Source of the DNA: Bacillota bacterium
GTDB lineage: Bacteria > Bacillota > Sulfobacillia > Sulfobacillales > Sulfobacillaceae
DNA: 49,941 nt
Reading direction: 5' to 3'
Assembly (NCBI GenBank): GCA_021797675.1
Contig: JAJZZH010000052.1
Location: 1-49,941, forward strand
Each line of letters begins with the position of its first letter. Positions within the stretch are counted from its first letter, which is position 1. Of the stretch, positions 1 through 49,941 are shown in pieces. The notes beneath the pieces are model-generated. The model worked only from the letters and a program-made list of their open reading frames with translations. It was not told where the DNA came from and made no database searches. Both the position numbers and the translations under genes were made by a program.

Positions 1-60
1 CGTTTCCGGATGGACACCCAGTGCTTTCGCAGCCTTGCCAATATTCACTAGCATACCCAT
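1..60 (-). CDS. IS607-family serine resolvase TnpA, N-terminal fragment (runs off the left edge)
   Basis: Twenty codons are visible, reading leftwards from ATG at 60. They begin MGMLVNIGKAAKALGVHPET, which is the MerR-type helix-turn-helix that opens IS607 TnpA serine recombinases and related Xre/MerR excisionase-like proteins. An AAGGTG stretch lies 6 bases upstream of the ATG at 60, which favours that start over the in-frame ATG at 54. The catalytic resolvase domain would lie outside the window, so assignment to IS607 rather than to a stand-alone MerR-like regulator rests on the IGKAAKALGV signature only. In an IS607 element a tnpB gene would be expected downstream, also outside the window. 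Confidence 0.6.
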   Translation of the reverse strand, partial: MGMLVNIGKAAKALGVHPET

Positions 61-483
61 ATTATACACCTTATGATGCGATGTACATAGATATCATGTG
101 ATTTGTTTTAGCAGTTATTTACCCCTCTTCGGCCGGTCGACTCGGTGCATAGAAGCCACCGTCCCTCCCGGTTAGGCGCTCTCCCAGCCCCGCCAAGCTC
201 TGCTTGGCGACGGCGCGAACCGCAGTCCGGTAGCCGGACTGCCGATTGCCTAGGCCATGTGGCGACGGGGGTGCAGACGCGCCGCGGATTGGACGCAAAC
301 CGCTGGTGGACTTTGTTCTGGATTGCCGCCCTCCAAACCGTGCTTCTCCGGGCCCATCACCGGTTCGGGAAGCCGCCCTTAATCATGGCGCGAAAACCCT
401 CCCCAAAGCGAAACATCGCATGCCAATTTCAGCACAACTATGCCACAAACTAGCGACCACTCGGATTCTCTCGGGCAGTGTGG
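61..483. other. Intergenic stretch without recognisable gene
   Basis: The left part (61-130) is AT-richer and would contain the end of the putative IS607 element and its promoter. The remainder is GC-rich and holds only short overlapping open frames with no recognisable motif and no good ribosome-binding site. A GACCAC/GTGGTC inverted repeat (455-460 and 480-485) overlaps the stop codon of the GH127 gene and could be part of its 3' end structure. Confidence 0.4.
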
Positions 484-2163
484 TCACCGGCTATGCATCT
501 CAGTCGACGGAAACAGAACCTGCCGCCGATCCGTCACAGCGGTTTCCGTGGTGGTCAGATAGAGGTCTGTAAGCGGGCTTAGCAGCCTATGCGATTCCTT
601 CATTCGATAGAATGCATTTTCGAGCGGAGTGAACGTTTCTGACGGCGACAGGGTTACTTCCTGGCTGCGCGATTCGGCTCCCAACATCAACGTCCCGTGC
701 CATAGTGAATAGCTATTTTCGGAGTTCGCAACGCTCTCTACCCTGCGAAGCGGGATGGGAAACGCTAATTCCACAATGTCCCCTGGTTGAAACCGCTTGG
801 TAACTGCGACGAAGTGATCGGTCACCTGAGCCGTTTGACGCACTCCATGAATCGTCAGGCACACCTGATGGTTGTCCACCCACTCGGGAATATACAGTGA
901 GAGCGTTGTATCTTCCACCACCGAGGTATCGAGGATCTCTAGACGAATGGCACCCTGAACGGGATACCTGGTCACTTGGCGAATCGTGATGTGGTCCGCA
1001 CCCATCAGAATGCGCGCGATGCCATTGTGGTAGAACCCTAGGATAATCTTATCTGCCTCAACCAACCAGATGTACTGGGCCGCTCGGGCCAAGCCTTCGC
1101 CGCCCCGCATCGTGCAACACCACGAGGCTTCGAACGCGGCACTGCTTAACGGTTCCAAATTGTTGCCGGGCGCTCCGACGCATGAATCGCAGCCGAATCC
1201 CCCATTCGGGCGCTGAGCGTGGCACATCGCGTTGAAGTATATTTTGTGAGCATCATCGAGATACTGCGCACGTCGCGTATGTTTCCACAATTCGGTGGCC
1301 AGAATGAATGAATCTATGACGGCACAAGCTTCGGTCCAGCGGGGCCGACCAAACCAATTGTAATTCGCATAATTGGCCGTCATGGCATTCCGCGTATAAA
1401 GCTGGTAGGTACGCTCGACCACCGATAACAGGGAGGCATTACCGTCTATCTCATAGTATCGGGTAATTCCGCGAGCCGCAGACAGCGTAGCATGTGTTTG
1501 CATGGAGAGCACTTGAGGATCGAGTTCCGCAAACCGTCGCACCATTTCCTCGATCACCCGTTTCAGTCTGGGGCTTGGTAGAATACTGTAGGCTGCGGTG
1601 GCACCGTCTAGCATAATAAATGCGCAGCCGATATCGGTGGACAGAGACCACGCTCCGCGGTGCTGATCGAGCAATTGACCCGCAGGTCCTCCTTCAATCA
1701 TGGGGCGTTCATCGGAGGGATACACGGAAAACAACCCGCCGATGGGCACCAGAAGGTTTTCTACGATGGTTTGGATGATCTGACGAGATAGACTGTCGTG
1801 TTTCCACCGATAGTGCTCCACCATGGCTCGAAGTACCCAACTATTTCCGGCGAGTTGCTGTTCATCAACCGAGCCCATGGTTCGTATGGACCCAAAATAG
1901 CCCTGCGGGTTTACGTGATCGGCAAGGTGCCTCATAATCTCTGAAAGATAAAGCGGGGGCCGATGGGACGCTTGAGCAAGCAACACGAGGGCCAAGATCG
2001 TTCGCCCTTCGTAATCCCCTGGCCATTCGCCGTCATTGGGCTTAAATATATCTGGACTTCGATAGATACTGCTTTCAAGGCGATCAAAGTTTCGCTCGAT
2101 CCTTTGCGACAAATCGCCGCCGACAAATATGTCTGAGAACGACAAACTCTCGATGGTGGACAT
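484..2163 (-). CDS. GH127 / DUF1680 family glycosidase (beta-L-arabinofuranosidase-like)
   Basis: This is a cytosolic-type glycoside hydrolase of about 559 residues with no signal peptide. The family has an N-terminal (alpha/alpha)6 barrel and C-terminal beta-sandwich domains; here the barrel covers about the first 370 residues. The zinc/catalytic signature of GH127 is visible. Numbered from the longest frame (ATG at 2229), there is a WTEAC motif (Glu300, Cys302) and a WCC motif (Cys371, Cys372), corresponding to the Glu-x-Cys and Cys-Cys zinc ligands of HypBA1. The start at 2163 is preferred over 2229 because a GGAGGA site sits 7 bases upstream of it; the upstream extension of 22 residues has no such site. 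A TATAGT hexamer (2256-2261, minus strand) could be a -10 element. The substrate could be an L-arabinofuranoside or another plant or microbial glycan. No transporter or other sugar gene lies next to it, so it is an orphan here. Confidence 0.8.
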   Translation of the reverse strand: MSTIESLSFSDIFVGGDLSQRIERNFDRLESSIYRSPDIFKPNDGEWPGDYEGRTILALVLLAQASHRPPLYLSEIMRHLADHVNPQGYFGSIRTMGSVDEQQLAGNSWVLRAMVEHYRWKHDSLSRQIIQTIVENLLVPIGGLFSVYPSDERPMIEGGPAGQLLDQHRGAWSLSTDIGCAFIMLDGATAAYSILPSPRLKRVIEEMVRRFAELDPQVLSMQTHATLSAARGITRYYEIDGNASLLSVVERTYQLYTRNAMTANYANYNWFGRPRWTEACAVIDSFILATELWKHTRRAQYLDDAHKIYFNAMCHAQRPNGGFGCDSCVGAPGNNLEPLSSAAFEASWCCTMRGGEGLARAAQYIWLVEADKIILGFYHNGIARILMGADHITIRQVTRYPVQGAIRLEILDTSVVEDTTLSLYIPEWVDNHQVCLTIHGVRQTAQVTDHFVAVTKRFQPGDIVELAFPIPLRRVESVANSENSYSLWHGTLMLGAESRSQEVTLSPSETFTPLENAFYRMKESHRLLSPLTDLYLTTTETAVTDRRQVLFPSTEMHSR

Positions 2164-3266
2164 GGACGCTTCCTCCAAAACATTGATCGAACTCCCCGCC
2201 ATGACGCTTCGCTTCCAAATGTCTGTCACCTGTTGCTTTTTATTGATCGTTCTTGACTATAACGTGCTTAAGCATAGCTAGTCTAGGCATCGCTACGCAG
2301 ACACCTTACCGATCTACGCATTCCCTCGCACGTCGGGAAGGGTTCGCTTGACGGTCTCCCGCCCCATACTCCTCCGCAGGAGTGGGACTGCGAGCTGACC
2401 TGTCCTGTCGGTAGCCGTGTGCCCTTCCTTCATCGACAGTTCGACAGGGACCTTTCTTGTTCCCCAGGACTCCGATAACTCTCTACTTATTTCGTCGAGA
2501 CCAATGGCAGCGCGGCTCGCGTTGCCGTGGCCGCTGACGCTCGGACTTGCAGCCCAAGAGCGGTCGCGCCAATTCTTGTGTGCTCAGGTCCCTCCGGGGG
2601 GCAATTCTCGCCTCGCAGACGACCGTCCCTTCGGGGTTGCGTCCATCGCTGATCATAGCCCAGCCCAATCGCAATGGGCCATGCGGTCCGAGGCGGTCAA
2701 CCGTCTTCTTGGAACCTGGTCGCGGTTGAGGCCCCATTTTCTAAGTTTACGGCGCGCTAGCGCAGCCGACAAGCCTCTAGCATCCTCTATTATGTGCCGC
2801 GTTCCCGAGGAGGCGGCTGGCGCCGGGGTTTAGGGGACTGTCGCTCGTTGGCCGCCCCGGCGCTGCCTCAATGCGCCCCCACGCCAGGGTTCCAGCCCCC
2901 TCTCCAACTGCCATACGGCGCGTGCCGGGTGGGGCCGGAGGCATTGCACCTCCCGTGATGGATAGAAGGCGGCCTCGGTCCCCTAGCCATTGCAGCAGTC
3001 CCGGTTTCTCCGCCTTTCGGCTGAGTCCTGGTCCTGAAGTCAATCCCCGCAGACCCCGGTGTGTGACACGAACGTGGTCGCAAACCCACCCGAGTTGGGG
3101 CCACAAAATCCCGTTGCTGGCCATGCCAGCCCAGGGATTGCCGACTTCGTTGACTTTGTCGCCGCAGCCCCTGATACCATGCAGGCAACATGCGTTCTCT
3201 CGCTTTCAGAACGATAACCGTGAATATGGCCAAGTCGTCGACGCGCTTACGAATTCCCGTCCGGTC
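2164..3266. other. 1.1 kb stretch without a convincing gene
   Basis: Several overlapping open frames exist on both strands, but none has a good start signal or a motif I recognise. Structure is present. An ACTCCT-CCGC-AGGAGT hairpin lies at 2368-2383, flanked by imperfectly paired CCC/GGG. A 9-bp perfect stem GCGCCGGGG/CCCCGGCGC pairs 2820-2828 with 2855-2863. The minus-strand frame around 2483-2737 is rich in Arg and Pro and has a faint similarity in composition to the RRXRR domain of mobile HNH endonucleases, but I could not align it convincingly. A decayed mobile element is the likeliest content; this is inference. Confidence 0.35.
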
Positions 3267-3722
3267 CTAGCGCGGTGCACCCCCGTTGCGAGCCAGGGAT
3301 TCAACCAACTTCTGCACCATGAACCGTGCCACCGGCTCCATCACCTTGCTCTTCCAATGGGATGCTTCCGGCCCCTCACCCTGCCCATGATAACGGATGG
3401 TGGTCGTCGCGGCTCGCGCTTGCAGGGTAACCTGAAGGATTAAGTCCAAAGGTCCCGTCGATCCGGTACCGCGGATGGCTAATTCCAGTCGACGGGGCGG
3501 CTCGACCTGATGCCAGGTAATCACCCCCGAAAATCGCACCCGCACCATGGCCATACCCAGCTCCCATTGCAATGCACACGCCACCGAGCGGGGATCTGTC
3601 GTAGGCACCGCGGTGACCTGCTGGATGCCGGGCACCGCTTGGGCCACCCACTGCGGATCGATCAACGCCCGGTAGGTCTCCTCGACAGGCCGCACGACCG
3701 TGATCTCCCCCGAGACTTCCAT
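3267..3722 (-). CDS. CoxG / SRPBCC-superfamily protein
   Basis: The 151-residue protein opens with MEVSGEITVVRPVEETYRAL and continues with a DPQWVAQAVPGIQQV segment, the N-terminal signature of carbon monoxide dehydrogenase subunit G (CoxG, PF06240). CoxG belongs to the START/SRPBCC fold, a helix-grip barrel with a hydrophobic cavity. In carboxydotrophs CoxG helps recruit the CO dehydrogenase complex to the membrane and binds quinone. No coxM, coxS or coxL gene is nearby, so the protein is a stand-alone family member. It lies downstream of the heme genes on the same strand, 270 bases beyond hemY, so co-transcription is possible but not shown. A GAGGGGG stretch precedes the ATG at suitable distance. 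Confidence 0.75.
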   Translation of the reverse strand: MEVSGEITVVRPVEETYRALIDPQWVAQAVPGIQQVTAVPTTDPRSVACALQWELGMAMVRVRFSGVITWHQVEPPRRLELAIRGTGSTGPLDLILQVTLQARAATTTIRYHGQGEGPEASHWKSKVMEPVARFMVQKLVESLARNGGAPR

Positions 3723-3992
3723 CCGGTTTCCCCCTCTGGCTAGAACCCCATGTCACCGCCAGCCGCTCCCTAAGGCTTAAATCGCTGGAAGGGACCGCGG
3801 CGCTCAGGCCATGTGCTAATACATACACGGGGAAGCCGTTGAAGATGCCGCTGGGTGACGGTGATTCTTTCCCGATCGTGCCGCGGCAGGCCTTCGTCGT
3901 TTCCGGCAGGTTCTTGCTCACGGAGCAATCGATCGCCCGACCGTATCGCCAGGGAGCCATCCACCGGCCGCCTTGCCCAGCAAAATGCGGGA

Positions 3993-5411
3993 CTAATCCG
4001 CCTTCACCCCCAAATACGCCCGCACCGCTTCCGCAGCCTGGTCACTCTGGCGGATGCAGTCGGCGACCGACCATCCCTGAAAGATCGACCCGGCACCGAA
4101 GACGCCGGGCACCCGGTCCAGGGCCTGACGAAGCGCCCACACGTGTTCCGGATGGCCTACTCGATATTGCGGCACCGCCTTTGGCCAGCGAAATATCCTC
4201 GAATAGACGGGAGGCTGGCGAATGCCCATGGTCAGGCGCAGCTCGCGCTCGACGACCTCCTGGAAGGTCTCATCGGACCATGCAGTCACATCCTCGCCAT
4301 CTTGGCTGCGCCCGAAGAAGAGCCGAAGAGGCACGCCGCCGGGGGAGGGCTGCCTCCATAAGGGGCTCATCCACGTACACGCCGTCATCTTGAGCCCTTC
4401 GCCCCGGGGAACATAGAATCCCGCCCGGTCCAGACGAATGGGAATCGCTTTCGGATCATAAATCGCCGCCACGACGGCCAGGCTCGTATATTCGATTGCC
4501 GCTAACATGCTGGAGGCCTCCAGCGCCACAGGTCGCAGCAAGTCGGCGGCCACGTGGGCAGGAACCGCGAGTAGGATGGCATCACAATTCAGGCTGGCGC
4601 CATGCGCAAAGTTCAAACGGTACCCCTGGCTACCCTGCTCATCTGCCTTGCCAATCTCGGCGACCGGCATGGCCAGGTGGACCAAGGTCTGCTTAAGCGC
4701 GCTATCCACGGCGTCGACAAGTTGACCCAGCCCGCCCTCCAGGGTAAGCGCTCCCTCTCCCTCCACCGTGGCCGCTCCAGTGCGTTTCAGCGCCCGACAG
4801 CCCAGGATCAGGCTCCGATACCGGTGCTCCACCTCCAGCAGTTGGGGAACCACGGCGGCTGAACTCGACTCGTCGGCCAGCCCTCCATAGCGCGCACACA
4901 ATGACGGTTCGGCCACCAATGTCATCCATTGCCGCCCGAAGCGCCTGCCTAAAAATTTCCCCAAGGCATGGTCCCCGGTATCGCGCCGGCGCGGCAAGAC
5001 GACATCGAGGAGGACTCTGAGCCTGGCCGCCGGCGAGAGCCAATGGCTGTTGACCAAGGCCGCCAACTCGGTGGGCACGCCGGCCACCACGCCTCGCGGC
5101 ATGGGATGCAGCCGCCGTCGATGATACACGTAGGCGCCCACCGCCGCCTCATCTACCTCCACCAGCTGGTCTCCAAGCCCCAGTTCCCGGCACAAGGCTT
5201 CGGCTTCCGGCTTTGAGTGCTCGAAGCCGTCCGGCCCGCCTTCTAAAATCGCGCCGTGCTGGGTATCGGTGACCATCACCCCACCCGCCCGCGGCCTGGC
5301 CTCGAAGACGTGCACTTCCACGTCACCTTGGCGAGCATAGGTATCGAGGCGGTACGCAGCGGTCAGTCCTGAGATGCCCGCACCAATGACGGCCACGCGT
5401 TTAATGGTCAT
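3993..5411 (-). CDS. hemY: Coproporphyrinogen III / protoporphyrinogen IX oxidase (HemY/CgoX)
   Basis: This FAD-dependent oxidase removes six electrons from the porphyrinogen ring late in heme synthesis. In Gram-positive bacteria the physiological substrate is usually coproporphyrinogen III. The 472-residue protein starts with a dinucleotide-binding GAGISG loop at residues 10-15 and has the FEARPRAGG segment that follows the first beta-alpha-beta unit. It ends with the conserved C-terminal FAD-contacting region (VFGAGSIFQGWSVADCI). Length matches the family (about 460-480). The ATG at 5411 is one base beyond the hemH stop, and GAGGT inside the end of hemH serves as ribosome-binding site, so the two genes are translationally linked. 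It is the last of hemE-hemH-hemY. The enzyme is usually soluble or loosely membrane-associated in Firmicutes. Confidence 0.92.
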   Translation of the reverse strand: MTIKRVAVIGAGISGLTAAYRLDTYARQGDVEVHVFEARPRAGGVMVTDTQHGAILEGGPDGFEHSKPEAEALCRELGLGDQLVEVDEAAVGAYVYHRRRLHPMPRGVVAGVPTELAALVNSHWLSPAARLRVLLDVVLPRRRDTGDHALGKFLGRRFGRQWMTLVAEPSLCARYGGLADESSSAAVVPQLLEVEHRYRSLILGCRALKRTGAATVEGEGALTLEGGLGQLVDAVDSALKQTLVHLAMPVAEIGKADEQGSQGYRLNFAHGASLNCDAILLAVPAHVAADLLRPVALEASSMLAAIEYTSLAVVAAIYDPKAIPIRLDRAGFYVPRGEGLKMTACTWMSPLWRQPSPGGVPLRLFFGRSQDGEDVTAWSDETFQEVVERELRLTMGIRQPPVYSRIFRWPKAVPQYRVGHPEHVWALRQALDRVPGVFGAGSIFQGWSVADCIRQSDQAAEAVRAYLGVKAD

Positions 5412-5412
5412 T

Positions 5413-6363
5413 TCAGCGTACCTCAGCCGCGTCCCCCGCTCCGTCAGCCGCGAGAACGCATTGCACCAACGCCTCCACGAACTCGGGATCCGCGTTCGGC
5501 ATCGGGGTCCGCCCCCACCCCAAGCTCAACTCTTGCGCCCGTTCCCGCGCCTGCCGGTCGAGGTCATAGAGGATCTCCAGATGGTCGGAGACAAACCCGA
5601 CCGGAACGATTAGGACCGCCCGAGTACCCTGCCTGTATAATTCGGGAAGCCGTTGCAAAATATCCGGTTCCAGCCAAATTTCGTCCGTCCTGCCCCGGCT
5701 TTGCCAGGCGAATTCATACCGGAAGGCTCCCGGAACCTGCTCCATCACTGCCTCAACCGTCTCGCGGACCTGGCGCGGATAAGGATCGCCGCTGGCCAGG
5801 ACCCGCGCTGGCAAGCTGTGGGCCGTAAAAACGATGGTCAATCTTAGCCGCTCGCGGGGGGAAAACTGTTGGATCCCGGCCCGCGTGCGCTCGGCCAGCA
5901 TGTGGATAAGTTGGGGTTGAAGATGCCACGAGCGAATGGGGACCCAGGCGGGCGGGGAGGGATTGCGGACCAACGCCGCCTCGGCGGCAGCCAGATACTG
6001 GCCCACACTCAGGGAGGAAAAATGCGGGGCTAACACCAAGCCGTAGACCCGCTGGATATTGTCCGCGATCAAAGCGCGAACCGCATCTTCAATAAAAGGA
6101 GGAGAATGCTTCAGGCCCAAATACACTCTAAACGGCATCCCTTGACGCGCGCTCAATGCGGCTTCCAGCCTCCGGGCCGTGCGTTCGGTGATGGAGAAAA
6201 AAGGAGAGCGCCCGCCAATCGCCCGATACCGGTGCGCCAACTCCGCCAGTTGTTCCGGACGTGGCGGGCGACCTCCGCGAATATGGGTATAGTATCGTTC
6301 GAGGTCGTCCACATCGCGCGCAGCACCATGCGCCATCAACAACACCGCTTGGGTTATTTGCAT
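5413..6363 (-). CDS. hemH: Ferrochelatase (coproporphyrin ferrochelatase type, CpfC)
   Basis: This enzyme inserts Fe2+ into the porphyrin; in the Gram-positive branch the substrate is coproporphyrin III. The protein is 316 residues when started at ATG 6363. That start is chosen because AAGGAG lies 8 bases upstream; the frame extends further to 6462 but that would overlap hemE. Recognised motifs are SITERTARRLEAAL (about 57-70), FTAHSLP with His182, FAWQSRGRT (about 218-226) and VGFVSDHLEILYD with Glu263. His182 and Glu263 correspond to the metal-site His183/Glu264 pair of the Bacillus subtilis enzyme. No Cys-based iron-sulfur cluster motif is visible at the C-terminus. It lies 76 bases downstream of hemE. 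Confidence 0.92.
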   Translation of the reverse strand: MQITQAVLLMAHGAARDVDDLERYYTHIRGGRPPRPEQLAELAHRYRAIGGRSPFFSITERTARRLEAALSARQGMPFRVYLGLKHSPPFIEDAVRALIADNIQRVYGLVLAPHFSSLSVGQYLAAAEAALVRNPSPPAWVPIRSWHLQPQLIHMLAERTRAGIQQFSPRERLRLTIVFTAHSLPARVLASGDPYPRQVRETVEAVMEQVPGAFRYEFAWQSRGRTDEIWLEPDILQRLPELYRQGTRAVLIVPVGFVSDHLEILYDLDRQARERAQELSLGWGRTPMPNADPEFVEALVQCVLAADGAGDAAEVR

Positions 6364-6439
6364 CGCACCAACTCCTTCATCGAATACCATAACGCCGTTA
6401 ACGAAAGCGTTGTGGGAGTTCAGCGGATCGGCCGGTGAG

Positions 6440-7453
6440 CTATGCCCCCTGGTGATGCACAAAGTCGACCAGCCGACGTAAATTCACCGGGTCCGTGGCG
6501 GGCAGCACCCCGTGCCCCAAATTGAAAATGTGTCCACCACCCTGTCCCTGACGAAGCACTTCTGCCGCCGAGTCCTCGATCGTCTCCCAGGGGGCGAGCA
6601 GCACCACGGGATCAAGGTTGCCTTGCAGCGTGCGTCCTCCGGCCCGTCTGCGCATCTCGCCAAGCGGATGGCGCCAGTCCACCCCGATGACGTCTAGCGG
6701 AATATCCGCCAAACTCTCCATTAGGTGCCCGGCACCGACGGAAAAGTACAGCAGTGGCACGTGGAGGCGCATCAATTCCTGAACCAAGCTCACCAAATAC
6801 GGCTTAACCGCGCGGTCAAAGTCTTGCCGCGACAACGCTCCCGCCCAGCTGTCAAACAGTTGGATGGCGTGGACTCCCGCCTGCACCTGGATGGTGGCGT
6901 AGGCCGCCACCATCTCGCTCAGGCGGTCCATCAACCGCGCCCACAGTTTAGGTTCCGCCCATAACATCCGTTTGGTGGCTACGTAAAGCCGGGACGGACC
7001 GCCTTCAATCAAGTAACTGGCCAGCGTGAAGGGAGCACCGGAAAATCCGATCAATGGCGCGGACAGCTGCTGGCAAATCTTTTGGATGGCCACGGGCACG
7101 AAATCGAGGCCTTGCGTGCCGTTGAGCGGGCGGAGTTGGGCAATGTCGTCAGCGGTGCGAAACGGGCGCTCCAGGACGGGTCCCACCCCTTCTTGAATGC
7201 GGTAGCTCACCCCCATGGGCCCTAGCGGCACCATGATGTCGGAAAACAAAATGGCCGCATCCACGCCCAATTGTTCGACAGGAAGCGTGGTCACCTGACA
7301 ACACAGGTCGGGGTCGTGAATCAAGTCGAGTAATTCATACCTTTGCCGCAGCATCCGGTACTCGGCTTGATACCGGCCGGCTTGACGCATGAACCACACG
7401 GGCACCGTATCCGTGGGTTCACCGCGGCACGCCTTCAAAAACCGATCATTCAC
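6440..7453 (-). CDS. hemE: Uroporphyrinogen III decarboxylase
   Basis: HemE decarboxylates the four acetate side chains of uroporphyrinogen III to give coproporphyrinogen III in the cytosol. The protein is 337 residues from a GTG at 7453, close to the usual 340-355. The frame is open up to 7555, but GAGGAGG sits 7 bases before the GTG and no such site precedes the upstream ATG, so the shorter form is used. The substrate-binding signature MRQAGRY is at residues 22-28 and the catalytic Asp is in AILFSDIMVPLGPMG. It is the first gene of hemEHY and has its own promoter at 7492-7500. The tricorn protease gene is divergent. Confidence 0.93.
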   Translation of the reverse strand: MNDRFLKACRGEPTDTVPVWFMRQAGRYQAEYRMLRQRYELLDLIHDPDLCCQVTTLPVEQLGVDAAILFSDIMVPLGPMGVSYRIQEGVGPVLERPFRTADDIAQLRPLNGTQGLDFVPVAIQKICQQLSAPLIGFSGAPFTLASYLIEGGPSRLYVATKRMLWAEPKLWARLMDRLSEMVAAYATIQVQAGVHAIQLFDSWAGALSRQDFDRAVKPYLVSLVQELMRLHVPLLYFSVGAGHLMESLADIPLDVIGVDWRHPLGEMRRRAGGRTLQGNLDPVVLLAPWETIEDSAAEVLRQGQGGGHIFNLGHGVLPATDPVNLRRLVDFVHHQGA

Positions 7454-7491
7454 CCGCACGCCTCCTCGACCCTCATTGCCATCATTCTTGT

Positions 7492-7500
7492 ATTTTAGCA
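7492..7500 (-). promoter_or_regulatory. Extended -10 promoter of the hemEHY operon
   Basis: On the minus strand the sequence reads TGC-TAAAAT, an extended -10 element (TGn plus five of six -10 matches), about 38 bases upstream of the hemE GTG. No good -35 hexamer is found at 16-18 bases, as is usual for extended -10 promoters. The predicted 5' UTR is about 30 nt. Confidence 0.5.
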
Positions 7501-7541
7501 TCGCCGCACTAAGGGTGCGAGTGCGCTGTCGAAGGGAGAAT

Positions 7542-7571
7542 TTGCCGTTCGCCAAGGCGTTTCGCTATACT
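7542..7571 (+). promoter_or_regulatory. Promoter for the tricorn protease gene
   Basis: TTGCCG (7542-7547) and TATACT (7566-7571) are separated by 18 bases, a good housekeeping-sigma match. It points away from hemE and leaves a 5' UTR of about 175 nt before the ATG at 7755. Only about 40 bases separate it from the hemE promoter. Confidence 0.5.
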
Positions 7572-7754
7572 CGAAAGGACCGGTCGCAAGATAGCCGAAA
7601 AGCCGTTTACGGGGGCGGGACCCGCCTGCACGAGCATACCTGGCGCCTGCAGAGGGCACGTTCGATTGTGGTCGCGGCTCGGCCGGCGGTCGGGAGCCTG
7701 CCTCCGACCGTGATGGGAATACGTTATGCTCATAGGAGTCTTAGGAGGGATGTC

Positions 7755-10700
7755 ATGCAAGCATCTGCCGGCTATTACCGATACCCGACCGTGTACCGGG
7801 ACCGGATCGTTTTTGTCAGTGAAGATGATTTATGGGAAGTCTCGCGGACCGGCGGGATGGCGCGCCGCCTGACCGTGGGACTGGCAGAAGCCAGCCGCCC
7901 GCAATACTCCCCTGACGGTCGCTGGATAGCGTTTACCGGTCGGGAAACGGGCGACCAGGAAGTGTATGTGATGGCCAGCGAAGGGGGTCCCGTTCGGCGC
8001 CTAACCTATTTGGGCGCGACGACCACGGTTGTAGGCTGGACCCCGGACGGGAACGCCATCATCTTTGCCTCCAATGCCCGCCAGCCCTTTCGCAACTGGA
8101 TGGAACTCGCTACGGTGACCCTGTCAGGAGACCGCCCTCAGCCTATGCCCTACGGCCGGGCAAATTCCATCGCCTTTGGGCCTCGGCATGGTATCGTGCT
8201 CGGACGGAACACGGGGGATCCGGCTCGCTGGAAACGGTATCGTGGCGGGACTCGCGGCTATTTATGGATTGACCCTGCCGGTGACGGGAGCTTCACCCGC
8301 TTCGAAGGCTTAGAGGGCAATTTGGCCAATCCAATGTGGATCGGCGATCGGATTTATTTCGTCTCCGATGCCGAGGGCGTCGGCAATCTCTATTCCATGA
8401 CCCCCGAAGGCAAGGATGTCCGACGCCTTACCCACCACCAGACCTATTACTTGCGTAACGCCAGCACCGACGGCCGTCATATCGTATATCACCTCGGTGC
8501 CGACCTTTACTGCTTCGCTCCCGAAACCGAACGCGAAACCCAGGTGGCCGTCGAGTATCTCAGCCCCTTTACCCAGCGCGAACGACTGTATCCCGACTTT
8601 AGCAAGTTTTGGACCGAATACCAGCCGGACCCAGCCCACAAAGAACGACTCTTGCTCACGGGACGAGGAAAACTGTTTGCCCTCAATGCATTCGACGGGC
8701 CCGTGTTACCTGTGGGCACCACGCAGGGTGTGCGCTATCGCTTGGCAAAATGGCTGCCGGACGGCGAACATCTTATCGTCATCAGTGACGAAGGCGGCGA
8801 AGAGGGCCTCGAGCGCATCGCCGTCCGCACTTCGGAGCGTCGCCGACTCAACGTCGACCTGGGCCGAGCGATCCGAACAGCCGTCTCCGGCGATGGCAAA
8901 TGGGCGGCGGTCGCCAACCACCGGATGGAACTTTGGCTGATCGACGTGGAAGCATGGTCGGCCGAACGCATCGATCAATCCGCCTACGGCCCGCTGATGG
9001 GTTTTGACTTCTCCCCCGATCACCGCTGGCTCGCCTACAGTTTACTTGAGGGGCCCCGACAGTCCGCCATCTACTTGTACGCGATCCCCTCCGGCGTACG
9101 CCACCCGGTGACGGTCGGGGTCCTGGCCGACTTCAATCCCGTTTTCGATCCCGATGGCAAGTATCTCTATTTCCTGTCCTACCGGGTTTTTAATCCCGTG
9201 TATGACAATCTGCGCTTCGATCTGGGGTTTCCCAAAGGCATCCGGCCATATTTGATTCCACTGGCCAAGACCACGCCTTCCCCGTTTATTGACCCGTCGT
9301 CGGTGACGTCGCACGGTCCGAAAGACGAAGCAGAAGAAGGTTCGGAAGAGGCCGCCGGCCATGGCGGCGATGACGCGGAGCAGCGCCAGGCGGAGTCCTC
9401 GCCAACGGCGATGGTGGTCGACGTCGAAGACATCTCCCAGCGAGTCCTCGCGATTCCGGTGGCTGAAGGGCGTTACCAACAGATTGCGGCGTTGCCCGGC
9501 GGACGCGTTTTGTACACGGTTGTCGAGCCCGAAGGCAGCTTGGACCAGAGCTTCTTCTCTGAGTCGCAGACCGCACGGGCAACCCTCAAAATGTACGATC
9601 TCAAGGCACAAAAAGAGGAAGTCCTCGCTCATCCAGTGACCAGTTTTGTGGTTGCCCCCGATCATACGGCCGTCCTGCTGCGCGATGGCCGGACGCTCAG
9701 GATCACGAAGGCGGGGGAAAAAACCGACGACAAGAAGCGCGAGCCAGGCCGAGAATCGGGCATCGTCAACTTGGGCCGAGTTGTCCTCAGTGTGGACCGC
9801 CTGGCCGAGTGGACTCAGATGCAGCGCGATGCCTGGCGTTTGATGCGGGAGAATTTCTGGTCGGAAGACATGTCCCAGGTTGACTGGGAGGGAGTCTACG
9901 ACCGCTATCAAGCGCTCTTGCCTCGCATCGGCACGCGCAGCGAATTTTCCGACCTGATATGGGAAATGCAGGGGGAACTCGGCACGTCCCACGCCTACGA
10001 AATGGGGGGGGACTATCGCCCAGAGCCGACCCACCGACTTGGCCATCTCGCCATGGATGCGGTCTATGATCTGGAACACAACGGATACCGCTTAACCCAC
10101 ATTGCCCGCGGTGATTCGTGGCGCGAAGGCCATGACTCGCCGCTCAACGCGCCGGGCGTGACCCTGCAGCCGGGCGACGTGATTCACGCGGTCAATGGTC
10201 AGCCGGTGGGACCGGATCTTCCCCCGTCAGCACGGTTGATCAAGCTAGCCGAGCAACCGGTCGCGCTGCGCGTCCTCCGACGTGGGCAAGAAAATCCGGT
10301 CGACGTCGTGGTCAAGACGCTGGCTCAGACCTTTGACGTCTACTATCGTCAGTGGGTCAACAAGAACCGTCAGTATGTTTGGCAGCAGACCCAGGGGCGC
10401 GTCGGCTACGTGCACATTCCAGACATGGGGCCCCGGGGATATGCGGAGTTTTTCCGTGCCTACCTGACGGAGAATACCCGCGACGGCCTGATCGTGGACG
10501 TCCGCTTCAACGGCGGCGGCCACGTGTCCCAGTTGATCTTGGAACACCTGGCGCGGCGACACCTCGGCTACGATATCCCTCGTCACGGCCGACCCATTTC
10601 GTATCCTGAAGACGCCGTACTGGGGCCTGTGGTCGCCTTGACCAACGAGCATGCGGGTTCCGATGGCGACATTTTCAGCCATGCCTTTAAGATGATGAAG

Positions 10701-11015
10701 ATTGGCCCGTTGCTAGGAACGCGAACCTGGGGCGGCGTCATCGGCATCAACCCGCGGCTGTCCTTGGTAGATGGCAGCATGGTAACGCAGCCAGAATTCG
10801 CCTTTTGGTTTAACGATGTGGGGTTCAACGTCGAAAACTACGGTACCGATCCCGATATTTGGGTCGACAATACGCCCCAAGATGCGCTCGCCGGCCGCGA
10901 CGATGCGCAGTTAGAACGCGCCGTCGAGGAAGCCCTGCGCCTCTTGGAGGCTACCCAGCCCGAAGTGCCCGATTTTGGCCCCCGCCCTAGCAAGCGCCCG
11001 CCGGCACTCACCTGA
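7755..11015 (+). CDS. Tricorn protease homologue
   Basis: Tricorn is a giant self-assembling serine peptidase that degrades oligopeptides released by the proteasome or other proteases. The 1086-residue product has TolB/WD40-like beta-propeller repeats over about the first 650 residues (repeated SPDGRWIAF-type blades). A low-complexity acidic/His linker follows at about 515-560. Then come the C1 helical domain, a PDZ domain (about 780-860) and the C2 peptidase core. Catalytic residues are visible: His746 in GTSHAYE and Ser969 in HAGSDGD, matching His746/Ser965 of the Thermoplasma enzyme. No signal peptide is present, so it should be cytosolic. The ATG at 7755 is chosen because AGGAGG lies at 7743-7748; the frame is open upstream to 7389 but overlaps hemE. 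It is monocistronic. Confidence 0.93.
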   Translation: MQASAGYYRYPTVYRDRIVFVSEDDLWEVSRTGGMARRLTVGLAEASRPQYSPDGRWIAFTGRETGDQEVYVMASEGGPVRRLTYLGATTTVVGWTPDGNAIIFASNARQPFRNWMELATVTLSGDRPQPMPYGRANSIAFGPRHGIVLGRNTGDPARWKRYRGGTRGYLWIDPAGDGSFTRFEGLEGNLANPMWIGDRIYFVSDAEGVGNLYSMTPEGKDVRRLTHHQTYYLRNASTDGRHIVYHLGADLYCFAPETERETQVAVEYLSPFTQRERLYPDFSKFWTEYQPDPAHKERLLLTGRGKLFALNAFDGPVLPVGTTQGVRYRLAKWLPDGEHLIVISDEGGEEGLERIAVRTSERRRLNVDLGRAIRTAVSGDGKWAAVANHRMELWLIDVEAWSAERIDQSAYGPLMGFDFSPDHRWLAYSLLEGPRQSAIYLYAIPSGVRHPVTVGVLADFNPVFDPDGKYLYFLSYRVFNPVYDNLRFDLGFPKGIRPYLIPLAKTTPSPFIDPSSVTSHGPKDEAEEGSEEAAGHGGDDAEQRQAESSPTAMVVDVEDISQRVLAIPVAEGRYQQIAALPGGRVLYTVVEPEGSLDQSFFSESQTARATLKMYDLKAQKEEVLAHPVTSFVVAPDHTAVLLRDGRTLRITKAGEKTDDKKREPGRESGIVNLGRVVLSVDRLAEWTQMQRDAWRLMRENFWSEDMSQVDWEGVYDRYQALLPRIGTRSEFSDLIWEMQGELGTSHAYEMGGDYRPEPTHRLGHLAMDAVYDLEHNGYRLTHIARGDSWREGHDSPLNAPGVTLQPGDVIHAVNGQPVGPDLPPSARLIKLAEQPVALRVLRRGQENPVDVVVKTLAQTFDVYYRQWVNKNRQYVWQQTQGRVGYVHIPDMGPRGYAEFFRAYLTENTRDGLIVDVRFNGGGHVSQLILEHLARRHLGYDIPRHGRPISYPEDAVLGPVVALTNEHAGSDGDIFSHAFKMMKIGPLLGTRTWGGVIGINPRLSLVDGSMVTQPEFAFWFNDVGFNVENYGTDPDIWVDNTPQDALAGRDDAQLERAVEEALRLLEATQPEVPDFGPRPSKRPPALT

Positions 11016-11413
11016 GCGACAGGCCGCGAGCGTCGGCATCAGTCCGGAAACCTGCGGTCTCGGGTTTCCGGACCTGAGCCGTGCAGCGCCTCCGCTGCAG
11101 CAAACCAAGACATGTAAACCCTTTCCTTTACGGTCCGCGCCTGCGGCTGAGCCGAATCGGCCCGCGCTCGAGGTGCGGGCCGTCTCGGTCGGGCGGCCAG
11201 CCTCCAGCGGGAATCGCTGTGCCTCTGGGCTCCTCGGCCATCCCCGGCTCCTTCCGCCGCGGGTCCGCGCGTTCCACCAAGCGAAACTCCGGATTCTCCT
11301 TCTGTCGAGGTCCTGTATAACGCGTTGGCCGGTGACATAAGCTGATTCCCAGCAGCGGCCACCGGCGATCGGGCCGCGATGCACTCCAGTTTCCCCGCAA
11401 CGGAGGGTGGCTT
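11016..11413. other. Intergenic region with two strong hairpins
   Basis: No gene is recognised. An 11-bp perfect inverted repeat GTCCGGAAACC/GGTTTCCGGAC (11042-11052 with 11063-11073) follows the tricorn stop and is probably its terminator or mRNA end structure, although no U-run follows. A second 8-bp stem CGGCCCGC/GCGGGCCG is at 11158-11165 with 11175-11182. The rest is GC-rich with only short frames. Confidence 0.45.
11042..11073 (+). terminator. Hairpin downstream of the tricorn gene
   Basis: A perfect 11-bp stem with a 10-nt loop begins 27 bases after the tricorn stop. It lacks a downstream T-run, so it could stop transcription only with Rho, or protect the 3' end. Confidence 0.45.
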
Positions 11414-12463
11414 GTGCACAACTACTTTGCCCTATGGAGCTGGGCGCACACCTATTTACGCGCGGTGCGGCCGCAGGTGGACGATGCGCTCGGCCCATGG
11501 CAGGCACGGGCGCAGAACATTCCCGACCCCCGGCTGCGCGAGCATGCCCTGTCGTCGCTCACGCACAAGCAGTTTCACTGCCAAGGCGCCGGCGTGCTGG
11601 CATCTCCGGCGAGGGATCCGAAGGGCCGAGTACTGGCTTTTGTGATCCCGTATCAAACGCTCTGCGATTACTTAGACACGGTCACCGACCGCGGCCCGTC
11701 CAAGGACCCCCAGGACCTCCGCCAGCTCCATCAAGCCCTGTTCGACGCCGTTACTCCCGGCGGCCCGGTGCATGACTACTACCAAATCCACCCCCAACGC
11801 AACGACGGGGGGTATCTTCGCGCTTTAGTCAAGGCGTGTCAGCACGCATTGGACCGTCTCCCCGGATATCCCTGGATCCAAGCCCCGGTGTGGGAACTCG
11901 TAGAGCGCTATGTAGCCCTGCAAGTCTTTAAACATGGTCCCGTAAACGACCGGATCCCCCAGTTAATACGCTGGCACCACCTGCAGGATCGGGGCCAGAG
12001 CGGCCTCGCATGGTGGGAGTACGCCGCTGCTTGCGGCTCCACCCTCGGCCTATTTGCCTTGTTGGGGCTGGCTCCACAGGCTAGCCCCTCCTTAACAGCT
12101 CGCGACCGCCTGCATCAGTTGTATTTTCCGTGGATGAGCGCGCTACACATTCTCCTCGATTACTACATCGACCAAGTCGAGGATTTGGCGGGCGGCGATC
12201 TCAACCTGGTCTCGTTTTACCGATCGCCGGAACAGCTGGTGCAACGCCTGGGTTACCTCTACCGGATGGCCATCGCCAACAGCCAAGGGCTCCCGGATGC
12301 CGCCTTTCATCGCTATGTCGCCCGCGGATTGCTCGGCTTTTATCTCGCCGACCCAAAGCTCAGAGGGCAGCGATGGACAGGCGTCCCCTTGCGCTTGCTC
12401 GCCGGAGGGGGCCTGACGGCGCTCACCGTCTGGTGGATCGCCCGCTACGCTCGGGCGCCTTAG
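11414..12463 (+). CDS. ytpB: DUF2600 terpene synthase (tetraprenyl-beta-curcumene synthase-like, YtpB)
   Basis: The DUF2600 family (large, all-helical class-IB terpene synthases) converts C25-C35 all-trans prenyl diphosphates to sesquarterpenes such as tetraprenyl-beta-curcumene. The 349-residue protein carries the diagnostic Asp-rich segment YQTLCDYLDTVTDR (about 80-93). A second acidic segment, LLDYYIDQVEDLAGGDLN, corresponds to the metal-diphosphate region. The GTG start at 11414 follows GGAGGG at 11402-11407. No prenyltransferase or squalene-hopene cyclase gene is adjacent, so the pathway must be completed elsewhere. Its TAG stop shares bases with the TAA stop of the convergent dehydrogenase gene. 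Confidence 0.85.
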   Translation: MHNYFALWSWAHTYLRAVRPQVDDALGPWQARAQNIPDPRLREHALSSLTHKQFHCQGAGVLASPARDPKGRVLAFVIPYQTLCDYLDTVTDRGPSKDPQDLRQLHQALFDAVTPGGPVHDYYQIHPQRNDGGYLRALVKACQHALDRLPGYPWIQAPVWELVERYVALQVFKHGPVNDRIPQLIRWHHLQDRGQSGLAWWEYAAACGSTLGLFALLGLAPQASPSLTARDRLHQLYFPWMSALHILLDYYIDQVEDLAGGDLNLVSFYRSPEQLVQRLGYLYRMAIANSQGLPDAAFHRYVARGLLGFYLADPKLRGQRWTGVPLRLLAGGGLTALTVWWIARYARAP

Positions 12464-13500
12464 TCGGCTTCGAGCAGCATCTTGACGCCGGTAGCCTCCC
12501 GAGTTCCCCTGCCCCAGTCGGCAAACGCTTGCCGCAATCCTGCGGCCGAGATCCCATAGCGCTTTAGCACCCATCGCGAAACATCGGCGCGCCCCGTCCG
12601 AATCAATTCCCAGGCGGCTTCAAAATCCTCCCGGGTCGCGTTTCGGCTCGCCATCACGGTCAGCTCGCGCTGATGAAAGAGCGGATCGTCAATGGCTACC
12701 ATGCCCTCGGTGATTCCGACGAAGACCACGCGCCCTCCCGCTCCTGCCCACCACAGCGACTGTTCCATCGCCGTGCCGCTACCCGTGCAATCCACCACCA
12801 CGCTAGCCAAGTCCTCCCCCAGGGCCTCCTCGAGATCGTGCAGAGGAGAGTCGGGATCCATCAGCTGCGTTCCCGGCACCCACTGCATAGCAAACGCCCG
12901 CCGGGCCGGATCCCGCTCTAAGAGATAAACGTTGGCCCCTCGATGACTGGCCCCGACCAGCACGGCTAGGCCAATGGGCCCGGCCCCCACCACCACCACC
13001 TGATCGTGGCGGTCAATCCCGGCTCGCTCGACGGCATGCATCCCGATCGCCAGGGGCTCAACTCCGACGAGGTGATCCCACTGCGGCGCTTGGGAATCGG
13101 CGGGATAGAAAATGTGGTCGGCATCGACGGTTATTCGCGACGTCAGCCCGCCGTCCCGGTGCACACCCATGACCGACAGCCCACGACAACAATTGCTCCG
13201 ACCGGCTCGGCATGCTCGGCACTGCCCGCACGCCATATAGGGAATGACGGCCACCGCCGCCCCCAGCGGCAGATCGACGTCCGGAGCCCGGCCAATCACC
13301 CGCCCGGCCAGCTCGTGGCCCAGAACGCGCGGGTAACGGAATAGCGGCTGTTCCCCCCGAAAAGCATGATAATCGGTGCCACAAAGCCCAACCCGCTGCA
13401 CTTCGACCACAACCTCCCCGGCCTCGGGTTCTTCGCGGTCCTCTGGGGCGGACATTTCCACGATCTCCCCGGGACTCGTCAGCACGATCTTCTGCACCAT
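12460..13500 (-). CDS. Zinc-dependent medium-chain alcohol/polyol dehydrogenase
   Basis: This NAD(P)-dependent MDR enzyme would oxidise a secondary alcohol, polyol, sugar acid or threonine; the exact substrate cannot be read. The 346-residue protein has the catalytic-zinc ligands Cys40 (GLCGTD) and His62-Glu63 (GHE). It also has the structural-zinc lobe CGQCRACRAGRSNCC (Cys91, 94, 97 and 105) and a Rossmann fingerprint VVVGAGPIGL. The ATG at 13500 is preferred because AGGAG is 7 bases upstream; a second ATG at 13503 would add one residue. The frame stays open to 13563 without support. The gene converges on ytpB, sharing three bases, and is probably transcribed alone. Confidence 0.85.
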   Translation of the reverse strand: MVQKIVLTSPGEIVEMSAPEDREEPEAGEVVVEVQRVGLCGTDYHAFRGEQPLFRYPRVLGHELAGRVIGRAPDVDLPLGAAVAVIPYMACGQCRACRAGRSNCCRGLSVMGVHRDGGLTSRITVDADHIFYPADSQAPQWDHLVGVEPLAIGMHAVERAGIDRHDQVVVVGAGPIGLAVLVGASHRGANVYLLERDPARRAFAMQWVPGTQLMDPDSPLHDLEEALGEDLASVVVDCTGSGTAMEQSLWWAGAGGRVVFVGITEGMVAIDDPLFHQRELTVMASRNATREDFEAAWELIRTGRADVSRWVLKRYGISAAGLRQAFADWGRGTREATGVKMLLEAD

Positions 13501-13646
13501 CATTGCTCTCCTCTCTATTTGCGGCGGCTCCATTTCATCTCGGCTCCGTGCCCCCCTGCCCATCTCGTTCGGCCTGAAGGTTTGTCCACGGCCCCCCGGT
13601 GTCTGCCTGAGAGCTGGGTCGTCCGACGCATGCTCGAATCATCGGG

Positions 13647-15734
13647 TCATGCCCGTCCCGCCCCTTCACGCCGCCAAAGGGCTCGCGCAATGCGAAGGTC
13701 TTGATAGCTGACCTGACCGTTTAAGCGGTCCATCAGTGGCTTCAGGCGATCGCCGCCCTCTGCCAGGAGGGCGGCGCGGATTAGGTGATAGCGCTCCGGC
13801 GGCACTACGCTCAGCGCGTAAGGACGGGCCACGTCGGCCGAGGCCTGGTGTATCCATTCTTCAAGATACGAAAGGATCGTGGAGGGGCTCCGCTGGACCT
13901 GCTGGATCACCCGGGAGAACGCCACGTGGTCATTAAAGTACCTAAACGCTTTGGCGCGTTCGGAGCCATCATCGGCGTCGGCCAATTCTGGGCGCTCGGG
14001 CGGGTCTGCGTGCTCCGCCACCACGGCTAAGACGGCGGCACCGAACTGTTTCAGTTTGGTGGGACCGATGCCGCGGCATGCTCTGAGCGCTTCAGCATCG
14101 GCCGGTCGGCGCCGCGCAATTTCTTCTAACACGCGATCGTGGAAAATCAGATAAGCGGGCATCCCCGCCGTCCGCGCGGCATTCCGACGCCAGCGTTTGA
14201 GCGCAGACAGCGTGTCTTCCAACTGCGGGCCGTCAGCGGGCGCGGCGGGTTGATTGGCTTCCCGGCAACGATCACAGCAGTCGAGAGGTCTAAGGCCGTC
14301 CAACTCCTGGCCAAAATACCCCAGCAACGGTTCCCGGCGGCAGGTTTGCCGAGACTCCAGGTATGCCCGCATAGACTGAAACCGGGCGCGGCGCTGCGCA
14401 TATTGACGGCTAACTCGCTGCCACACCAAGGTTGCCAAACTCCGCGGCCAAGGGCACTGCAGGCGGCCGATGGTCGCATTCCCCACACGCTTCTCCCCGA
14501 TTTCAAGATAGCCCATCTCTTCCAACAGGCCTAAGATCATGGCCACGTCCCCCTGTTCGGGATCCCAAGTCCATAGACTTCGTCGGTCAGGCCCGATCGC
14601 CTGTTGCAGATGGTCCAGCACCTCGGTTACTCGCGCGGGTCGCGGCTCGTCCTGGTCGATCCGCCACTGCCGGCGGCGAAGGTCCTCGCGATGCCAAATC
14701 AATGCGGCCTGGCTTGGTTCCCCGTCCCGGCCCGCCCGCCCGATCTCTTGATAATAAGCATCAACCGACTCCGGGATGCCGCCATGCAGAACCAAACGGA
14801 TGTCCGGCCGGTCGATGCCCATGCCAAACGCGCTGGTGGCAACCACGATACGCGCGTGGCCGGCTAGAAATCGGCGCTCCACTTCACGCCGGCGCGCCGC
14901 CGACATCCCCGCGTGGTAGCCCAACACCGGCTCCCGGCAGGCTCCGCTAAGCCACCGGGCCCACGTTTCCACGCGGGCCCGGCTATCGCCGTAGATCAAG
15001 ACGGCCCCCGTCGTCCGGGCCACCCAGCGTGTCATCTGCGCCCGTTGGGCCTTTTCACCCGTGACGCGCTCCACGCTCAGAAAGACATTCGGTCGGTCAA
15101 CCGAAGCCTCCACCATCCGAAACCGGCCTGGCTCGAGCGCCAAGGCCTGAATAATATCGTGTTGAACCTGGGGGGTAGCCGTAGCCGTCACGGCTAAAAC
15201 GGGAGGGCTTCCCATCCGATCGCGAAACTCCCGAATCGCTTGGTAGTCGGGACGGAAGTCATGACCCCATTCGGAAATGAGATGCGCCTCGTCCACCACC
15301 AACAACGATATGGTGGCGTTGGCCAACGCGCGGCTGAGCCGAGGATGCCGGAGGCGCTCGGGAGCAACATAGAGCAAAGAGAGCCGTTGGTTGCGCACAT
15401 CATCCAAGGTGCGTTCCTGCTCGCGATAGGTTTGATGGTAATGCAGCGCTTGCGCCTGGATACCTTTTTGCCGCAGACCCGCCACTTGGTCCTGCATGAG
15501 CGCGATGAGAGGCGACACCACCACGCTTAAGCCCCCCATGACCTGACTCGGCAACTGGTAGCAGAGCGACTTCCCGGCGCCGGTGGGCAAAATTCCCAAT
15601 ACGGAATGCCCGCTCAGCAAAGCGCTGATAATCTCCCATTGCAAGGGGCGGAATTGGGTAAGGCCGAATACTTCCTGCAGGACGCGTTGCACTGCCTGGT
15701 GGGTGGCCTCATCGATGAATCCCTCCGCTGGCAC
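13647..15734 (-). CDS. RecQ-like ATP-dependent DNA helicase
   Basis: RecQ helicases unwind DNA 3'-5' in recombination and repair. The 695-residue protein has Walker A PTGAGKSLCYQLP, the DEAH box VVDEAHLISEWGHDFRPDY and the helicase-C motif GIGRAGRDGEPSQ in its variant form QEIGRAGRDGE. It then has a zinc-binding Cys cluster (CRREPLLGYF... with DCCDRC). An HRDC-like segment with the RGIGPTKLKQFG turn follows, and a C-terminal helix-turn-helix-like tail comes last. The start is GTG at 15734, with AAGGAGG 8 bases upstream; the longer open frame would overlap the J-domain gene. It is the last gene after the cystathionine enzyme and J-domain genes. It is longer at its C-terminus than the shortest RecQ paralogues (RecS type). 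Confidence 0.9.
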   Translation of the reverse strand: MPAEGFIDEATHQAVQRVLQEVFGLTQFRPLQWEIISALLSGHSVLGILPTGAGKSLCYQLPSQVMGGLSVVVSPLIALMQDQVAGLRQKGIQAQALHYHQTYREQERTLDDVRNQRLSLLYVAPERLRHPRLSRALANATISLLVVDEAHLISEWGHDFRPDYQAIREFRDRMGSPPVLAVTATATPQVQHDIIQALALEPGRFRMVEASVDRPNVFLSVERVTGEKAQRAQMTRWVARTTGAVLIYGDSRARVETWARWLSGACREPVLGYHAGMSAARRREVERRFLAGHARIVVATSAFGMGIDRPDIRLVLHGGIPESVDAYYQEIGRAGRDGEPSQAALIWHREDLRRRQWRIDQDEPRPARVTEVLDHLQQAIGPDRRSLWTWDPEQGDVAMILGLLEEMGYLEIGEKRVGNATIGRLQCPWPRSLATLVWQRVSRQYAQRRARFQSMRAYLESRQTCRREPLLGYFGQELDGLRPLDCCDRCREANQPAAPADGPQLEDTLSALKRWRRNAARTAGMPAYLIFHDRVLEEIARRRPADAEALRACRGIGPTKLKQFGAAVLAVVAEHADPPERPELADADDGSERAKAFRYFNDHVAFSRVIQQVQRSPSTILSYLEEWIHQASADVARPYALSVVPPERYHLIRAALLAEGGDRLKPLMDRLNGQVSYQDLRIARALWRREGAGRA

Positions 15735-15751
15735 CAAGCCCGGCCTCCTTC

Positions 15752-16159
15752 CTATCCCCCCCGGCGGTGCAGACGGCAATATCCCGTGAGCGCCGGGTCG
15801 CAGCGCGAGCACAAGGGGGCGTCACAGACCAGGCAGAAAATAACCGCCCAGCGCCCGTGGGTAATGCAGTGCAAGCTCTGGGGATCCCACCGTACCCTGG
15901 TTGCCGTCCTTGTCGGCCGGGGTCTGGTTCGGGGTCCCGCCGGCGCGCTCCCCGCAGCCAACCGCTGGTGAAGGATCGCCTGGTACGCCTCGGTGATTTC
16001 CTTCATCCGTTCTTCGTGCATCCGCGCTTCCCGGGACCCGGGTGGATAGCGGTCCGGATGGTGCACGCGCACGAGCGCCAGGTAGGCCTTGCGCACCGCT
16101 TCCGGAGAGCTTGAACTCGTCACCCCCAACACCGTCCACGGGTCGCGCTTCGCCGCCAT
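15752..16159 (-). CDS. J-domain protein with C-terminal zinc-binding (B-box-like) segment
   Basis: The first 65 or so residues form a J domain (DnaJ N-terminal), which stimulates Hsp70 ATPase activity. The HPD tripeptide is at residues 34-36 (VHHPDRYPP). A Pro/Arg/Thr-rich linker follows. The last 40 residues contain spaced Cys/His pairs (HCITHG, CLVCDAPLCSRC, GYCRLH) resembling a B-box-type zinc site. The Gly/Phe region, the CXXCXGXG zinc domain and the C-terminal peptide-binding domains of DnaJ are absent, so this is a type III J-protein of 135 residues. It begins 3 bases after the cystathionine enzyme and ends 17 bases before the helicase start, so the three genes probably form one transcript. 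Confidence 0.8.
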   Translation of the reverse strand: MAAKRDPWTVLGVTSSSSPEAVRKAYLALVRVHHPDRYPPGSREARMHEERMKEITEAYQAILHQRLAAGSAPAGPRTRPRPTRTATRVRWDPQSLHCITHGRWAVIFCLVCDAPLCSRCDPALTGYCRLHRRGG

Positions 16160-16162
16160 GGG

Positions 16163-17338
16163 CTATCGCAGCGCCTCGTCAAGGTCGCGGACCAGGTCGT
16201 CGGCCTCCTCAATCCCCACCGAAAGGCGAATGAGGTGGTCTGAGATGCCTCGATCATGCCGCACCTGGGGGGGCAGCGACGCGTGGCTCATCGTGGCCGG
16301 ATGCCCGACCAGGGATTCTACCCCGCCTAGACTTTCGGCGAGCGCAAACAACCGGAGCCGCGAAAACATCTCTTCAACCCGCTTGATCGGGTCTTGCTCA
16401 GGGTTAGGCCGGAGTTCGAACGAGAGCATGGCGCCCGGACCGCGCATTTGGCGAGCGACGATTGATGCTTGGTAAGGACCGGCCGAGCCCGGATAGTAAA
16501 CGCGTTCGACGGCCGCATGCTGTTCCAGAAATTTGCGGATGGCGATGGCATTTTTCTGGTGTCGCTCCATACGAATACCAAGGGTCTTGATGCCCCGTAG
16601 GATGAGCCAGGCTTCGAAGGCGCCCAAAATGGATCCCACCGTATTCTGCAGAAATTTCAGGCGCTCCGCAATGGCGTCGTCATTGGTGATCACCACCCCT
16701 CCCAGCACGTCCGAGTGTCCGCCCAGGTATTTCGTCATCGAATGGACAATCACATCGGCACCGAAATCCAACGGATTTTGCAAATACGGCGTCGCAAACG
16801 TGTTGTCCACGGCGACCCACATGTCATGGCGGTGCGCGGCCGCGGCCAGTGCCTTAATATCGGCAACCTTAAGCAGGGGATTGGTCGGAGTCTCTAACCA
16901 TAGCAGTCTGCTCTGAGGACGAATGGCCGTTGACAGGACCCCGTCCGGGTCCGAAAGATTGACATAATCGACCAAAACCCCTTGCTGATGATAGACCTGC
17001 TCGAACAGCCGATAGGCTCCGCCGTACAAATCTTCCCCCGCCACCACGTGGTCACCCGGTTGCAACATTCGCATCACGGCATCGATGGCAGCCATGCCGG
17101 ATCCGAACGTCACCGCATGCCGACCGTTTTCCAAAGCCGCCAGCGCGGCCTCCAAGGCTCGCCGAGTGGGATTGTCGGCCCGTCCATATTCGTAGCCCCG
17201 ATGTTGCCCCAATCCTGTCTGGGTATAGGTCGACGTCAAATACAAGGGGACAATCGTCGCTCCCGTAGCCGGATCGGCTGGCTGGCCGACGTGGATGGCG
17301 CGGGTCGTAAATCCTAGCTTTTCGCGTTCAGGTTGCAT
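16163..17338 (-). CDS. Cystathionine gamma-synthase / gamma-lyase (Cys/Met metabolism PLP enzyme)
   Basis: This is a cytosolic PLP enzyme of the transsulfuration family (391 residues). PLP-family features are visible. The phosphate-cup segment is FGSGMAAIDAV (about 78-88). The YGRADNPTRRALE segment supplies the Tyr and Arg of the neighbouring subunit. The Schiff-base lysine is Lys203 in SMTKYLGGHSD, and the substrate-carboxylate Arg lies in DHLIRLSVGIE. Family resemblance does not separate synthase (MetB) from lyase (MccB/MetC), so no symbol is given. The ATG at 17338 follows AGAGGT at a slightly long distance. An extended -10 element lies at 17416-17424. Downstream genes for a J-domain protein and a RecQ helicase follow closely. 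Confidence 0.88.
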   Translation of the reverse strand: MQPEREKLGFTTRAIHVGQPADPATGATIVPLYLTSTYTQTGLGQHRGYEYGRADNPTRRALEAALAALENGRHAVTFGSGMAAIDAVMRMLQPGDHVVAGEDLYGGAYRLFEQVYHQQGVLVDYVNLSDPDGVLSTAIRPQSRLLWLETPTNPLLKVADIKALAAAAHRHDMWVAVDNTFATPYLQNPLDFGADVIVHSMTKYLGGHSDVLGGVVITNDDAIAERLKFLQNTVGSILGAFEAWLILRGIKTLGIRMERHQKNAIAIRKFLEQHAAVERVYYPGSAGPYQASIVARQMRGPGAMLSFELRPNPEQDPIKRVEEMFSRLRLFALAESLGGVESLVGHPATMSHASLPPQVRHDRGISDHLIRLSVGIEEADDLVRDLDEALR

Positions 17339-17415
17339 TGGAATGGAGACCTCTTTCTTGCTCTGGCCCTAGGTGCGTGGAGCCTAGCTTAAATTGTCGT
17401 TTCTCTCATGGATTC

Positions 17416-17424
17416 ATCATACCA
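17416..17424 (-). promoter_or_regulatory. Extended -10 promoter of the cystathionine enzyme gene
   Basis: The minus strand reads TGG-TATGAT, an extended -10 match about 80 bases upstream of the ATG. There is no good -35 hexamer. A short CTAGG/CCTAG inverted repeat lies in the leader. I see no SAM or T-box leader signature. Confidence 0.4.
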
Positions 17425-17529
17425 AACCATCCGCCCGACGCACAGCCGAATAGACTGTCAATCTTCTGCCGCCTCTCCTGGAACAAAATGCCCACGCAGT
17501 CCCCTGCCCCGGGCGAAGCCGGGAGGGGG

Positions 17530-17962
17530 TCAAGCCGGCGGCGGCCTCTTGGCCGCCTTGCGGGGTTTTTCTTTCGTCCCTTCGGCTTCGACGTAGCGTT
17601 TCACCGTCTCTAACGAGGCTCCGCCGACACGCCCGACGTAATCCGCACGGTGCCAAAAGGTAGGTTTCCAGTAAAACTTCGCCAAATGATCGGTCAATCC
17701 GTTGCGCATGCGGCGTGCACTGGCGGACTTGAGATTATTGATCACGATGGCGACATGGAGCGCCGGAGGGATGGCCGCCAGCAAATGCACATGATCGGCT
17801 TCTCCGCCGAATTCAATCAAGGTGCGGCGCTAGTCTGCGAATCGCCGTAAAGGCGGCCCGCAAGGCGTCTAACCCTTCTGGCGTCAAGGTCTTGCGCCGA
17901 GATTTGGTCACCAAGACGATATGCAACCGAAGAGAATACACCGCATGGGAGGTGGACGTCAT
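17530..17962 (-). pseudogene. tnpA: tnpA, IS200/IS605 Y1 HUH transposase, broken
   Basis: The N-terminal part reads from ATG 17962 (MTSTSHAVYSLRLHIVLVTK) and stays open to about 17829. The rest continues in another frame with IEFGGEADHVHLLAAIPP, which holds the HUH motif (His-Val-His), and VKRYVEAEG, which holds the catalytic Tyr. Between them the sequence can be joined only by supplying two missing bases after the FTAI codons, and a TAG then replaces what should be a Trp codon. So there are at least two lesions: a 2-base deletion and a nonsense codon. The enzyme would nick and join single-stranded element ends. It overlaps nothing and faces away from tnpB. Confidence 0.8.
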
Positions 17963-18026
17963 TGCGTGACCATTCATCGTAGCGTACTGGGATAATGGAA
18001 ATATGCATCCAGGCAAGGGGGGGTCC

Positions 18027-18973
18027 GTGCTCAATGGCTATCTGTATCGCCTGTATCCCGATCGCGAGCAACCGCAAACATTACTCCGCTGGATTGGCTG
18101 CCAACAGCTGATCGATGCCGCCAACGTGCAAGAAGATCGGTATTACCGGCGCTTGCAGCGGCGGATGGTGGGCACCGCCGGGATGGAGGTCCCGGTGGAT
18201 CAACCGTACAGCCGGTTCATGACCAACGCCACGGCCTTTCTCCAAGGCGTGCCGCCGCAGATGCTTCGCAATGGGGCCGTGAGATTCCGCTCGGCGTACC
18301 ACCGCTTCTTTCAAAAACTCAGGGGGCGCCCCAAGATCAAGAAAAAAATCGGACGACAGGCCGTGGGGCGGACCCGTGAGTGGTTCACATTCCTCCCGCC
18401 GATCGATGACCAGACCGGCGCGATCACCGCGTATCCGCTGACCCTGGGCACGAAGAAATTTCCGGTGGGGATCATCCCTTACCGGGCCCATGGGCGCCAT
18501 GCCGTGCCGGCCTCGATCCACATCGCCGTCGACCGAGGCCAATGGTGGCTGTCGTTTGCCGCCGAGGATTCCGCCGTGATGATGCCCGAGACAACCGCCG
18601 GTAGAAGGGAATCCCCAGGTTCACCCCCAAGCATGGGGACAATCGGCCAACGCAAGTCGAATGCGTCTGCCAAGCCTGTGGACGCACGGACCATGCGGAC
18701 CACAATGCCGCCGGGGTCATCGCAAACCGCGGCATCCAGCAACTTCTTGCGGGCAATCCGCTGACGAAGCCTCCCGAATCCCCGCGGATTTATCGGAAAA
18801 TAGGGCCGGAACGGTCCGAATCCACCCTGGGGAGCTCGCACAAGACGCGGGAGGCCATAGGCTTCCCGCGCAGCGGTCGGCGAACCAGGAAGCGAAGGGA
18901 CTCCCCACGGAAACCCCCGCCTCGGCGTAGCCAAGCGGGGGGAGAGTTCATTTCTACAATAACCAGCGAGTGA
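18027..18973 (+). pseudogene. tnpB: tnpB, internally deleted and frameshifted
   Basis: The N-terminal half reads from GTG 18027 (YLYRLYPDREQPQTLLRWIG) and keeps the OrfB N-terminal domain up to about 18590. From about 18620 the sequence continues in a different frame with CVCQACGRTDHADHNAAGV, the zinc finger and RuvC-III Asp of TnpB. That frame stays open to TGA at 18971-18973 with an Arg/Lys-rich tail. The central part with RuvC motifs I and II, roughly 150-200 codons, is missing. The nuclease therefore cannot be active. TnpB normally acts as an RNA-guided nuclease using an omega-RNA from the element's right end. Confidence 0.75.
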
Positions 18974-19296
18974 ACCCAAATCTTGGCGCTGGCCGACTGG
19001 CCCCTCAGGGAAGCCGGCAAACCATCGCCAAGGCCACCACACGGCTTCCATCCCAGCCCTATGCGACGTGCCAGGATACGCCCTTCCGACGCATCTCCGC
19101 TTCCGCGGTGACGACGTCGATCCAGCAAGTCGGTGGATCGACGCTGCCAGATTGCCAAATCCATTTGGCGAAGGTCTCGGGAACCTACCGGCCCGGAGGG
19201 CGAAATCCGGTCCCCGGCCATTTCTTCAAAGTGCTTAGGGACACCTGCAAGACTGCAAGACCGTGCTGGGGTCGGGTGACCGCAAATCTTCGGCGG
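18974..19296. other. Intergenic region after the IS element
   Basis: No gene is recognised between the tnpB remnant and the stop of the LacI gene. A plus-strand frame starting at 18970 is open but has no motif and no ribosome-binding site, and it overlaps the LacI gene on the other strand. No clear terminator for the LacI operon is visible. Confidence 0.35.
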
Positions 19297-20319
19297 CTAG
19301 CCGTCGATCTCCCCTCTACAATCCGCGCCACATCCGCAACTTTCCCGGATGACCACGGTACTCGGGATCCACGTGGTGTCGGTGACCGGGTCCTTCCCTT
19401 CCATGAGTGCGGTCAGGATCTCTCCCGCGCACCGTCCCAACTCCTCCAGGGGCTGGTGGACCGTGGTCAGTCCGGGGACGGCCCATCGGGCTTGCGGAAT
19501 ATCGTCCCATCCCGATACCCGCAAATCTTGGGGAACGCGGAGACCGCGCTCGACGGCAGCCGTGTACACCCCGAGCGCCAATTCATCGTTGGCACACACG
19601 ATCGCCTGAAGGGCTGGGGGTGTCGCCAACAATTCCATCGCCCCCCGGTATCCGTCCGATTCCCGGAGTGAGGTCCGCCAAGGCTCGCTCGGCGGCCGCC
19701 TGCCCTGACTCAGATGTCCATCCAAGAATCCACGCCACCGTTCCTCAATGTCGGGCGAAAGATCGGGATCGCCCAAAAAGCACAAGTGGTCGAGCCCATG
19801 ATGGATCAGGAAATGTTCCGTTAGGGTCTTGGCATAACTCTGGCTTTCCACGCGCACCGCCGGCACATCCGCTTGGACGGGCTGACCCAGCAAGACGACC
19901 TTGATTCCTTGGGCGAGCAGTCGCTCCAATTCCGCGCCCTGCACCGTTTGGGCGGTAAGCACCAATCCGTCGACGTGTTGGGCAAACTCCTCGACCAAGG
20001 CACTGCTCCTGGCTCTCTGATGAATCCCCAAGATGAATAGGGCCACGTCCGATGCCGCTGCCCACGCCTCCAAGCCGGCGATGACGCCAGCATGATAGGG
20101 CCCCGCCAAGTCGGGGAACACAATGCCGACCGCGTTCCGCCGCTGTCCGGCCAGCGCCCGGCCCAGCCAGCTTGGCTCGTAGCCCAATTCGCGGATGGCC
20201 TTCACGATCCGGCCGCGCGTCGTTTCCGCCACGGGGCCCTTGCCGTTCAGCACCCGCGACACCGTGGTAATGGAGACCCCGGCCCGGCTCGCGACCTCAT
20301 AGATGGTTGCCCGCGCCAT
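19297..20319 (-). CDS. LacI/GalR-family transcriptional regulator
   Basis: The 340-residue protein has the LacI HTH at its N-terminus (TIYEVASRAGVSITTVSRVL) with the hinge-helix region ELGYEPSWLGRALA. A periplasmic-binding-protein-like sensor domain follows from about residue 60 to 330. The C-terminus has an unusual Cys-rich end (SCGCGADC). It is the last gene of the ABC operon; its start ATG overlaps the ATPase-gene stop by one base (TGATG), so it is translated with the transporter. It most likely senses the transported sugar or a product of it and binds the operator at 25911-25924 in front of the operon. Autoregulation is inferred from the gene order. Confidence 0.9.
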   Translation of the reverse strand: MARATIYEVASRAGVSITTVSRVLNGKGPVAETTRGRIVKAIRELGYEPSWLGRALAGQRRNAVGIVFPDLAGPYHAGVIAGLEAWAAASDVALFILGIHQRARSSALVEEFAQHVDGLVLTAQTVQGAELERLLAQGIKVVLLGQPVQADVPAVRVESQSYAKTLTEHFLIHHGLDHLCFLGDPDLSPDIEERWRGFLDGHLSQGRRPPSEPWRTSLRESDGYRGAMELLATPPALQAIVCANDELALGVYTAAVERGLRVPQDLRVSGWDDIPQARWAVPGLTTVHQPLEELGRCAGEILTALMEGKDPVTDTTWIPSTVVIRESCGCGADCRGEIDG

Positions 20320-22178
20320 CAGTGGGACACCTGGGCCTTTGGCGGCAGCATCCGGCGGCGGGGATTCGGAATCGATCGCAGCAGCAACCGGGTATATTCG
20401 TGCTGCGGGGACCGGATGACATCCGACGCCAAGCCCTGCTCGACAATCTCACCGCGGTCGAGCACAATCACCTGGTCGGCGAGCAGGCGAGCACTCAAGA
20501 GGTCGTGGGTGATGTAAAGCAGCGTAAATCCCCGCTGAGTGCGCAGGTCGTCGAGCAGGCGCAGTATTCCCGCGCGAATAGAGACGTCCAACATCGATAT
20601 CGGTTCGTCCGCCACCAGCACATCGGGATCGGCGGCGAGGGCTTTCGCCACCACCACGCGCTGCGCTTGGCCACCCGATAATTCGCCTGTGTGTTTACCA
20701 AAAAAAGCCTCCGCCGGCGTCAACCCAACCTGCTCCAGCAACTGTCTGACCCGGTCGAAGGCTTCTGCGGAAGACATTCGACCGTAATTGACAAAGGGAC
20801 GTATCAGCGTATACCCGACGGTATTCATGGGATTTAAGGCCGCGAAGGGATCCTGAAAAACCATTTGCACATGCTGGCGATAGGCGTGCAGTCCACGCCG
20901 ACCAAGCCGAGGAATATCCTGGCCGTCAAATCGAATGGTTCCTCGATCTGGTCGCTCCATTCCCGTGATGAGCCGAGCCAACGTGCTCTTGCCGCTCCCC
21001 GAACCGCCGACCAGCGCGGTTACCGTGCCGCGCGGCAAGCTCAGCGACACGCCGCGCAGAGCCACTACCGGTCGGCGTTCGCGATGGTAGGTTTTCGACA
21101 CGTCCGAGACGGTGATCACCGGTTCGCGATTGACGTTGGGATTAGTGGAACTTTTTACGTAGACGGCGCCGCTGATCCTGGCCGAATCAACCGCTGCCAC
21201 CTCCGCGGCGGCGTGATGACACGCCGCCATTCCACCGCTTTCGAGGACGGTCGGCGGCGGCACGCGGCCTTGTTTGCATCGTTCCTCCGCTTCGGCGCAC
21301 CGGGGCCAAAACGGGCAGCCTGGAGGCAGGGCGGCCATGTTGGGGGGCTGCCCGGGAATATACGTAATGCGAACTTGGTCTGCGCCGGGGTCGGCGTAGC
21401 AATCGAGGAGTGCCCGCGTGTAGGGGTGCAACGGGTGGTTGAGCAGGGCTTCAGCCGGACGATCCTCCACGATGCGCCCGGCATAGGCCACCAGGACCCG
21501 GTCAGCCACTTCTAGGATGGTGCCCAAGTCATGGCTAATGAGCAGCACGGCGAACCCGCGTTCGCGCTGCAACTCGCGCAAATCGGTAAGAATTTCGTGT
21601 TCGATGATCACATCAAGCCCGGTCGTCGGTTCGTCCATAATCACCAGGCGCGGGTCCAGTACCAAGGCGAGCGCTATCGCCACCCGCTGTTTCATTCCGC
21701 CAGACAACTCGTGAGGATAGGCGGACGCATACTTGGGGTCGATCTTGACCAGGGACAACAGGCGAGAGATCTCGGCATCCACCTGCTGCTCCGACCAAGA
21801 GGACCGCCGATGGGCACGTATCACGTCGCGAAATTGGGAACGCACGGTCGCTACCGGATTGAGCGCGTTCATGCTGCTCTGCAGCACCACCGCGATATCT
21901 TGCCATCGGACGGCGCGCAACGCGTCCTCGGACAGCGCTAACAGATCCTGACCGTTGAAGCTTATCCGACCTCGCTCAACCTCGCCTCCTCCCGTCAACA
22001 AGCGCAATATCGCGTTGGCCAGCGTAGACTTGCCGCTCCCGCTTTCACCGACCAAGCCCACGAATTCCCCGGCGCCGATCTCAAGCGACATGCCCTGCAC
22101 GGAGGTCAACGCGGTATGGCGGCGCTTGGACCGATATGTGACCACCACATCTTCTATCGACACTACCGGTCTTTGCAT
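20319..22178 (-). CDS. Dpp/Opp-type ABC transporter ATPase, two ATPase domains fused in one chain
   Basis: The 619-residue protein joins a DppD-like and a DppF-like ATPase. Domain 1 has Walker A GESGSGKST (44-52), signature LSGGMKQRVAIA (about 158-169) and Walker B LVIMDEPTTGLD. It ends in the oligopeptide-type C-terminal extension with the Cys pattern PGCPFWPRCAEAEERC (about 286-301). Domain 2 has Walker A GGSGSGKST (391-399), signature LSGGQAQRVVVAKAL and Walker B VLVADEPISMLD. Such fused forms (GsiA-like) replace the usual pair of separate genes. It energises the two adjacent permeases at the cytoplasmic face. GGAGG is 7 bases before the ATG. Its start lies two bases beyond the permease stop. 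Confidence 0.92.
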   Translation of the reverse strand: MQRPVVSIEDVVVTYRSKRRHTALTSVQGMSLEIGAGEFVGLVGESGSGKSTLANAILRLLTGGGEVERGRISFNGQDLLALSEDALRAVRWQDIAVVLQSSMNALNPVATVRSQFRDVIRAHRRSSWSEQQVDAEISRLLSLVKIDPKYASAYPHELSGGMKQRVAIALALVLDPRLVIMDEPTTGLDVIIEHEILTDLRELQRERGFAVLLISHDLGTILEVADRVLVAYAGRIVEDRPAEALLNHPLHPYTRALLDCYADPGADQVRITYIPGQPPNMAALPPGCPFWPRCAEAEERCKQGRVPPPTVLESGGMAACHHAAAEVAAVDSARISGAVYVKSSTNPNVNREPVITVSDVSKTYHRERRPVVALRGVSLSLPRGTVTALVGGSGSGKSTLARLITGMERPDRGTIRFDGQDIPRLGRRGLHAYRQHVQMVFQDPFAALNPMNTVGYTLIRPFVNYGRMSSAEAFDRVRQLLEQVGLTPAEAFFGKHTGELSGGQAQRVVVAKALAADPDVLVADEPISMLDVSIRAGILRLLDDLRTQRGFTLLYITHDLLSARLLADQVIVLDRGEIVEQGLASDVIRSPQHEYTRLLLRSIPNPRRRMLPPKAQVSH

Positions 22179-22180
22179 GA

Positions 22181-23038
22181 TTATGCCTCCAGTTTAGGGT
22201 TCGAGATGATGTCAATGCCAAAGTTGATAAAGGCGATGCCCACTCCCAGCAGGGCCAAAGCAAGCCCGGGAGCGAAAATCCATGCCCATTGGCCAGCAAT
22301 CAGGGCGCTGGAATTTTCGGCCCAATAGAGCATCGTACCCCAACTGACGACCTGCGGATTGCCGAAGCCGAGAAATTCAAGCCCCGCCTCGCCCAGAATT
22401 GCGCCCATCGCCGCGCCCATAAAGCTCGCTGCGATTAGCGAGGTCATATTCGGCAGGATTTCGCGAAATACGATGCGGAGCACACTTTCTCCCGAGAATT
22501 CGGCCGAGGCGACATAATCTCGGGATCGCAGGCTAATCATTTGCGAGCGGAGCACACGAGCGCCCCACGCCCAACCGGTGACCGAGAGCACAATAATAAT
22601 GACGCCTACTCCGTGCACAGGAATGTACGCCGAGAGCACGATCATCAGCGGAAAGCCGGGAATGACCAAGGCGACATTCGTCAAGAGCATCAGCACGTCA
22701 TCGACCCAACCTTGCAAGAATCCCGACAACAGGCCAATCACAATCGCGATCAAAGTCACCAGCCCTCCGGCTGCCGCGCCAACCAGCAAGGACGTGCGGG
22801 CCCCCCAGATCAACTGGGAAAACACGTCCTGGCCGAGTTGTGTGGTTCCCAACAGGTGGGCCGCAGACGGCGGCAACATCCGGCCAAAAGCCTGGCTGGT
22901 AGGACTATACGGTGCCAACCAGGGAGCCAGGATCGCGATAACGATGAACCCTCCTACCATCACCAGGCCCAGGCGAGCGCGCCAATTGCTCCACAACAGC
23001 CCGAACGAAGACACCAGCGAAGCCACCACCGCTCTCAT
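22181..23038 (-). CDS. Dpp/Opp-type ABC transporter permease (DppC-like)
   Basis: The 285-residue membrane protein has an N-terminal OppC-like segment (first membrane helix about residues 20-45), then the binding-protein-dependent permease domain with about five more helices. The EAA loop that contacts the ATPase is SAEFSGESVLRIVFREILPN (about 177-196). Family 5 permeases of this sort import peptides, nickel, or oligosaccharides. The start ATG overlaps the end of the upstream permease gene by four bases. Confidence 0.9.
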   Translation of the reverse strand: MRAVVASLVSSFGLLWSNWRARLGLVMVGGFIVIAILAPWLAPYSPTSQAFGRMLPPSAAHLLGTTQLGQDVFSQLIWGARTSLLVGAAAGGLVTLIAIVIGLLSGFLQGWVDDVLMLLTNVALVIPGFPLMIVLSAYIPVHGVGVIIIVLSVTGWAWGARVLRSQMISLRSRDYVASAEFSGESVLRIVFREILPNMTSLIAASFMGAAMGAILGEAGLEFLGFGNPQVVSWGTMLYWAENSSALIAGQWAWIFAPGLALALLGVGIAFINFGIDIISNPKLEA

Positions 23039-24030
23039 GCGGACACCCCTCCCCTCCGGGTTCTGGGATCAAGGACGCCGTAAAGGATATCGGCAACGAA
23101 ATTCGCGATCAGGGTTCCAATCGTAATAAAGAGAAAAATTGTCTGCATCAAGGGATAGTCGGAGTTGCCGACGGCGTTAAAAAGCAGGTATCCCATGCCC
23201 GGATAACTAAAAACCGTCTCCACCAAAATCGATCCGCCGACCAATGTACCGAGCGACATGGCAAACCCGGTCAAGTTGGGCAAAATGGCGTTGCGGGCTC
23301 CGTAGGCGAGCGCAATCTCGCGCCGGGGTAGCCCCTTGGCCATCGCCAGCCGGACGTAGTCCTCACCCAGCACGTGAATCATGTTATTGCGCATGCCAAA
23401 TAGCCATCCCCCGGTCCCGGTGACGACGATCACCAAGGCGGGCAAGACGCTGTGGTAGACGGCACTGAGCACAAAGGTCGCCGACCATTGAGGCATCATC
23501 GCCGCATCATATCCCCCGGATTGAGGAAACCAGTGAAGGACAAACCCAAGCACATAAAGCGCCATGAGAGCCGTCCAAAAGAAAGGAAAGGTGGCCGTGA
23601 AATTTGCGGTAATCGTCGCCGTCGTATCAAACCACGTGCCGCGACGCGATGCCGCCAAGGCCCCCAGCGCCGTGCCGAGGATGAAGGTGATAATCGTCGT
23701 CGTCCCCAAGAGAATCAGGGTCCAAGGCAGTGCCTGGGCGATAACCGTCATCACCGGATAAGGAAAGTAGGTGTACGAGACCCCGAAATTTCCGTGCAGG
23801 AGGTTATACACATAAAGCCCATATTGGTGCCATAACGTCCCCCGCGGAAGCCCCAGCATGATGCCGACGGCTCGAACCAATTGTGGATTGACCGGCCCTT
23901 CACCCACGAGTTTTTGGACCATGATTTGGGCAGGGTTGCCCGGCATCAAGCGGGGGATAAGGAAATTTAGGGTCACGGCCAGCCAGAGCGTAAACAGCAA
24001 AAATGCCAGCCGCTTAATCAAATAGCGCAC
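23035..24030 (-). CDS. Dpp/Opp-type ABC transporter permease (DppB-like)
   Basis: The 331-residue protein begins at GTG 24030 (VRYLIKRLAFLLFTLWLAV), which gives the expected N-terminal amphipathic segment and first helix of OppB/DppB. A run of G residues precedes the GTG and the in-frame ATGs upstream have no such site. The extracytoplasmic loop between helices 1 and 2 contains PRLMPGNPAQIM, typical of DppB. The EAA loop is LPRREIALAYGARNAILPN. It pairs with the DppC-like protein. It follows the binding-protein gene after 133 bases that contain a strong hairpin. Confidence 0.9.
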   Translation of the reverse strand: MRYLIKRLAFLLFTLWLAVTLNFLIPRLMPGNPAQIMVQKLVGEGPVNPQLVRAVGIMLGLPRGTLWHQYGLYVYNLLHGNFGVSYTYFPYPVMTVIAQALPWTLILLGTTTIITFILGTALGALAASRRGTWFDTTATITANFTATFPFFWTALMALYVLGFVLHWFPQSGGYDAAMMPQWSATFVLSAVYHSVLPALVIVVTGTGGWLFGMRNNMIHVLGEDYVRLAMAKGLPRREIALAYGARNAILPNLTGFAMSLGTLVGGSILVETVFSYPGMGYLLFNAVGNSDYPLMQTIFLFITIGTLIANFVADILYGVLDPRTRRGGVSA

Positions 24031-24075
24031 GGTTCCCCCCCTGTTCATCACACTGCAACCATCCGTCGACAATGT

Positions 24076-24112
24076 CCATGGCGCCGGGAGATACCCTTCC
24101 CGGGCGCCATGG
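24076..24112 (-). terminator. Hairpin between the binding-protein gene and the first permease gene
   Basis: CCATGGCGCC plus GGGA pairs with TCCCGGGCGCCATGG, a 14-bp stem with one bulged base. It lies about 50 bases beyond the binding-protein stop. A partial terminator or 3' stabiliser here would give more binding protein than permease. No T-run follows. Confidence 0.55.
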
Positions 24113-24163
24113 AACGCATCCCCAGCGGCTGGGCCGGTCGGCTAGCGACTCGGCCCGGCCCAA

Positions 24164-25768
24164 TTATCCTCGCGCCCGAAGGTGGGTGATCACCATCAAG
24201 ACGTCCTGCAGGTACGGTGCCGCGGTCGCATACGGGTTCTTCGCATTGGGCCACCCGACGTAGTAGCGGGTATTGTATTCGGCCCAGTTGGCGCCGTAAA
24301 AGAGCGGAATCACGGGAGTCTCTTGCATCATCAGGTTTTCCAACTGATAGGCGTCTTTGAGTTGCTGGGCGTGACTCGTGGTCGAGTTCCAATTGGCCAG
24401 TAGAGCCGCCGCCTTAGGGCTCTGGAATCCGAAGGTGTTGGAGTGGAACAGATAATAAAAGCTCCAATACGGATCGGGTTGTCCTCCCGCGCCGTTGAGC
24501 ACACCGGTGAACGAGCCATTGGTCTGGTTCGCCGCCCAGGCGCCGTACTGAGGCGTCTCGACCGTCACGCTCATCCCCAAGGGCTTCAGATCCTGGGCAA
24601 TCATGTCGCTGGTCTGAATCCAGTCCGTCCACCCACTGGGAATCTGAATGGTAAACGACACCGGATGACCAGACGGCGTCAACAAGGCGCCATGCGCGTT
24701 CCAGCGAAATCCTGCCGATTTCAAAAGTTGTTTGGCTTTAGCCGGCTCATACGGAATATATCCCCGGTTGGCAAGCTTAGGGTTCAGCCAGGACTTTTGG
24801 GCTGGCAGGGTGAGCAAGGCCTGGCTGGCTGGCGGAACATAGCCAAACTCAGCCTTGTTGACAATAGCCCGCCGGTTGATGGCATACGACACGGCCTGTC
24901 GAAAGCGCGGATTATTAAACGGGGGTTTCTTCAAGTTCAGCACCAAGGCTACCGGCGCCCCGCCAGGAAACCAGTATTTGTGGTAGGGATTGCCTTTCAC
25001 CCAGGTCGATTGGACATTGGGCAAGAACAGCGTGGCCCATTGCCACTGACCGCTGACCAATTTCAACTGAGCCGCCTGATTGGCTGCTCCGGCGGGAAAA
25101 ACGAGTTTCGGCACCTGGACCTTATTCGCCTGCCAGTAGTGGGTATTTTTCGCCAGCACGTACTGATAAGGGGTAAAGCTCTGCAACACGTAAGGGCCCG
25201 TCCCCACCGGATGCGCGTCGGGCCAAGTGACAGGATTTTTGACGTGGGACCAAATATGGGCGGGCACGATGGGCACCTGCAGGATCTCGGTCAAGGTTTG
25301 CACCGCAGGCTTTTTGAAGTCGAAGATGACTGTGTTACCCTGAGCCGACACCGAAGACAATACGCCCCACAAGTCCGCCCCGTCAAGGGCTGGGAAGCGC
25401 TTCAGCAGATTGAACGTGAAGGCGACATCCTTGGCCGTAAATGGCGTGCCGTCGCTCCATTTGACTCCCTGGCGCACCGTCATCCGCAATTGCCGGGCAT
25501 TTTGAAAGTGCCAAGCGGTTGCCAGCCAAGGCGTGACCTGCCCGCTGTAAGGATTCACCAAAGCCATGGGTTCATAGATATAGAGCCTTCCATCGCGCTG
25601 GTTGGCGAACGGATTGAAGTTGGCCGTAAACGTAGGTCCGGCGGCCTCAACGCCAATCACCAGCGGCGGAGTCTTGGCCGTCTTCGCAAAGGAAGAGGCA
25701 CCCGCGGCCAGCACGAATCCGCCTACGCCCAGAGCCAAGACTCCCTTACGCAGCTTTGCCGTGAACAT
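24164..25768 (-). CDS. Family-5 extracellular solute-binding protein of the LacI-linked ABC transporter
   Basis: The 534-residue protein begins at ATG 25768, with GGAGGGAG six bases before it. A Sec signal peptide is visible: MFTAKLRK followed by the hydrophobic stretch GVLALGVGGFVLAAGASSFA. No lipobox Cys is present, so membrane attachment would need another means. The mature protein is a SBP_bac_5 lobe protein with the typical GVKWSDGTPFTAKDVAFTF region. Peptide, nickel or oligosaccharide binding cannot be told apart by eye, but a LacI regulator in the same operon favours a carbohydrate. It is the first gene of the operon. Confidence 0.9.
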   Translation of the reverse strand: MFTAKLRKGVLALGVGGFVLAAGASSFAKTAKTPPLVIGVEAAGPTFTANFNPFANQRDGRLYIYEPMALVNPYSGQVTPWLATAWHFQNARQLRMTVRQGVKWSDGTPFTAKDVAFTFNLLKRFPALDGADLWGVLSSVSAQGNTVIFDFKKPAVQTLTEILQVPIVPAHIWSHVKNPVTWPDAHPVGTGPYVLQSFTPYQYVLAKNTHYWQANKVQVPKLVFPAGAANQAAQLKLVSGQWQWATLFLPNVQSTWVKGNPYHKYWFPGGAPVALVLNLKKPPFNNPRFRQAVSYAINRRAIVNKAEFGYVPPASQALLTLPAQKSWLNPKLANRGYIPYEPAKAKQLLKSAGFRWNAHGALLTPSGHPVSFTIQIPSGWTDWIQTSDMIAQDLKPLGMSVTVETPQYGAWAANQTNGSFTGVLNGAGGQPDPYWSFYYLFHSNTFGFQSPKAAALLANWNSTTSHAQQLKDAYQLENLMMQETPVIPLFYGANWAEYNTRYYVGWPNAKNPYATAAPYLQDVLMVITHLRARG

Positions 25769-25910
25769 TGTTTTCTCCCTCCAGAAAAGAAAAGAGTTCC
25801 GTAGCCGGTTGTGGTACCAAGAAAGTTCTCCCTGGGAACGCGAAATACACACTTAAATAATGGGTTAATGCCAACTCTGCTCCCTAGCGCATTTCCCCGA
25901 AAACCGAAGG

Positions 25911-25924
25911 TGAAAGCGCTAACA
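25911..25924 (-). promoter_or_regulatory. LacI-family (cre-like) operator
   Basis: TGAAAGCGCTAACA is a near-palindromic 14-mer centred on AGCGCT that fits the CcpA/LacI operator pattern. It starts just downstream of the -10 hexamer of the operon promoter, over the predicted transcription start, so bound regulator would block initiation. The LacI protein of the same operon is the likeliest ligand; CcpA is the alternative. Confidence 0.7.
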
Positions 25925-25927
25925 CAT

Positions 25928-25957
25928 AGTATATGGCCTAGCAAATCGTATTGTCAA
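25928..25957 (-). promoter_or_regulatory. Promoter of the family-5 ABC operon
   Basis: On the minus strand TTGACA (25952-25957) and TATACT (25928-25933) are 18 bases apart, a near-perfect housekeeping promoter. The 5' UTR to the ATG at 25768 would be about 150 nt. Confidence 0.75.
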
Positions 25958-26742
25958 CAGAAAAGTCGAGCCCTTTTCGCTCCTTTTGGAAAGTAGTACA
26001 CGATTGTGCAGAAACACCGCCAAATAATGCTGGCAGGTAGAACGTCCTGCACCGGGCTTGGGCGAGCTAACCTATTTTTGGGAGCTGGTATCGCGATCGC
26101 GCACCATTTTACCGGCCGACCGCTTGCCAAGCTCCAAATCGGCTGGGGCCTCCATTTTCGGGTTAAATCCGTCTGCGGTATGGATCGTGTGGCATCGAAC
26201 ACTCTTCACGCCTGAAGCGGGGATCACCCCGCACCACACGGCGACCGCCACGTTCAGTGAACGCGCTGCCTTCCGGAGAAGACGGCAAAGCCGCCGAACC
26301 AACGCTCTGCGCTCCGCCCGGGCGATCGCAAACGGCGGCACCGGAGCCTCGCCCCGCAGCACCGCCCGGCTCCGGACGAACCTCCGGAGCCGCCAAGGCG
26401 TACCGCTTCCGAAAATTCCTGGGCTTATCCCGATCGCCCCATCGGGTCGTTTTTGCCATAACCCGTAGGCAAGCATCCTTCTGTCGGCCTGTCGGCCTGT
26501 CGGCCTGTCGGCCTGTCGGCCGTAGGCCGTAGGCCAAGGCCATCACCGCCAGCCATTTGCCGATATTCAGCACGACCGATGGCCACGGCACCCTGCGGGT
26601 CCAGTTTGCGTCATCTCTTGGATGCTCCATGAGTTTCTTGTGCTAGTGGCTCCGCGATCCGTAGCGTCTGGTGGAAAACCCGGGAAGGATTTCGAGGACG
26701 TCTTGGACGAATTCCGCCTCAAGCGATGGGGCTTCCGTCGCC
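25958..26742. other. Gene-poor stretch with tandem repeat and hairpin
   Basis: Open frames on both strands (for example about 26163-26630 on the minus strand) are Arg/Pro-rich with no recognised motif. Visible structure includes a 9-bp stem GGCTCCGGA/TCCGGAGCC (26368-26376 with 26383-26391) and five copies of an 8-bp repeat at 26481-26520. It lies between a sugar operon promoter and a transposon remnant and is probably decayed mobile DNA. Confidence 0.35.
26481..26520. repeat. Five perfect tandem copies of CTGTCGGC
   Basis: The unit CTGTCGGC occurs five times without interruption, followed by two copies of CGTAGGC at 26521-26534. The 8-base period is not a multiple of three, so copy-number change would shift any reading frame across it. 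Confidence 0.9.
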
Positions 26743-26814
26743 TCAATCCGCACCACGGGTCACCGAGACACTATGCAACCAAATCGAATACATCGCCTGG
26801 GAGGCGGACGTCAT
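26743..26814 (-). pseudogene. tnpA N-terminal fragment
   Basis: Reads MTSASQAMYSIWLHSVSV from ATG 26814, matching the first residues of the tnpA at 17962, then stops at 26743. Only about 23 codons remain. Confidence 0.65.
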
Positions 26815-26883
26815 TGCGTTATTATTCATCGTAGCCTGAGAAGGCATAAAGGAAATAGTCATCCATGCAAGAGGGATGTTGCC

Positions 26884-26994
26884 ATGCTTAATGGCTATAC
26901 GTTTCGCCTGTATCCCGATGGCGAGCAACAGCAAACGTTACTCCGCCGGATCGGCTGCCAACCGCTGACCCACAATACCGGAGCAACACTTTAA
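26884..26994 (+). pseudogene. tnpB N-terminal fragment
   Basis: Reads MLNGYTFRLYPDGEQQQTLL from ATG 26884, matching the start of the tnpB at 18027, and ends after 36 codons. The rest of tnpB is gone. Confidence 0.7.
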
Positions 26995-27021
26995 GCTCGG
27001 ACCGGCTCAAAGCCCTCCGAG

Positions 27022-27309
27022 CTCGAATTTGGCAGGGAAGCCGATCCTGTCCATCTTCTGGTAGGTATCCATCCGGCACGCAATCTCTCCACCTTGATCA
27101 ACCATCTCCACTCCGCCCGTTCGGGTCGCATGCGGTATCGGTTCGCGACGCCCTTGCGAAAGTTCTCCTGGAAACCACACTCTTGGCACCGTGCGGATTA
27201 CGTCGGTCAGCGGAGCCTCGCTAGAGAGGGTCAACGCTGCGTCCAAGCCCCAGGGACGAAAGGAAAACCCCGCCAGGCGGCCACGAAGCCGCCGCCCGGC
27301 TTGACCCCC
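27022..27309 (+). pseudogene. tnpA central and C-terminal fragment, inverted
   Basis: The plus-strand frame reads LEFGREADPVHLLVGIHP, then the KPHSWHRADYVG segment, and ends with a GTKGKPRQAATKPPPG tail. It aligns with the C-terminal part of the other tnpA. The HUH motif has become Pro-Val-His and the catalytic Tyr region VKRYVE has become a Cys-containing GQRCVQ, so it is dead. Confidence 0.65.
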
Positions 27310-27418
27310 GCTTGGCTTGCGCTTAAGCAGGGGAATGCGCGGGCATCAGGATCCGTTGGCGCCGGGACACCCTTGAGGTCTGCGGCGCCGCCTCCGCCGA
27401 CCTCTTGGTTCCGCTTGG

Positions 27419-27763
27419 CTAGGCGTCTGCCCACATGGCGCCCCATCGCTTCATTTCGTAGAGCACGCGGTGAAAGGATTCTCCTTTCTCGGTCACCCGA
27501 TATTCCACGGTTACCGGAACGCTGGGGAACACGCTTCGCATGATCATGCCCTGTTTTTCCAAGTGCCGCAGGGTGGCCGTCAGCGACTTGGGATTAATCA
27601 CCGGCAACGCGCGCTGGAGCTGGCTAAATCGCCGTGGGCCGGTATAGAGTTCACGCAGCACAAAAAACGCCCACTTATTGCCTAGAATGTTCCAAGCCTG
27701 CTCTATAGAACACGGCACGTTTTCCGGTTCAACGCTCGTTCGTCTTCGGAAAGGTTCGGTCAT
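27419..27763 (-). CDS. HxlR-family winged-helix regulator
   Basis: The 114-residue protein is a complete HxlR domain: CSIEQAWNILGNKWAFFVLR (about 18-37), the recognition-helix region NPKSLTATLRHLEKQGMI, and the wing VEYRVTEKGESFHRVL. HxlR proteins respond to aldehydes, quinones or oxidants, some through a Cys near the N-terminus; Cys18 is present here. The gene diverges from an aldo/keto reductase gene, and a palindrome lies between them, suggesting that it controls that enzyme. Its 3' end abuts the IS605 remnant. Confidence 0.88.
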   Translation of the reverse strand: MTEPFRRRTSVEPENVPCSIEQAWNILGNKWAFFVLRELYTGPRRFSQLQRALPVINPKSLTATLRHLEKQGMIMRSVFPSVPVTVEYRVTEKGESFHRVLYEMKRWGAMWADA

Positions 27764-27870
27764 CGTGATCGCGTCTCCTTGCGCCGGGATTCGCCGTCCC
27801 GCCGCGAAATATCGGATGAAAGCGCCTGCTCAGGTTCCTTGCTTTCATTTCAGCAGCAGCTTTCTTTCAG

Positions 27871-27883
27871 GTAATAATATTAC
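27871..27883. promoter_or_regulatory. Candidate HxlR operator palindrome
   Basis: GTAATA-A-TATTAC is a perfect 6-bp inverted repeat around one base in the divergent region between hxlR and the aldo/keto reductase gene. HxlR regulators bind AT-rich palindromes at such places. Confidence 0.5.
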
Positions 27884-27920
27884 ATCCAATTCCCTTCTTT
27901 CTCTAGGACCAACCTTCCGC

Positions 27921-27926
27921 TACAAT
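27921..27926 (+). promoter_or_regulatory. -10 element of the aldo/keto reductase gene
   Basis: TACAAT matches the -10 consensus in five of six positions, 72 bases before the GTG start. The -35 region is weak. Confidence 0.35.
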
Positions 27927-27997
27927 ACTGTCGGTTGAGCGAACAGGTCTCCCGAGCCTTCAGCTAGCGAAGACCGACATTCGAGGAGGAAAAACAC

Positions 27998-28975
27998 GTG
28001 GAATATCGACCCTTAGGCCGAACCGGGGTGCAGGTCAGTGTACTCTGTCTAGGCGCCATGACGTTCGGCGGCAAGACCGATCAAGCGGAGGCTTCCCGCA
28101 TGGTGGACCGCTTCCTGGATGCGGGGGGGAACTTCATCGACACCGCCAATGTGTATAACCGGGGAGTTTCCGAGCAGATTACAGGGACGGCGCTACGCAC
28201 AAAACGAGATAGGGTGGTGCTGGCCACCAAGGCTCACGGGCGGATGGATGACCACGACCCCAATGCCTTTGGCAACCACCGGCGCAATCTGATTGCAGCC
28301 TGCGAGGCCTCGTTGAAACGGCTGGGCACCGACTATATCGACCTCTACCAAATCCATCGGCCCCAATCTTCCGTCCCTATCGACGAAACGCTAAGGGCGC
28401 TTGACGACCTGATCCGAGCGGGCAAGGTGCGATATATCGGCACCAGCACGTACGCCGCGTGGCAAGTGATGGAGGCGCTGGCGATTTCCAAGGAATTGGG
28501 ATTGAACCGCTTCGTCAGCGAACAACCCCCCTACCATCTCCTGGATCGGCGAATCGAGCGCGAACTCATCCCGCTCTGCCGTACGTACGGACTGGCGGTG
28601 CTGCCGTGGAGCCCGCTGGCGGGCGGCAAGCTAACCGGCAAGTACCGCCGCGGCATGCCTGCTCCGACGGGATCGCGGGAAGATCCGGCGCGATTCTCCG
28701 AAGCCACCTGGACCGTGCTCGAAAATCTTGCTAAGCGTGCCGAGGCCAAAGGTTGCACCCCAGCCGCGTTGGCTTTGGCCTGGGTCATGGCCCAACCCGG
28801 CGTCACGAGTCCGATCATCGGCCCGAATAGCCTTCAGCAATTGGAGGAAAATTTAGCTGCCTTATCGGTGCACATCGACGACGAAGACCAAAAGGCTGTC
28901 GACTCCTGGATCGCCCCCGGCACGCACACCGAAAACTACTACCAGGCGGATTTCGGTCCCCATCTGTACCGCTAA
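27998..28975 (+). CDS. Aldo/keto reductase
   Basis: The 325-residue (beta/alpha)8 NADPH-dependent reductase has the family pattern. RPLGRTGVQVS opens the first strand. NFIDTANVYNRGVSEQITG contains the catalytic Asp and Tyr, VLATKAHG contains the catalytic Lys, and DYIDLYQIHRP contains the catalytic His. SPIIGPNSLQQLEENL is the C-terminal cofactor-binding part. Related enzymes reduce aldehydes and sugars. The start is GTG at 27998 with GAGGAGG eight bases before it. It is divergent from hxlR, which fits a carbonyl- or oxidant-responsive pair. Confidence 0.92.
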   Translation: MEYRPLGRTGVQVSVLCLGAMTFGGKTDQAEASRMVDRFLDAGGNFIDTANVYNRGVSEQITGTALRTKRDRVVLATKAHGRMDDHDPNAFGNHRRNLIAACEASLKRLGTDYIDLYQIHRPQSSVPIDETLRALDDLIRAGKVRYIGTSTYAAWQVMEALAISKELGLNRFVSEQPPYHLLDRRIERELIPLCRTYGLAVLPWSPLAGGKLTGKYRRGMPAPTGSREDPARFSEATWTVLENLAKRAEAKGCTPAALALAWVMAQPGVTSPIIGPNSLQQLEENLAALSVHIDDEDQKAVDSWIAPGTHTENYYQADFGPHLYR

Positions 28976-28996
28976 TCGGGAGTCGTCGTACGATAT

Positions 28997-29030
28997 CCGC
29001 TCCTCGTCAAATCCCGCTCCTCGTCAAATC
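28997..29030. repeat. Tandem 17-bp duplication
   Basis: CCGCTCCTCGTCAAATC occurs twice without a gap. Part of it (CCTCGTC) can also pair with GACGAGG at 29048-29054, forming a hairpin downstream of the aldo/keto reductase stop. Confidence 0.85.
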
Positions 29031-29181
29031 GAAGGGACACCGAATCCGACGAGGGTACCGGAGCCAATATTTGCCGACAGCCAGCCGCACCGGGGTGCGA
29101 CTGGACGCGAATGCGCCAGTCCGATTCAAGGCAAGACCTCCTGACGGGCCCGCGGAGTCAAGCAGGGGGAGCGTACAATCG

Positions 29182-29206
29182 CGGGGAACGGTTCGCCCGT
29201 TCCCCG
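29182..29206. terminator. Hairpin between convergent aldo/keto reductase and lipoprotein genes
   Basis: CGGGGAACGG pairs perfectly with CCGTTCCCCG around a 5-nt loop TTCGC. On the plus strand a CCCCCTTTT run follows about ten bases later. The position fits a shared terminator. Confidence 0.6.
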
Positions 29207-29253
29207 GCCGCGATGCCCCCTTTTCATCCTGCAGGTCAGCCGTTTTCCACGGG

Positions 29254-29751
29254 TTAACTGTTGACCAGCACGGCATCCCACGATTGGTCAATCACCGTCC
29301 CGTCGGGCAACAACTTGAAGGCAAATTCGGCCAAACCCGTAGAGGGGTCGTAATACAGGCGGTCATACGCTTCGTTGGGGAGTGGCCGGACCTCCAGATA
29401 CACTTGTCCCGGCAACGTGTCCGAAACCGCAACCTGCGGGGCGTATCCCATGCGCGCCTCGATACCCGCGCGATCCACTGGAATTTGAAAGGTCACGTAA
29501 TAGCCCTGGCCGCCTTCGGCAGGACCGGACGTGTAGTAGCCAGGGACCAGACCCTTGCCGATGTCCCCCTGATTCCCGCTCGCCTCCAGCATCGCGGTGG
29601 CGACGTTCGTCCCGGCCAGGGTCGATGTGTTTAAGATCTGCCGTACAGGGCCCGGCATATTCCCGATGGCGTGGGGATTGCCACATCCGGCCAAGACGGC
29701 CAGCAAGACGCCGCCCAACACGCCCCAGGCCAATCGCTTATTCAAGCCCAT
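29254..29751 (-). CDS. Predicted lipoprotein of unknown function
   Basis: The 165-residue product begins at ATG 29751 (MGLNKRLAWGVLGGVLLAVL), with GGGAG five bases before it; in-frame ATGs lie upstream at 29763 and 29775. A signal peptide ends in a lipobox LAGC with Cys23, so it should be anchored to the outer face of the membrane. The mature part (about 142 residues) contains GYYTSGPAEGGQGYYVTFQI and a C-terminal DGTVIDQSWDAVLVNS, with no domain I recognise. It lies downstream of gtrA on the same strand after 334 bases, so it may have its own promoter. Confidence 0.7.
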   Translation of the reverse strand: MGLNKRLAWGVLGGVLLAVLAGCGNPHAIGNMPGPVRQILNTSTLAGTNVATAMLEASGNQGDIGKGLVPGYYTSGPAEGGQGYYVTFQIPVDRAGIEARMGYAPQVAVSDTLPGQVYLEVRPLPNEAYDRLYYDPSTGLAEFAFKLLPDGTVIDQSWDAVLVNS

Positions 29752-29775
29752 CCCCTCTCCCATCCTCGCTCTCAT

Positions 29776-30085
29776 TCATCTATATCGAGCGAGCGGGCAT
29801 TTCATGCGGGGCTTGGAGTCGAAGGCCGTCGCCGATTCTCCCGCTCGGGAGCCGTTTGCGCGCAACGCCCTCGCGACCTCTGATGGCTGCCATCGAGCAC
29901 GGAGAGCCTGCCTACGGGGTCGGGCAACGGAGCATGTTATGGCGCGATGCTGAGCGTTCCTCGGCTGAACAAGTCATTGCGAAACGTTTTGCCCGTTCGG
30001 TTTTATCCGGGGCTGGGGCGAGCCGTTGCGAAACTTCGCAATTGGGTTCAATTGTTTGGAAGCTCGCGGGCACTGCTCACTCAAT
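29776..30085. other. Intergenic region with a perfect palindrome
   Basis: No gene is seen. A perfect inverted repeat TTGCGAA-AC-TTCGCAA lies at 30026-30041, and the half site TTGCGAAAC recurs at 29977-29985. These would lie 220-290 bases upstream of the lipoprotein start and may be an operator. Confidence 0.45.
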
Positions 30086-30517
30086 TTAAACGAAGACGAC
30101 CAGCTTCATAAGCAGGAAACTGGTTAACGAGGCCAGGAACATGGCTGCCAGTTTGGCCAAGTTGCTGGCAACATTGATCGGCATGGCGTGCAAATGGAGA
30201 ATCCACGGGGCGATAAAGCCCAGGATAAGGTCATTGACGACGACATTGCCCACCGATTGCACCAAAAACAGAACCCGTTGCCGAGATGCCCCCGGCCCGC
30301 GCCGACGCACGCGATCGCGAAAGGTCCACCGCGTATTCCAAAAATAACTGTGCAAAATGGCGGCCCCCACCGCCAAGGTGTTATACATCACGAGTTGCAA
30401 GACATTCTTGGTTGGCATCGCCCAATAAAGCCCATTGAACACCGCCAAGTCGATGAAGGCGTTGCCCAATCCAACGAATACGAACTTGAAGAAGCGCCAC
30501 CGGCCTGGATGGATCAC
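30086..30517 (-). CDS. GtrA-family membrane protein
   Basis: The 143-residue protein has four predicted membrane helices and the GtrA pattern: FKFVFVGLGNAFIDLAVFNG near the N-terminus, NTRWTFRDR after helix 2, and a C-terminal FLASLTSFLLMKLVVFV. GtrA proteins are thought to move polyprenyl-linked sugars across the membrane. The start GTG at 30517 overlaps the glycosyltransferase stop (GTGA), indicating coupled translation; the longer frame to 30586 lies inside the glycosyltransferase gene. The pairing supports a role in glycolipid or cell-surface glycan synthesis. Confidence 0.85.
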   Translation of the reverse strand: MIHPGRWRFFKFVFVGLGNAFIDLAVFNGLYWAMPTKNVLQLVMYNTLAVGAAILHSYFWNTRWTFRDRVRRRGPGASRQRVLFLVQSVGNVVVNDLILGFIAPWILHLHAMPINVASNLAKLAAMFLASLTSFLLMKLVVFV

Positions 30518-31638
30518 CGGAGCTTCTTGGATTCCTTCTGTACCCGCTGATAGAGCGCCACCAGTTCGGTTGTGGGCACGGCCCATCCCCAGCGCTCCGC
30601 CTCCTTTCGTGCTTTCACGGACAAGGCCGTCAAGTCCTGTTTCAGAATTTCAGCCACCGCCTTGACCAAGCCGTCCTTGTCATCGGCGGCAAACAGAGCA
30701 CCGGCGCCGCTTTGATCGACCAGTTCATGTGTCGGCGGAGCTTCCGCGGCCACAATCGGCAATCCCGACGCCATGGCCTCCAATAAGACCAATCCCAGGG
30801 TTTCCGTGGTCGACGGAAAAATGAAGAAATCCGCCGAAGCATAGACCTCGGCTAGCTCGATGCCGTGCAAGGTGCCCAAGAACGTGGTGGCCGTGTTTTG
30901 GAACCGTTCTGCCAACGAAGGGCGGGCGGGCCCGTCGCCGACGAAACAGAGATGGAGGTTGGGATGGCCTCGGAAAATTCGGTCAAGTCGATGCAGGCCC
31001 TTTTCTAAGGCCAAGCGTCCAACATAGACGGCAATCACCCGTTCGGGATGGCCGTCCGTCATCCGTGCGCGCACCACTTGCGATCGCCGCCCAGGACGGA
31101 ATTGCTCAAGGTCGACGCCCCGGCGCCATAGTGCCACCCGCTGAATCCCGTGTTCGCTGAGTTCTCTCTGCACGGCCAACGACGTTACCAAATTCAGCTG
31201 GGCTCGGTTGTGCAAACTGCGCAAAATGGCCCAAATCACCGGTTTCGAGGCGCCGAGATGGTAGAATTCAGCATAGCGGGCAATATTGGTGTGATAGGAG
31301 GCCACCAAGGGATAGCGGCGCTTGACAGCTCCCCACACCCCGGCCACTCCCAGCACGAAGGGATTAACCACATGCACCAAGTCCGGGCGGAAGTCATCAA
31401 TGATGCGCAAAACACGTGGCAAGGGCAGCCCCCAAGGCTTCCCGCCATAAATGAATCCGACGCTCACGGTCGGAATCCCGATCACCGGGATGCCTTCAAA
31501 CGTCGCGTCGCCCCCCCTGGGGGCAATAATTAAGAGCTCGTGCCCCATTCGACGCAATTCGCGAACGGTAGCGGTCAAGCGTGTTACCACACCGTCCGTC
31601 GACGGCCACCAGGTCTCGGTAGTAAACGCAATTCTCAT
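30514..31638 (-). CDS. GT4-family glycosyltransferase (MgtA/SqdX-like)
   Basis: The 374-residue GT-B enzyme has an N-terminal acceptor domain starting MRIAFTTETWWPSTDGVVTR, the opening typical of GDP-mannose-dependent alpha-mannosyltransferases and sulfoquinovosyl- or glucuronosyl-diacylglycerol synthases. A C-terminal donor domain contains VYVGRLALEKGLHRL and the EX7E motif in STTETLGLVLLEAMASGLP. It would transfer a sugar from a nucleotide donor to a lipid or glycan at the inner face of the membrane. The gene is followed by gtrA. An array of 11-bp-spaced direct repeats lies upstream at 31753-31784. Confidence 0.88.
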   Translation of the reverse strand: MRIAFTTETWWPSTDGVVTRLTATVRELRRMGHELLIIAPRGGDATFEGIPVIGIPTVSVGFIYGGKPWGLPLPRVLRIIDDFRPDLVHVVNPFVLGVAGVWGAVKRRYPLVASYHTNIARYAEFYHLGASKPVIWAILRSLHNRAQLNLVTSLAVQRELSEHGIQRVALWRRGVDLEQFRPGRRSQVVRARMTDGHPERVIAVYVGRLALEKGLHRLDRIFRGHPNLHLCFVGDGPARPSLAERFQNTATTFLGTLHGIELAEVYASADFFIFPSTTETLGLVLLEAMASGLPIVAAEAPPTHELVDQSGAGALFAADDKDGLVKAVAEILKQDLTALSVKARKEAERWGWAVPTTELVALYQRVQKESKKLR

Positions 31639-32031
31639 GGGGATGTCGTCTCCCGCGGAAGTCCCGGTGCTGTTATCGGTCCAGGCACTTCCGCAAATAC
31701 TTGGCTCAATTCAGCATACGATAAAATGGCCAGGTATGGGAAGTAGGCTAAGGGATCTTGATGCGATCTCGATAGGATCTTGATCCGACCAACCGTCCTT
31801 GAACCGCTATGTGAAATCTGCTCACACTTACCTACAAGGCAAAAGCCCGGGTTCAATTGGGATTTTTCGCTCTGCCGCAGGCCACAGTCTTGCGCCTAGC
31901 CGTCAACCGCATGGCGCCGCATGCCCTATTTGGTACATCCCGGCCGTGCTCTGCGAAAATCCGCCGAGTACTTTCACAAATCGAGAAACTGTGTCACACT
32001 AAATTTAACATATGAGACAAGGAGGAATACC
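31639..32031. other. Divergent regulatory region between the GT4 gene and ytxH
   Basis: No gene is recognised. The region contains three direct repeats with 11-bp period at 31753-31784. A minus-strand TATGCT (plus 31713-31718) could be a -10 for the glycosyltransferase gene. AT-rich sequence lies before ytxH. Confidence 0.45.
31753..31784. promoter_or_regulatory. Three direct repeats at 11-bp spacing
   Basis: GGATCTTGAT (31753), CGATCTCGAT (31764) and GGATCTTGAT (31775) follow one another at exactly 11-bp intervals. That is the geometry bound by OmpR/PhoB-family response regulators. Confidence 0.5.
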
Positions 32032-32307
32032 ATGAGTGACCAGAGCTGGGACCGTCTTTCGGGACTTTTAGTCGGCGCCGCCCTAGGATTGGTGGCGGGG
32101 ATGCTGTTGGCGCCCGACAGCGGAGAGACAACTCGCAAAACCCTCAAGGATCGGACGCAGAAGTCGCTCGGTCAATTTCGTGACAGCGCCGATGACCTTC
32201 GTGAAACGTTGAATCGGCGCACTCGCAACTTGATCAAGGGCGGGGTAACCGAAATTGAGATCTCCGACCAAACCCCGGCCTCCGAAACCGGGAGCCCCGA
32301 TGAATGA
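32032..32307 (+). CDS. ytxH: YtxH-domain protein
   Basis: The 91-residue protein has one N-terminal hydrophobic helix (GLLVGAALGLVAGMLLAPDS) ending in the LAPDSGETTR signature of YtxH/GvpP-like proteins. A charged coiled-coil-prone segment follows (to about residue 70) with an acidic tail. YtxH proteins of Bacillus are general-stress proteins of unknown biochemical role. The ATG at 32032 has AAGGAGG seven bases upstream. It overlaps the next gene by four bases (ATGA). Confidence 0.85.
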   Translation: MSDQSWDRLSGLLVGAALGLVAGMLLAPDSGETTRKTLKDRTQKSLGQFRDSADDLRETLNRRTRNLIKGGVTEIEISDQTPASETGSPDE

Positions 32308-32732
32308 GCAATCACGTTGATTTGACCATTATCGCCATCGCTGTCGGAGTGATGGCGATAATGGCCGTCGGCATTATTTTTGTATTGGCTCGCCTGCTGC
32401 TGCATGTGATGCAGCTGGAACAAATGCTGCGCGAAGAGGTGCGGTCGCTGACCGCCGACGTGCACAACGTCTTGCACAACGTCAACCAGGCCACCGAGCA
32501 TCTTAGCCAAAGCGTCGGGCAAATTACCCGGACGGCGACTTGGCTGACCGGGGCGGTCGGGTTACTCGTGGGATTCGCGCGCGCCAAGCGCCTGGAAGAG
32601 CGGCCATCCCGGGTATCCATTCCCGGTCCCTCGTGGTGGATGACCGGACTGCGCTGGCTCTGGGGGGCCTACCGGCAGCAAAAGCGGCGCGCGGCACTCA
32701 CCAAAGGCGGCCCTCCCAAACCCATGGCATAG
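32304..32732 (+). CDS. ytxG: DUF948 (YtxG-like) membrane protein
   Basis: The 142-residue protein has one strong N-terminal membrane helix ([20 protein letters not shown]). A coiled-coil segment rich in Val, Asn and Gln follows (about 45-80), which is the DUF948 pattern. A second hydrophobic stretch (about 85-95) and a basic tail complete it. In Bacillus ytxG and ytxH form one stress-controlled operon; here the order is ytxH-ytxG with ATGA overlap. ilvD follows 118 bases later. Confidence 0.8.
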
Positions 32733-32850
32733 GGATGCTGGCGGCTTTTTGGGTGGCCCAGGTGGCTCACCACCCGCGCCCTGGGCTCGCCCTGGCGGTG
32801 CACTTCATGACCATGATTGTCTGACCAGTTTCACGTCAGGAGGAACCTGT

Positions 32851-34560
32851 ATGCGTAGCGACACCATCAAACGCGGATTGGACCGCGCTCCCCACCGGAG
32901 TCTGCTGCGGGCGGCCGGAGTCAAGGAGGAAGACTGGGATAAGCCGTTCATTGCCATCGCCAATTCCTTTGTAGAAATCGTTCCCGGTCACACCCATCTG
33001 GCCCAGGTCGGCCGCGTCATTGCCGACGCTGTGCGGGCCGCCGGCGGCGTTCCTTTCGAATTTAACACCATCGGCGTCGACGACGGGATTGCCATGGGGC
33101 ACTTGGGCATGCGGTATTCGCTCCCCAGCCGCGAACTCATCGCCGACAGCATTGAAACCATGATTACTGCCCACTGTTTTGACGGCATGGTTTGCATTCC
33201 CAACTGCGATAAAATTGTTCCGGGCATGCTCATGGGGGCGCTTCGGGTTAACATCCCCACGGTATTCGTGTCCGGGGGTCCGATGGCTGCCGGCCGCCTT
33301 GACGGACAGGCCATCGACTTGATCTCGGTCTTTGAGGGGGTCGGCGCGCTCGCCGCTGGCCGCATCCCCGCCAAACGCCTGACCCAGTTAGAACGGCTGG
33401 CCTGCCCCAGTTGCGGGTCCTGCTCGGGTATGTTCACCGCCAACTCGATGAACTGCCTGGCCGAGGCCCTGGGCGTTGCCCTGCCCGGCAATGGCACCGT
33501 CCTGGCGACCGACCCGGCGCGCCAACGCCTCTTCACCGAGGCAGGCCAAGCCATCGTGCGGCTGGTTCAGAATAACGTGCGCCTGCGTGATCTGGTCACC
33601 GCGGACGCGGTGGCCGATGCTTTTGCCCTCGATATGGCGATGGGCGGCTCCACCAACACCGTCTTGCATACCCTGGCCCTGGTCCATGAGGCGGGCCTCG
33701 AATTCCCCCTAGAGCAGATTAATGCCATCGCCGACCGCGTGCCGCACCTGTGCAAGGTGTCGCCGGCGTCCGCCTGGCACATGGAAGACGTCGATCGGGC
33801 GGGGGGCATTGGGGCCATTTTGGCCGAACTCGCGCGCATCCCCGGGCTTCTGCACCCCGACCGACCCACCGTGACGGGCGAGCCGTTTGCACAGTATTAC
33901 GCGGGGCGGGCGAGCCGTGACGCGGAAGTCATCCGCCCCCTCGAACGCCCTCACCGCGAGCACGGCGGCCTAGCCGTGCTATTCGGGAATTTGGCGCCGC
34001 GGGGAGCGGTCATCAAGACGGCGGCAATCGAGACGGGGCACGATGTGTACGAAGGGTCCGCCAGCGTCTTTGATTCCGAGGCGGCGGCCTTGGACGGCAT
34101 CCGCGAGGGCCTGGCTCCCAACACGGTGGTCGTTATCCGCTACGAGGGACCGCAAGGAGGGCCGGGGATGCCGGAAATGTTGGCGCCCACCTCCCTGTTG
34201 ATGGGCATGGACCGCGGCCGTGACGTGGCGCTCATCACCGACGGGCGCTTTTCGGGTGGTACGCGGGGGTTTTGTGTCGGCCATGTGTCCCCCGAAGCGG
34301 CGGCGGGAGGGCCGTTGGCCCTGGTGCAAGACGGCGACCGAATTCGCATTGACCTCGCCGCCCGCCGCCTGGACGTGTTGGTGGAACCGGCCGAGCTGGA
34401 ACGTCGACGGCTCCGCCTGACGCCGTTTACGCCTAAGATCGCCCAAGGCTGGCTTCGCCGCTACAGTTGGTTCGTGACTTCGGCAGACACCGGCGCGGTG
34501 TTGCGCGATGATCCAACCGGCATCGCGGTTCCTCCACCGGTTCCCACCTCGACCGACTGA
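32851..34560 (+). CDS. ilvD: Dihydroxy-acid dehydratase
   Basis: IlvD dehydrates 2,3-dihydroxy-isovalerate and -methylvalerate in valine and isoleucine synthesis. The 569-residue protein has the iron-sulfur ligand motifs NCDKIVPGM (Cys119) and [10 protein letters not shown] (Cys185-191). At the N-terminus it has VPGHTHL. The C-terminal motif is [23 protein letters not shown]. The ATG at 32851 follows AGGAGGA; the frame is open to 32749 but without support. The cytosolic enzyme is oxygen-sensitive when it carries a [4Fe-4S] cluster. The gene is followed by a hairpin and msrA. leuB, the other branched-chain gene here, is convergent and separately transcribed. Confidence 0.95.
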
Positions 34561-34585
34561 CCGTTGGCGTAGCGCTGCCAACATT

Positions 34586-34606
34586 TTCGCCGCCTCATGC
34601 GGCGAA
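34586..34606 (+). terminator. Hairpin between ilvD and msrA
   Basis: TTCGCCGC pairs with GCGGCGAA around a 5-nt loop, 26 bases after the ilvD stop. It may attenuate read-through into msrA. Confidence 0.45.
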
Positions 34607-34634
34607 CCGTAGCGGGAAGCAAAGGAGGGACGGC

Positions 34635-35183
34635 ATGCCGAGACAGCAAAACTCCGCACTCCAAAGGGCCACGTTTGCCGGGGGATGCTTTTGGTGTATG
34701 GTGCATCCGTTTGACCAGCAACCTGGCGTACTGGACGTCATCGCGGGTTATACCGGCGGCACCGTGGTCAATCCAACCTACGAAGCAGTCTGTGCTGGCG
34801 ACACCGGCCATCTGGAGGCGGTTCAGATAACTTACGATCCTGCCGTCATCGGCTACTCCAGCTTGCTGGAAACGTTCTGGCGCCAAATCGATCCCACGGA
34901 CCCCGCAGGCCAATTTGCCGACCGCGGCCCATCCTACCAAAGCGCCATCTTTTATCACACCGATGAGCAACAACGGGAGGCCGAAGCGTCTAAAGCGGCA
35001 CTCGAGGCAACAGCTAAATTCTCGCATCCCATCGTCACCAAAATTCTTCCGGCCGGCGCCTTTTACCCGGCCGAGGCGTATCATCAAGATTTCTATGTGA
35101 AGAATCCGGAGCATTATCGGCGCTATCGGGCGGGCTCAGGCCGCGATTTCTTTCTTGACGCCCATTGGGGCCAGGCTGACTGA
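34635..35183 (+). CDS. msrA: Peptide methionine-(S)-sulfoxide reductase
   Basis: MsrA repairs oxidised methionine. The 182-residue protein has the catalytic motif GGCFWC near the N-terminus (Cys18 catalytic, Cys21 next to it), the GYTGG segment, YHTDEQQ, and the C-terminal AEAYHQDFY motif. The ATG at 34635 is preceded by AAAGGAGG. It follows ilvD on the same strand, 74 bases apart. No MsrB domain is fused. Confidence 0.94.
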
Positions 35184-35192
35184 ACAACGACG

Positions 35193-35216
35193 GGCGGGCG
35201 CCCCCCAGCGCCCGCC
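35193..35216. terminator. Shared hairpin between convergent msrA and leuB
   Basis: GGCGGGCGC pairs perfectly with GCGCCCGCC around a 6-nt loop, ten bases after the msrA stop and 24 bases before the leuB stop. There is no T-run on either side. Confidence 0.55.
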
Positions 35217-35239
35217 TCGGATGGCTTGTGACAGGGGGC

Positions 35240-36334
35240 TTAGGCGGAGCGGACGGCCCGCACGATCCGATCGCCCATTTCACGGGTACCCACCGCCCCG
35301 CCAGCTTGCGCCCCCGGAGGCACCAAATCGACGGTGCGGTAGCCTTCGTCCAAAACCACCTCCACGGCCTGTTCGATCCCGTTCGCCTCGGCAAGACATT
35401 CCAAGGAATAACGGAGCATTAAGGCTACGCTCAAGATCGCGCTGATTGGATTGGCAATGTTTTGCCCGGCGATGCTTGGCGCCGACCCGTGAATCGGCTC
35501 ATAAAGGCCGAAGTGGGAGTCACCCAGACTGGCCGACGGAAAGAGCCCGATGGAACCAGACAGCACGGAGGCCTCGTCGGACAGGATGTCGCCAAAGATG
35601 TTATTGGTCAACAGGACATCGAACTGGCGGGGATTTAAAATTAGTTGCATGGCCGCATTGTCCACATGCAGGTAGTCCAGGCGGACATCGGCGTACTCCC
35701 GGGCGACGGTTTCGGTCACCTCCCGCCAGAGCACACTACTTTCCAGCACGTTGGATTTGGCCACCAAAGTCAACTTTCCGCGACGGTGGCGCGCGTATTC
35801 GAACGCCTTCAGCGCGATGCGCCGGATTTCCGATTCACGGTATGCCTCCACATCTGAGCTCTCTCGCTCGCCATCCACCATCCGGGTCTGCTTAGGTCCA
35901 AAATAGATGCCTGAGGTCAATTCTCGCACGATTAACACATCCACGCCGTGCACGACGTCCGCCTTGACGGGCGTCAACGCCTCCAGCGCTGGCAGCACGC
36001 GCGTCTGACGCAAATTCGTGTACAAGTTAAAGTATTTTCTCAAGGGCAAAATGGCTGCTTTTTCCACGTTCGCCCACTTCGGGTGATGCAATTCCTCCGG
36101 CGGGCCGCCAAAGGGTCCTTTGAGCAAGGCGTCGCACTCGGCCGCCCGTTTTAAAGTTACCTGCGGCAAGTGCTCGCCGTACTTGTCATAGGCCTCCCCG
36201 CTTGCCTCCAGATAAACCAGATCAAACTGGTGGCCGTATTTCTCTCCAACGGCCCCCAGCACCTTGACGGCTTCTGCCATAATCTCCGGCCCAATATAAT
36301 CCCCATTGAGAATTCCTATCCGAAATCTCCCCAC
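35240..36334 (-). CDS. leuB: 3-isopropylmalate dehydrogenase
   Basis: LeuB oxidises and decarboxylates 3-isopropylmalate to 2-oxoisocaproate in leucine synthesis. The 364-residue protein starts with FRIGILNGDYIGPEI and has the substrate-Arg region (RKYFNLYTNLRQTRV). The metal site is NNIFGDILSDEASVLSGSIG, and the NAD-binding loop is EPIHGSAPSIAGQNIANP. The GTG at 36334 is selected because AAGGGG lies seven bases before it and gives a typical N-terminus; the open frame continues to 36394. Other leu genes are not in this window. A promoter lies about 85 bases upstream. Confidence 0.93.
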   Translation of the reverse strand: MGRFRIGILNGDYIGPEIMAEAVKVLGAVGEKYGHQFDLVYLEASGEAYDKYGEHLPQVTLKRAAECDALLKGPFGGPPEELHHPKWANVEKAAILPLRKYFNLYTNLRQTRVLPALEALTPVKADVVHGVDVLIVRELTSGIYFGPKQTRMVDGERESSDVEAYRESEIRRIALKAFEYARHRRGKLTLVAKSNVLESSVLWREVTETVAREYADVRLDYLHVDNAAMQLILNPRQFDVLLTNNIFGDILSDEASVLSGSIGLFPSASLGDSHFGLYEPIHGSAPSIAGQNIANPISAILSVALMLRYSLECLAEANGIEQAVEVVLDEGYRTVDLVPPGAQAGGAVGTREMGDRIVRAVRSA

Positions 36335-36378
36335 GTCTTCGCCCCTTCGTCCGTGTTTAGCCATCCGACCCCGGCTTC

Positions 36379-36405
36379 GGTCGCCATCATCCACGGCTGG
36401 CGACC
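36379..36405 (-). other. Hairpin in the leuB leader
   Basis: GGTCGCCA pairs perfectly with TGGCGACC around an 11-nt loop, inside the predicted 75-nt leuB 5' UTR. It is too short for a T-box and lacks its conserved core. Confidence 0.4.
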
Positions 36406-36418
36406 ACCTACGCCCTGC

Positions 36419-36447
36419 ATTCTATCCCGCTCTGTCGCTGCCTGCAA
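36419..36447 (-). promoter_or_regulatory. Promoter of leuB
   Basis: On the minus strand TTGCAG (36442-36447) and TAGAAT (36419-36424) are exactly 17 bases apart. Confidence 0.55.
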
Positions 36448-37038
36448 GCGCGTGCCGGCAACCCGACGGCTCCGTAGATCGATCTCCCAGGCGCCGTCGT
36501 CAAGTCCCCAAATCAACCTTCAGCTGTTCTTCAGGTATTTGGTTGGCTCCCCGTGACTCTCATTGCCCAAGCGTTGCCACCACAGGCTTCCTTCCCGTTG
36601 CAGGTTTGCGAACATGCCGACGAACTTGGCCTCCCGCGGGGGCATTGGGGCCGCGGTGGCGGTTGAACGCAGATGCGGCCTATGGTACAGTCGACTTGCC
36701 CGCGAACCACGTGGTGTATAGCATTAGTCGGTGCCGGTCGGCAAGACCAGGCATGTTCGCTGGGCGTTACCATGAGCTACGCTCGCGGCGGAATTCGTGC
36801 GATACGGGTGACGGGACGCGACGGTATGCGCTCGTAGGTATCATGGTTAACTGGGCCCAACACGTTATCTGCTACCGGGGGTATCACACCGTATTATCGG
36901 ATTGCCGATAGGATTGTTTTCGTACGGCTCCATCATGTCCCGGTCCGGGTCCCGTCTTCCCCGCCGCGAGGTTTCGTGCGCTAAATGGCACGGACACGAC
37001 TGAATCTGCCGTCAACGGCGAAAAAGGGAGGCATTTCG
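36448..37038. other. Intergenic region before the amino-acid transporter
   Basis: No convincing gene. It contains ACCACGTGGT (perfect palindrome near 36706-36715) and TATCGG-ATTG-CCGATA (36895-36910), about 130 bases upstream of the binding-protein start. A TATTAT hexamer (36892-36897) overlaps the latter. These may regulate the amino-acid transporter. Confidence 0.4.
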
Positions 37039-37893
37039 TTGCATCGTTTACCGAAAATCGGGATCCCTCTGGCGCTCGCGGGATTGGTTGTCCTTCCCGC
37101 GTTCAGCTTCACCGGCCCCAATACGTTATTGGCCAAAGTCAGGCACTCTCATCAACTCGTGCTGGCGGAGTCCGCATTCGCTCCCGAGGATTTCCAAAAC
37201 CCCACCACGAAGCGCTGGACGGGTTACGATGTCAATATTCTGAGCGGATTCGCGAAGACCTTGGGCGCCAAGCTGCGTATCGTTCCTCTGCCCTTCGCGT
37301 CGTCTATCGAGGCGGTCGCATCCCGCCGCGCCGATATCACCATTGACATCTATTACACCCCGCAGCGGGCGAAGGTGCTGTCTTATAGCCGTCCGATGCT
37401 GAACTACAACGACGTCGTAGCCGTAAACTCGGTTCATCCGGCGATTAAGGTCGATACGCTCCGAGCACTGCGCGGCAAGAAGGTGGCCGTCGTGCTCGGG
37501 TCCGAGGAAGTTACCGAGGCGAAGAAAATCCCCGCTGTCCACATGAAGCAGTATGGATCCGTGGCGGAGAGCTTCTTGGCTTTGTCAACTGGCCGCGTGG
37601 CCGCCGACTTGCAACCTGACGCAGACGTCTCGTGGGCCCACAAGCGAAATCCTTCGCTCAAGATTAAGATCTTGGGCCCCGTGCCGAAAACGATCGCCCC
37701 GCCCATCAAGACGCTGCGCGGCTATTATGGGGTTCCCAAGGGCCCATATAGTCACACCTTCTTGATGCGCCTCGACGCCTATTTGAAGAAGATCGCGACC
37801 AACGGCGTTGAGCAGCGCATCTTGAACCGATATGGAATGAAGAGCCCGATTTACCTGAAGGGCATCGCCCAGGCACCGAATTACTACAAGTAG
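37039..37893 (+). CDS. Polar amino-acid ABC transporter, solute-binding protein (family 3)
   Basis: The protein is about 284 residues from a TTG at 37039, chosen because GGGAGG sits seven bases before it; an in-frame ATG at 36985 lacks a site. A signal peptide is visible (KIGIPLALAGLVVLPAFSF). The mature part is a SBP_bac_3 protein with TGYDVNILSGFAKTLGAKL and the RADITIDIYYTPQRAKVLSYS segment that holds ligand-binding positions. The N-terminus lacks a lipobox. The ligand class is polar amino acids; the specific one is not readable. A strong hairpin follows before the permease gene. Confidence 0.88.
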   Translation: MHRLPKIGIPLALAGLVVLPAFSFTGPNTLLAKVRHSHQLVLAESAFAPEDFQNPTTKRWTGYDVNILSGFAKTLGAKLRIVPLPFASSIEAVASRRADITIDIYYTPQRAKVLSYSRPMLNYNDVVAVNSVHPAIKVDTLRALRGKKVAVVLGSEEVTEAKKIPAVHMKQYGSVAESFLALSTGRVAADLQPDADVSWAHKRNPSLKIKILGPVPKTIAPPIKTLRGYYGVPKGPYSHTFLMRLDAYLKKIATNGVEQRILNRYGMKSPIYLKGIAQAPNYYK

Positions 37894-37904
37894 CTCCAAC
37901 TGCA

Positions 37905-37938
37905 AGCGGTCGCGGACACGTCAGCGTCCGCGACCGCT
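37905..37938 (+). terminator. Hairpin between the amino-acid binding-protein gene and the permease gene
   Basis: AGCGGTCGCGGAC pairs perfectly over 13 bp with GTCCGCGACCGCT around an 8-nt loop, 11 bases after the stop. No T-run follows, so it is likely a partial terminator or 3' stabiliser. Confidence 0.6.
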
Positions 37939-37970
37939 GCCAAGCACCCGATAAGGAAAGGGGGAAGACA

Positions 37971-38630
37971 TTGCAAGCCATGTTCAGCGCCTGGGTGCAG
38001 TATCTGCCCCAGCTGCTCAGGGGCGTTGGCGTGACGCTCGAATTGACGGGGCTCTCGCTCGTCGTCGCCGTAGTTTTCGGCTTCATCCTGGCGCTCTCCC
38101 GTCTCTCGCATATTCGCGGACTGAATCTGTTGGCCACCTGGTATGTAGAAATTATCCGGGCCATTCCGGTCCTCATCCTGTTATTTACGGCCTATTACAG
38201 CCTGGGCCAACTGGGGATCGTGCTGTCTGCGATGCAGGCGGCGGTGGTCACCCTGGGCGGATTTTATGCCACCCAGTACGGTGAGATCTTCCGCGGAGCC
38301 ATCTTGAGCATTGACCGCGGCCAGACCGAAGCGGCGGCCGCCCTGGGACTGCCGAGCGTCGCCATCATGCGCAGGGTGATTTTACCCCAAGCCTTTTTCG
38401 CCATTTTGCCCCCGGCGACCAATCAACTGAGCAACCTGATCAAGGATACGTCGCTGGTGTTTACGATCAGTTTGGCCGACCTCATGTATCAAACCTATTC
38501 AGCCCTCTCGCTGAATTTTTTGCCGATGGACATGCTGTTGCTGGCGGGGATCATCTACTTCATCTTCTATCTCGTCATCGCCAAACTCCTGGGGAGGTGG
38601 GAACTCAATGTCCAGCAAAGTCGTAGTTAG
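37971..38630 (+). CDS. Polar amino-acid ABC transporter permease (HisM/GlnP family), first subunit
   Basis: The 219-residue protein starts at TTG 37971, with AAAGGGGG six bases upstream; an ATG lies three codons later. The HEAT (His/Glu/Arg/Gln) permease signature is visible: VEIIRAIPVLILLF, the EAA loop TEAAAALGLPSVAIMRRVILP and FFAILPPATNQLSNLIKDTSL. About five membrane helices are predicted. It should pair with the permease at 39412. Its end overlaps the ATPase gene by 23 bases. Confidence 0.9.
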   Translation: MQAMFSAWVQYLPQLLRGVGVTLELTGLSLVVAVVFGFILALSRLSHIRGLNLLATWYVEIIRAIPVLILLFTAYYSLGQLGIVLSAMQAAVVTLGGFYATQYGEIFRGAILSIDRGQTEAAAALGLPSVAIMRRVILPQAFFAILPPATNQLSNLIKDTSLVFTISLADLMYQTYSALSLNFLPMDMLLLAGIIYFIFYLVIAKLLGRWELNVQQSRS

Positions 38631-39411
38631 TGCCAAACATGTGACCAAACGGTTTGGCTCTCAAGTGGTCTTCGAAGACGTCACCCTGGATGTGCATAAA
38701 AAAGAGGTGGTGGCGATTATCGGTCCGAGTGGGGCGGGCAAAAGCACCTTCATCCGCTGTGTCAACCGATTACATCCCTTTGATGAGGGTACCCTGGAGG
38801 TCCTCGGGCACACGCTGACCGGCGGAGGGCACTCGCCTTCGCGCGAGATCCTCCAAGATATCCGGACCCGGGTGGGCATGGTGTTCCAAACCTTCAATCT
38901 CTTTCCCCACCTCAGCGTGCTGAACAACATCATCCTGGCTCCCATGGAAGTGAAGAAAATCCACCGCCAGCAGGCAGCCCGGCAGGCGATGGAACTCTTG
39001 GCGCTGGTCGGCTTGGAACATAAGGCCGAGATGTTTCCGCGCCGGCTCTCCGGCGGCGAACAACAAAGGGTGGCGATTTGTCGCGCGCTCGCCATGGACC
39101 CGGAAATCATGTTATTCGACGAACCCACCTCGATGTTGGATCCGGAGTTGGTGGGCGAGGTCCTCGCCGCCATTCGCCGCCTGGCCCAGCAGGGCATGAC
39201 GATGCTGCTGGTCACCCATGAAATGCAGTTCGCCAAGGAAGTCGCCGATACGGTGATCATCATGGCCGATCATGGTATCGTGGAAAAGGGCCCGGCGGCC
39301 AAGGTGCTCGACGCGCCGGCAACCGAGAGGGCTCGGGTGTTTCTCCGCCGCATCCTCAAGCCGACCGAAGTGGCCGCGGAAGCGGCGGCTCCGGCAAGGG
39401 GGAGGTTCTAA
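38608..39411 (+). CDS. Polar amino-acid ABC transporter ATPase (GlnQ/HisP family)
   Basis: The 267-residue ATPase has Walker A GPSGAGKST (about 39-47), the signature LSGGEQQRVAICRAL and Walker B IMLFDEPTSMLD, with the switch His in LLVTHEMQFAKEVAD. It works as a homodimer at the cytoplasmic face with the two adjacent permeases. The ATG at 38608 follows GGGAGG. Its TAA is directly followed by the GTG of the next gene. Confidence 0.94.
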   Translation: MSSKVVVSAKHVTKRFGSQVVFEDVTLDVHKKEVVAIIGPSGAGKSTFIRCVNRLHPFDEGTLEVLGHTLTGGGHSPSREILQDIRTRVGMVFQTFNLFPHLSVLNNIILAPMEVKKIHRQQAARQAMELLALVGLEHKAEMFPRRLSGGEQQRVAICRALAMDPEIMLFDEPTSMLDPELVGEVLAAIRRLAQQGMTMLLVTHEMQFAKEVADTVIIMADHGIVEKGPAAKVLDAPATERARVFLRRILKPTEVAAEAAAPARGRF

Positions 39412-40071
39412 GTGCACATCCCCATTTTGACGATTCCGCGGCTGTACGCCGGAGTCATTGCCCAGGGCGCCGTAAAGGATCTCGCGCTGACCGTCGTTTC
39501 GACCATCGTGTCCTTTATTTTGGGCACGCTGGGCGCGGCGGGCAGACTGTATGGCCCCTGGCTGGTGAAAACGGTGATCTATTGGTATGTGGAGATCATT
39601 CGCGGGCTTCCCGCCATTTTGCAACTCTTCATCATCTATTTTGGATTCACCCAGTGGGGGATAGACTTTTCACCGCTCACCGCCGCCCTCATCTGGCTGG
39701 TGGCTTATGGAACCGGCTACGGGGTGGAAATTTTCCGCTCCGGGATCATGGAGGTCCCTCATGGGCAAAGCGAAGCGGCGGCAGCGCTGGGGCTTTCCCG
39801 CCGGACCACGATGCTCAGGATTATTCTGCCCCAAGCCTATGCGGCCATGCTGCCGCCACTCACCAGCTTCGTCGTCCTACAGCTCAAGAATACGACGCTG
39901 TTATATTTGGTCGGTTATGCCGATATCATGTACCAGGCCCGGCTGGGCACCGACGCCACGGAACAACCGGGCATTTTGTACCTCATGGCCGCCCTGGCCT
40001 ATCTCATCATGAGCCTCGCCATCGGCCGCCTTGGATACCGCTTAGAACGCCGGACCGCCGCCTATCGCTGA
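39412..40071 (+). CDS. Polar amino-acid ABC transporter permease, second subunit
   Basis: The 219-residue protein begins at GTG 39412, directly after the ATPase stop, with GGGGGAGG upstream. It carries VEIIRGLPAILQLFIIYFG, the EAA loop SEAAAALGLSRRTTMLRIILP and AAMLPPLTSFVVLQLKNTTL. It is clearly paralogous to the first permease but diverged, so the membrane part is a heterodimer. It ends the operon, 16 bases from the convergent namZ stop. Confidence 0.9.
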   Translation: MHIPILTIPRLYAGVIAQGAVKDLALTVVSTIVSFILGTLGAAGRLYGPWLVKTVIYWYVEIIRGLPAILQLFIIYFGFTQWGIDFSPLTAALIWLVAYGTGYGVEIFRSGIMEVPHGQSEAAAALGLSRRTTMLRIILPQAYAAMLPPLTSFVVLQLKNTTLLYLVGYADIMYQARLGTDATEQPGILYLMAALAYLIMSLAIGRLGYRLERRTAAYR

Positions 40072-40087
40072 GTCGAGGGTGCGTTGC

Positions 40088-41245
40088 TCAATATAAGCGG
40101 GCCGCTTGCGCCTGTTCGCGAAACTCCTGCCATGCCGCCGTATGGGGATCGACATAGTGCTCGGCGGCACGGAGCCCTTCATCCTGAATCCATTGCTCCA
40201 GGCGATCCGTACCCGCCAGCCGTTGAAAGGCCGACGGTTTGCCGTCTGCCGGCGCAATCCAAAACGCGTCGGGGTAGAGTGCGGAGCATAACGCCAAGAG
40301 TTCCACGGCGGTCCGCACCGGTTCAAGACGCCTCCGATCCCGCACATGCAGCTGAATCCCCCCGCAAATCTCCCCCTGCCAGGGATCGATTTCGGGCACA
40401 AAATAGGTAGGCCGGGCCCGAAGTCCGGGCAAGTCGCGCCGGTTGACGGCGTCGGCCAACCGATGTCCGTCCACGAAAGGAGCTCCCAGCACTTCAAACG
40501 GATGCGTAGTGCCCCGCCCCAAACTCAAGTTGGTCCCCTCAAACAGGCAGGTTCCCGGATATAGCAGTACCATGTCTTCCTGGGTCGTATTGGGAGACGG
40601 CCCGACAAACGACAGTCCGGTGTCCTGCCACAGCATCTCGCGCCGCCAACCCGCCATCGGGACCACGGTCAGTTGATGACCGACGCCACGCACGTTATGA
40701 AACCACCGCGCCAGTTCTCCCATCGTCAAGCCGTGACGATTCGGCATGGCTCCCCCGCCCACGAAGGAAATCCACGGCGGCTCAAGAATATAGCCCTCGG
40801 CCACCAGTCCGCCCAGCGGATTGGGCCGGTCCAGCACCACCACCGAAAGTCCGGCCTCATCCGCCGCCTCCATGCTCAAGGCCAGGGTATTCATGTTCGT
40901 GTAATAGCGGCTGCCGATATCCTGGAGATCGATGACCAGCACATCCACCTCTGCCAACATGTCGGCCGTCGGCCGCCGGGTTTGCCCGTACAGGCTGTAG
41001 GCTGGGAGCCCGCTATGCGCATCCGTTACGAAGGCCACGTGTTCGCCCGGTCGGGCGCTGTTGAGCACACCATGCTCGGGTCCAAAAAGCGCCGTTAACC
41101 GAAACCGTTCATCGGTTTGCAAGCGGTCAATCGTGGGCACCAACGCGCCGTCGGTCGCCGTGTAATTGGCAATGAGGCCCACCCGGCGCCCCTTCATCAC
41201 CGAAGGCAGGTCGTTGCGCAAGCAATCGATTCCTAGCTTTACCAT
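40088..41245 (-). CDS. namZ: DUF1343 / GH171 exo-beta-N-acetylmuramidase (NamZ-like)
   Basis: NamZ-type enzymes cleave terminal MurNAc from the non-reducing end of peptidoglycan chains or from MurNAc-GlcNAc. The 385-residue protein has the DUF1343 signatures: RVGLIANYTATDGALVPTID, ALFGPEHGV (Glu57, the candidate catalytic residue), DVLVIDLQDIGSRYYTNMNT, VVLDRPNPLGG, MPNRHGLTMGELA and LYPGTCLFEGTNLSLGRGT. It starts at ATG 41245, with only a weak GAGG before it; the alternative upstream TTG start has no signal peptide either. So unlike the secreted Bacillus enzyme it is probably cytosolic. It is the last gene after the sugar importer at 41412-44868. Confidence 0.87.
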   Translation of the reverse strand: MVKLGIDCLRNDLPSVMKGRRVGLIANYTATDGALVPTIDRLQTDERFRLTALFGPEHGVLNSARPGEHVAFVTDAHSGLPAYSLYGQTRRPTADMLAEVDVLVIDLQDIGSRYYTNMNTLALSMEAADEAGLSVVVLDRPNPLGGLVAEGYILEPPWISFVGGGAMPNRHGLTMGELARWFHNVRGVGHQLTVVPMAGWRREMLWQDTGLSFVGPSPNTTQEDMVLLYPGTCLFEGTNLSLGRGTTHPFEVLGAPFVDGHRLADAVNRRDLPGLRARPTYFVPEIDPWQGEICGGIQLHVRDRRRLEPVRTAVELLALCSALYPDAFWIAPADGKPSAFQRLAGTDRLEQWIQDEGLRAAEHYVDPHTAAWQEFREQAQAARLY

Positions 41246-41411
41246 ACTTTTTCGCCGTCCTCTGGCCAAACTGTTTTGTCTGCATAGCCCCTCCAAGGAC
41301 GACGGGAGGCCAGTCTATGCCAGCCAGAAGGTACCCCCCCTCTCCCTATGCATATTACCACCGCGCGTTAATGCCGGGCCGCCCGCTCTGCCCGTGCAGC
41401 CCACCCGCCAG

Positions 41412-42257
41412 CTATCCTTTCACCGCCCCTTGGGTCAACCCGGAAACCACCGATCGGCGGAAGACCACGACGAGAATGGCGACCGGTAGAATGGCAACCG
41501 TCGAGGCCGCAAACAGTGTTCCGTAGGGCACTGTGAACTGCGAACCGAACAGGGCGATGCCGACCGGAATCGTGCGAAACGCCGTGTTGCTATCGAAGCT
41601 AATGGCCATCAAGAGTTCCGTCCAGCACGCGGTAAAGGTGAATGTGCCGGCCACGAACAATCCGGGCGTGGCTTGCGGCATAATAATTTGAAACAAGATG
41701 CGCCATCCCGAGGCACCATCAATCCTCCCGACTTCCTCCATTTCCTTGGGGATGGTCAAGAAATAATTCCGCAAAATCCAAATCGCAAATGGCAGATTAA
41801 ACGCCGTATAGGGCACAATCAGCGCTTGATAGCTGTCAAGCCAGCCGAGATCGCGCATCAGCAAATAGAGGGGGGAAATGACGGCAATCTCCGGGAACAC
41901 GGAAATCATCAGCAAGACCACCAAAATTCCCACCCGCCCCCGCATGGGTAGCCGCCCCAACGAGTACCCCGCCATGGATCCAAAGAGCAGGACGCCCGCG
42001 GTAGACGCCAGCGACACCACCGCGCTGTTCAAGATAAAGCGCTGAAAATTGCCGGGGCCAAAGGCAGCCTTGTAATTGGCCATCGTGAAGGGATGGGGAA
42101 AGACGGTCGGCGGAAATTGACCGATGGCCAGCGGTGCCTTAAACGACGTGTCCACCATCCATAACAAAGGCAGCAAAGTGACCACCGCAATCAGGACGGC
42201 AAAAATATTGGTCGCCGTCAACCACCGTCGAATTTTCGAACCGGATTTCTTCATCAC
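41412..42257 (-). CDS. CUT1 sugar ABC transporter permease, MalG type (module 1)
   Basis: The 281-residue protein begins at GTG 42257 (ATG 42254 is the alternative). It has six predicted membrane helices. The EAA motif is EEVGRIDGASGWRILFQIIM, and it has the typical C-terminal end SGLTQGAVKG of MalG-type subunits. It pairs with the permease at 42352. A close paralogue is at 45436. It lies between the MalF-type gene and namZ. Confidence 0.9.
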   Translation of the reverse strand: MMKKSGSKIRRWLTATNIFAVLIAVVTLLPLLWMVDTSFKAPLAIGQFPPTVFPHPFTMANYKAAFGPGNFQRFILNSAVVSLASTAGVLLFGSMAGYSLGRLPMRGRVGILVVLLMISVFPEIAVISPLYLLMRDLGWLDSYQALIVPYTAFNLPFAIWILRNYFLTIPKEMEEVGRIDGASGWRILFQIIMPQATPGLFVAGTFTFTACWTELLMAISFDSNTAFRTIPVGIALFGSQFTVPYGTLFAASTVAILPVAILVVVFRRSVVSGLTQGAVKG

Positions 42258-42351
42258 ACTGCGGCGGCGCCTAACACCGGAGCCTTCGGCCCCAGCCAGA
42301 GGCGCCCCTGCCTCCCTTCTCGTTCCGTTAACCGCCTATCGCTCAGCGTGC

Positions 42352-43302
42352 TTAGGCTGACGATTCGCTGTCGCCGACCTGGACGCGAAATACGCGGAGA
42401 AAAACAAACGCCACCGCCATAACGATCAGGGTAGTGCTCGTTGCAATCGCCGCCCCTGGGCCGAACGACAGGTCCTCAAAGAGGACCTGATAGCTTAAAA
42501 TCGCCAGCGATTCCGTCGCATGTCCAGGGCCGCCTCCCGTCAGCACGAACGGCAGATCAAACACGCCGAACGCTTGCAGGGTGCGAAAGAGCAACGCCAC
42601 GAGCAAGGTGGGTTTGAGCAACGGTAACGTGATCCGCCAAAACGTCTGCCACGCCCCCGCCCCGTCGATAGACGCCGCCTCAAAGATTTCGGAAGAAATC
42701 ATCTGTAAGCCCGCAAACAGAATGATGGCGACAAATGGCGTCGTCTTCCAAATATCCGCCACCATCGTGGAGGCGATGGCCAATACCGGCGTCCCCAACC
42801 AAATCACCAGATGGTTGACGAGGCCTAGTCCCATCACCACGGCGTTTAAGACTCCGTACACGCCGTTGTAAATGAAACTCCACATCTCGGCCGAAATGGC
42901 CGTGATCAACGCCCACGGCAAGAGCAAAATGGCTAGCAAGAATCCCCTCCCATAGGCAAGCTTATGAAGCACCAAGGCAACTCCCATGCCTAAAATGAGT
43001 TCCACGGTCACCGTAATCAAGGTGTAGATTATGGTGAAGCCGAGGGCGTACTGAAAGAGCGAATTCGACCAAACCAGCGAATAATTGGACATGCCGGTCC
43101 ACTGAAATTTAAACCCGCTGTAGGTCAGCGAGATGTTGTTCAAACTCATGAAGATAGAAAACAAGATAGGGAAAATCGTAATACCGGCGATAATGAAAAA
43201 CGCCGGTGCGGAAAATATCCAGCCTTGACGTGCCAACCGCTCCCGGAGCGACCGGTGGCCGCGCGGGGAAACGGTGCGGGTCGGTAAATTCAGTGCCTGC
43301 AT
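42352..43302 (-). CDS. CUT1 sugar ABC transporter permease, MalF type (module 1)
   Basis: The 316-residue protein has an N-terminal basic stretch (HRSLRERLARQGWIFSAPAF) then six membrane helices. The EAA motif is EAASIDGAGAWQTFWRITLP and the typical FVLTGGGPGHATESLAILSY follows. It has a close paralogue at 46254. It is preceded by a 260-base gap with a strong hairpin after the binding-protein gene. Confidence 0.9.
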   Translation of the reverse strand: MQALNLPTRTVSPRGHRSLRERLARQGWIFSAPAFFIIAGITIFPILFSIFMSLNNISLTYSGFKFQWTGMSNYSLVWSNSLFQYALGFTIIYTLITVTVELILGMGVALVLHKLAYGRGFLLAILLLPWALITAISAEMWSFIYNGVYGVLNAVVMGLGLVNHLVIWLGTPVLAIASTMVADIWKTTPFVAIILFAGLQMISSEIFEAASIDGAGAWQTFWRITLPLLKPTLLVALLFRTLQAFGVFDLPFVLTGGGPGHATESLAILSYQVLFEDLSFGPGAAIATSTTLIVMAVAFVFLRVFRVQVGDSESSA

Positions 43303-43462
43303 AGTGCCCTGGTTTTGTCTGACTGAGCCGCTTATCCGGTCTCATGCCCCGCTTGACCAGGTTTCCCTCCTTTGCGAGTGGAATGGTAGAAACAGGGGTT
43401 GGACTTGAGAATCGGAACGGCATCGCTCCCCGTGGAGGACCCCGGGGCCGGGGGGCAGCCTC

Positions 43463-43505
43463 GCCGGCGAGCGGAGGGTCCTTGGATCGCCCTCCGCTCG
43501 CCGGC
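43463..43505 (-). terminator. 16-bp perfect hairpin after the module-1 binding-protein gene
   Basis: GCCGGCGAGCGGAGGG pairs with CCCTCCGCTCGCCGGC without a mismatch around an 11-nt loop. It lies 58 bases beyond the binding-protein stop and 160 bases before the permease start. Confidence 0.65.
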
Positions 43506-43563
43506 TGGACACACCCCTAAGAGCCGACGCGGAGCATGGTCGACTCCTAGCCCACCGGGACGG

Positions 43564-44868
43564 TTACAATCCCTTTTTGGAGACCGCGGCGTGAATCTGC
43601 CGTTCTGCCGCTTTCAAGGCTTGGGCGGGAGATACCGTCCCCGCCAACGCGGCGTTGAGGTTAGAGTAGATGGCCTGACTGACCGCAGGGTAGACGGGAC
43701 TGCCTGAGGGGCGCGAAATCAAGCGTACATTGTGGACGGTCTTCAGCACGGGATTGAGCTTTTGGACTGCCGGATCCTTTTGCACGGCATAATTGGTCGG
43801 GATCTCGGAAAACTTGGTGGCCAGGATGGTTTGCGCCTGGCGACCGGTGATCCATTTGATGAAGGTTAAGTCTTGTGCCAAATGCTTGGAATGCGGGTTC
43901 ACGTAGACGTCCCAGCCGCCGATACAGGAATAACCAGGCCGCTTCTGACCCGGAAACGTGGGCAGGGGAGCGACGCCGACTTTGCCAACCACCTTCGAGT
44001 CCTTGGGATCGTTGGAATTGGACCACGCATAGTCCCAATTCCGCAAAAACGCGGCGTTACCCGCGTCGAACACGTTCATCGCCTGAGGTTCTTCGAAGGT
44101 CGTTTCGGCCGCCGGCGAGATGTGCGAGGTGATCAGCGATCGCAAGAACTTGAGGGCTCGTACCGACTGTGGCGAATCGATCGTCACCTTGCTATAGTTC
44201 TTGTTGAAAACGCTGCCGCCGGCATCGGTCATCACTTCCATCCAATCACAGGTTAAACCCTCATAGTCTGCCCCCTGCCACACGTAGCCAAACTTCACCA
44301 GCTTGCGCTTTTGCAAGAGTTTGGCTTCCTTAACCAACTGCGGCCAAGTCTTGGGGACGGGCAGATGCGCCTTCGTCAGCAAGTCCTTGCGATAGTAGAG
44401 AAAGCCGGCGTCCATAAAGAACGGCGCACCGTACACCGTTCCCTGATAGCTTGCCCCCTTGACCAAACCCGGTGCAAATCGGGTCCAAAAAGACTTCGGC
44501 AGGTACTTGCTGAGGGGAAGCGCGAGGTCATTATGGCCGAATTGCGCCGGCCAGATCACGTCCCCCATGAAGATGTCAGGACTCGTGGCTCCTCCGGAAA
44601 TTGCCGTGGTGAGCGTCGAACGCATGGTATCGGTGTTAGTCGGGGCCGTGTTCAAGTGAACACGAATTTTTGGGTGGGCCCTTTCAAAGGCTTGGATCAT
44701 GGTCTTGCGGACCCCCGTGTCGGTAATCGGGGAGGCGTACCAAACGATGGTAACCGGCTTTTTCAAGGCAGCAGGCGACCGAACGAGGCCGCCCGGAGAA
44801 AATCCAGAGACCGTCGCGGTCAATAGTAAGGATCCCGAAGCCAGCAGCATAACATGGCGAGTTCTCAA
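43564..44868 (-). CDS. Family-1 sugar ABC solute-binding protein (module 1)
   Basis: The 434-residue protein starts at TTG 44868, chosen because GGGAG lies before it with about ten bases; the open frame reaches ATG 44901. A signal peptide is visible (HVMLLASGSLLLTATVSGFS), without lipobox Cys. The mature part has the family-1 pattern TIVWYASPITDTGVRKTMIQ, FERAHPKIRV and YGAPFFMDAGFLYYRKDLL. It is about half identical by eye to the binding protein at 47181. No ATPase is encoded with it; CUT1 importers of Firmicutes often share an MsmK-type ATPase made elsewhere. Confidence 0.92.
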   Translation of the reverse strand: MRTRHVMLLASGSLLLTATVSGFSPGGLVRSPAALKKPVTIVWYASPITDTGVRKTMIQAFERAHPKIRVHLNTAPTNTDTMRSTLTTAISGGATSPDIFMGDVIWPAQFGHNDLALPLSKYLPKSFWTRFAPGLVKGASYQGTVYGAPFFMDAGFLYYRKDLLTKAHLPVPKTWPQLVKEAKLLQKRKLVKFGYVWQGADYEGLTCDWMEVMTDAGGSVFNKNYSKVTIDSPQSVRALKFLRSLITSHISPAAETTFEEPQAMNVFDAGNAAFLRNWDYAWSNSNDPKDSKVVGKVGVAPLPTFPGQKRPGYSCIGGWDVYVNPHSKHLAQDLTFIKWITGRQAQTILATKFSEIPTNYAVQKDPAVQKLNPVLKTVHNVRLISRPSGSPVYPAVSQAIYSNLNAALAGTVSPAQALKAAERQIHAAVSKKGL

Positions 44869-45147
44869 TTCTATCGCTCCCTTGCAATTTAATGTTTCCA
44901 AATCGTCCTTCTAGGTTAAGTTATGAAAAACCAAGAGGCCCCGGCGCGCAGCTTAGGCTACGCTGGGGAGCGGCCAAATATATGGTCAGTGACCGCTGTT
45001 CCAAGCCGCTTGTAGAATGCGTTGCGGCATAATTCGATTCTATTCACAATATTTAGCAGCTCGCCGTACAAATGTCAATAGCACGCTATTCCTTGCTTTT
45101 TCACTTTGTTTCACCGTCAAGGACACCACAGGGCCCATTCTGCTCGC
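44869..45147. other. Upstream region of module 1
   Basis: No gene. Contains the module-1 promoter at 45050-45078 and AT-rich leader sequence of about 170 nt. Confidence 0.4.
45050..45078 (-). promoter_or_regulatory. Promoter of the module-1 sugar importer / namZ operon
   Basis: Minus-strand TTGACA (45073-45078) and TAAATA (45050-45055) are 17 bases apart. The -35 is perfect, the -10 weaker. Confidence 0.5.
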
Positions 45148-45420
45148 TTAAAGATCGGCTCGGAAGACGTCGTGCAATTCCCAGCCGCTCTGCGGCGTGA
45201 TGGCCGGCAGGCATCGGTGCCGTCGAATATAATGCTCTCGTCGGAAGTCTGGCACGACGGTGGGGGCTTTTCGGATACCCCTAATATTTTTTGCCGCTTC
45301 TTCTAGGATTGGTACAACTTCTAAACGAGCAGAATACATGGTTTGGATCAAGAACCGTAGACCGTTCTTGGCGGACCAACAAAACGAATCCGTCGGTCGC
45401 CATACCACGAGGTGATGCAC
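45148..45420 (-). CDS. Short hypothetical frame, possible gene remnant
   Basis: The 90-codon frame starts at GTG 45420, 15 bases after the module-2 permease stop, and reads HLVVWRPTDSFCWSAKNGLR and so on. Its composition looks protein-like, but there is no good ribosome-binding site and no recognised domain. Module 1 carries namZ at the equivalent place, but I see no similarity to it. It may be the remnant of a gene once attached to module 2. Confidence 0.3.
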   Translation of the reverse strand: MHHLVVWRPTDSFCWSAKNGLRFLIQTMYSARLEVVPILEEAAKNIRGIRKAPTVVPDFRREHYIRRHRCLPAITPQSGWELHDVFRADL

Positions 45421-45435
45421 CCAGCCGGCGCGACT

Positions 45436-46257
45436 TCACCCCTTGACCGCCCCCTGGGTTAATCCCGAGACGACGGCGTTGCGGAAAATCAGGACCAAAA
45501 TCGCGATCGGAGCAATAGAGACCATCGAGGCTGCGAACAAATCGCCGTAAGGAACCGTATATTGGGCACCGAAGAGGGCGATTCCCACCGGAATGGTTCG
45601 GTACGGCGTGGAGCTGTTAATGGTCAACGCCATCAAGAATTCGGTCCAGGTCGCGGTGAAGGTAAAAACCGCAGCCGTAAACAGCCCTGGGGTAGCTTGA
45701 GGGATGATGATGCTGACAAACGTGCGGAGGGGATGGGCACCGTCAATCTCGGCCACCTCCTCCATTTCACGGGGAATCGAGAGAAAGTAATTCCGCAGGA
45801 TCCAGATGGCAAAAGGGAGGTTAAACGCCGTGTAGGGCACAATCAGCCCTTGGTAACTGTTGAGCCATCCCAAGAGGCGCATTAACAGATAGAGGGGAGA
45901 AATGACGGCAATTTCCGGAAATACGGAAACGACCAAGAGGGCCATCATGATCCCGATCCGCCCTCGCACCGGAAATCGGGCGAGAGCGTAACCCGCACTT
46001 GATGCCAGGACTAACACGACTAGGGTGGATGCCACGGCGACGATGACGGAGTTCATCAGGTAGTGCTGAAAATCGAAATAGGTAAAACTGGTACGGTAGT
46101 TCATCCAGGTAAACGGATGCGGAAACCACTGCGGCGGCGTTTGGCCCACCGTAAACGGCGTCTTAAAAGACGTGATCAGCATCCAATACAACGGCGCGGC
46201 GACGAAGAGCGCCAGCAACAGCGCACCCATCCGAACCAGCATCGTGTCGCGTTTCAA
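45436..46257 (-). CDS. CUT1 sugar ABC transporter permease, MalG type (module 2)
   Basis: The 273-residue protein starts at TTG 46257; AGGAGG lies seven bases before it and the TTG overlaps the stop of the MalF-type gene (TTGA), so coupling is likely. It has six membrane helices and the EAA motif EEVAEIDGAHPLRTFVSIII. It ends NAVVSGLTQGAVKG. It is closely paralogous to 41412-42257. The open frame extends to 46293 without support. Confidence 0.9.
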   Translation of the reverse strand: MKRDTMLVRMGALLLALFVAAPLYWMLITSFKTPFTVGQTPPQWFPHPFTWMNYRTSFTYFDFQHYLMNSVIVAVASTLVVLVLASSAGYALARFPVRGRIGIMMALLVVSVFPEIAVISPLYLLMRLLGWLNSYQGLIVPYTAFNLPFAIWILRNYFLSIPREMEEVAEIDGAHPLRTFVSIIIPQATPGLFTAAVFTFTATWTEFLMALTINSSTPYRTIPVGIALFGAQYTVPYGDLFAASMVSIAPIAILVLIFRNAVVSGLTQGAVKG

Positions 46258-47171
46258 GCCATCCCCTCCTCCGCCATGCCTCGGAAGACCCACAGAAACA
46301 CCATAGCCATGATCAGGACTAAGGCTGTCGTACTTGCAGCCACGGCGGCTCCCGGACCAAAGCTCAAATCCTGAAACATCACCTGATAGCCGAGGACGGC
46401 AATGGACTCGGTAGCGGTCCCCGGGCCGCCCCCAGTCAGGACAAAGGGCAGGTCAAACAAGCCAAACGCCTGCAGAATACGAAATAGCGCGGCCAACGAC
46501 ATGGTGGATCGAATTAAGGGCAACTGAACCCGCCAGAAAATCTGCCAAGCGGTGGCCCCGTCCATATGGGAGGCCTCGATGACTTCCACCGGAATCATTT
46601 CCAGACCCGCTAGCACCAAAATGGCGACAAAGGGCATCGTCTTCCAGATATCGGCGAACATGGTTGACGCGATGGCCAATTGGGGAAACCCGAGCCAGAC
46701 CACGGGAGTGTGAATGATGTGCAGGGTCAGCAAGATGGCATCGAGCACCCCATAGACACCGTTGTAAATATAGCTCCACATTTCCGCTGAGATGACCGTA
46801 ATCAACGACCACGGGAGCAGCAAGAGCGCCAGCAGACTGGAACGCCCCCACCGTAATCTTTGCAGGATAAGCGCCGCCAGGGTGCCCAGGATGAGTTCGG
46901 CCAGCACGGTGATCGCCGCATAGACCACGGTGAATCCGATGGCATAGCGGTAGAGTCCGCTGGCCCAAAGCAGGCGGTAATTGCTGAGTCCGGCCCAGTG
47001 AAAGCGAAACCCGTGCAACGTCAAATGGATATGGTTGAAACTCATGTAAATCGAATAGACGATGGGGAACAGGGTCACCGCCGAGACGACGATTAACGCC
47101 GGCGCCATGAATCCCCATCCCGTCCGCGCCCGCCGCCTCTTGATCCCAGTTAGCCCTCGAACCGATGCCAC
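46254..47171 (-). CDS. CUT1 sugar ABC transporter permease, MalF type (module 2)
   Basis: The 305-residue protein starts at GTG 47171, nine bases after the binding-protein stop. It has a basic N-terminus (GIKRRRARTGWGF), six membrane helices, EAA motif EASHMDGATAWQIFWRVQLP, and FVLTGGGPGTATESIAVLGY. It is paralogous to 42352-43302. The ribosome-binding site is weak, so translation may depend on coupling to the upstream gene. Confidence 0.9.
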   Translation of the reverse strand: MASVRGLTGIKRRRARTGWGFMAPALIVVSAVTLFPIVYSIYMSFNHIHLTLHGFRFHWAGLSNYRLLWASGLYRYAIGFTVVYAAITVLAELILGTLAALILQRLRWGRSSLLALLLLPWSLITVISAEMWSYIYNGVYGVLDAILLTLHIIHTPVVWLGFPQLAIASTMFADIWKTMPFVAILVLAGLEMIPVEVIEASHMDGATAWQIFWRVQLPLIRSTMSLAALFRILQAFGLFDLPFVLTGGGPGTATESIAVLGYQVMFQDLSFGPGAAVAASTTALVLIMAMVFLWVFRGMAEEGMA

Positions 47172-47180
47172 GTTCAGGGC

Positions 47181-48539
47181 CTACAGGCCGCGACCGGCAA
47201 GATCCGCGCCTATCTCTCGGCTCGCTCGGCTAATGGCGGTGGTCGGAGAAATTTGCCCGGTTAACGCCGCGTTGACATTTTGGTACAAGGCCTGGCTCAA
47301 CTGCGGGTAGAGCGGAGTGCTCGACGGTCGGGCAATTAAGCGCACGCGGGCGACAATGCGCAGCACGGGATTCTTCCGGCGGACGCTCGCCTCCCGTTGG
47401 ACGGCGTAATTCGTCGGCACCTCAGAATACTTCTTGGCCAGGATGCGCTGGGCCGGCACGCTCGTCATCCACCGGATGAATGTCAGCGCCTGTTTCAAGT
47501 GATGGGTATGCGGATTCACGTAAAGGTCCCAGCCGCCGATACAGGAATAACCAGGCTGCTTGTCGCCGGCAAAGGCCGGCATCGGCTCGACGCCCACCTT
47601 GCCAACCACTTTGGTGCCGGGGGTTTGAGAATTGGACCAAGCGTAATCCCAGTTTCGCATAAAGGCAGCATCCCCCGCGTCAAAGGCGTTCATCGCGTCG
47701 GGCTCCTGGTACGTGCTGACCGCCGCCGGTGACACGCCCCGGGTAATCAGCGAACGCATGAAGGCGACAGCGGAGATCGCCTGCGGACTGTTCAGCGTCA
47801 CCTTGGTACCCGCCGCATTGAGGACCTTGGCCCCAGAATCCGCCAGAAATTCCATCAAATCACAGGTCAGACCTTCGTAGGACGCGCCTTCCCAAACGTA
47901 TCCATAGCGCACCAGATGTTTGGCTTGCAGGGTCTTGGCATCCGATGCCAGCTGCTGCCAAGTATGCGGCACGGACAATCCGGCCTTGCTCAGCAAATCC
48001 TTGCGATAATAGAGGAATCCGGCATCCATGAAAAAGGGCGCCCCGTAAACCTTTCCCCGATAACTGGCGCCCGTCACCAGCCCGGGTGCGAACCGCGACC
48101 AAAATCCGTGAGCAAAATATTTGCTGAGATCGACCGCCAAACCGGAGTGTGCAAACTGCGCCGGCCAAATCACATCCCCCATGTACACATCGGGGGTGGC
48201 CGACCCGCCCTCAATCTCGGTGCTCAAGGTGGTTCGGGTCGTGTCGGTATTCGTCGACATAGTGGTCAACTTGACGCGTATGTTGGGGTGAGACCTTTCA
48301 AACGCGCGAACCATCGTCTGGCGCGTGCCGGTCTGGGTAATCGGCGATGCGGCCCAGTCGATGGTCACCCCTTTGCCACCCTTCAACGGGCGATGGTGCT
48401 TACCAGATTGTTTCACCACCGCCGCCTTGCGCTGAGCCGATGGTCCGGCGCCAAATAGCCCACAGCCAGATACCGCACCAAGAACGCTCATCCCCCCGAT
48501 TACGATGATGGTCGCCACGTTTGCCTTTCCTTTGGCCAT
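47181..48539 (-). CDS. Family-1 sugar ABC solute-binding lipoprotein (module 2)
   Basis: The 452-residue protein starts at ATG 48539, with GAGGAGG eight bases upstream; the frame is open to 48668 but that extension has no site. It has a signal peptide with lipobox VSGC (Cys26), so it is membrane-anchored. The module-1 paralogue lacks a lipobox. The mature part shares long conserved stretches with the module-1 protein, for example VYGAPFFMDAGFLYYRKDLL, YSCIGGWDLYVNPH and EVPTNYAVQ. Both probably bind related sugars; the ligand cannot be read from sequence. The permease gene follows after nine bases, without the hairpin seen in the other operons. Confidence 0.92.
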   Translation of the reverse strand: MAKGKANVATIIVIGGMSVLGAVSGCGLFGAGPSAQRKAAVVKQSGKHHRPLKGGKGVTIDWAASPITQTGTRQTMVRAFERSHPNIRVKLTTMSTNTDTTRTTLSTEIEGGSATPDVYMGDVIWPAQFAHSGLAVDLSKYFAHGFWSRFAPGLVTGASYRGKVYGAPFFMDAGFLYYRKDLLSKAGLSVPHTWQQLASDAKTLQAKHLVRYGYVWEGASYEGLTCDLMEFLADSGAKVLNAAGTKVTLNSPQAISAVAFMRSLITRGVSPAAVSTYQEPDAMNAFDAGDAAFMRNWDYAWSNSQTPGTKVVGKVGVEPMPAFAGDKQPGYSCIGGWDLYVNPHTHHLKQALTFIRWMTSVPAQRILAKKYSEVPTNYAVQREASVRRKNPVLRIVARVRLIARPSSTPLYPQLSQALYQNVNAALTGQISPTTAISRASREIGADLAGRGL

Positions 48540-48574
48540 GACCGATTCCTCCTCGTGATCCACGCTGACATGTT

Positions 48575-48583
48575 CGTATACCA
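48575..48583 (-). promoter_or_regulatory. Possible extended -10 of the module-2 operon
   Basis: Minus-strand TGG-TATACG lies about 40 bases upstream of the ATG at 48539. The -35 is not convincing. Confidence 0.3.
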
Positions 48584-48678
48584 ATCCCGCTGTGAAGCGA
48601 CGACAAGGGCTAGTCTTCACCAACTTGACCATTTCATGCAAAACGGGGACAGATTCATCCGACCTCACGGCGCGGAAA

Positions 48679-48698
48679 CCTCGGCGTTTAGGCCGAGG
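48679..48698 (+). other. IS605/TnpB-type end hairpin
   Basis: CCTCGGC-GTTTAG-GCCGAGG is a 7-bp perfect stem followed by AGGAAGCG. This form (stem with GTTTAG loop and AGGAG after it) is common at the ends of TnpB elements and at the 3' end of their omega-RNA. It lies about 60 bases upstream of the tnpB start. Confidence 0.5.
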
Positions 48699-48760
48699 AG
48701 GAAGCGCCGTTCACCTCTCTTTCTATTAAATTCTCGGGATGGTGTTAGTAAAATGATTCT

Positions 48761-49941
48761 GTGAAGACAACACTGACCGCCAAGCTCAAACTGAATACGA
48801 CATCCGAGAGTGATCAAAGCCTTCTGGATACTGCCAGGGCCCAGCAAAGCGCCCTCAACGATACCAGCCGAGTGGCCTTTGAGCATGGCAAGCTGTCCAA
48901 CCAAGTTAAGCTCCACAGACTGGTCTCCCAGCACTGCGGGAGCGTTTTGCCTTACCGTCCCAACTCGCTGGTTCCGTATCGAGACAGGTGGGATCAACCT
49001 ACCAAGGGTTGTGGACCCAGGGTCAAGCAAAATGCCTCACACCGAAAGAGCGGCGATACCAAGCAGCGGTACAAGGGTTTGGACAAAGCTCCGGTCTTCA
49101 CCTCGAACCCTACCACCTTTACCTATCAGCGGGATTACCGATTCAAGTCAGACAGCCAGGTATCCGTCACCACCCTGAAGGGGCCTTGGGTTCTCGGTGA
49201 TGAAGGGTACCACCAACCCCTAGACCGGATCCAAAACGGTTCTTCCGGTGGCGTAACCTTTGGTGCGGCCAAGCTCTGGCGTGATCCCAAAACCCAAAAG
49301 TTTTACCTATGGGTCAGCCTGGCGGGGGAAACCCCTGATCCCACCCCTGAAACCCTCATGGGCATCACGGGAGCGGATTTAGGACAACGGTCCTTGGCGG
49401 TGACCACCACCCCCAGCAATAGGACTCAATTCTTCCATGGAGGAGCCATTCGTCACCCGGGCGAGGCATTGCAGCGGGTGCGTTCACGTCTTCCGTCAAA
49501 AGGCACTCGAGGGGCCAGGAGGCGGCTACGCCCATTGCACCTTCGAGAGAGACGGTTTAAGGCCGACGTGAACCACCGAATTGCCAAAACTATTGTGGAG
49601 CCTGGTTTCCTGATCGGCCTGGAGGACCTGACGCATATCCGTGAACGCACCAAAACCCAAGGCAAGAAGCATCGCCGTAAACGAGCGAAGGGGGCCTTGG
49701 CGGAACGCGGTGCTTTCGTAGCCTACACGTCACCAATTGCAGGAGGGTTAGCCGTCCGTGGGGATGCGGATTACACCTCCCAGGGTTGCCCGAATTGCGG
49801 CAACGTCGATGTGAAGAACCGTCCAAAGCAGGGACTGGTGTTCCGCTGTACCCTCGGTGGGTTTACCCTCCACGCCGATCTGGTGGGTGCCCGCAATGTC
49901 ACCCTACGAACGCTCCTTATCCGGCAGGACTGGATGGGGAC
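48761..49941 (+). CDS. tnpB: TnpB (IS605/IS1341-type RNA-guided nuclease), runs off the right edge
   Basis: The frame from GTG 48761 stays open for 393 codons to the window end. It begins VKTTLTAKLKLNTTSESDQS, the N-terminus of one large TnpB group. RuvC motif I is GADLGQRSLAV (Asp206), motif II LIGLEDLTHIRE (Glu288), motif III HADLVGARNVTL (Asp373). The zinc finger has CPNC (Cys343, Cys346) and Cys363, but the fourth ligand position (366) is Gly. The stretch before RuvC III (about 310-330) lacks the usual YSKWSF-like segment. So the gene may be a decaying copy although no stop or frameshift is seen. No tnpA lies nearby. The omega-RNA would be past the window end. Confidence 0.82.
   Translation, partial: MKTTLTAKLKLNTTSESDQSLLDTARAQQSALNDTSRVAFEHGKLSNQVKLHRLVSQHCGSVLPYRPNSLVPYRDRWDQPTKGCGPRVKQNASHRKSGDTKQRYKGLDKAPVFTSNPTTFTYQRDYRFKSDSQVSVTTLKGPWVLGDEGYHQPLDRIQNGSSGGVTFGAAKLWRDPKTQKFYLWVSLAGETPDPTPETLMGITGADLGQRSLAVTTTPSNRTQFFHGGAIRHPGEALQRVRSRLPSKGTRGARRRLRPLHLRERRFKADVNHRIAKTIVEPGFLIGLEDLTHIRERTKTQGKKHRRKRAKGALAERGAFVAYTSPIAGGLAVRGDADYTSQGCPNCGNVDVKNRPKQGLVFRCTLGGFTLHADLVGARNVTLRTLLIRQDWMG

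Follow-up and report, generated by a model that had tools for sequence, protein, structure and literature searches.

Introduction

The NamZ (GH171) exo-β-N-acetylmuramidases studied so far are exported enzymes, and the locus described here raises the question of why a leaderless member of this family should be encoded directly behind a CUT1-type sugar importer, and whether that importer brings in the sugar that the enzyme splits. An earlier note on this DNA had answered that a MurNAc-GlcNAc disaccharide would be imported first and split inside the cell, and that the transporter would be specific for muropeptide sugars. We have followed this proposal through the window (the whole analysed stretch of 49,941 nucleotides from a member of the Sulfobacillaceae), the rest of its genome (G000), its bacterial family and a wider set of phyla. 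The features concerned, all on the minus strand, are as follows.

40088..41245 (-): NamZ (GH171), leaderless (cytosolic) predicted exo-beta-N-acetylmuramidase, 385 aa; Pfam NamZ_N/NamZ_C, homologs PDB 4k05 and 4jja
41246..41411 (-): gap between permease A2 and NamZ, 166 bp
41412..42257 (-): CUT1 permease A2 (MalG-like); Pfam BPD_transp_1; 66-69% identity to permeases of GH31-linked clusters
42352..43302 (-): CUT1 permease A1 (MalF-like); Pfam BPD_transp_1; 62-67% identity to permeases of GH31-linked clusters
43564..44868 (-): CUT1 solute-binding protein A (SBP-A), trehalose/maltose-binding type by motifs and tree, no lipobox cysteine; SBP_bac_1; best PDB matches 1eu8, 6dtq, 6j9w
45436..46293 (-): CUT1 permease B2, paralog of A2 (profile match)
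46254..47171 (-): CUT1 permease B1, paralog of A1 (profile match)
47181..48668 (-): CUT1 solute-binding protein B (SBP-B), paralog of SBP-A, with lipobox cysteine (profile match, alignment, tree)

Organization of the locus

The gene order given in the earlier note, with NamZ following a binding protein and two CUT1 permeases on the same strand, is borne out by the Pfam matches, and the importer has the SBP_bac_1-type binding protein and the two BPD_transp_1 permeases of its class. There is no ATPase in the window cluster; one UgpC/MsmK-type ATPase with OB_MalK is encoded on contig C70, beside ribokinase and nucleosidase genes. Just upstream of set A, at 45436-48668, lies a second CUT1 set (B), absent from the earlier note and 62-69% identical to A, and the tandem sets (41412-48668) probably arose by duplication and divergence. 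At the very end of the window, the open frame 48761-49939, which matches Cas12f1-like TNB and, weakly, OrfB_IS605, is a probable TnpB-type gene.

Within set A, the gaps are 261 bp between SBP-A and permease A1, 94 bp between A1 and A2, and 166 bp between A2 and NamZ; in the sequence of the first, a G+C-rich hairpin is visible. The single promoter candidate formerly placed upstream does not rise above chance, given that our promoter/terminator scan returned 4 promoter-like sites against 3.7 expected. A single transcript from SBP-A to NamZ is possible.

SBP-A reads SGFS where SBP-B and the orthologs carry the lipobox Cys. The same is seen in the sister species G003, and this loss is therefore no sequencing error; SBP-A may be released or otherwise anchored.

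A leaderless NamZ, common in the family and beyond

Both Pfam domains of the window NamZ are complete (NamZ_N, E 2e-72, profile positions 1-201 of 203; NamZ_C, E 2e-45, 1-152 of 152), the closest solved structures are PDB 4k05 (E 5e-72) and 4jja (E 3e-47), and all alignment columns invariant among relatives in the core motifs PEHG, RHG..GE, SPN and EG.N.S.GRGT are present. It shares these complete domains, and strong similarity over ~345 residues, with B. subtilis NamZ and T. forsythia NamZ1/2 (GH171; 4k05, 4jja); it differs from exported NamZ, as in B. subtilis, by having no signal peptide. The NamZ domain begins at residue 1 counted from the ATG, and the ~20 residues of in-frame extension 5' of it (GLPSSLEGLCRQNSLARGRRKS) are hydrophilic, so neither start choice gives a signal peptide as judged by the hydropathy of the N-terminal stretch, whose top 12-residue value is 0.34 over its whole length. 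The statement that this DUF1343/GH171 gene lacks a signal peptide thus holds from both starts, and the enzyme is cytosolic and very likely active in peptidoglycan recycling.

This feature is not peculiar to the window. NamZ is present in 26 of the 34 genomes of the bacterial family, where 20 of 27 NamZ frames start no more than 3 residues from the domain; in the wider survey across many phyla, 44 of 73 start at most 14 residues from it and 26 of 73 have at least 30 residues ahead, these 73 being the best-scoring matches to related proteins, so that the fractions are no census. Cytosolic NamZ is real, but it is common. In many relatives it adjoins genes for a PIG-L deacetylase, GNAT proteins and a GH3 NagZ-like enzyme, often with Dpp-type transporter genes as well. 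One such family cluster is L043 7738-13387, where a PIG-L-type deacetylase and GNAT acetyltransferases are kept directly ahead of NamZ and NagZ.

The binding protein and the genomic company of its homologs

The best PDB matches of SBP-A are the trehalose/maltose-binding protein (TMBP) of Thermococcus litoralis (1eu8, E 4e-68), TmMalE3 (6dtq, E 2e-67) and the Thermus alpha-glycoside-binding protein (6j9w, E 1e-48). SBP-A and SBP-B align with these three proteins over nearly their full length and keep the motifs common to them (DV.W, D[AS]G.LYYRK, YEGL.C, RNW.YA, GGW and RP), as do the GH31-linked orthologs of SBP-A, and the shared motifs are not kept in the binding proteins of NamZ/MurQ clusters. 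In the tree, SBP-A groups with GH31-linked binding proteins (91/83) inside a 97/100 clade that includes SBP-B, apart from the NamZ-cluster proteins; the long-branch Bacillaceae and Chloroflexi sequences have unreliable positions and were left out of our conclusions. Tree and motifs alike place SBP-A outside the clade of the CUT1 proteins found in NamZ/MurQ clusters of the same bacterial family. In the trehalose binder LpqY, the contacts to the ligand include those of an Asp, an Asn and a Trp, of an Arg in the hinge and of the backbone of a Gly (PMC7949145), and the motifs of SBP-A that would correspond to these contacts look conserved. Judged by its sequence, SBP-A belongs to the trehalose/maltose group (TMBP, TmMalE3, Tt-alphaGlyBP), from whose characterized members it differs by the missing lipobox cysteine and by an alpha-glucoside binding that is, in its case, predicted.

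The neighbours of homologous transporters point in the same direction. G031, G020, G025 and G012 have orthologs of the whole transporter (62-71% identity), each with a GH31 alpha-glucosidase gene behind it and, wherever the contig extends far enough, a ROK-type regulator ahead of it. In a fifth ortholog, that of G015, the position directly downstream is not taken by GH31. Seven more distant SBP-A homologs (35-39%) come from the same phylum but from outside the family: four of them have GH31, GH65 or GH13 genes nearby, two an ADP-glucokinase-like gene (one of these scanned, the other judged from gene order) and one neither, with no NamZ near any of the seven. It counts against an alpha-glucoside role that no close ortholog of the linked GH31 was found near the window transporter, the best match in its genome having 29% identity; the genome does carry GH13, GH15 and GH31 genes.

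The NamZ locus in relatives

Five genomes share a recognisable gene frame around NamZ: G000, G003, G005, G008 and G009. The last two have the order HAD-NamZ-unknown-leuB, with no sugar transporter. In G005, transporter B (SBP-B, permB1, permB2) is followed by HAD, NamZ and an unknown gene, with gaps of ~32, 18 and 8 bp after permB2, and this tight packing suggests co-transcription from SBP-B to the gene after NamZ. G000 and G003 carry transporter B, transporter A and NamZ, the HAD gene being absent; no remnant of it was found between permease and NamZ in either the window or G003. The permease-NamZ spacing is not conserved, with 166 bp in the window, ~400 bp in G003, and diverged intergenic sequence. 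Since gene order differs across these five genomes, the transporter is a variable part of the NamZ locus. The search for the same gene order elsewhere, proposed earlier, thus gave a divided answer, with importer B beside NamZ in three genomes and no transporter in two. The gene directly after NamZ in three relatives (L036 7484-8320, L034 7891-8802, L035 11111-12022) is missing in the window genus, and the one of the three that was scanned had no Pfam match.

The SBP-B clade (G000, G003, G005) is seen only at NamZ loci, and its staying by NamZ in two genera is what argues most against the neighbourhood being due to chance alone. One way to read it is a single scavenging response, for instance to dead cells, in which the import of alpha-glucosides and the processing of muropeptide sugars are regulated together, with the HAD phosphatase and NamZ expressed behind the importer. 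The conserved co-location and the compact order SBP-B-permeases-HAD-NamZ in G005 favour such a response, but the unconserved gap ahead of NamZ in the window genus, the absence of the HAD gene there and the absence of the whole arrangement in G008 and G009 weigh against it, and we hold it to be unlikely.

Peptidoglycan recycling genes elsewhere in the genome

Among MurNAc-processing genes (MurQ, NagZ, kinase), none accompanies NamZ in the window cluster, and MurQ, NagZ and MupG are found on other contigs. MurQ, scoring over the equivalog cut-off, is on C192 beside a Dpp operon; a second, paralogous NamZ is on C166 with MupG, a Dpp-type binding protein, ATPases and a ROK regulator; and there are NagZ-like GH3 genes besides. 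The genome is assembled in 242 contigs with 3.1% contamination, and the assignment of all such genes on other contigs, including the ATPase of C70, depends on correct binning. The murQ gene and the MsmK-type ATPase that the earlier note proposed to look for elsewhere in the genome are located on C192 and C70. A cytosolic peptidoglycan recycling route is present, equipped with Dpp-type importers which, to go by gene order, would carry the muropeptides. Two MurQ fusions also occur in this genome (L103 6940-8790 and L104 587-2497, on C193 and C205), of 616-636 aa with the MurQ domain in the C-terminal half.

Loci that fit CUT1-fed MurNAc scavenging

A far better fit to the idea of MurNAc-GlcNAc import than the window locus comes from another genome of the same family, G020. 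Its compact minus-strand cluster (L041 3883-18877) encodes a BadF-type kinase, RpiR, MurQ, a beta-lactamase-like protein, two CUT1 permeases, a CUT1 binding protein, NamZ, an unknown protein, a second NamZ, NagZ, AnmK, and NagA-like and NagB-like proteins, and stands out as a strong candidate for a cytosolic MurNAc/GlcNAc pathway supplied by a CUT1 importer. For its binding protein, encoded at L041 11711-13054, the predicted ligands are saccharides with MurNAc or GlcNAc in them. It resembles the window in joining a CUT1 importer to leaderless NamZ, but its importer belongs to another CUT1 clade and it has the full compact amino-sugar pathway that the window is without. The same genome holds both kinds of importer, the alpha-glucoside one with GH31 at 2.13 Mb and the other CUT1 importer with NamZ, NagZ and MurQ at 2.24 Mb, ~110 kb apart.

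Outside the family, seven NamZ have same-strand CUT1 permeases nearby (Oceanobacillus, two Bacillus records, Thalassobacillus, two Chloroflexi and Treponema), and all seven are leaderless. These loci (L118, L119, L120, L122, L129, L131 and L185) include some with GH3, MurQ or RpiR-like genes, as labelled by quick custom-built profiles that make the gene names provisional. Uptake of MurNAc-GlcNAc ahead of its cleavage in the cytosol has a known precedent in the MurP-MupG route of S. aureus (PMC6262408), which employs a PTS transporter in place of a CUT1 importer and the 6-phospho-muramidase MupG in place of NamZ. Homologs of MupG also occur elsewhere in the window genome.

Discussion

Most likely, with a probability of roughly 0.75, the window holds two functions side by side that are functionally unlinked, namely a predicted alpha-glucoside importer and a cytosolic NamZ of general peptidoglycan recycling. 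We go no higher than this because the binding specificity is deduced from sequence relationships and because the neighbourhood of transporter B is conserved. Transporter A, like its tandem paralog B, would be a CUT1 importer that takes up alpha-glucosides (disaccharides of the trehalose/maltose type), both probably powered by a shared UgpC/MsmK-type ATPase, that of C70, and the imported sugar would probably be split inside by alpha-glucosidases encoded elsewhere (GH13, GH31, GH15). Separately, muropeptide sugars would probably enter by importers of the Dpp/Opp type, of which C166 and C192 carry examples, NamZ would remove MurNAc from their non-reducing end in the cytosol, and MurQ and NagZ would then pass the sugars towards GlcNAc-6-P.

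The reading of the earlier note, in which MurNAc-GlcNAc or a similar muropeptide sugar comes in through the CUT1 importer for cytosolic NamZ to split and for MurQ and others to finish, is improbable for this locus. In its favour are the same-strand adjacency in G000, G003 and G005, tight in the last; the leaderless NamZ in a genome that also has MurQ, a NagZ-like GH3, MupG and an MsmK-type ATPase; and the seven out of seven leaderless NamZ beside CUT1 permeases in the wider survey, which make the general scheme plausible. Against it stand a trehalose/maltose-type binding protein that has kept the motifs shared by that group, orthologs accompanied by GH31 and distant homologs by GH31/GH65/GH13, the NamZ locus of G008 and G009 that does without a transporter, and the different clades of the CUT1 proteins in clear NamZ-MurQ clusters. 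What survives of the earlier mechanism is therefore the cytosolic side, and what does not is the specificity of the transporter for muropeptide sugars; the note itself had named a binding protein for an unrelated sugar such as maltose as the finding that would speak against it, and SBP-A is predicted to be just that. Also improbable is the recruitment in two genera of transporter B, and perhaps A, from the trehalose/maltose type to MurNAc-GlcNAc uptake feeding cytosolic NamZ, with the change masked by conserved pocket motifs, even if a few pocket changes can alter a substrate.

In summary, the window is best read as an alpha-glucoside importer lying next to an unrelated recycling enzyme, and the general scheme of CUT1 import with cytosolic NamZ fits other loci and not the window transporter. 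The window thus serves as a case where a reasonable guilt-by-association reading can single out the wrong transporter. If the CUT1 importers of the G020-like, Bacillaceae, Chloroflexi and Treponema loci do carry MurNAc-GlcNAc, they would form an ABC-type equivalent of MurP-MupG in staphylococci, and these loci are good objects on which to test it.
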